34,133 nt of DNA, taken from Pseudomonadota bacterium (GTDB lineage Bacteria > Desulfobacterota > Binatia > Binatales > Binataceae). Within the stretch, counting starts at the first letter, position 1. Each line of letters begins with the position of its first letter. Positions 1 to 34,133 of the stretch are shown in pieces. The DNA lies in the NCBI GenBank assembly GCA_021324885.1, contig JAJPIF010000012.1, forward strand, positions 1 through 34,133, in the 5' to 3' direction. Made by a program: the position numbers and the translations under genes. The notes beneath the pieces are model-generated. The model did no database searches, had not been told where the DNA came from, and worked only from the letters and a program-made list of their open reading frames with translations.

Positions 1-42
1 GATCCCAATGATTTGCTCCTCGTTGAACCGGCTGCCCTTCAT
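1..42 (-). CDS. IS3-family transposase OrfA, N-terminal 14 codons (runs off the left edge)
   Basis: The minus strand has an ATG at 42 preceded by AGGAG with 8 nt spacing, and the 14 visible codons read MKGSRFNEEQIIGI. This matches the conserved opening of many IS3-family OrfA proteins (M-K-x-S-R-F-x-E-E-Q-I-I), the small helix-turn-helix protein encoded upstream of the OrfB integrase. Only the N-terminus is in the window, so completeness cannot be judged. The call rests on a short but distinctive motif and a good ribosome-binding site. A matching OrfB C-terminus lies at the opposite edge of the window. Confidence 0.75.
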   Translation of the reverse strand, partial: MKGSRFNEEQIIGI

Positions 43-112
43 CCGTCCGTCTCCTTTTCGTGACGGACTCTACCTCAAACCTGTCGGGCTGGCGGGGAGC
101 AGGCCAGTTTAC
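43..112 (-). mobile_element. Probable left-end leader of the IS3-family element
   Basis: About 70 nt separate the OrfA start from sequence that looks like ordinary gene flank. Reading leftwards on the minus strand, the stretch around 112-93 (AAACTGGCCTGCTCCCCG) has the GC-rich form of an IS3-type terminal inverted repeat. The other end of the element is outside the window, so neither the repeat nor a target duplication can be confirmed and the outer limit is approximate. The LigD-type gene ends only about 70 nt further on. Confidence 0.4.
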
Positions 113-180
113 GGTTGCTCCCCGACGGCGGCTGATGCCTGCGAACGTCCGCGGCTGCCCGAAGTAATTGAGGTCGCGGC

Positions 181-789
181 TTACGGATCTCCGCTGGCCG
201 CGTGCGCGACGTCTCCACCCTCATCGCGGGCAATCTCGGCCAGCGTCCGATTGGACAACGCGGAGCGCGGCTGCTCGACGGTGATATCCCGATCGGTGGC
301 GTAAGCGTCGCGATGTTTGATCAACAGCCACGCGGGACGCGGACTTCTGCCCAGGCCGCGGGTGCGCACCAGCACCCACGACCCTTTGAGCTTTTTGCCG
401 TGGAGCGCGAACTTCAACTCGCCCTTGCGCAAGGCCTCATCCACGTCAGGCACTGCGGGCGTCCAGGTTCCGATATCCCAGACCATCACCGTTCCGCCGC
501 CGTATTCGCCTTGCGGTATCACGCCCTCGAAGCGGGCGTATTCCAGCGGATGATCCTCGACCTGGGTGGCAAAGCGCTTGACCGAAGGATTAAGCGAAGG
601 TCCCTTGGGCACGGCCCATGACAGCAGCACATCATTCCATTGCAAGCGGAAGTCATAATGGAGATGGGAGGCGCGATGCTTGTGAACGACGAACGTGAGA
701 CCTTTTTTGCGTGGATGCGCCGTACTGTCGGCGGCGGGCTCCGGGGTAATGTCGAAGCGCCGCTTTTTACGATACTCCTCCAGCGCCAT
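181..789 (-). CDS. Stand-alone LigD-type DNA 3'-phosphoesterase
   Basis: A 202-residue protein consisting of the phosphoesterase (PE) domain that normally forms the N-terminus of DNA ligase D. This domain trims 3'-phosphate and 3'-ribonucleotide ends during non-homologous end joining. The start at 789 is chosen because AGGTG precedes it by about 6 nt; an upstream in-frame start at 855 adds residues without PE similarity. Motifs are FVVHKHRASHLHYDFRLQ (residues 33-50), WAVPKGPS and EDHPLEYARFEGVIPQGEYGGG (split: EDHPLEY 78-84, GEYGGG 94-99). The residues known to matter in Pseudomonas LigD PE (His42, His48, Asp50, Arg52, His84, Tyr88) appear here as H38, H44, D46, R48, H80 and Y84. No ligase, polymerase domain or Ku gene lies beside it. 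An IS3 end lies just downstream. Confidence 0.9.
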   Translation of the reverse strand: MALEEYRKKRRFDITPEPAADSTAHPRKKGLTFVVHKHRASHLHYDFRLQWNDVLLSWAVPKGPSLNPSVKRFATQVEDHPLEYARFEGVIPQGEYGGGTVMVWDIGTWTPAVPDVDEALRKGELKFALHGKKLKGSWVLVRTRGLGRSPRPAWLLIKHRDAYATDRDITVEQPRSALSNRTLAEIARDEGGDVAHAASGDP

Positions 790-919
790 AAAGCACCTGC
801 TTAAGACCTCGGCCGATCCCAGGTCCAGGAGCAATTGTCGCACATGACGGGGCAAGGATCGATCGGCTTGTTCGCGCCTGCATTGCCATCACGACCTTGA
901 GCCTGAGATAATCCGCGCC

Positions 920-2083
920 GTGAATGAAATGCCGTCCACTGCCGAAGAGATTCTCGCCGCCGTGCGGGCGATGGAGCCGGCGATTAGACAAGCACGCGAT
1001 CGCATCGAAGAGCAGCGCCGGCTTCCTGCGGAGCTGCTGCGAATGATGATGGAAGCCGGGGTGTTCCGGATGGCGGTGCCGCGCGTTTACGGCGGCGGTG
1101 AGTTCGATCCGATGACGCAGGTGCGCGTGGTCGAAGAACTCTCCCGGATGGAAGGGTCGGTCGGATGGCTGGCGATGATCGGGGCCGCCGGCGGTCCGGT
1201 GGCGGCGTTCCTCGAACCGGCAGTGGCGCAGCGGTTTTACGGCAGCGTGGACAGCGTCTTCGCCGGACAAATCCGTCCGCCCCAACGCGCCGAAATCGTC
1301 GCAGGCGGATTCCGGGTGAGCGGACGATACCGGTTCGCCAGCGGATGCCAGCATGCGTCGGCGATGACCTGCGGATGCACGCTGTATGAAAACGGCAAAC
1401 CGCTGCTGCACGCCAACGGCCAGCCCAAAGGACGCGTCATGCTCATCCCGGCGTCCAAAGTGAGGATCATCGACACCTGGGACACCACCGGGATGCGCGG
1501 GACCGGCAGCCATGACTTCGTGGTGGACAACGTGTTCGTGCCCGCCGAGGAAAGCGTGAGCGTGCTCGAGCCGCCCCGCGTTGCGGGTCCGTTATACCGG
1601 TTCCCGCCGATTTACCTGGTTTGTCACACCGGGGTGCCGCTGGGAATCGCGCGCGGGGCGCTGGATTGCGCGCTCGAACTATGCGGGCGCAAGGAATTGA
1701 TGCCGAGCCGCCAGTTGCTGCGCGACGATACCCAGACGCAGGAAACGATTGCCTGGGCCGAGGCAACCATCGCGGCGGCGCGCCATTACGCCTACGGCAC
1801 GCTGAAAGAGCTGTGGGATACTCTATGCAGGGGCGATAAAGTCTCCGTCAACCAGCGCGCGCACTATCGCCTGATGATGGTCTATTGCCATCAGACCGCC
1901 AAACAGGTGATTTCGGTGCTTTATGATCTGGCCGCGACCAGCGCGATTTTCCGCAGCCATCCGCTGGAGCGCTTCATGCGCGACATCATGACCGCCTGCC
2001 AGCATCGAGTCGTGCATCCCAGGATGTACCGTCCGGGCGGGCGGATGCTGCTGGGACTGGAACCGGACGAACCGTTTTTTTAA
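920..2083 (+). CDS. Acyl-CoA dehydrogenase-like flavoprotein (possible group D monooxygenase)
   Basis: A 387-residue protein of the acyl-CoA dehydrogenase fold. An N-terminal helical domain (AGVFRMAVPRVYGGG, residues ~46-60) is followed by the flavin-binding beta domain with a FASGCQHA motif and GTGSHDFVVDNVFVP, and then a C-terminal helical domain of the Acyl-CoA_dh_2 type ending in RDIMTACQH and GRMLLGLEPDEP. That C-terminal type is shared with two-component flavin monooxygenases such as HsaA and with oxidoreductases acting on non-CoA substrates, so hydroxylation is as plausible as dehydrogenation. The start is a GTG at 920; an ATG at 929 is an alternative and neither has a strong ribosome-binding site. 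It is transcribed away from the LigD-type gene (130 nt gap) and converges on the mutase gene. No reductase partner is adjacent. Confidence 0.8.
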   Translation: MNEMPSTAEEILAAVRAMEPAIRQARDRIEEQRRLPAELLRMMMEAGVFRMAVPRVYGGGEFDPMTQVRVVEELSRMEGSVGWLAMIGAAGGPVAAFLEPAVAQRFYGSVDSVFAGQIRPPQRAEIVAGGFRVSGRYRFASGCQHASAMTCGCTLYENGKPLLHANGQPKGRVMLIPASKVRIIDTWDTTGMRGTGSHDFVVDNVFVPAEESVSVLEPPRVAGPLYRFPPIYLVCHTGVPLGIARGALDCALELCGRKELMPSRQLLRDDTQTQETIAWAEATIAAARHYAYGTLKELWDTLCRGDKVSVNQRAHYRLMMVYCHQTAKQVISVLYDLAATSAIFRSHPLERFMRDIMTACQHRVVHPRMYRPGGRMLLGLEPDEPFF

Positions 2084-2145
2084 GGCGCCGACTCGCCATC
2101 CGGAAAGTCCTCTGATCGTCCCGCTCCGCAGGTTGGAGCATCCGG

Positions 2146-3816
<1,671 letters not shown>

Positions 3817-3825
3817 GAACATCAA

Positions 3826-3831
3826 CCTCCC
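3826..3831 (-). promoter_or_regulatory. Ribosome-binding site of the mutase gene
   Basis: GGGAGG on the minus strand. Its spacing (9 nt) selects the ATG at 3816 over the overlapping TTG at 3825 and ATG at 3822. Confidence 0.7.
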
Positions 3832-3835
3832 GACG

Positions 3836-4336
3836 TTAATCGATCACCGCCAGGATCTCGCCTTTTTCCACCGCCTGACCCACCGACACCTTGATTTCGA
3901 GCACCTTGCCGGCTTTGGGCGTTTTGAGCTCATTTTCCATCTTCATTGCTTCGACCACCAGAATACCCTGATCGGCCATCACTTCGTCGCCGGGCTTGAC
4001 CAGCAGATTGACGACGCGCCCCGGCATCATCGCCCTGAGTTCGACGCGGCCGGTGACCTGGCGCTCGCCGCCTGCCTGCAATCGGCGGCGGGCCTTGTCG
4101 ATCAGCGTGACACGATTGACGCCATGGCGCGAGACCATCAGCAGGTCGTCGCCCTCGGCGCTGATACTGAGATCGAAGGCGCGATTTCCGACCAGGACCA
4201 GAAAGGAGGAGCCGTGGGTGCGGCGCAGATCGACTTCGAAACTGCGGGCGCCGATGCTGACGCGATAAAAGTTCGGTTTGACTTCCTCGATTTCGGGCCG
4301 ATAATCCGCGCCGTCAACGATCGCCTGATACTGCAT
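3836..4336 (-). CDS. Biotin carrier subunit with BT-type linker domain (propionyl-CoA carboxylase)
   Basis: A 166-residue protein whose C-terminal ~70 residues form a biotinyl domain with the motif VEAMKMEN; the lysine expected to carry biotin is K132, 34 residues from the C-terminus as usual. The first ~95 residues (beta-rich, no CoA or ATP motif) resemble the BT linker that in PccA joins the biotin carboxylase to the carrier. This polypeptide and the next one upstream therefore look like a PccA chain divided in two. It shuttles carboxybiotin between the carboxylase and carboxyltransferase. The start at 4336 has AAGGAG 9 nt upstream (4351-4346) overlapping the stop codon of the carboxylase gene, which implies coupled translation. 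The gene is in a different frame from its upstream neighbour and has its own initiation site, so a simple recent nonsense mutation is unlikely. Confidence 0.9.
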
Positions 4337-4349
4337 CGCGCTTCGCTCC

Positions 4350-5855
<1,506 letters not shown>

Positions 5856-5890
5856 TTTGACCGTGGCTAAGTCGCTGGACGCGCTCGACC

Positions 5891-7441
5891 TCACAAAGGA
5901 ATATTACCGTGTTTGCGCGGCGGATTCTTGTCGCGCTTGTTCTCCAGCGCCTTGAGCGAAGTAATCAGGCGCGGGCGCGTATCGCGCGGAAAAATGACCT
6001 CGTCGATATAGCCGAGTTCCGCGGCTTTGAACGGATTGGCGAAGGTGCGGCGGTATTCCTCGACCAGCCGGGCGCGTTCCGCAACCGCATCGGAGGCGCT
6101 CTGCAATTCGCTGCGAAAGATAATGTTGACCGCACCCTCGGGTCCCATCACCGCGATCTCCGCGCTGGGATAGGCAAAATTGAAATCGCCCCGGATGTGC
6201 TTGGAGGACATGACGTCGTAGGCGCCGCCATAGGCCTTGCGCGTTATCACCGTGACTTTGGGCACGGTCGCCTCGCAAAAAGCGTAGAGCAGCTTGGCGC
6301 CGTGCTTGATGATTCCGCCGAACTCCTGCGCGGTGCCGGGCAGGAAGCCTGGCACATCGACGAAGGTGACCAGCGGGATATTGAAGCAATCGCAAAAACG
6401 CACGAACCGCGCCGCCTTCACCGACGCGTCGATATCCAGGCATCCCGCGAGCACCGCCGGCTGGTTGGCCACGATTCCGACCGAATACCCGCCCAGGCGC
6501 GCGAACCCGATCAGTATGTTTTGCGCATAGTCCTTCTGGATCTCGAAGAAATGCCCGTCATCGACCACGCGCAGGATGATCTCGCGCATGTCATAGGGCT
6601 TGTTGGGATTTTCGGGGACGATCGAATCCAGCGCTTCGTCGCGTCGATTGGGGTCGTCTTTGGGCTCCTGAAACGGCGGATCATCGACGTTGTTGGAAGG
6701 CATGTAGGACAGCAGCTCGCGGACCGCGATCAGCGCGCTCTGATCGTCGGGCACGTCGAGATGGCACACGCCGGAGCGGGTGGCATGGGTGTCGGCGCCG
6801 CCCAACTCCTGCATCGAGACCTCCTCGTGCGTCGTTGCCTTGATCACGTCGGGGCCGGTGATGAACATGTACGAGCTGTTCTGCACCATCACGATAAAGT
6901 CGGTCATCGCGGGCGAGTACACTGCGCCGCCCGCGCATGGACCCATGATCGCGGAAATCTGCGGAATGACGCCCGACGCCATCACGTTGCGCAGGAAGAT
7001 GTCCGCATAGCCGGCCAATGACACCACGCCTTCATGGATGCGCGCGCCGCCGGAATCGTTGAGCCCGATTACCGGGCATCCGACCTTGGTCGCCAAATCC
7101 ATGACTTTGCAGACCTTTTCCGCGAACGCGCCCGACAGGCTGCCGCCGAACACGGTGAAGTCCTGGGAAAAGATGCAGACCTGGCGGCCGTCGATCGTGC
7201 CGTAGCCGGTGACGACGCCGTCGCCGGCGATACGGCGGCTTTCCATCCCGAAATCGAAGCAGCGATGGGTCTTGAACTTGTCCAGTTCGACGAAGGATCC
7301 CGGGTCAAGCAGAAAGTCGATGCGCTCGCGCGCGGTCATCCTGCCGTTCTGGCGTTGCTTTTCCAGGCGCTCCTGGCCCCCGCCCAGTTCGGCCTGGCGC
7401 GCCAACTCCTGCATCCGCTCTATGTTTTCTTTAAGTCCCAT
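5891..7441 (-). CDS. pccB: Acyl-CoA carboxyltransferase, propionyl-CoA carboxylase beta subunit
   Basis: A 516-residue carboxyltransferase that moves the carboxyl group from biotin to an acyl-CoA. It has both crotonase-fold halves: [13 protein letters not shown], with the first oxyanion-hole glycines, and the second-half [23 protein letters not shown]. The motif [15 protein letters not shown] carries an aspartate at the position that, from memory, corresponds to Asp422 of Streptomyces coelicolor PccB, a residue controlling acyl-chain choice; this supports propionyl-CoA. Length matches PccB/AccD5 enzymes (~520-530). It is the first gene of the four-gene operon ending with methylmalonyl-CoA mutase, which strengthens propionyl-CoA as substrate. 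The ATG at 7441 lacks a strong ribosome-binding site. Methylcrotonyl- or geranyl-CoA carboxylase is less likely given the mutase. Confidence 0.92.
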
Positions 7442-7539
7442 GATTATTCAGGCCAGCCGCAATATACGGCCCGTCCGCCGCAGCAGGCAAGAACGTCGAC
7501 GGGCTGAATAACGTTTCAAGTTTATCCGAACAGGCGCAA

Positions 7540-9201
7540 TTATTTGACCACGATCCGATAGGCGATCTGCCCATTGGGCGAGCGGATGGCCCAGATCGGG
7601 TCGCGGGGCACGGGCTCCCATCCGGTGAACACGAAGGTCCCGTGCGGCATTTTGTAATAGGCGTATTGCGGGTCGAGGAAATGGTAGCGGTCGAAGCCGA
7701 GCACCGGCGCGAACAGTCCCTTTAATCGCAACACTGGCTCTTTTTGGAAACGCGCGGGCGGATACTTCGTGAAAAAGAGCACGTAAATGTAGGGTTGGTT
7801 GGTGTTGCCGGTAATCACCACCGGGCCGTTTCCGAGGCTGGCCGCGCGAACCACTGCCGGACCCAGGCCGTATTGAAATTGGTAGGCCGCCAGCGCCGGA
7901 TAATCGCGAAAATAGAAGCGGACGAATTTCGCCCCCTGATACAGCAAGACCAGCACAATGGCCGCGGCGGCGGCAATCCTGGCGCTTCGGCTGGCTCCCG
8001 CCAAATCGAACAGAAACACCATCCCCAGCGCGCACAGCAGGGTCAGCGGCGTAAGCATCAGGATCGCGTGGAGCGGATGGCCGGCGGGCAGAATCAGAAC
8101 CGCGGTGAAAGCCGCCACGGCGAGCCATCCGAGCAACAGAACCGTCACCCGCCGGAACTGCGGTGCGGCCAGCGCGCACAGCGCCAGAAACAGCATCGCG
8201 GCCTGCGCGACCAGCAACTGGCCGTATCCCGCGGGATGGAGTCCGATATCGGAGCTGCCGGCCAGGAACAGCCAGCGCGGGCTGAAATCGTAAAGCAGCG
8301 CTTGCCCCATCAGCCGCAGGCGCATCGGCCATGGAAAATTCATCACCGCAACCATCTGGTACCGCGCCATCATCTGCGGATAATGGCGCCAAAGCTCCAG
8401 CATCTGCGGAATCGCACTGACCAGGATGACAGCCAAAGCGGCGATCGCAGGTTTGCGCAGCCGCGTCAGTTCCTTCCAGTAAAAGACTGCGATCCAAACC
8501 AGGAACGGAGGCACGAAGGCCTTGGTGATCGAGTAGGAATAGAGCGAAAGCCCGAACATCAGCCCGCTGAGCAGCAGCAGGCCGCCGTACCGCAGCCGGA
8601 TCGCGGCAAAAAAGGCTGCAGCACCAAGCGAAATCGTCGCAGCGGCTGTAATCGCCTCGTGGCCGAAGCGGCTGGCCGGCAAATGCCATGGCGACAGCGC
8701 CAGCACGATCACGGCCAGGGCCGCGCCGCGCAGACCGATCAGCATGCAGGCCACGATGGCGACCCCGATGATGTCCGCAATGCCCCATACCGCCGCGCCG
8801 AGCCTCACGGAGGCGGGATGCAATCCGAACAGCGCCACCGGCACCGTCAGCGAATAGTCGAACAGCGGCATCCGGTAATCATTGAAGGCCTGAATCGCGA
8901 CCGGCAGGAAGTTGCCGTGCTGGTCGCGTCCGGTGCGCAGCAGGCTGTAGGCGTCATACCCGTTGCAGGCCTCGTCCTGATTGAGGCCCGGCGGCACGCG
9001 ATCCAGCGCGGCCGTGCGCAGCGCCACCGCAACGGATAAGGCCGCGACCAGCATCGCCACGCTGACAATCGCGGAGACCAGCCGCGCCAAGCCGGTGGCG
9101 CTCATCCGCGGGACGAGCGGTTCGAGATACTCAAGCCAATGCGGGGAGCGGAGGTCCGCATCAGTGCCGTCGCCCAGAACACAAGCTGTACTGGTGGACA
9201 T
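7540..9201 (-). CDS. GT-C membrane glycosyltransferase (PMT/ArnT-like)
   Basis: A 553-residue polytopic membrane protein. After a first transmembrane helix (~40-62) comes PPGLNQDEACNGYDAYSLLRTGRDQHG; the acidic pair D76/E77 in the first periplasmic loop is the metal/lipid-phosphate-sugar site of GT-C enzymes such as protein mannosyltransferases and ArnT. Around ten further hydrophobic helices follow, then a C-terminal soluble domain of ~120 residues from ~435 (GNGPVVITGNTNQPYIY and onward). Such enzymes transfer a sugar from a polyprenyl-phosphate donor to lipid or protein on the outer face of the membrane. Donor and acceptor cannot be read from the sequence. The ATG at 9201 is 18 nt after the DUF192 gene; a later ATG at 9105 is possible because the first 32 residues look non-membrane and unconserved. 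Confidence 0.8.
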   Translation of the reverse strand: MSTSTACVLGDGTDADLRSPHWLEYLEPLVPRMSATGLARLVSAIVSVAMLVAALSVAVALRTAALDRVPPGLNQDEACNGYDAYSLLRTGRDQHGNFLPVAIQAFNDYRMPLFDYSLTVPVALFGLHPASVRLGAAVWGIADIIGVAIVACMLIGLRGAALAVIVLALSPWHLPASRFGHEAITAAATISLGAAAFFAAIRLRYGGLLLLSGLMFGLSLYSYSITKAFVPPFLVWIAVFYWKELTRLRKPAIAALAVILVSAIPQMLELWRHYPQMMARYQMVAVMNFPWPMRLRLMGQALLYDFSPRWLFLAGSSDIGLHPAGYGQLLVAQAAMLFLALCALAAPQFRRVTVLLLGWLAVAAFTAVLILPAGHPLHAILMLTPLTLLCALGMVFLFDLAGASRSARIAAAAAIVLVLLYQGAKFVRFYFRDYPALAAYQFQYGLGPAVVRAASLGNGPVVITGNTNQPYIYVLFFTKYPPARFQKEPVLRLKGLFAPVLGFDRYHFLDPQYAYYKMPHGTFVFTGWEPVPRDPIWAIRSPNGQIAYRIVVK

Positions 9202-9219
9202 TTCAATACCGCGGACAGA

Positions 9220-9774
9220 TCAGTCGGAAGGATCTTCGGTCACATCGAAAAATTCCATGCGGTCACCGGCCTTGATGCCGTGGCGTTTGGCGAATCCCCC
9301 ATTGACCTCAAGCACATACTTGGAAATTCCCGCGACTTCCAGCGGTGCGTCGGAGTAGGGCTGGGCGTCGGGGATGATGCCGATAATGCGGCGGCCGGGT
9401 CCGGCGAAGATCATGTCCAGCGGAATCTGGGTGTTATGCATCCAGAACGAAGCGTGGACGGGGGTTTTGAAGATAAACAGCATACCATTGTCGGCCGGCA
9501 ATTCCCGTCGATACATCAGCCCACGCTGGCGCTGCGCTTCGGTCTGCGCCAGCTCGACATTGACGGTGGCGCGAACCTGGTTATCCGGGCCGACGATCGT
9601 CACGCGCGGCCCGCTGGAGGACTGAGTGCAAGTCGTCAGCGCCAACATGGCCAGGGGTAGTAGCAGGCGTAGCAGTGGTTGGCGGGATAATTGTGCAACC
9701 AATTTTACACAGCTTTTCACGCGGGCGCGTTTCACGTTCGGAGGGCCGAACCCTTTTATGGTCGCGCTGAGCAA
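9220..9774 (-). CDS. DUF192 exported (probable lipo-) protein
   Basis: The mature part (from about residue 55) is a DUF192 domain: VNVELAQTEAQRQRGLMYR, GMLFIF, SFWMHNTQIPLDMIF and EVNGGFAKRHGIKAGD are the family's signature blocks. DUF192 proteins are small beta-rich extracytoplasmic proteins of unknown biochemical role. The N-terminus has a basic stretch, then LLRLLLPLAMLALTTC, a hydrophobic segment ending in a cysteine with an imperfect lipobox (LTTC), suggesting export and perhaps lipidation. The start is uncertain: the longest frame begins with TTG at 9774, while GTG at 9735 and a TTG nearer the hydrophobic segment give a more typical signal peptide. It lies 11 nt after the crotonase gene and 18 nt before the glycosyltransferase gene, so the three probably form an operon. 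Confidence 0.85.
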   Translation of the reverse strand: MLSATIKGFGPPNVKRARVKSCVKLVAQLSRQPLLRLLLPLAMLALTTCTQSSSGPRVTIVGPDNQVRATVNVELAQTEAQRQRGLMYRRELPADNGMLFIFKTPVHASFWMHNTQIPLDMIFAGPGRRIIGIIPDAQPYSDAPLEVAGISKYVLEVNGGFAKRHGIKAGDRMEFFDVTEDPSD

Positions 9775-9785
9775 ACAGGGCTCCC

Positions 9786-10580
9786 TTAACGGCCGGCAAA
9801 TTTGGGGCGGCGTTTTTCGGCGAACGCCTGGACGCCTTCGCGATAATCCTGGCTGTTGAAGCAGCGCGCGACCATCTCTTCGACCAGCTTCTGATTGCGC
9901 TCAGCGGGGTCTTTGAGCGCCTCGCGGATGCAGGCCTTGGCCGCCGCCATCGACAGCGGCGCGTTGAAGGCCATCTGCTCCGCGTAATGACGCACGAAGT
10001 CCTCCAGCTCCTCGACCGCAACCAGCTTGTTCACCAGGCCCATCGAGAGTGCCTCCTCAGCGTCGAACAGGCGGGCCGACAGCAGGATTTCACGCGCATT
10101 GGCCGGCCCCACGATTTGCGCCAGTGCCAGAACTCCATCCAGTGGATAAGCCAGCCCCAGCCGCGCGGCAGGGATACCGAAGCGCGTGCCCCGCGCTGCG
10201 ATCCGGATATCGCACGAAAGCGCGACCTGAACCCCGCCGCCAACGCATACCCCGGCGATCATCGCCACCACCGGCTTGGTGCAGTTGAGCAGCGCCGAGA
10301 TCGCCCGATTTGGCCACTCGCGGTAGGCTTGCGCCTTTTCGGCGTTGGAGCGCAATTCCTTGAATTCAGATATGTCGGCGCCCGAGATGAAGGCCTCATT
10401 ACCCACGCCGCGCATCAGCACGACGCGGATATCGGGGTCGGCTTCCAACGCCGCGGTGCCTTCGGCGATTGCGCGCCAGGTCTCGAGGTTAAGCGCATTG
10501 CGCACCTGGGGACGGTTCAGCACCATCCATCCCAACGGCGGTTGCTTGCGGATCAAAACGGTCTGCTGGTCCATCGTCAT
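9786..10580 (-). CDS. Enoyl-CoA hydratase/isomerase family protein lacking both catalytic glutamates
   Basis: A 264-residue crotonase-superfamily protein. The oxyanion-hole region FISGADISEF (residues 64-73) and the CoA-site block GVCVGGGVQVALSCDIRIAA (110-129) are intact. At the two positions occupied by the acid/base glutamates of mitochondrial hydratase (Glu144 in GGGCE, Glu164 in PE) it has Q118 and A138 (GIPAARLGL). The fold and CoA binding should therefore be retained but classical hydration of enoyl-CoA is doubtful; a different isomerase, hydrolase or lyase activity is possible. The C-terminus (FAEKRRPKFAGR) has the family's usual end. The start is at ATG 10580 or the in-frame ATG 10574. 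It is first in a likely operon with the DUF192 and glycosyltransferase genes, whose functions do not suggest a shared pathway. Confidence 0.85.
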   Translation of the reverse strand: MTMDQQTVLIRKQPPLGWMVLNRPQVRNALNLETWRAIAEGTAALEADPDIRVVLMRGVGNEAFISGADISEFKELRSNAEKAQAYREWPNRAISALLNCTKPVVAMIAGVCVGGGVQVALSCDIRIAARGTRFGIPAARLGLAYPLDGVLALAQIVGPANAREILLSARLFDAEEALSMGLVNKLVAVEELEDFVRHYAEQMAFNAPLSMAAAKACIREALKDPAERNQKLVEEMVARCFNSQDYREGVQAFAEKRRPKFAGR

Positions 10581-10741
10581 TCCATGCCGCAGTTTTTCAA
10601 CACTGTTATCACGCTGGCGTCAACCCGACGAAACGATCGTCCACAATCCAAGTGGAGTAGAGCCGCAAAGAATGTGTCCGCGGCAAGTTCGCTGAACGCG
10701 GTTCCCGGCTTCGCAGGTCTGGCGCTGACCATTTGCCCGCT

Positions 10742-11845
10742 TCAGCCATAAAACTGCGCGATCGCGTCCACCACCGCAGCCTGGTTGGCGTCGTTGAGTT
10801 CGGGATAAATCGGCAGCGCCAGGACTTCGCGGCTGGCCCTTTCGGCATTGGGGAACTGGCCTTCGCGGTAGCCGAGCCCGCCAAACGCGGGCTGCAAATG
10901 GAGCGGCGACGGATAATAGATCTGCGTGGGGATCCCGCGGCCGGCCAGGAAATCGCGCAGCTCATCGCGCCGCGAGCAACGGATAGTGAATTGGTTGTAA
11001 ACGTGATCGCGCCCCGGCGGTTCGATGGGCGGCTGCGCCGAATCTTCAATCCCGCCGCGCGCCAACAGCTCGCGATAACGCTTTGCCTTGCGCCGCCGTT
11101 GGTTCGTCCATTGGTCGAGATACCTGAGCTTGACGCGCAAAACGGCGGCCTGGATTTCGTCGAGCCGGCTGTTCAGTCCGATGCTCTCGTAACTGTATTT
11201 GCGGCTGCTGCCATGCTCGCGCAAAACGCGCAGGCGCGGCGCGGTCGCGGCCTTCGCCGTGACCATCCCGCCGTCGCCGATACCGCCCAGATTCTTGGAG
11301 GGAAAGAAGCTGAAACAACCCAACTCGCCGATCGCGCCAACCTGCCTGCCCCGATAACGCGCGCCGATTGCCTGCGCGGCGTCCTCGATCACCGCAATCG
11401 ACCGCGCGCTGGCCATCGCCATGATCGGCGCGAGGTCGGCGGCCAGCCCGAACAGATGCACGACGATAATCGCGCGCGTGCGCGGCGTGATCGCCGCTGC
11501 GACCGCGTCCGGATCGATATTGAACGTGGCGCAATCAATATCGGCGAAAACCGCGCGCGCGCCCACTCGCGCGATCGCCGACGCGGTCGAGATAAAGGTG
11601 AACGGGGTGGTGATAACTTCGTCGCCCGGGCCAATCCCGAGCGCCATCAGCGCAAGCAGCAGGGCGTCGGAACCCGACGCGCATCCCACCGCCGCCTCGG
11701 CGCCCACATAGGCCGCCATCTCCCGCTCCAACGCTTCCACCTCGTGTCCGGTAATGAACTGCTGGCGCTCCATCACCGACTCGATCGCGGCCATCACCTC
11801 GGACCGGATCGACGCATACTGGGCGCGCAGATCGACAAACGGCAT
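10742..11845 (-). CDS. DegT/DnrJ/EryC1/StrS-family PLP-dependent sugar aminotransferase
   Basis: A 367-residue fold-type I aminotransferase. It opens MPFVDLRAQYASIRSEV and shows the family blocks ITGHEVEALE, GCASGSDALLLAL, DEVITTPFTF, IEDAAQAIG (cofactor-contacting D155 and Q158) and FSFFPSKNLGG with the PLP lysine K184. Such enzymes transaminate nucleotide-linked keto-sugars (often WecE/FdtB/PglE-like) to make amino sugars for polysaccharides, glycoproteins or antibiotics. The start at 11845 has an AGGAC-like site and is the conserved MPF-(V/F)-DL opening; in-frame sequence further upstream is unconserved. No other nucleotide-sugar gene lies beside it, and the precise sugar cannot be predicted. 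It follows glgB by about 119 nt on the same strand and may be transcribed with it. Confidence 0.88.
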   Translation of the reverse strand: MPFVDLRAQYASIRSEVMAAIESVMERQQFITGHEVEALEREMAAYVGAEAAVGCASGSDALLLALMALGIGPGDEVITTPFTFISTASAIARVGARAVFADIDCATFNIDPDAVAAAITPRTRAIIVVHLFGLAADLAPIMAMASARSIAVIEDAAQAIGARYRGRQVGAIGELGCFSFFPSKNLGGIGDGGMVTAKAATAPRLRVLREHGSSRKYSYESIGLNSRLDEIQAAVLRVKLRYLDQWTNQRRRKAKRYRELLARGGIEDSAQPPIEPPGRDHVYNQFTIRCSRRDELRDFLAGRGIPTQIYYPSPLHLQPAFGGLGYREGQFPNAERASREVLALPIYPELNDANQAAVVDAIAQFYG

Positions 11846-11964
11846 GAGCGGCTGAGGTCCTGCCCGCTCATCCTGACCGGCGAGGGGGTCAGGGCGTTGT
11901 TGTACCCTGGGCGGCAAAGCCATGCATCTTCATACCAATGCATCGCGTCTGGCGAAAGCCAGCC

Positions 11965-14184
11965 TCATCCCGGCGCGGCCAGCCACAGCACGGCGAGCGG
12001 CGGCAGGGTGAAGGCCGCCGAATGGGCCGATCCGTGCGATGGGATCGCTTCGGCCTGCACTCCGCCGTTGTTGCCGACGTTGCTGCCGCCGTAAAAGCCG
12101 CTGTCCGTATTGAGAATCTCCGCATAGTACCCGGGACCGGGCAGCCCGAGCCGGTGATTGCGGCGCACCACGGGCGAGAAATTGCAGATGCATATGATTT
12201 TTCGGCCCGAAGGCGCGCTGCGGATGAACGCGATTACATTATCGTCGGCGTCATCGGCGTCAATCCAGCGAAACCCCGCCGGCTCCACATCGGCCATCCA
12301 TAACGCAGGCTCGGCGCGGTAAAGCCGGTTGAGATCGCGGACCAGGGTTTGCAGTTGGCGATGGGCGGGTTCATTAAGCAGGTGCCAGTCCAGACTGTGA
12401 TCGTGGTTCCATTCGTTCCACTGCCCGAATTCGCCGCCCATGAAGAGCAGCTTCTTGCCCGGCCGCGCCCACATGTACGCATACAGCGCGCGCAGATTGG
12501 CGAACTGCTGCCAGCGGTCGCCGGGCATTTTGCTCAGCATCGAACGCTTGCCGTGGACGACCTCGTCGTGCGAAAGCGGCAGGATGAAGTTTTCGCTGTA
12601 GGCGTAGAGCAGGCCGAAGGTCAGGTCGCGATGGTGGAACCGGCGATGGATCGGATCTTTGGAGAAATACTCCAGCGTGTCATGCATCCATCCCATGTCC
12701 CATTTCAAGCCGAAGCCCAACCCGCCGACATAGGTGGGACGGCTGACCGCCGGCCAGTCGGTGGACTCCTCCGCGATCATCATGATTCCCGGATCGTGTC
12801 CGTAAGCGCGCTGGTTAAGCGTGCGCAACAAACTGACGGCATCGAGATTCTCCCTGCCCCCGTGCACGTTGGGAACCCATTGGCCGGGATTCTTGCCGTA
12901 GTCGAGGTAGAGCATCGAGGCCACCGCGTCCACCCGCAGCCCGTCGGCGTGGTACTCGCCCAGCCATAACAGCGCGCTGCTGATCAGGAATTCGCGCACT
13001 TCGTCGCGCCCGTAATTGAAGATGTAAGTTCCCCAATCAGGATGCTCGCCCTGGCGCGGGTCCATATGCTCGTACAGCGCGGTGCCGTCGAAGCGGCCCA
13101 GCGAGAATTCATCCTTGGGGAAATGGGCCGGCACCCAATCCAGTATCACTCCGATCCCGCGCTGATGCAGATAATCAACCAGGTAGCGGAAATCATCGGG
13201 CGTGCCGTAGCGCGCGGTCGGGGCGAAATAGCTGGTCACCTGGTAGCCCCATGAACCGGCAAACGGATGTTCCATCACCGGCAGGAACTCGACGTGCGTA
13301 AATCCCATCTCGTCGACGTAGTCGGCCAGCGCATGCGCTATTTCGCGGTAAGTCAGAGGCCGGTAACCATCCTCGGGCACGCGCCGCCAGGATCCGAGAT
13401 GAACTTCGTAAATCGCCAGCGGCGAGCGCAGCACGTCGCGCGAGCGGCGCGCCTTGATCCAGTGGTCGTCGCCAAATGCATATCGGGACTGATAGACAAC
13501 CGAAGCCGACGCCGGCGGCATCTCGGTCGCCTTGGCATAGGGGTCGGCCTTCAGATGGTATCCGTCGTTGGCGCTGCGAATCTCGAATTTGTAGCGTTGA
13601 CCGGGTCCGAGATCGGGGATGAACAGCTCCCACAGTCCGGAGAGCCCCATCTGGCGCATCATGTGGAGGCGGCCGTCCCAATGGTTGAAATCGCCGACCA
13701 CGCTGATGCCGCGGGCGTTGGGCGCCCATACCGCGAACGAAACTCCGGCCACGCCCTGCGCCTCGCGAAGATTGGCGCCCAGCCTGGTCCACGGCCGCTC
13801 CAGGGTCTGCTCGCGAAAGAGGTAGATGTCCAGGTCGCTGAGCGTGGGCAGGAAGCGGTAAGGATCGTCGAGATTGAGCCGCGCGCCGGTCTTCAGCCAC
13901 AGGTCAAAGCGGTACGGAAATCCGGGCTGCACCCGCTCAACCACAGCTTCGAACAGGTCGGTGCCTTCCCGCCGCGTCATCCGCAGTGGCGCCCGCTCGC
14001 CAACCAGCAGATCGATCTGCTCGGCATCAGGGCGATAGGCGCGCACAATCGTGCCGCGGCTGGTCGGATGCGCTCCCAGAATCGAATGCGGATCAGGATG
14101 GACAAGCGCAAACAGCCGCTCCAAATCCTGCGTCGAAGGTTGGTTATCTGGCGTTCTAACTTCTTTGCTCAATATTGCTGTCAT
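11965..14184 (-). CDS. glgB: 1,4-alpha-glucan branching enzyme
   Basis: A 739-residue GH13 branching enzyme that introduces alpha-1,6 links into glycogen. An N-terminal CBM48-like region (residues ~30-240, VSFAVWAPNARGISVVGDFNHWDG) precedes the catalytic barrel. Catalytic residues are visible as D419 in DGLRVDAVASM, the glutamate of AEEST (472/473) and D540 in LSHDEVVHGK. The length equals that of typical proteobacterial GlgB (~730). The in-frame TTG at 14193 is less likely than ATG 14184, which has GGAAAG just upstream. No glgA, glgC, glgX or glgP gene is in the window, so the rest of glycogen metabolism must be elsewhere. The gene is divergent from the luciferase-like oxidoreductase across a 307-nt spacer. 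Confidence 0.97.
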   Translation of the reverse strand: MTAILSKEVRTPDNQPSTQDLERLFALVHPDPHSILGAHPTSRGTIVRAYRPDAEQIDLLVGERAPLRMTRREGTDLFEAVVERVQPGFPYRFDLWLKTGARLNLDDPYRFLPTLSDLDIYLFREQTLERPWTRLGANLREAQGVAGVSFAVWAPNARGISVVGDFNHWDGRLHMMRQMGLSGLWELFIPDLGPGQRYKFEIRSANDGYHLKADPYAKATEMPPASASVVYQSRYAFGDDHWIKARRSRDVLRSPLAIYEVHLGSWRRVPEDGYRPLTYREIAHALADYVDEMGFTHVEFLPVMEHPFAGSWGYQVTSYFAPTARYGTPDDFRYLVDYLHQRGIGVILDWVPAHFPKDEFSLGRFDGTALYEHMDPRQGEHPDWGTYIFNYGRDEVREFLISSALLWLGEYHADGLRVDAVASMLYLDYGKNPGQWVPNVHGGRENLDAVSLLRTLNQRAYGHDPGIMMIAEESTDWPAVSRPTYVGGLGFGLKWDMGWMHDTLEYFSKDPIHRRFHHRDLTFGLLYAYSENFILPLSHDEVVHGKRSMLSKMPGDRWQQFANLRALYAYMWARPGKKLLFMGGEFGQWNEWNHDHSLDWHLLNEPAHRQLQTLVRDLNRLYRAEPALWMADVEPAGFRWIDADDADDNVIAFIRSAPSGRKIICICNFSPVVRRNHRLGLPGPGYYAEILNTDSGFYGGSNVGNNGGVQAEAIPSHGSAHSAAFTLPPLAVLWLAAPG

Positions 14185-14491
14185 GCTTTCCAAATTTCGC
14201 GATTGAGCTGGATTAGGGCCGAATCAGCAGCAGCCAGGCGGCTGCAAAAACAACGGACAACGGCTTCGATTCGCTGCTCCGTGCTGCTGAGCTGTATCAC
14301 GACGAATAATGTATTGTAGTCGCTCGCCGCAACGCGCGCGAGCAAGTTTTGCGATGGTCTTCGGCATCAGCGAATTCGCCTCCAGAAGTTTGCGTAACCC
14401 GCGCCGCCGCCACCATCCACACCGAGCGCTTGCACATCGAAAGCCGCGCGTTGTAGGAGTGCGCTGACGAGCTTTTTCGGGAGGATCCGCC
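14185..14491. other. Divergent intergenic spacer (glgB / LLM oxidoreductase)
   Basis: A 307-nt non-coding stretch that must hold the promoters of both divergent genes. It contains an AT-rich patch near 14295-14318 (TATCAC, AATAATGTATTG) and a small hairpin, GCTCGC (14322-14327) pairing with GCGAGC (14338-14343), followed by AAGTTTT. I cannot assign -35/-10 boxes with confidence and see no coding potential or RNA gene. Confidence 0.4.
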
Positions 14492-15436
14492 ATGGCTGGT
14501 ACGGGCAATCGGATGGAATTCGGGTTCGGGGTTTTTCCTTACAGCTACGTTTCCTTTGCCGAAACGGCGGAGTTGGCGCGTCTGGGCGACCAGCTTGGAT
14601 ATTATGCCTTTACCCTGCCTGAGCATCTGCTCACGCCCAACTGGCCGCAGGCGCCGATTTCGACCAAGTTCTGGTACGACACCTCCGTGATCGGCGCTTA
14701 TATCGCCGCCGTGACATCCAAAATCAAACTGCTCACCAGCGTCAGCGTGGTGCCGTACCATCCGCCGGTGCAGATGGCCAAAACGCTGGCCACGCTCGAC
14801 GTCGTGTCAAATGGGCGCGTGCGGTATGGCGTCGGCAGCGGCTGGATGAAGGCGGAGTTCAAGCGGCTTGGAATTCCCTTCAAGGAGCGCGCGGCGATTA
14901 CCGAGGAATACCTGCGCGCGATGAAGGAGCTGTGGACCGCGGACGCGCCGTCGTTTTCGGGCAAATACGTATCTTTCGACAATGTCGCCGCCTATCCCAA
15001 GCCGGTGCAGAAAGGCGGGATTCCGATCTTCATTGGCGGCTTCGGCGATGGACCCTTCCGGCGTGTCGCGACGTTGGGCGACGGATGGATTCCGATGAGC
15101 CTCTCGCCCAAGGATGTGGTCAAGGGGTTGGGCCAGATCAGATCGTTGATGGAGAAGAATGGGCGCGATCCGCAATCGTTATGGGTTGGCGTGACCGGCG
15201 GGATGGATATCGGCGTGGGTGAGACGCGCCAATGGCAGCATGACGTGCTGGGCGAGCACAGCCCGGTCGAAATACCACCGCCGGTGCAGAATCTGCGTCA
15301 GGCGGTGGATGTCGCCGGGGAGTATCAGCGCGCCGGCGCCAACTATATGTCGGTGGGCTTCAAATGGCGCACCGCCAATGAGTTGGCAGACAAGCTCGAA
15401 GAGTTTGCCCGCGAGGTGATGCCCAATTTCCGATAA
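14492..15436 (+). CDS. LLM-class (luciferase-like) F420- or flavin-dependent oxidoreductase
   Basis: A 314-residue bacterial-luciferase-fold protein. Typical family blocks are FAETAELARLGDQLGYYAFTLPEH near the N-terminus, TSKIKLLTSVSVVPYHPPVQMAKTLATLDVVSNGR (split here: ASVVPYHPPV-type strand and ATLDVVSNGR), GVGSGWMKAEF and IPIFIGGFGDGPFRRVATLGDGW. The pattern PxxxAKTLATLDxLSxGR with GVGxGW is that of the TIGR03619-type F420-dependent subgroup, so reduced or oxidised F420 is a plausible cofactor, but FMN cannot be excluded. The start ATG has GGGAGG 7 nt upstream. It is transcribed alone and converges on the MFS transporter gene (63 nt gap). By analogy with actinobacterial and Binatota gene neighbourhoods it may take part in the breakdown of a ring compound together with the cyclase and amidohydrolases downstream. 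Confidence 0.85.
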   Translation: MAGTGNRMEFGFGVFPYSYVSFAETAELARLGDQLGYYAFTLPEHLLTPNWPQAPISTKFWYDTSVIGAYIAAVTSKIKLLTSVSVVPYHPPVQMAKTLATLDVVSNGRVRYGVGSGWMKAEFKRLGIPFKERAAITEEYLRAMKELWTADAPSFSGKYVSFDNVAAYPKPVQKGGIPIFIGGFGDGPFRRVATLGDGWIPMSLSPKDVVKGLGQIRSLMEKNGRDPQSLWVGVTGGMDIGVGETRQWQHDVLGEHSPVEIPPPVQNLRQAVDVAGEYQRAGANYMSVGFKWRTANELADKLEEFAREVMPNFR

Positions 15437-15499
15437 AGACAGCTGACGCAGTTGATCCGCGCGTCGTGGCTGGGCAAGGCGGCCCGCCCGACACTGGCG

Positions 15500-17173
15500 T
15501 TATTTGAGGCCGTCTGGGCTGGGGACGAACTGCTCCAATATTTGGACGCCCTGCGCTGAGATTTGATGCGTTACCAAGGGGGGCGAGTTGCCTATATGGT
15601 AGGTGCGGACCAGGTTCTGCACGGCGAGGTCGGCGTTCACTCCACGATAATGCTGACGCAGATGCTCGGCCCAGGTTTCGACCACGAAATATTCCACGAA
15701 TCGCTGCGGCGCATTGGCATCGAAGAACAACCCCCAGAACACCGCGCCGTCGCGCAGGCGAATGAGGCGCAACTGGCGCATCGCGATCGTGAAATCCCGG
15801 GCACGTAGAGGATCGATACGATATTCAACCGTGACCAGTACCGGGCCGGCGTCAGGATCGATTTCGAGACTCGTTTCGGGTTCGGGACGCCTTAGCGGTA
15901 CCAGGTCGAGTTCGGTCTCCGCGGCCAGCCGAAATCGCCACACGGTCAGGATCCCGGCAGCGACCGCGACGGCGGCATAGAAAATCGCCATCCGCACGCC
16001 TTGGCGCTCGGCCACCCATCCCCACAGCACGCTGGCTCCTGCCATCCCGCCCTGCAACACCATCTGGTACACGGACAGCGCGCGTCCCTGGACCCACGCT
16101 GGCACAGAAAGCTGCGCGGCGACGTTGAGCACCGTCATGGTCACGGTCCACGCCGCGCCGGCCAGAGTCATCAGGGTCCAGACCACGTAAATGTTGCGGG
16201 CCAGGCCAAGTCCAAGCAGCACGGCCGCGAACGATGCCTGGGCGATCGCGGCCAGCAAATTGCGTGAAAGCCGCCATCCAAGCCGCGGCAGTACCGCGCC
16301 CGCGACCATCGCGCCGGCGCCGAAGAACGCCAGCAGTCCGCCATAACCGGCCGCGTCCAGATGCAAACTGAACCGTGCCAGGATTGGTAGCACGGCCCAA
16401 ATCGCGCTGGCGCCGAAGATGAATGCCGCGGTGCGCACCAGCACCGCGTCGAGCGCGGGGGCGTAGCGCGTGTAGCGAATGCCCGCTCGAATCGCGCCCA
16501 TCACGCGTTCAGCCGGCATCACGTTGGCCGCGTGCGGGCGCCTCCACTCAAACAGTACCGCCATCACGGCCAGAAACGACGCCGCGTTGAGGATGAACGT
16601 GATGCCGGCGCCGGCCCACGCCACCACGATGCCGCCCAGGGCGGGTCCGACCGCCCGCGACAGGTTGAAGTTGATGCTTCCTATTGACACCGCCGCCGTC
16701 AGTTCCGAGCGCGGCACCAGTTCCGGAACGATCGCCTGCCACGCCGGGGCATTCATCGCGGAACCAATCCCCAGGGCCAGGCTGAGAGTGAGCAGCGACC
16801 AGGGCGTCGTTGCCTTCACAATGGTGAGCACACCGAGGACGGCGGCGGCGATCAGCATCCAGCCCTGCGATAACAGCAGCAGACGGCGCCGATCCACGAT
16901 GTCTGCCAGAGCGCCCGCGGGCAGAGCAAGGAGCAGGATTGGCAAGCTGGCCGAAGTCTGGATCAGCGCAACCATCAGCGGCGATGGGGCCAGGGAGGTC
17001 ATCAGCCACGCCGCACCGACGTTCTGCATCCAGGTGCCGATGTTCGAGACCAGCGCCGCCAGCGTAAGCCAGAAGAACATCCGATGCTTGAGCGTTCGCC
17101 ATACCGAACCCGACTCGTGACGCGGAGGCTCCTGTACGGGCCGAGCCCCGCCATATGCGACGAAACCGCTCAA
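15500..17173 (-). CDS. MFS exporter (MFS_3 / enterobactin-exporter-like) with C-terminal ABM-like domain
   Basis: A 557-residue protein. Residues ~25-410 form about 12 transmembrane helices with MFS signatures, including NIGTWMQNVGAAWLMTSL near the N-terminus and the loop 2-3 motif GALADIVDRRRLL. This is the MFS_3 (PF05977-type) family related to EntS. From about residue 430 there is a soluble tail, VLVTVEYRIDPLRARDFTIAM ... DGAVFWGLFFD ... FVVETWAEHLRQH, that resembles an antibiotic-biosynthesis-monooxygenase (ABM) type ferredoxin-like domain. The substrate is unknown. The start is a TTG at 17173 with a weak ribosome-binding site, so the first ~25 residues are uncertain. It is divergent from the cyclase gene, which may be significant if the exported compound and the catabolic enzymes share a regulator. 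Confidence 0.85.
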   Translation of the reverse strand: MSGFVAYGGARPVQEPPRHESGSVWRTLKHRMFFWLTLAALVSNIGTWMQNVGAAWLMTSLAPSPLMVALIQTSASLPILLLALPAGALADIVDRRRLLLLSQGWMLIAAAVLGVLTIVKATTPWSLLTLSLALGIGSAMNAPAWQAIVPELVPRSELTAAVSIGSINFNLSRAVGPALGGIVVAWAGAGITFILNAASFLAVMAVLFEWRRPHAANVMPAERVMGAIRAGIRYTRYAPALDAVLVRTAAFIFGASAIWAVLPILARFSLHLDAAGYGGLLAFFGAGAMVAGAVLPRLGWRLSRNLLAAIAQASFAAVLLGLGLARNIYVVWTLMTLAGAAWTVTMTVLNVAAQLSVPAWVQGRALSVYQMVLQGGMAGASVLWGWVAERQGVRMAIFYAAVAVAAGILTVWRFRLAAETELDLVPLRRPEPETSLEIDPDAGPVLVTVEYRIDPLRARDFTIAMRQLRLIRLRDGAVFWGLFFDANAPQRFVEYFVVETWAEHLRQHYRGVNADLAVQNLVRTYHIGNSPPLVTHQISAQGVQILEQFVPSPDGLK

Positions 17174-17227
17174 TCAGCCAACTCTGCAATGGCAAGGGTG
17201 ATGGTTTGCGATACGGCTGTCATTTCG

Positions 17228-17241
17228 ATCATTGTGATGAT
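17228..17241. promoter_or_regulatory. Candidate operator: palindrome in the MFS/cyclase divergent spacer
   Basis: ATCAT-TGTG-ATGAT is a perfect 5-4-5 inverted repeat, extended on both sides by a G-T and a C-G pair. It lies in the 204-nt spacer between divergent genes, a common place for an operator. A second ATCATTG occurs near 17276. No regulator gene is adjacent and the site is short, so it may be chance. Confidence 0.3.
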
Positions 17242-17377
17242 TGGATAGGTTGTGAGCCAACGCCGGGCCTGACTCATCATTGACATTTCGGGCGTTGCAT
17301 CTTATGCGGGATGCAGGCGCGCTTTCAAGAACGTTGAGGCAGCCCGCCGGCACTGTTCAGAACCCATTAGAGGATTG

Positions 17378-18322
17378 ATGGCATATCCAGAGAGTTGGGG
17401 AATCAGGCAGCTTTCCAATTGGGGCCGCTGGGGCAGGGACGATCAGCTCGGCACCGCGAATTTCATCACGCGCGAGGTGGTGGCCAACGCCGCGCGGGAG
17501 GCGCGCGAGGGTAAGGTGTTCAGCCTGGCCATTCCGTTCGATCGCGGCGGCCCGGTGCATCCGGCGCGTACGCCGTATCTGCATTTTTTCGCGATGGTCA
17601 ACGCGCCTGGCGACGCCTGGGGAATCGGAGCCAAAAGCAGCGTGGTGTGGAACGATGACGTCGTCACGATGCCGCTTCAGATCGCCACGCAATGGGACGG
17701 GCTGGCGCATCTGGGCTACGACGGGATGTTTTACAATGGCGTGCCTATCGATCGCCTCAACGCCCATCGCGGCGCCACTCGCAACGCGATCTCTGAGCTT
17801 TCGCAAACACTGATCACGCGCGGCGTTCTGCTCGATTTGGTCGCATACAAAAAGGCGGACGCGCAGGGCCATCTGCCGGCCGGTTATGCGATCAGTTGCG
17901 CCGACATCGACGGCTGCCTGGCCGCGCAGAAGGTGACTGCGCGCAGCGGCGACGCGTTGCTGGTGAGAACCGGATGGGTGCCGCAATGGTACCGGCGTCC
18001 GCAGTGGCGCGACGCGTTCTGGAAGTCGTGTCCGGGCCTTTCCTACAAGACAGTGGAATGGATTTACGATCACGAGATTTCGTGCGTGGCGGTCGACAAC
18101 GTCACGGCCGAGGTCGTGCCGTCGGAACTGCGCGAGGAACCAACACCGTTTCATCGTATCGCGATCCGCGATTTGGGCCTGACCATCGGCGAGATCTTCA
18201 ATTTCGAGGCATTGGCCGAGGATTGCCGCAACGACGGACGCTACACCTGCTTTTTCGTCGCCCCTCCCCTGCCCTTTGCCGGCGGTGTCGGCAGTCCGAT
18301 CAACCCGGTCGCGATGAAGTAA
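17378..18322 (+). CDS. Cyclase-family (kynurenine-formamidase-like) protein with altered metal motif
   Basis: A 314-residue protein of the cyclase/kynurenine formamidase fold (PF04199-type), whose members hydrolyse amides or lactones using bound metal. Features include NWGRWGRDDQLGTANFIT at the N-terminus, characteristic of the longer members, and DALLVRTGWVPQWY and AVDNVTAEVVPS later. The classical HxGTHxD metal motif is replaced by QIATQWDGLAH (residues 101-111): both early histidines are glutamine, while D107 and H111 remain. I recall TQWDxLxH-type sequences in other members, so this is probably a subfamily trait. The start at ATG 17378 (GAGG 4 nt upstream) is preferred to the TTG three bases earlier. 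It is the first gene of a plus-strand set with two amidohydrolases (118 nt to the next gene). Confidence 0.85.
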   Translation: MAYPESWGIRQLSNWGRWGRDDQLGTANFITREVVANAAREAREGKVFSLAIPFDRGGPVHPARTPYLHFFAMVNAPGDAWGIGAKSSVVWNDDVVTMPLQIATQWDGLAHLGYDGMFYNGVPIDRLNAHRGATRNAISELSQTLITRGVLLDLVAYKKADAQGHLPAGYAISCADIDGCLAAQKVTARSGDALLVRTGWVPQWYRRPQWRDAFWKSCPGLSYKTVEWIYDHEISCVAVDNVTAEVVPSELREEPTPFHRIAIRDLGLTIGEIFNFEALAEDCRNDGRYTCFFVAPPLPFAGGVGSPINPVAMK

Positions 18323-18440
18323 AAATGAGAACTGGAGCACTTGTTCAGCTTGCCCGCTCCCACGCTCTCGGAGCAAGATAAACGTACATTCGTTCAGACG
18401 CGACGCCTCGAGCGCGCGTCCTGAGCCAGGAGGATTAACC

Positions 18441-19574
18441 ATGGTGCCATCGCGGATCATTTCAGCGGACTCGCACATGATCGAGCCGCCAGACCTGTGG
18501 ACCACGCGGTTGGATCGCAAGCTCAGAGATCAAGCGCCTCATGTCGAGAAAAACGAAAAGGGCAGCTACTTCGTTGCGCCTGGGCTCAAGCCGTCACCGG
18601 TTTCGCTGGGCTTCGGCGCGGGCCGCAGCGGCGAGGAACTGAAACAGCATTTTCGCAAGGGCTACGAGACTGCGCCTGCGGGCGGCTGGGACCCGGTGGA
18701 ACGGATCAAGGACCAGGACGTGGACGGCGTCATCGCCGAGGTGCTCTACACCACTTATGGGATGCCGCTGTTCAGTCTGCCCGACCCCGAACTCCAGCGG
18801 GCCTGCTTCAAGGCCTATAACGACTGGCTGGCCGAGTTCTGCTCGCACAATCCGCGGCGGTTTTACGGCATCGGGCTGGTTTCGTTGGAAGATATCGCGC
18901 AAGGCGTCAAAGAACTGGAGCGATGCGCTCAGATTGGCCTGCGGGGCGCGCAGATTTGGGGCGCGCCGCCGCCAGATCGGCCGTACTGGATGCGCGTGTG
19001 GGATCCGCTGTGGAGCGCGGCGCAGGAACTGGGAATGCCGCTCTCGCTGCATGTCGGCACCGGCAAGCGCTCGCGCAGCCCGGACAAGGCACCGCTGGTC
19101 GATCCCGCGACCGGCAAACGCGGACCGTTTATGACCGGCAACTATTCCAACCTGATTCATGAAATCCAGCGCTCGTTCACCGATATTATTTTCGGCGGCG
19201 TGCTGGAGAGGTTCCCGCGCCTGATCCTGATCTCGGCGGAGAACGACACCGGCTGGATTCCCCATTACATGTATCGGGTCGATCACGCGTTCGAGAAATT
19301 CAACGTCATGTCGGATCAGCCGCTGGCGCAAAAGCCCAGCTTCTATATCCGGCGCCAGATGATGGCGACGTTTCAGGATGATCCGATCGGGCCGATGACG
19401 CACGAATTTTTCGGCGCCGAAAACTACATGTGGGCGTCGGACTTTCCGCATACCGATTGCACCTGGCCCAACTCGCGCAAGGTGATTGAGCGCGATTTCG
19501 CCCACATCCCCGATTCGGTTACGCACAAAATCGTGTTCGAGAACGCCGCCCGGGTTTATCGGATGGAAGTGTAA
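18441..19574 (+). CDS. Amidohydrolase-family (amidohydrolase_2) metal-dependent hydrolase or decarboxylase
   Basis: A 377-residue TIM-barrel protein of the amidohydrolase_2 family (PF04909-type), which includes ACMS decarboxylase and 5-carboxyvanillate decarboxylase. Metal-site elements visible are ISADSHMIEP (residues ~7-16, the strand-1 motif), a histidine in SLHVGTG and the aspartate in WASDFPHTDCTWP near the C-terminus, whose DFPHxDxTWP pattern is typical of this subgroup. LISAENDTGWIPHYMYRVD is another conserved block. The ATG at 18441 has a near-perfect AGGAGG 7 nt upstream. It lies between the cyclase and a second, clearly different amidohydrolase 47 nt downstream. Substrate unknown; hydrolysis or non-oxidative decarboxylation of a ring-cleavage or aromatic acid is a reasonable guess. 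Confidence 0.88.
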   Translation: MVPSRIISADSHMIEPPDLWTTRLDRKLRDQAPHVEKNEKGSYFVAPGLKPSPVSLGFGAGRSGEELKQHFRKGYETAPAGGWDPVERIKDQDVDGVIAEVLYTTYGMPLFSLPDPELQRACFKAYNDWLAEFCSHNPRRFYGIGLVSLEDIAQGVKELERCAQIGLRGAQIWGAPPPDRPYWMRVWDPLWSAAQELGMPLSLHVGTGKRSRSPDKAPLVDPATGKRGPFMTGNYSNLIHEIQRSFTDIIFGGVLERFPRLILISAENDTGWIPHYMYRVDHAFEKFNVMSDQPLAQKPSFYIRRQMMATFQDDPIGPMTHEFFGAENYMWASDFPHTDCTWPNSRKVIERDFAHIPDSVTHKIVFENAARVYRMEV

Positions 19575-19621
19575 AGGACAGGTCAGGCAGTTCAGAATCC
19601 ATAACCAAGGCGGGAAGTACA

Positions 19622-21049
19622 ATGGCTGAACTGACGAAATCAGCAAAGGCGCATGCGCGCCTGTCCCATCCCGTGATCGACTCGGACGGGCATTGGATCG
19701 AGTATCTGCCCGCGCTCGCCGAATACATCAAGCAGGAGATCGGCGCGCAGGGAGCGGAGCGCTACTGGGCCGCTGTGGCCAGTTATTTCGGCGACCCCAA
19801 ACTGAGCACGGCACAGCGTCAGGAAAAACGGCTGCCGGCCGCCGGATGGTGGCCGATCCCGACAAAGAACACGCTGGATCGCGCCACCGTGATGCTGCCG
19901 AAGCTGCTTCACGATCGGATGGGCGACCTGGGGCTGGATTTCGCGGTGCTCTATCCGACCGCGCCGACTTTGACGATCGGGCCTTATTTGGAAGACGAGG
20001 AGATCCGACGCGGCGGATGCCGCGCGCTTAACCGGTACGCGGCGGATATTTTTCGCGGCTATGAAGATCGGCTGACGGCGGTCGGCGTCATTCCCAACCA
20101 CACGCCCACCGAAGCGATCGAGGAGCTGGAATTCGCAAAATCACTGGGCATCAAGGCGGTCGTGTTCGCCGGCCTGGTAAGCCGCCCCGCTCCGGGCGGC
20201 GAGGGCGGGCGCTACTGGGACACGCTGGCGCTGGACAGCGACTACGACTACGACCCGGTGTGGGCGAAGTGCGAGGAGCTGAAAATCGTTCCGACCTTCC
20301 ATACCTCGACGCTGAATTTCGGCTATCGCACGCAGCGCAGCAACTTTGTTTACAACCATATCGGTCATTTCGCCGCCGGATGCGAGGCGATGTGCAAGGC
20401 GATGTTTTTGGGGGGCGTGACGCTGCGCTTCCCAAAACTGAAATTCGCCTTCATGGAAGGCGGCGCGGCGTGGGCCTGCAATCTCTATAACGACCTCGTG
20501 CGGCATTGGAAGATCCGCAATCCCAGGGCGCTGGAGAATTTCAATCCCGCCAACCTCGATCGCGAGTACCTGGTCTCGCTGGTTTTGCAGCACGGCAACC
20601 AGCTGATGAAGGACCTGGTCAATAATCAGGGATGGGATCGCAAGGGCGAAACGGCCGGTGTTGCGCCGGAGCTTGAACATCTGGACGACTTCTGGCGCTG
20701 CAGGATCGAAAAGGGCGAGGACCTGCGCAACCTTTTCGTTGACAATCTGTATTTCGGCTGTGAGTCGGAGGACCCGCTCAACGCGATGGCGTTCAACACC
20801 AATGCCAACGCCTTCGGCGCCCGGCTCAACATCCTGCTCGGCTCCGACATCGGCCATTTCGACGTGCTCGAAATGACCGAGGTGATCGAAGAGGCATGGG
20901 AACTGGTCGAGCGCGGCGTCCTGAGCGAAGAGCAGTTGATGGAGTTCACTTTCTCAAATCCGGCGCGCTTCTGGACGCATCTGGATCGCGACTTCTTCAA
21001 AGGCACGGCAGTCGAGAAACAGGTCAAAGGGTTGTTATCGGGTAATTGA
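19622..21049 (+). CDS. Amidohydrolase-family metal-dependent hydrolase, long form
   Basis: A 475-residue amidohydrolase_2-type protein, about 100 residues longer than its upstream neighbour. It has VIDSDGHWIEY at residues ~18-28 (metal motif DGH), TFHTSTLNFG mid-protein (probable metal histidine), HIGHFAAGCEAMCKAMFLGGV, KLKFAFMEGGAAWA and LLGSDIGHFDV (aspartate of the last metal strand). An insertion rich in acidic and aromatic residues lies between the barrel's later strands (~330-390). DSDGHxxE-type proteins of this length occur in catabolic neighbourhoods of many uncultured bacteria, but I know no proven substrate. The ATG at 19622 follows GGGAAG. The gene is 47 nt after the other amidohydrolase and 95 nt before a histidine phosphatase, on the same strand, so co-transcription is likely. 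Confidence 0.87.
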   Translation: MAELTKSAKAHARLSHPVIDSDGHWIEYLPALAEYIKQEIGAQGAERYWAAVASYFGDPKLSTAQRQEKRLPAAGWWPIPTKNTLDRATVMLPKLLHDRMGDLGLDFAVLYPTAPTLTIGPYLEDEEIRRGGCRALNRYAADIFRGYEDRLTAVGVIPNHTPTEAIEELEFAKSLGIKAVVFAGLVSRPAPGGEGGRYWDTLALDSDYDYDPVWAKCEELKIVPTFHTSTLNFGYRTQRSNFVYNHIGHFAAGCEAMCKAMFLGGVTLRFPKLKFAFMEGGAAWACNLYNDLVRHWKIRNPRALENFNPANLDREYLVSLVLQHGNQLMKDLVNNQGWDRKGETAGVAPELEHLDDFWRCRIEKGEDLRNLFVDNLYFGCESEDPLNAMAFNTNANAFGARLNILLGSDIGHFDVLEMTEVIEEAWELVERGVLSEEQLMEFTFSNPARFWTHLDRDFFKGTAVEKQVKGLLSGN

Positions 21050-21144
21050 GAGAAACAAAGACTTTGCGATCTTCCCAGGTCAGCCCGAATAGCGGCTTGA
21101 CCCATCCGATGGTTAGCGAAACACTCTGACGCTGCAAGCTGACC

Positions 21145-21735
21145 ATGGATGACAATTGTTGTTCGACGCGTTTTATCCTTGTCCGTCACGGCGAAAGTGT
21201 CGGCAATCGCGACCGCAGATTCACCACCAGCCATCTGAGCCCGTTGACGCAGTTGGGACGCGAGCAGGCGCTTAACGCCGCGCGCTGGATCGCGCAACGC
21301 TTCAAACCTGACCTGGTGATCGCAAGTCCTTATCTGCGCACGCGCCAGACCGGCGCAATCATTGCCGAATACCTTGGGCTGGCGGTTGAAATCGAGGAGG
21401 ATTTGCGCGAGCGCCATATGGGATTGCTGGCCGGGCAGCCGTACCCCAACATAACCAACGATCCGACCTTCGATCGCGAGCGGTTCTGGTTGTGGCGGCC
21501 TGCGGGCGGCGAAAATTTCGAGGAGGTCCGCGCGCGTGCGGGGCGGGTGCTCGATCGTCTGGCCCAGACGCATCGCGGGCGCGAATTGGTGGTGGTCAGC
21601 CACGGCGGTGTGATGGCGGCATTATGGGCGCACACCAGCGGCGGATGGGGAGCAGCGAAAGTGCCGCGCAACTGCGGCATCATGGTCGCGGAACACGCCG
21701 AAGGCCGCTACAAGCCGCCATCCGCGCACGATTAG
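21145..21735 (+). CDS. Histidine phosphatase family protein (phosphoglycerate-mutase-like)
   Basis: A 196-residue cytoplasmic phosphatase of the histidine phosphatase (branch 1) superfamily. The phosphate-accepting histidine is H15 in LVRHGES, with R14, and the second catalytic histidine is H153 in VVSHGGVM; SPYLRTRQTG (61-70) supplies the conserved arginine and the EERHMG-like segment (89-93) the proton donor region. Length is typical of broad-specificity phosphatases of the CobC/GpmB type; no cobalamin genes are nearby so a cobC call would be unsupported. It is the last gene of the plus-strand cyclase/amidohydrolase set and is followed by a 300-nt spacer with an inverted repeat pair. Confidence 0.88.
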   Translation: MDDNCCSTRFILVRHGESVGNRDRRFTTSHLSPLTQLGREQALNAARWIAQRFKPDLVIASPYLRTRQTGAIIAEYLGLAVEIEEDLRERHMGLLAGQPYPNITNDPTFDRERFWLWRPAGGENFEEVRARAGRVLDRLAQTHRGRELVVVSHGGVMAALWAHTSGGWGAAKVPRNCGIMVAEHAEGRYKPPSAHD

Positions 21736-21754
21736 ATCCACTGGTCCTAATCAA

Positions 21755-21824
21755 TCGTGCTCGAATGCCAGCAGGCACAGGTATGCGATGCGCCTGCGGG
21801 AGCCCTCGCCTTCGCCCGCGATGA
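21755..21824 (-). repeat. Inverted repeat, copy 1
   Basis: Read on the minus strand this begins TCATCGCGGGCGAAGGCGAGG and ends GGCATTCGAGCACGA-type sequence. It aligns along its whole length with copy 2 at 21908-21980: first 21 nt with 4 mismatches, then TCCCG(C/A)AGGCGCATCGC with one mismatch over 17 nt, then CTGCT..GGCATT(C/G)GAGCA(C/G)GA, with two short gaps. Confidence 0.7.
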
Positions 21825-21907
21825 CGAGTGCAATGTTCGCAACGAACGCTGGCAGCCATCTGTTCCATGATCGGTTTCAGCACATATCGGCAGCCGCGCC
21901 CAAGGTG

Positions 21908-21980
21908 TCATTGCGAGCGCAGCCGAGGAATTTCCCGAAGGCGCATCGCGGACCGATCTGCTTTGGCATTGGAGCAGGAG
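21908..21980 (+). repeat. Inverted repeat, copy 2
   Basis: Begins TCATTGCGAGCGCAGCCGAGG and ends TTTGGCATTGGAGCAGGA. It is the plus-strand partner of copy 1 at 21755-21824. Transcribed as one RNA the two copies could form a long imperfect hairpin with an 83-nt loop. The TCATTGCGAGCG core resembles a dispersed repeat that I remember from many bacterial genomes, but I cannot verify that here. Confidence 0.7.
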
Positions 21981-22035
21981 AAGAGCGGACCGGGATGTTT
22001 TCGCCGGCGGGCGTTTGTGCCATTATATTTAGCGG

Positions 22036-23160
22036 ATGCCAACTATACGGGCGCAAAGCAGAGTCAAGACGGCGCGGCTGGAACGCGGAATCGGGCAGGG
22101 GCAGCTTGCGGCCGAAGCCGGAATCTCGCGCCAGGCGCTGGGGGCGATCGAAGCCGGCGCCTACACTCCCAACGTGACAGTGGCGCTGCGGCTGGCGCAG
22201 GCCCTGGGCAAAACCGTGGAAAGCCTGTTCGCCGAGCCCGCTTTTGACAATGTCACCGCCGTCGTGCCTGACCCCTCCACCGCTCGCCGATACGCCGCCG
22301 GCACGCATGTCGGACTGGCGCGGGTGGGCGGCCGACTGGTGGCGGTTGCGCGTCCCGCTCTCGGGCTCAATCTGCTTCCCGCCGGCGGGATGGTGGAGCA
22401 GGTGTCCGCCGAAGGCAAGGTCCGCGTGGCGGCATTTCGCACAGCCGCCGAAATCGACGCAACGCTTTTGATTGCCGGCTGCGATCCGGCGGTCGCTGTC
22501 CTGGGCGATTATTTGGCCCATCGGACGCCGTTCATCGAGCTGGTCGGATGCCAGTGTTCGAGTTCTTCGGCGCTGGAATGGGTGGCGAAGGGACGCAGCC
22601 ACGCCGGTGGAACGCATCTGCGCGACCCCGGCGGCGATCAATACAACCTGGCGGCGGTGCGGCGCAGGTTTGGTCGGCGTTCCGTAATGGTGATCAATTT
22701 CGCGCGATGGGAACTGGGGCTGGCGTCGCGGCCTGACGCCCGTCGGATCTCCGCCATAGAGGACCTGGCGCGGTCCGGAATTCGTATTGTGAACCGCCAG
22801 CCGGGTTCGGGAGCGAGAATCGCGCTCGACGAAGCGCTGGCTGAATGCGGAATCCATCCGAACAAATTGCAGGGGTATGATTTGGAACTGGCGGGGCATC
22901 TCGAAGTCGCCGAGGAAATTGCCGCCGGACGCGCCGACGCGGGACTGACGCTGCGGGTGGCCGCCGACGCCTACGGGCTCAGCTTTGCGCCGCTTCGCGA
23001 GGAACGCTACGACCTGGTGATACCGCGGCGCGAAATGGAATCGCCGGCCGTCAAGGCGCTGGTCGACGCGCTGTCCTCAAGCCGCCTTGCCGCCGAAGTA
23101 AGCCGGCTGTGCTTTTACGACACCAGCGACATGGGCAAGGTGCTGGCCGAAATTGGCTGA
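22036..23160 (+). CDS. XRE-type regulator fused to a periplasmic-binding-protein-like sensor domain
   Basis: A 374-residue one-component regulator. Residues ~7-62 are a Cro/CI helix-turn-helix (KTARLERGIGQGQLAAEAGI, SRQALGAIEAGAYTPNVTVALRLAQALG). Residues ~85-370 match the PBP_like domain (PF12727-type) related to molybdate/tungstate-binding proteins: LIAGCDPAVAVLGDYL, the SSSSALEWVAKGRSHAGGTHLRDP block with the conserved G-x-H-L, NRQPGSGARIALDEAL and EVAEEIAAGRADAGLTLRVAA. There is no signal peptide, so the domain senses a small ligand, perhaps an oxyanion, in the cytoplasm. ATG 22036 is the clear start. Its stop is 17 nt from the convergent RDD gene. Target genes are unknown; molybdenum-cofactor genes are absent from the window. 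Confidence 0.85.
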   Translation: MPTIRAQSRVKTARLERGIGQGQLAAEAGISRQALGAIEAGAYTPNVTVALRLAQALGKTVESLFAEPAFDNVTAVVPDPSTARRYAAGTHVGLARVGGRLVAVARPALGLNLLPAGGMVEQVSAEGKVRVAAFRTAAEIDATLLIAGCDPAVAVLGDYLAHRTPFIELVGCQCSSSSALEWVAKGRSHAGGTHLRDPGGDQYNLAAVRRRFGRRSVMVINFARWELGLASRPDARRISAIEDLARSGIRIVNRQPGSGARIALDEALAECGIHPNKLQGYDLELAGHLEVAEEIAAGRADAGLTLRVAADAYGLSFAPLREERYDLVIPRREMESPAVKALVDALSSSRLAAEVSRLCFYDTSDMGKVLAEIG

Positions 23161-23177
23161 GCACCCCTCCGCGTCGA

Positions 23178-24038
23178 TCAGCCGGCTTCATCACGCGCAT
23201 AGCGTTCCGCCAGTGCGAGCAGATGGAACAGGAATTGCCGGCGATGCGCGGGCGCTGGCGGTTCGATTTCCAGGCGCTCGCGCAGACTCTCGACGACTTC
23301 GACCAGCAGCGCCTCGGCCCGATCCTGCGGGATCGCCGGCAAACGCCGCAGCGTGCCGCGAATCAGCGCCATCTCGCGCGGCCCGATCCGCGCCAGTTGC
23401 TCCCGGGTGAGCGGCATGGATTGGGAATCCGTCGAAGCGCTGATTTCGGGCAAGGCCGGGGGACGATCCAGCCGGAGCACGATCGTACCGGCAACGTGAT
23501 CGCCCAGACGTTGGACGCCGGGCGACAGCAGCATCGAAATGAACCCGATGATGTAATTGGCGGGCAGCAGGTCCACGATTCGAAACACGTTTCGAACCAC
23601 TGAACCGCTTAAATCCACCGGCAGGCCGTTGGCCTGGACCACGCGCAGGCCCAGCAGAATTTTGCCCGGCGAACGCCCGCCACTGACAATCTCCCAAAAA
23701 GTGAAGTAGCCGCTCTCGACCGCGAACTGCATCAGGAGAAATATCGCGATTACCGTCGCGTCGAAACGGACGGGAAGCTGGCGGCCCGGACTTTGCGCAA
23801 GGCCCCCAGGGGTCTGGCGCAGCAATGAGAACAGGTATTTCTCCAGCGCCCTTGCCGCGGGCAAACTGGCAAAGAGAGTTACGAACAGGACAACGAGCAA
23901 CAGGACGATGATCACCAGGTCGGCGCTATAGGCTATAATCCGCGGAGCCGGACCTGCGATCGCCAGATCGAGCCGCACTCCCTCAGGGGAGAAAAGTTGT
24001 TGATGAGAGGCGTCAGTGCGGTCAAGCGGCAAGTCCAT
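23178..24038 (-). CDS. RDD-family membrane protein
   Basis: A 286-residue protein with the RDD domain in its first ~170 residues: LDLAIAGPAPRIIAYSADLVII carries the conserved R and D of helix 1, a second hydrophobic segment lies at ~100-115, and GGRSPGKILLGLRVVQANGLPVD followed by VVRNVFRIVDLLP gives the third signature and second D. The C-terminal ~80 residues are soluble, with LREQLARIGPREMALIRG-like charged helices. RDD proteins next to MoxR, DUF58 and SpoIIM genes are a recurring arrangement; their biochemical role is not known to me. The start at 24038 has no clear Shine-Dalgarno but the conserved SPEGVRLDL segment follows soon after it. It starts only 15 nt from the divergent spoIIM-like gene. 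Confidence 0.88.
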   Translation of the reverse strand: MDLPLDRTDASHQQLFSPEGVRLDLAIAGPAPRIIAYSADLVIIVLLLVVLFVTLFASLPAARALEKYLFSLLRQTPGGLAQSPGRQLPVRFDATVIAIFLLMQFAVESGYFTFWEIVSGGRSPGKILLGLRVVQANGLPVDLSGSVVRNVFRIVDLLPANYIIGFISMLLSPGVQRLGDHVAGTIVLRLDRPPALPEISASTDSQSMPLTREQLARIGPREMALIRGTLRRLPAIPQDRAEALLVEVVESLRERLEIEPPAPAHRRQFLFHLLALAERYARDEAG

Positions 24039-24053
24039 GGGAGATAGAGTCTA

Positions 24054-25106
24054 GTGAATCCGAGCGATCAGCAAAACGCCCAGCGGATGGGTGAGTTGCT
24101 GGATCGCGCCGAATCGGTGCGATGGCGTCTGTCATTCGACGAACTGCGGGAATTGGCCCGCCTTTACCGCGTCAATTCTGCGCGGCTTGCGATACTGCGG
24201 TCGCGCGGCCGCGATCCCGCGGCGATTCACTATCTCAATTCGCTGTGTGTTCGAGCTTATACCCATCTCCAGGTCTCGGCGCCGCGGACGCCGCAGGTCA
24301 GGGGCTTTTTCCTCCACGAGCTGCCGCGCACGCTCGCCGCCACCGCGCGGCTGCAAATGCTGGTTGCGCTGTTGATGCTGACCGGCGCGCTGGTAGGGTG
24401 GAGCGTCGTGTCGTCGAATCCGGCGGCGCTCGAGGCCCTGATTCCAGCATCGATGTATCCCCCGGTGACGCTGGAGCGGCTGGCCGGTTCGGCCCGGGCA
24501 AGGGCCGATTTCCTGGCCCATTCGCGGTTGGATTTAGGATTGAAGTCGGCGTTTTCCGCCAGCCTGTTCGTGCATAATACCAAGGTCGGACTGCTGGCAT
24601 TCACCACCGGAATCCTGGCAGGAATCCCGACCGTCATCCTGGTCTTTTACAATGGCGCGATTTTGGGCGCCTTCATCTGGATCTTCTCGCGCGACGACAA
24701 TTGGCTGAAGTTTTGGGCCTGGCTTTTGCCGCACGCGATTCCCGAGCTGCTGGCGGTCATCTTATGTTCCGTGGGCGGGTTGGTGATTGCCAAAGCGGTG
24801 GTCGCTCCGGGACGCCAGGGTGTCGCGGCGTCGCTACGCGAGGTCGCCTCGCCCGCGCTGCAGTTGGTTGCCGCCGCAGTCCCGCTTTTCGTTGCCGCCG
24901 CCGCACTGGAAAGCTTTTTGCGCGAGTCCCACCTTTCAACAGCCGCAAGGTTGACCGCAGCCGCCTTCTCAGCCGCCGCAATCGCCTGCTATGCCTGGTA
25001 CGTACACAAGCGCAATCGACGCCCTGCCCGGTTCAAGCTGGACTGGCTGTTCAAAGCAGGTGGGCCTGCCGAATCGCAAAATATCGGTTCAAGACCGGCG
25101 CCGTAA
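24054..25106 (+). CDS. SpoIIM-family (stage II sporulation protein M-like) membrane protein
   Basis: A 350-residue integral membrane protein of the SpoIIM family (PF01944-type). An N-terminal soluble part (1-95, SFDELRELARLYRVNSARLAILRSRG) precedes a transmembrane helix (~97-118), and LKSAFSASLFVHNTKVGLLAFTTGILAGIPTVILVFYNGAILGAF contains the family core; HAIPELLAVILCSVGGLVIAKAVV follows, then two more hydrophobic segments at ~255-310. In non-sporulating bacteria this family travels with MoxR and DUF58 rather than with sporulation genes, so a sporulation role is not implied. The start is GTG 24054 with GGGAG about 11 nt upstream. Its last 56 nt overlap the 3' end of the oppositely oriented DUF58 gene. 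Confidence 0.88.
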   Translation: MNPSDQQNAQRMGELLDRAESVRWRLSFDELRELARLYRVNSARLAILRSRGRDPAAIHYLNSLCVRAYTHLQVSAPRTPQVRGFFLHELPRTLAATARLQMLVALLMLTGALVGWSVVSSNPAALEALIPASMYPPVTLERLAGSARARADFLAHSRLDLGLKSAFSASLFVHNTKVGLLAFTTGILAGIPTVILVFYNGAILGAFIWIFSRDDNWLKFWAWLLPHAIPELLAVILCSVGGLVIAKAVVAPGRQGVAASLREVASPALQLVAAAVPLFVAAAALESFLRESHLSTAARLTAAAFSAAAIACYAWYVHKRNRRPARFKLDWLFKAGGPAESQNIGSRPAP

Positions 25107-26403
25107 TTGCCGCGGGGTCGAGATCGAGGGTGTGCGCGCCAAAGCGGCGGATGCGGGCAAGTCCTGCCGCGCGTTCGACGGCCAGATCCTGGAGCGCCAG
25201 CCGGCGGTAAAGACGATCGCGCGTGATCGCCGGCTCGCGTTGATCGAGTTCGGCCAGCAGCCGATCGCGCAATGCCACCAGCATCACGCAATGATGGCGG
25301 GTGAGCAGCGCCAGGTAGTTTTCGAGTTCGCGCGACGCGCTGCCCTCGACAAAATCTGTCAGCACCACGATCAGCGCCCGTTTCTTTTGATGGCGCGCCA
25401 GGGCTTCGACCAAAATTCGATAGTTCGGTTCAAAAGGATGTGGGTCGAGCTTGAGCGTCGCCTCGATTATCTGTCCTACGCCGGATGATCCGGCCCTGGG
25501 CTGCACTATCGCACGAAGTTCACGGTCAAACGCGATCAGGCCCACGCGGTCGCCGTACTCCATCGAGGCGCGGGCCAGCGCCGCCGCCGAATTGATTGCA
25601 TGATCGAGCTTGGAGACCGCGTCAACCCGCGCGGCCATCAGACGGCCGGTATCGATGGCGATGAAAATGGTGTGGCGGCGCTCAGTCTGATACTGGCGGA
25701 CTATTAGATGGCCCCGGCGCGCGCTGGCGTGCCAGTCCACGTGGCGCGGATCGTCACCTTCGACGTAATCGCGCAGCGACTCGAATTCCGATCCCTCCCC
25801 GCGCGCCGGGCGCGGCCGCAGGCCGAGTTCCTCGCTCACCGACTTCTGGATCAGCCCCTTGCGCTTGCCCGCTTTCACCGAGGAAGGCAGGATCGCGACC
25901 GCGCTTCCCCCTGGTGTCCTGGCGTGAAAACGCAGCAGGCCCAGGCGCGAACGCCACTGAACGACGGTCGTGCCAATCTCGCGCATGCCGCGCGCCTTTG
26001 GCGTCAGGACGCGCGTCAGCTCGAGGCGCTGGCCCGCCTTGACCTCCACGTCCTCGATAATGAGGTCGCCGCCGAGATCGGTTGGCAATTCGTCGAGCAG
26101 CGAGAGTGTGACCGGCACCGGAGCTGGATTAAGAAGCCTGTAAACCACCGTGACCATGCGGTCTTTGACCAGCCGATCGGGCAGCAACCGCTCGACTTTC
26201 GGGATCGGGTCTTTGCGGCTGATCGCCCAATCGATCAGCACGAAAGCGCACAGAGCACCGGCGAATATCAGCACCGCGACGAGCAGCGCGGGCCAAAAAA
26301 TAACGAGCAGCCCGGCGATTGCGGCGGCAGCGGCGATTCGAACCAGCCGCGAAGAAGGGCGGATTGCGATCGCGCAGTGCGCCTTCACCCAAGCGCGGTC
26401 CAT
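25051..26403 (-). CDS. DUF58 protein with von Willebrand A-like domain
   Basis: A 450-residue protein. Two hydrophobic helices (~20-60) anchor it in the membrane and a beta-rich region follows (~65-180). The DUF58 signature EFESLRDYVEGDD...VDWHASAR spans residues 206-229 and runs into a vWA-like fold (IFIAIDTGRLM, DRVGLIAFD, ALIVVLTDFVEG). The full MIDAS DxSxS pattern is reduced to DTGRL, so metal binding is uncertain. DUF58 proteins are the usual partners of MoxR ATPases. The ATG at 26403 shares one base with the MoxR stop (TAATG), implying coupled translation. Its 3' end overlaps spoIIM tail-to-tail by 56 nt. Confidence 0.9.
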   Translation of the reverse strand: MDRAWVKAHCAIAIRPSSRLVRIAAAAAIAGLLVIFWPALLVAVLIFAGALCAFVLIDWAISRKDPIPKVERLLPDRLVKDRMVTVVYRLLNPAPVPVTLSLLDELPTDLGGDLIIEDVEVKAGQRLELTRVLTPKARGMREIGTTVVQWRSRLGLLRFHARTPGGSAVAILPSSVKAGKRKGLIQKSVSEELGLRPRPARGEGSEFESLRDYVEGDDPRHVDWHASARRGHLIVRQYQTERRHTIFIAIDTGRLMAARVDAVSKLDHAINSAAALARASMEYGDRVGLIAFDRELRAIVQPRAGSSGVGQIIEATLKLDPHPFEPNYRILVEALARHQKKRALIVVLTDFVEGSASRELENYLALLTRHHCVMLVALRDRLLAELDQREPAITRDRLYRRLALQDLAVERAAGLARIRRFGAHTLDLDPAAITAPVLNRYFAIRQAHLL

Positions 26404-27368
26404 TAATGCGGCACCGCGACTTGCCGGATAACTTCCTCCACCGCCCCGTCGGGCCTCATCCCCTCGACTTCGGCGCTGGGCTCCAGCACGATACGATGGC
26501 GCAGGGTGGGCCGGATTACCGCCTGCACGTCCTCGGGCAGAACGAAATTGCGTCCCTCCAACACGGCGATCGCCTTGGCCGCGCGGATCATCAGGAGCGC
26601 GGCGCGCGTCGATGCGCCGACGGCGATCGCCGGATGTTCACGGGTGGCGCGCACCAGCGCAACCGCATACTGAAGGATTTCATCGCGCGCAATCGCGGCG
26701 TCAACTGCCGCGCGCGCGGCGGCAAGCTCGCGTGGATCGATAATCGCGGTGGCGGTCAGCTGCGGCCTGGCGCTGGCATGATGGGTCGCCAGAACCCGGA
26801 CTTCTTCCTCGGCGCTGGGATAGCTGATTTCGATTTTGAACAGGAAACGATCGAGTTCCGCTTCCGGCAACGGATACGTGCCTTCCTGCTCGACCGGGTT
26901 CTGGGTGGCAAGAACGGTAAACCAGTCGCCCAGCGCGTAACTGACACCGTCCACCGTCACTGCCCGCTCCTGCATCGCTTCCAGCAGCGCCGCCTGGGTC
27001 TTGGCTGGAGCGCGGTTGATCTCGTCCACCAGCAACAACTCGGTGAAAACGGGGCCGGGGCGGAAACGAAAATCCTTGCCATCGGGGTTGAGTATCGGCG
27101 TGCCCACGATGTCGCTGGGCATCAGGTCCGCCGTACACTGGATACGTCCGAAGCGGATTCCGAGGCTCGCCGCCAGCGCGCGCACGAGCAGGGTCTTGGC
27201 CAGTCCGGGAACGCCCTCGTAAAGACTGTGTCCGGCGCACAGAAGAGTAACGAAGGAAAGCCGAACGGCCTCCTCCTGTCCGATTACGGAGGAGGCAACC
27301 GCGGAACGAAGCGCCGCGAACAGTTCGGCCACCCTGGCCGGATCCATCGGAGTGCCGCTGTCCATCAT
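26403..27368 (-). CDS. MoxR-family AAA+ ATPase
   Basis: A 321-residue AAA+ ATPase of the MoxR clade, chaperone-like enzymes thought to mature or activate vWA-domain partners. Walker A is EGVPGLAKT (residues 51-59) and Walker B is LLLVDE (111-116), continuing as [18 protein letters not shown], the clade signature. The sensor-1 strand [26 protein letters not shown] is also visible (split: [20 protein letters not shown]). Upstream, ATG 27368 overlaps the stop of the DUF4350 gene (ATGA), and downstream the stop overlaps the DUF58 start, so three genes are translationally coupled. The DUF58 protein is the expected partner. Confidence 0.95.
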
Positions 27369-28471
27369 CGGATCTTTGGATACGACTCGATCGTTCGAAC
27401 CGCAACCAGCAGTTCCCGCCCATCGCGCGGCGCCGCGCCGTCAATAAGCCAACGGCGGGTTTCGCTGGACAGCGAGGGATCGCGCGCCAGCCGTTTGATC
27501 ACGCGCTCTTCGCTGAGGTCCCCCTGTGGCGACATCTCTTTGGCCAGGCGATGAAGAAAGCCGCAGCGATAAGCTCGGAACACCGCCGGCGGATCGTTAG
27601 CGCGCGAGTAAAGTTCCGCCAACGATTCCACGAAGGCGCCGATCGACGGCTGCCGGCGCAAATCAGGTTCGGCCAGCGTTCGCCGCGGCCATCGGCGCTG
27701 CTCGGCCATCCATAGCAGCGCGGCTACCACGCCCAGCGCCAAAGGCACGATAGCGCGCGAGCCAGTGATCAGCGCGATCAGAGACACGGGGGGCGTCAGT
27801 CCGTGACAGCGCTCCTCAAAAGCCGGCACCCCCAACGCACGCGCAAGGTCGAAGACCAGCGGGGCTGAATCGGCTTGCCCGAGGTTGGCGTTAAGCATGA
27901 AACGGCCGTCGGCAACCGCGATCAGACGCCCCGAGGCGAGTGGCAACTCCAGCGCAAAAGGCGCGCCCCCGGACCGCAGGACGACCCGCGCGTGAATGCC
28001 GCCGGTCGAGAAATGCAACAGGCCAGCGATATCTATGGTGCGCCCCACGCGGAGGAAATCGCCGGTAATCTGCGATGATTGGCCGCCTGGCTGCGTGCCG
28101 CCTGCTATCCCGAGCTTTTTCCAGTCGGCGCCGGGCCCACCGAAGACGACCGCCGTGCCTCCCGAGCGGACCCATTTCAGCACATTGAGTTGGTTGACAT
28201 CCGTATCCACGTCCGCTTGTGCGGGGATCAGAAACGACGGCAGAACCATCCACAGTATCTGCGTCTTTGGCACCTCGCTGATTCGAACATAGGAGCGGCT
28301 GACCGGCAGGTCCAGTTCGGAAAGCAGGTCGTACGCCGCCTTGTAACCCTTGCTCCCGACGCCAAAGCTGGTGGTGGAACGCTCAAACGTCGGATTAGGC
28401 CACAGCCAAAGATTGATTGCCAGCAAGACGACCAGGGCGGCGATGACCGCCGCCGGATAGCGCCGCGACAT
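27365..28471 (-). CDS. DUF4350 domain-containing membrane protein
   Basis: A 368-residue protein with an N-terminal anchor helix ([18 protein letters not shown]), an extracytoplasmic DUF4350 region ([27 protein letters not shown], then VLPSFLIPA and [16 protein letters not shown], a GATase-like strand-turn pattern typical of DUF4350), a second transmembrane helix near residues 240-260 ([24 protein letters not shown]) and a helical C-terminal cytoplasmic tail. Function unknown; the family is a regular member of MoxR/DUF58/DUF4129 clusters. ATG 28471 is preferred because GGGAG lies 8 nt upstream, although the frame is open to a GTG at 28492 that would overlap the DUF4129 gene. The stop TGA overlaps the MoxR ATG. 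Confidence 0.85.
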
Positions 28472-28476
28472 TGCAT

Positions 28477-29139
28477 TCACTCCCGCCAGCACACCAGCCG
28501 CTGATATAGCGCGGTCCAGTCCCGGTAAATATCGGGTTGGTTGTCGCGATTACCGAACCAGATGCGCTCCGTTCGCTCCACCAAAGCGCCGAGTTCCACC
28601 ACCAGCGCCTGGGCCAGCGGCGACCCGCGCAGCGCCTCCCGGATCCAGCGATTGGAACGGTCGGGGCGAAGTTCGATTACACAGCGCTCAGCCAGCACGC
28701 CAAAGCTGGCGATCATCAGGCGATGCCCAGCTTCAAGAAACTGGCCGCGATCAGCCAGCTCACGCGCCTGTTGCGCGAGGTCGGCGGGGGGCCGGGTAGG
28801 AAGCGCCTCAACGGCAGACGCCCGCGTCCTCAATACTCCCCGGATCGACCAGACGATTTGCGCGAACATTGTCGCGACGGCGATTAACAGGGCGCCAACC
28901 AGGCTCCAGTAAAGCAGCGGCGACTCTACCCGCAGAATTCCCATCCACTGCAGGAAACGATTGAGCCAATCCTGCACAAGATTGAGCAGCCGATTGAGCC
29001 AATCCTGCACAAGACCACGCAGGCTATCGAACCATTGTTGCCAGCGCAGGTCGAGTTTATCGTTGACCAGTCCATACTCGCGCCGGGCCAGGATATTGCG
29101 CGCCAGTTCGCGAATGGCAGCATCGGAAGGGTCAGGCAA
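28477..29139 (-). CDS. DUF4129 domain-containing membrane protein with an internal 11-residue repeat
   Basis: A 220-residue protein if begun at the TTG at 29139, which has AGGAC about 6 nt upstream and overlaps the previous stop; residues encoded further upstream in this frame are only the shadow of the preceding gene. It opens LPDPSDAAIRELARNILARREY, a typical DUF4129-cluster start, then has a duplicated segment LVQDWLNRLLN, one transmembrane helix (~70-95, LLYWSLVGALLIAVATMFAQIV) and a C-terminal DUF4129 helical domain (LAQQARELADRGQFLEAGHRLMIA, and ERTERIWFG). In other organisms this family is linked to transglutaminase or MoxR clusters. The function is unknown. The stop is 5 nt before the chosen DUF4350 start. 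Confidence 0.8.
   Translation of the reverse strand: MPDPSDAAIRELARNILARREYGLVNDKLDLRWQQWFDSLRGLVQDWLNRLLNLVQDWLNRFLQWMGILRVESPLLYWSLVGALLIAVATMFAQIVWSIRGVLRTRASAVEALPTRPPADLAQQARELADRGQFLEAGHRLMIASFGVLAERCVIELRPDRSNRWIREALRGSPLAQALVVELGALVERTERIWFGNRDNQPDIYRDWTALYQRLVCWRE
28958..29014 (-). repeat. 33-nt tandem duplication inside the DUF4129 gene
   Basis: On the plus strand, the 24-mer beginning CGATTGAGCCAATCC occurs at 28958-28981 and identically at 28991-29014, a period of 33 nt (11 codons). It encodes LVQDWLNRLLN followed by LVQDWLNRFLQ (order on the minus strand), an amphipathic stretch just before the membrane helix. Confidence 0.85.
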
Positions 29140-29875
29140 TTGACGTCCTGGCAACCGCGGCCGCTTCGGTTCGAATCTGCCGGGCGAGGATGCGGAGATC
29201 GAAGTCCTCGGTGCGGCAGCGCCGATCGAAGTAATAAACCACCACGGCAATCAAGCTGTAGCTGTTGGTGATAGCCTGGGTCGCGCCGTTGAGGATCGGA
29301 CCCAGAATCGGGATAAAGGACCAGAAGAACTCCAGCGTCATCGCCGGAACAAATTCGATGAGGCCGACCAGCGTCATCAGACCGAACGTTTTCCACCAAC
29401 TGCCGCGAACCAGCGCCCGGCTGCGCCGCATCGCCCTGAGGCCGAAGGTTTCCTCCACGATCATGACCGGCGCCACCAGCAGCCAGCAGTTCATGAAATA
29501 GATCCCCGGCACCACCAGCAGCATCATCAGCGGAATAAATAAAAGATACATCAGCAGATAGGTGCCGATGATCGCCTGAAAGATGTCGCGCGTGGCCAGA
29601 TAAGATCCTTTGACCGTCGCCGGGGTTCCCAGGTAAACGCAGGAGACAGCGACCGTGGTTGCAGCATGCGCCAGCGGCGCCAGCAGCAGGAGCAGCAGCA
29701 AGGCCACCAGATACAGACCGACATGGTGTCCGAATCCGGCCAAGGCTGCAATCATTCCGTACGGCACCCACAAGACCGCCGAAATTCCGGTCAAAAGCCA
29801 GAACTGGTCGCGCAGCAGCACAAAGGCGCGGTCGAGAACCTCGGTGAACGACAAGGGTCTAATGTCGTAGTTCAC
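29132..29875 (-). CDS. Multi-spanning membrane protein of the MoxR/DUF4129 cluster
   Basis: A 247-residue membrane protein with about six hydrophobic segments. It opens MNYDIRPLSFTEVLDRAFVLLRDQFW, a pattern shared with the membrane domain of glycerophosphodiester-phosphodiesterase-like and YciC-type proteins, and ends with VVVYYFDRRCRTEDFDLRILA, a tail I recall from uncharacterised proteins upstream of DUF4129 genes. The middle contains GIYFMNCWLLVAPVMIVEE and RAMRRSRALVRGSWWKTFGL, typical of that family. No catalytic motif is visible, so it is probably structural or a partner of the rest of the module. It is the first gene of the coupled minus-strand operon running to DUF58; its stop overlaps the TTG start of the DUF4129 gene by 8 nt. 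Confidence 0.75.
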   Translation of the reverse strand: MNYDIRPLSFTEVLDRAFVLLRDQFWLLTGISAVLWVPYGMIAALAGFGHHVGLYLVALLLLLLLAPLAHAATTVAVSCVYLGTPATVKGSYLATRDIFQAIIGTYLLMYLLFIPLMMLLVVPGIYFMNCWLLVAPVMIVEETFGLRAMRRSRALVRGSWWKTFGLMTLVGLIEFVPAMTLEFFWSFIPILGPILNGATQAITNSYSLIAVVVYYFDRRCRTEDFDLRILARQIRTEAAAVARTSIA

Positions 29876-29959
29876 GCGTTTACTCTTGGCCAGCCGATTT
29901 ATGTTTTTTCATCATACGCGCGGTCTGATTGTCAACTAAGACTAGATTGCGCCGGGCCT

Positions 29960-31111
29960 TCATCCTTCGGCGTGCAGACGGATCAGTTCGATCGTAACTT
30001 CGGTGGTCGAGATCATGTCGTTGATATCGATCCACTCGCGCACGGTGTGAATGTCGCGCATCCCGGTGCCGAGGTTAGCCACCGTCAGTCCGCGCCGATT
30101 GAGGACGTTGGCGTCGCACCCGCCGCCCATCGCCTCGGGCTTGACCACGCGACCGGCGCGGCGGGCGGCCTCGACGACCTTGCGCACGATCGGCGTGTCC
30201 TCTGCCAGGTTCATCGCCTCGTACTCCAGGCGCGCCGTGTATTGAAGGCTGGCGCTGAATTGGCGGCCCTCCAGCGTGACGGTGGCGCGCGCCACCGCGT
30301 CTTCAAAGCATTGAATCATGTGCGCGACCTGGCGCTCCAGTTTGGCCTTGTCGCGCGAGCGCGCCTCGCCGCGGACCACCACGTGATTGGGAATGATATT
30401 GAGCGCGCGCCCGCCTTCGATCATGCCCAGATTGGCCGTGGTCTCGCTGTCGATCCGCCCCAGGCGCATCGCAGCGATCGCCTCCGACGCGATCTTGATC
30501 GCCGACAAGCCGCGCTCCGGCGCCATCCCGGCGTGCGCCTCCAGACCCTGCACCGTAAATCGCAGCGCCATCGCACCCGGCGCGCGGATAAACAGGTAGC
30601 CGGGCGCGTCGCTGTCATAGACCAGTCCTTCGCGCGCGCGCACCAGGTTGAGATCGAGGTTTTTCGCGCCCAGCAGACCGATTTCCTCGCAGACGGTGAA
30701 CACCGCGTCGATCGGGCCGTGGGGGATTTGCCGTTCCCGCAGTTGATGGAGCGTTTCGCAGATAATCGCGCATCCCGACTTGTCGTCGCCGCCCAGCACC
30801 GTGCTCCCGTCGGTGCGGATGATGTCGCCTTCGACCACCGGCTTCACTCCTTCACCGGGGCTCACCGTATCCATGTGGGCGCAGATCAACAGCGGCGCGA
30901 CATTGGCCACGGTGCCGTCAAAATGAGCGATCAGGTTGCCGACCTCGCCCTTAACCTTCTCCGCCGCATTGTCGAATCGGCAGACGCCGCCAAGCTGTTC
31001 CATCTCACGCTTAAGGCGCATCGCACAGGCCCGTTCGCGGCGCGAGAGCGAATCGATCCGGACCAGTTCGAGCAGCAGGTTCTTGATACGGTCGCGGTTA
31101 ACTGCGGTCAT
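29960..31111 (-). CDS. M20-family metallopeptidase (peptidase T-like)
   Basis: A 383-residue di-zinc peptidase of the M20 family, closest by motif to the PepT-like group that trims small peptides or amidated amino acids in the cytoplasm. Zinc and catalytic residues visible are H79 and D81 in CAHMDTVSPG, the GGDDKSG motif (107-113) with the bridging aspartate, the catalytic/binding glutamates in CEEIGLLG (141-148), D167 in YDSDAPG and a C-terminal histidine in DIHTVREWI. The central lid domain (~185-300, EAHAGMAPERGLSAIKIASEAI) is the usual dimerisation insert. ATG 31111 is the start. It follows the JAMM protease gene by 61 nt on the same strand. A specific substrate cannot be named. Confidence 0.92.
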   Translation of the reverse strand: MTAVNRDRIKNLLLELVRIDSLSRRERACAMRLKREMEQLGGVCRFDNAAEKVKGEVGNLIAHFDGTVANVAPLLICAHMDTVSPGEGVKPVVEGDIIRTDGSTVLGGDDKSGCAIICETLHQLRERQIPHGPIDAVFTVCEEIGLLGAKNLDLNLVRAREGLVYDSDAPGYLFIRAPGAMALRFTVQGLEAHAGMAPERGLSAIKIASEAIAAMRLGRIDSETTANLGMIEGGRALNIIPNHVVVRGEARSRDKAKLERQVAHMIQCFEDAVARATVTLEGRQFSASLQYTARLEYEAMNLAEDTPIVRKVVEAARRAGRVVKPEAMGGGCDANVLNRRGLTVANLGTGMRDIHTVREWIDINDMISTTEVTIELIRLHAEG

Positions 31112-31172
31112 GGCATGCTCCTGAATCGGTCAATGGCAACGGCCCGCGATCCGAGGCCTGGAAATCGCGGGT

Positions 31173-31643
31173 TTAGGTTTCGTTCAGATCGGTTTCGACA
31201 AAATCGCGGCTGGCATCATCCCACACGAATGCCGCCGCACGCTGAAAGCTTCCGTTCCTTATCGACATCACCACGTACGCCGTATCGGGATAGTCGGGAT
31301 AATCAGGATCGAAGGAGCAGGCCTGACGGCGATCGGTGGGGGAGAAATAGGCGTCGTGATCGGGATGGGAATGGTAGACGATTTTGAGCGCCAGCCCCCG
31401 GCGATCGATTTCGTTGAGCACCGCGAGTTGGGCGCGCGGATCCATCAGATACGCGGTGCGGGCGTCACGCGGATGGGCAAGCGGATCGGCGGCGTGTTTT
31501 TCGTTCTGGACGTTGCGGATCGGACGAACCTCCTCAATCTCACCCCCGCCGATCACAAACCCGCAGCATTCGTAAGGATACTCGCGCTCCGCCTGTGCCT
31601 TAATCGCGGCGAAGTTTTCCCGCCTGATGCTGACCGCTTTCAC
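31173..31643 (-). CDS. JAMM/MPN-domain metalloprotease (M67-like)
   Basis: A 156-residue stand-alone JAMM zinc protease or deconjugase. The motif is complete: E25 in YPYECCGF, H91 and H93 in YHSHPDHDAYFSPTD, with S101 and D104. Bacterial members remove tails from small ubiquitin-like sulfur carriers (as Mec does for CysO) or act in sulfur-transfer systems; no ThiS/MoaD-like carrier, E1-like enzyme or cysteine synthase gene is next to it here. The start is GTG 31643, with GGAGG 4 nt upstream, and it shares four bases (GTGA) with the stop of the ketopantoate reductase gene, so translation is likely coupled. Confidence 0.92.
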   Translation of the reverse strand: MKAVSIRRENFAAIKAQAEREYPYECCGFVIGGGEIEEVRPIRNVQNEKHAADPLAHPRDARTAYLMDPRAQLAVLNEIDRRGLALKIVYHSHPDHDAYFSPTDRRQACSFDPDYPDYPDTAYVVMSIRNGSFQRAAAFVWDDASRDFVETDLNET

Positions 31644-32641
31644 CGATCCTCCAATGCGTTGCGCCGCCAGCTCCGCTCGCGGGCGCGAATGAGAGCCGTA
31701 ATCATCCGATTGGCCGGCGCGGCAAGCCCGGCGGCATCGGACATTTCGACGATCCTGCCGTTGAGCGCGCCAATTTCAGTACGGCCGCGACGCTCCAGAT
31801 CGGCGAGCATCGAGGGATAATGCTCGCGCGTGGCCGGGATCAGCCGGTCGTAAAAGATCGCGCGGTACTCGGCGGCCGTCGCGAACGGAAGTGCAACCTC
31901 CGCGCGCCGGGCCAGGACAAAGGCCTCTTCGATGATCTGGTCCATAATCGGCCGCAACTCGGGATCGGCGCCGATCGCACCATAGTTCAATTTGAGCAGC
32001 GCGCCCAAAGGATTGAGCGCCGCATTGTAAAACAGCTTGGTCCACAAATATGGACGGACATCAGCAACCGGCTGCGACGGTACACCGGCCGCGCACAGTG
32101 CCGCCGCGATTCGCCCGGCCCGCGCAGCCAGGGTCGGCGTCGCGCAACCGCCCGATTGCGGAGCGGGACCAATTGCGACCGGCTCCGCCATCACCGTGAC
32201 GCGGACGCGACCCGGTTCAGCGATTTCCGCGCCGAAAATCAAGCGCGCGCCCAGGACCGCGTCATCGCCCACTTCGCGGCCCAGGATCTCGATATTGCCC
32301 AGTCCGTTCTGCGCGCTGATTGCGATACCATCGTGCTCCAGATGGCGTGCCAGCAAAGGCGCGGCCGTGGCGGTGTCGTAACTCTTGACCGTAACGAAGA
32401 TCGTCGCGAACCGGCGCCGGCCAAGCTCGCCGGCGTCGCGGTAGAGTTCGAATCCGCTGACCTTGCGACACCCCAACAGCCCTTCGACGGTCAGGCCGCG
32501 TCGATCGATGGCGTCCAGATGCGGCGGGCGCCCCAACAAGCTGACGTCGTTACCCGCTGACCTGAGCATGCCGCCGATAACCGAACCAAGCGCGCCCGCC
32601 CCGGCGATCAGAATGGGACCGTCTATCGTTTCAAGATCCAT
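31640..32641 (-). CDS. panE: 2-dehydropantoate 2-reductase (ketopantoate reductase family)
   Basis: A 333-residue NADPH-dependent reductase of the ApbA/PanE family, which converts ketopantoate to pantoate in coenzyme A synthesis. The N-terminal Rossmann motif is ILIAGAGALGSVIGGML (residues ~10-26); FVTVKSYDT holds the strand leading to the catalytic region, followed by SAQNGLGNIE and a C-terminal helical domain with WTKLFYNAALNPLGALL (active-site lysine) and HYPSMLADLERRGRTEIGALNG (substrate-binding region). Many paralogues with other keto-acid substrates exist, so the gene symbol is probable rather than certain. ATG 32641 starts it, divergent from the DHODH-like gene across 234 nt. It is the first gene of an apparent operon with the JAMM protease and M20 peptidase. 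Confidence 0.88.
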   Translation of the reverse strand: MDLETIDGPILIAGAGALGSVIGGMLRSAGNDVSLLGRPPHLDAIDRRGLTVEGLLGCRKVSGFELYRDAGELGRRRFATIFVTVKSYDTATAAPLLARHLEHDGIAISAQNGLGNIEILGREVGDDAVLGARLIFGAEIAEPGRVRVTVMAEPVAIGPAPQSGGCATPTLAARAGRIAAALCAAGVPSQPVADVRPYLWTKLFYNAALNPLGALLKLNYGAIGADPELRPIMDQIIEEAFVLARRAEVALPFATAAEYRAIFYDRLIPATREHYPSMLADLERRGRTEIGALNGRIVEMSDAAGLAAPANRMITALIRARERSWRRNALEDR

Positions 32642-32864
32642 CCGCTGTAAAGACCTTAGCCGTCAGCCGTTGATGCGACAATCCGCCCAGTGGTAGCGGG
32701 GCGGCCGCCGTACCCGCCATCGATGAGCAGCCCCGCCGCGCCACCTAATTTATGCCCCCCGCCTCACGTCGGGCCCCACGGCGAGCCGCGCAAGGATTCG
32801 ACTACTGCTGTGATTCTTGTCACTATGGGCATGATTGGAGCGGGCCTAACCAGCCGGCTGCCTC

Positions 32865-32870
32865 AGGAGA
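32865..32870 (+). promoter_or_regulatory. Ribosome-binding site deciding the DHODH-like start
   Basis: AGGAGA located 5 nt before ATG 32876. It selects this start over in-frame GTG/ATG codons up to 186 nt upstream, whose residues do not resemble the family. Confidence 0.75.
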
Positions 32871-32875
32871 GACCC

Positions 32876-33718
32876 ATGGGACGGACATCGATAACGCTTG
32901 GCGGCGTGCCTCTCAACTCGACGGTAACCAACGCGTCTGGGCCGCGTTCCGCCACGCGTGAGGAGCTTTTGGAATTGAGCGCAGCGCACCCTGGCGCGGT
33001 CGTTTTCAAATCATGCAACCCCGGCGGGCTTGAAAGTCCCGACAATCTGAAAAATCCCGGCGTGGATTACTACGCGGCCCTGGCGCGCGAGCTGGCGCCG
33101 AAAAACACGGTCGTATGGGGCAGCGTGGTGGGTGTCACCGAGGACGAAATCGTCGAGGTGGCGCGCAAACTGGACGAGGCGGGCGCGAAGATCATCGAGT
33201 TAAACCTGGCTGACGATTTCGTCGCCAACTCGGTCGGGCCGTTCAAGTCCAAAGATCGTCTGAAAGGGTTGCTCAAACGCGTGCGCGAGAAGGTCAAAGC
33301 GGTACTGGCCGTGAAGGTCCCGCCTTCGGTAAAGCGCGAAGACGCAGGCGCGATCGCGGCGATCTTCAAGGAGGCCGGCGTCAAGGTCGCGGTCTGCGCC
33401 AACGACCTGCCCAAGGGCCTCGAGTTCGACCTCGCAAAGGGAACAGTGAAGGCGCCGCAGGGCGCGCTGTCTCAGACCCATGCGTTTTATCTGGTCGGCG
33501 CCGGAGCGCTCGATGTCGTGGCGGTGGGCGGCGTCGGCAGCGGCAGCGAAGCGTATTTGGCCCATTTGACAGGAGCCAAGGCCGTGCAGGTAGGCTCGGC
33601 GCTGATTAAGGAAGGCGTGGGCGCAATCGGCCGCATCGACCGCGAACTCGATCAGCTTCTGGAGCAATACGGCAAGTCGTCGGTAAGCGAAATCATCGGC
33701 CAGGTGAAGTTCGCGTAA
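32876..33718 (+). CDS. Dihydroorotate-dehydrogenase-fold flavoprotein of unknown substrate
   Basis: A 280-residue FMN-type TIM-barrel protein that aligns end to end with class 1A dihydroorotate dehydrogenase (compared by eye with Lactococcus PyrDA from memory). FMN-site residues are kept: TNASG (18-22), the lysine of VFKS (K45), VKVPP (K147) and VGGVGSGSEAY...GAKAVQVGSAL near the C-terminus. The orotate site is not: the NSMGLPN loop reads SPDNLKN (54-60), and NLSCPN reads NLADDF (110-115), so the catalytic cysteine position is aspartate (D113) and the second asparagine is lost. It may be a diverged flavoprotein with a new substrate rather than PyrD. It is transcribed alone, divergent from panE, with tRNA-Glu 130 nt downstream; no other pyrimidine gene is near. 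Confidence 0.82.
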   Translation: MGRTSITLGGVPLNSTVTNASGPRSATREELLELSAAHPGAVVFKSCNPGGLESPDNLKNPGVDYYAALARELAPKNTVVWGSVVGVTEDEIVEVARKLDEAGAKIIELNLADDFVANSVGPFKSKDRLKGLLKRVREKVKAVLAVKVPPSVKREDAGAIAAIFKEAGVKVAVCANDLPKGLEFDLAKGTVKAPQGALSQTHAFYLVGAGALDVVAVGGVGSGSEAYLAHLTGAKAVQVGSALIKEGVGAIGRIDRELDQLLEQYGKSSVSEIIGQVKFA

Positions 33719-33847
33719 AGCCAGGGTTGCGCGGCGCGCCTACTTGCTCCATTTCGCGGCGCGATGGTAGCCTTTCATGGTTTTTGCAGGTCGCAAAGCC
33801 TGCTGTGCGCGCGCCGTAGGACCGGCTAGCGCCGCGCCTTCTGCAAC

Positions 33848-33925
33848 GTCCCCGTCGTCTAGCCCGGCCTAGGACACCGGCCTTTCACGCCGGTAACACG
33901 GGTTCGAATCCCGTCGGGGACGCCA
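33848..33925 (+). tRNA. tRNA-Glu (anticodon TTC)
   Basis: A 78-nt cloverleaf. The acceptor arm GTCCCCG (33848-33854) pairs with CGGGGAC (33915-33921). The anticodon arm has CCGGC and GCCGG around the loop CTTTCAC, giving anticodon TTC (glutamate). The T arm contains GGGTTCGAATCCC. Discriminator G33922 is followed by an encoded CCA (33923-33925). Sequence similar to the IS3 transposase begins almost at once after the CCA. Confidence 0.96.
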
Positions 33926-33927
33926 AT

Positions 33928-34133
33928 GAAATCAAGGACTGGCACTACATCGCGCCGGGCAAGCCCCTGCAAAATGCCTTCGTCGAATCCTTCAACAGCC
34001 GCTTGCGCGACGAATGCCTTAACGACCATGTATTCCTGAGCCTGGCCGAGGCGCGGGCGACCATCGCAGCCTGGCGCGACGATTACAACCATTGCCGCCC
34101 GCATTCGAGCCTCGGCGCGCTGACGCCATTCGA
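33928..34133 (+). pseudogene. IS3-family transposase OrfB, C-terminal fragment (5'-truncated; runs off the right edge)
   Basis: The reading frame from 33928 gives [36 protein letters not shown] and [11 protein letters not shown], the conserved end of the rve integrase domain of IS3-type OrfB. It includes the last acidic residue of the DDE triad (E of VESFN). About two thirds of OrfB, including the first two aspartates, and OrfA are absent: recognisable similarity starts directly after the tRNA-Glu CCA. The fragment therefore cannot make an active transposase from this copy and is probably a relic or a recombination/assembly junction. A start codon is not visible. The OrfA piece at the other edge of the window may belong to the same kind of element. 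Confidence 0.85.

Follow-up and report, generated by a model that had tools for sequence, protein, structure and literature searches.

The window, the whole stretch of 34,133 nucleotides that was analysed, contains a gene for a 280-residue protein resembling dihydroorotate dehydrogenase (DHODH), together with genes for a PanE/ApbA-type reductase, a Prok-JAB metallopeptidase and an M20 peptidase (Table 1). The reading frame starts with the ATG at 32876, and AGGAGA lies ahead of the start. A scan for promoters and terminators returned no match. At 33848-34133, a tRNA-Glu (ttc) gene lies directly ahead of, or overlaps, an open frame that is cut off by the end of the window; this frame matches the rve_3 (PF13683) integrase core domain and is a piece of an IS-type transposase at the edge of the contig. 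A cluster of RDD, SpoIIM, DUF58/VWA, MoxR ATPase and DUF4350 genes (23178-28492) adjoins the region.

Table 1. Features of the DHODH-like gene and its neighbours, in coordinates of the window
Feature	Position	Strand	Evidence
M20 peptidase T-like gene	29960..31111	-	TIGR01883, 318.4 bits (cut-off 274.25)
Prok-JAB (JAMM) metallopeptidase gene	31173..31643	-	PF14464; JAMM residues
PanE/ApbA-type 2-dehydropantoate 2-reductase gene, divergent, 234 bases away	31640..32641	-	PF02558, PF08546; TIGR00745, 208.5 bits (cut-off 141.35)
AGGAGA, likely ribosome-binding site	32865..32870	+	Sequence, by eye
DHODH-like gene (280 aa), product very likely a flavoprotein	32876..33718	+	ORF, Pfam, alignment to solved structures; orthologue alignments start at residue 1 or 2
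K45 codon (class 1A Lys44, FMN N5/O4 contact)	33008..33010	+	Alignments; contacts from the available portion of PMC5881531
SPDNLKN, codons 54-60; shortened loop replacing the class 1A NSMGLPN region	33035..33055	+	Alignments
NLADDF, codons 110-115; D113 (33212-33214) on the catalytic Cys position	33203..33220	+	Alignments
K147 codon (class 1A Lys165, FMN contact)	33314..33316	+	Alignments; contacts from the available portion of PMC5881531
N176-D177 codons (class 1A Asn195-Ser196)	33401..33406	+	Alignments; orotate contacts from the available portion of PMC12481576
Codons 217-224 around GG218-219, FMN phosphate site	33524..33547	+	Alignments; available portion of PMC5881531

The protein matched PF01180 (DHO_dh) at 73.1 bits, above the gathering cut-off of 27, which places it in the superfamily. 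The best NCBIfam DHODH model was PRK02506 (120.8 bits, below its cut-off of 301), and this model was matched by 20/20 rows of the orthologue alignment (best E-value 4.1e-35). The best solved relatives were class 1A DHODHs of Trypanosoma, Leishmania, Streptococcus and Lactococcus, with best E-values of 5e-18 for the single sequence and 2e-25 for a profile, and with 24-29% identity in structural alignments. An AlphaFold model was generated from 12 sequences, four of them from virus contigs, and reached a pLDDT of 77.5 and a pTM of 0.82; an earlier model from three sequences was poor (pLDDT 49.7) and was set aside. The predicted structure, a check proposed in the earlier note, matched class 1A structures with a Z score of 28.6 and an rmsd of 2.6 over 258 aligned residues, residues 51-60 in the pocket loop being its weakest-scoring part. 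Class 1A DHODHs were the top match by both sequence and structure, and the assignment to the class 1A fold holds.

The class 1A enzymes (L. lactis PyrDA and those of T. brucei, T. cruzi and Leishmania) also share most of the flavin contacts with the protein. The 12 residues with which T. brucei DHODH contacts FMN, as given in the available portion of PMC5881531, were transferred through the single-sequence alignment. Seven were identical (K44=K45, S45=S46, N128=N110, K165=K147, N195=N176, G251=G219 and G272=G240), one was conservative (T273, replaced by S241), three differed (A20, V194 and C249, which read S21, A175 and V217) and one fell in a deleted loop, an outcome consistent with class 1A. 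Two of the differing residues, A20 and V194, contact FMN via the backbone. The Gly223 FMN-phosphate loop of class 1A was deleted or shortened in both alignments, and the loop after Lys44-Ser45 is also shorter than in class 1A. The seven identical positions and the Ser at T273 were invariant in 24/24 orthologues from the source genome's own family (f1, 41 genomes). The conservation of FMN landmarks asserted in the earlier note was borne out for most of the T. brucei contacts described in that source, and translation of the reading frame placed K45, N110-L-A-D113-D-F, K147 and AVGGVGSG where it had put them. Judged from these residues, the protein is very likely a flavoprotein.

The base position differs from that of class 1A. 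The segments ELNLSCPNV and ELNLADDFV aligned without gaps in both comparisons with class 1A structures, by single sequence and by profile, so D113 sits on the catalytic Cys, as had been claimed. No alignment made placed Cys or Ser there, and in place of the Cys of NLSCPN the protein and 24/24 aligned orthologues have D113, which answers, for this Asp, the question raised earlier as to whether NLADD is conserved.

For the substrate pocket, the orotate contacts of L. braziliensis DHODH, as described in the portion of PMC12481576 at hand, served as the reference set. Of the five contacting side chains (Lys44, Asn68, Asn128, Asn195 and Ser196), three were kept, short of the full class 1A set. Ser196 is replaced by D177, and Asn68 has no Asn counterpart, being aligned with S54 in the single-sequence alignment and with a gap in the profile alignment, in agreement with the loss of the orotate motif noted before. 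The equation of NSMGLPN with SPDNLKN is less certain than that of the Cys motif: it stood column by column in the single-sequence alignment, but most of GSINSM lay in a gap in the profile alignment. The description of the pocket as rewritten suits Cys131, Asn68 and Ser196; Lys44, Asn128 and Asn195 are still present. The retention of these last three residues, which also touch FMN, means that a related amide-bearing substrate may be used. Position 56 was D in 14 and E in 10 of the 24 f1 rows, and positions 113 and 177 were D in all 24; D/E56, D113 and D177 may face the substrate.

The other DHODH classes fitted less well. Class 1B has a Cys base that the protein lacks, the class 1B model PRK07259 scored 79.2 bits against a cut-off of 269, and no PyrK-type family was present among the ten window neighbours scanned. 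Class 2 enzymes have a Ser base and an N-terminal extension, whereas the protein has Asp and its orthologues begin at residue 1 or 2; the class 2 model TIGR01036 gave 34.9 bits against a cut-off of 200. A DHODH-like designation already exists in NCBIfam as PRK07565, 'dihydroorotate dehydrogenase-like protein' (NF005741), against which the protein scored 74.3 bits, with a cut-off of 303. The NLSCPN motif is missing, too, from two other f1 DHODH-like proteins (L030 and L031), and it is by this lack, not by a PRK07565 score, that they were set beside PRK07565; in the tree described below they fall outside the clade with an acidic base position.

A search of 148 genomes of the class with an orthologue profile (E <= 1e-15) gave matches in 45, comprising 25 genomes of f1, 12 of family f5, six of family f9 and two others. 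These two (G040 and G478) were kept out of the family counts, and the G040 protein (L029) has Cys at the base position. The alignment included 24 of the 25 f1 proteins (the G450 orthologue was left out), 12/12 from f5, 6/6 from f9 and nine other DHODH-like proteins. Position 113 was D in 24/24 f1 rows, D in 11 and E in one of the f5 rows, and D in five and E in one of the f9 rows, giving an acid in 42/42; it was C, S or N in the nine others. In the maximum-likelihood tree, which is unrooted and in which long branches meet at several joins (tool warning), a branch with support of 98/96 parted the 42 acid rows from the nine other proteins. The gene was not matched in 16/41 f1 genomes (several of them incomplete), which marks it as accessory. 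An acid at the base position is the mark of a clade, and the protein is conserved as well as accessory. DHODH-like proteins of other function are of a known kind. The adjoining JAB gene is new here, and neither a DHODH homologue with an acidic base nor the acid clade with its JAB and PanE neighbours turned up in the open-licence literature searched.

Chance and a pseudogene were rejected on the strength of 19 orthologues (58-87% identity, among 57 related genomes) and of dN/dS values of 0.079-0.205 in four orthologue pairs; these values and the Asp in 24/24 rows also make a sequencing error improbable. A search of the phylum (395 genomes, E <= 1e-25) gave four matches, all within the source family, at a limit that would overlook most f9-like relatives. 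Other phyla were covered by a scan of genome contigs with a sequence pattern, which yielded the two nearest relatives together with five distant DHODH-like proteins from Bacillota. Nothing pointed to a mobile origin: there was no tblastn match (E <= 1e-5) in 72,556 plasmid or 50,697 phage records, and no relative was found among the viral-contig candidates.

Two further groups of DHODH-like proteins were noted. Virus contigs (L096-L119) encode compact proteins in which the NLSCPNV-type motif is intact; many of these are about 230 aa long. Such a frame, of at least 190 aa, was present in 22 of the 24 virus loci fetched, one having a 25-aa frame and one none, and 2/2 proteins tested matched PF01180. 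In Bacillota, the base motif reads SVSNP in 4/4 rows (L035, L036, L037 and L038), which puts Asn on the base position and gives a further version of this site; the C-terminal part of these proteins reads like a ferredoxin-type cluster domain.

The neighbourhood of the gene is conserved in f1 and f9. The aligned JAB rows contained E, HSH, S and D residues in 27/27, which we take to be the JAMM motif. JAB lay within 1.5 kb of the DHODH-like gene in 23/25 gene-bearing f1 genomes; of the two exceptions, G002 has JAB together with PanE and M20 on a separate contig (L131), and in G011 the contig ends. Among the f1 loci read (23/25), PanE adjoined the gene in 10 and M20 was nearby in three. JAB was present in 21 of these loci, being divergent from the DHODH-like gene in 19 and running in the same direction in two (L046 and L051, genus g4). 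In f9, PanE, JAB and the DHODH-like gene were co-directional in 6/6 loci, with M20 in 5/6. The f9 proteins L087, L088, L089, L090 and L091 keep the acid, have an altered flavin site and are still encoded in the cluster. Matches to JAB, PanE and M20 were absent near the gene in 12/12 f5 loci, where the neighbours, named from sequence, included an MBL-fold protein and a cytidylate-kinase-like protein, among others. The M20 family includes ureidopropionases; pyrimidine catabolism was considered as the context of the M20 gene and rejected, as its product fits the PepT-like model TIGR01883 instead.

The shared gene order could be merely inherited and have no functional meaning. The sample is of one class, and the context in f5 differs. 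JAB matches were present in 38/41 f1 genomes, and JAB loci from 11 of the 16 f1 genomes without the gene showed no DHODH-like match (some of these loci end at a contig edge), with PanE beside JAB in four and M20 in three; the coupling of JAB to the DHODH-like gene is thus loose. Against this, the adjacency survives the change from a mostly divergent arrangement in f1 to a single direction in f9, which favours a working link between the two genes, and we consider simple inheritance of the order somewhat unlikely.

The explanation that we prefer, with about even confidence, is that the protein has the class 1 DHODH fold and works as an FMN-dependent oxidoreductase, but no longer on dihydroorotate. 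K45, S46, N110, K147, N176 and the GG/GS phosphate loops would hold FMN at the opening of the barrel. The substrate would be stacked on the flavin, and hydride would be exchanged between FMN N5 and a carbon of the substrate, with Asp113 plausibly acting as the proton acceptor or donor. This substrate would be other than orotate, because the protein lacks the Cys as well as the contacts of Asn68 and Ser196 and has acidic residues in that region (D/E56, D113 and D177). Its pathway would probably be that of the JAB metallopeptidase and the PanE-type reductase encoded next to it. The inference of the earlier note, a flavoprotein recruited to a reaction outside pyrimidine synthesis, is supported in part.

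The f9 proteins (n=6) tell against this simple picture. Here K45 is replaced by R in four and by P in one, K147 by R in 5/6, and G240 by R in three and by E in one, so FMN may have been lost from these proteins or may be bound in a different way. As the acid is kept while flavin-site residues change, it may have a role with no need for FMN, and its importance may go beyond flavin chemistry. The protein could accordingly be a non-catalytic or regulatory flavin-binding scaffold, in which the acid and its neighbours have a structural role or serve to bind a partner, such as the JAB protein, and do not act as a base. The shortened Gly223-type loop and the adjoining protease gene are in keeping with such a role; the invariance of K45, S46, N110, K147 and N176 in f1 and the low dN/dS speak against it, and we regard it as unlikely.

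Another possibility is that Asp takes over from Cys in a reaction on a different dihydropyrimidine or on a cyclic amide. This has a precedent of sorts in fungi, in which class 1A-like proteins are dihydrouracil oxidases and not DHODHs, according to the sections of PMC10395836 available. The retained counterparts of Lys44, Asn128 and Asn195 would suit a substrate of this kind. However, those fungal enzymes keep SCPNV, where the target reads NLADDFV, and their Cys is essential, the A. alternata C157A variant no longer complementing (same sections of PMC10395836). No pyrimidine-catabolism family was found among the ten window neighbours scanned, and we consider this activity highly unlikely.

A role in pyrimidine synthesis itself was addressed through the rest of the genome. 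The source genome (96% complete) encodes a separate, canonical PyrD of class 2 (L001; C2:78896-79777), as the earlier note had suggested should be looked for; it belongs to the same superfamily, but has Ser at the base position in INISSPNTPG, a longer N-terminus and a place on a distant branch of the tree. A second PF01180 match above 200 bits was present in 23/25 gene-bearing f1 genomes; these were judged canonical by score, class 2 having been read from sequence for L001 alone among them, and the matches of G449 and G450 cover the model only partly. The exceptions were G031 (91% complete), in which none was found, and G453, which had only a 65-bit fragment. The pyrD of a genome without the DHODH-like gene (L032) was also read from sequence as class 2. 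Within the text of PMC10395836 at hand, the base is Cys in classes 1A and 1B and Ser in classes 1S and 2 (its Table 1), and both a Cys-to-Ala change in class 1A DHODH of R. arrhizus and a class 1A Lys45-to-Ala change abolish complementation. Exchange of Ser and Cys is tolerated in some cases in class 2 (available part of PMC8520639), and Asp at this position is not mentioned in the portions consulted of the open-licence literature on base exchange. That the protein is still a DHODH with an unusual base, acting as a spare PyrD, would agree with its class 1A best matches and with the two exceptional genomes, but given the canonical pyrD elsewhere, the lost Asn68 and Ser196 contacts, the complementation result and the patchy distribution of the gene in f1, we consider this very improbable, and the protein very unlikely to be PyrD.

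The preferred explanation, an oxidoreductase no longer acting on dihydroorotate, can be extended to a more speculative and, in our estimate, distinctly unlikely form, in which a DHODH subfamily with a carboxylate in place of Cys works with JAB, PanE and sometimes the PepT-like protein in a new pathway, the substrate of the flavoprotein being perhaps bound to a peptide or small protein that would be trimmed by JAB. The acid clade would show re-use of the DHODH fold, in proteins that carry the Pfam label of simply dihydroorotate dehydrogenase, and the recurring JAB and PanE neighbours provide a concrete lead to the pathway.
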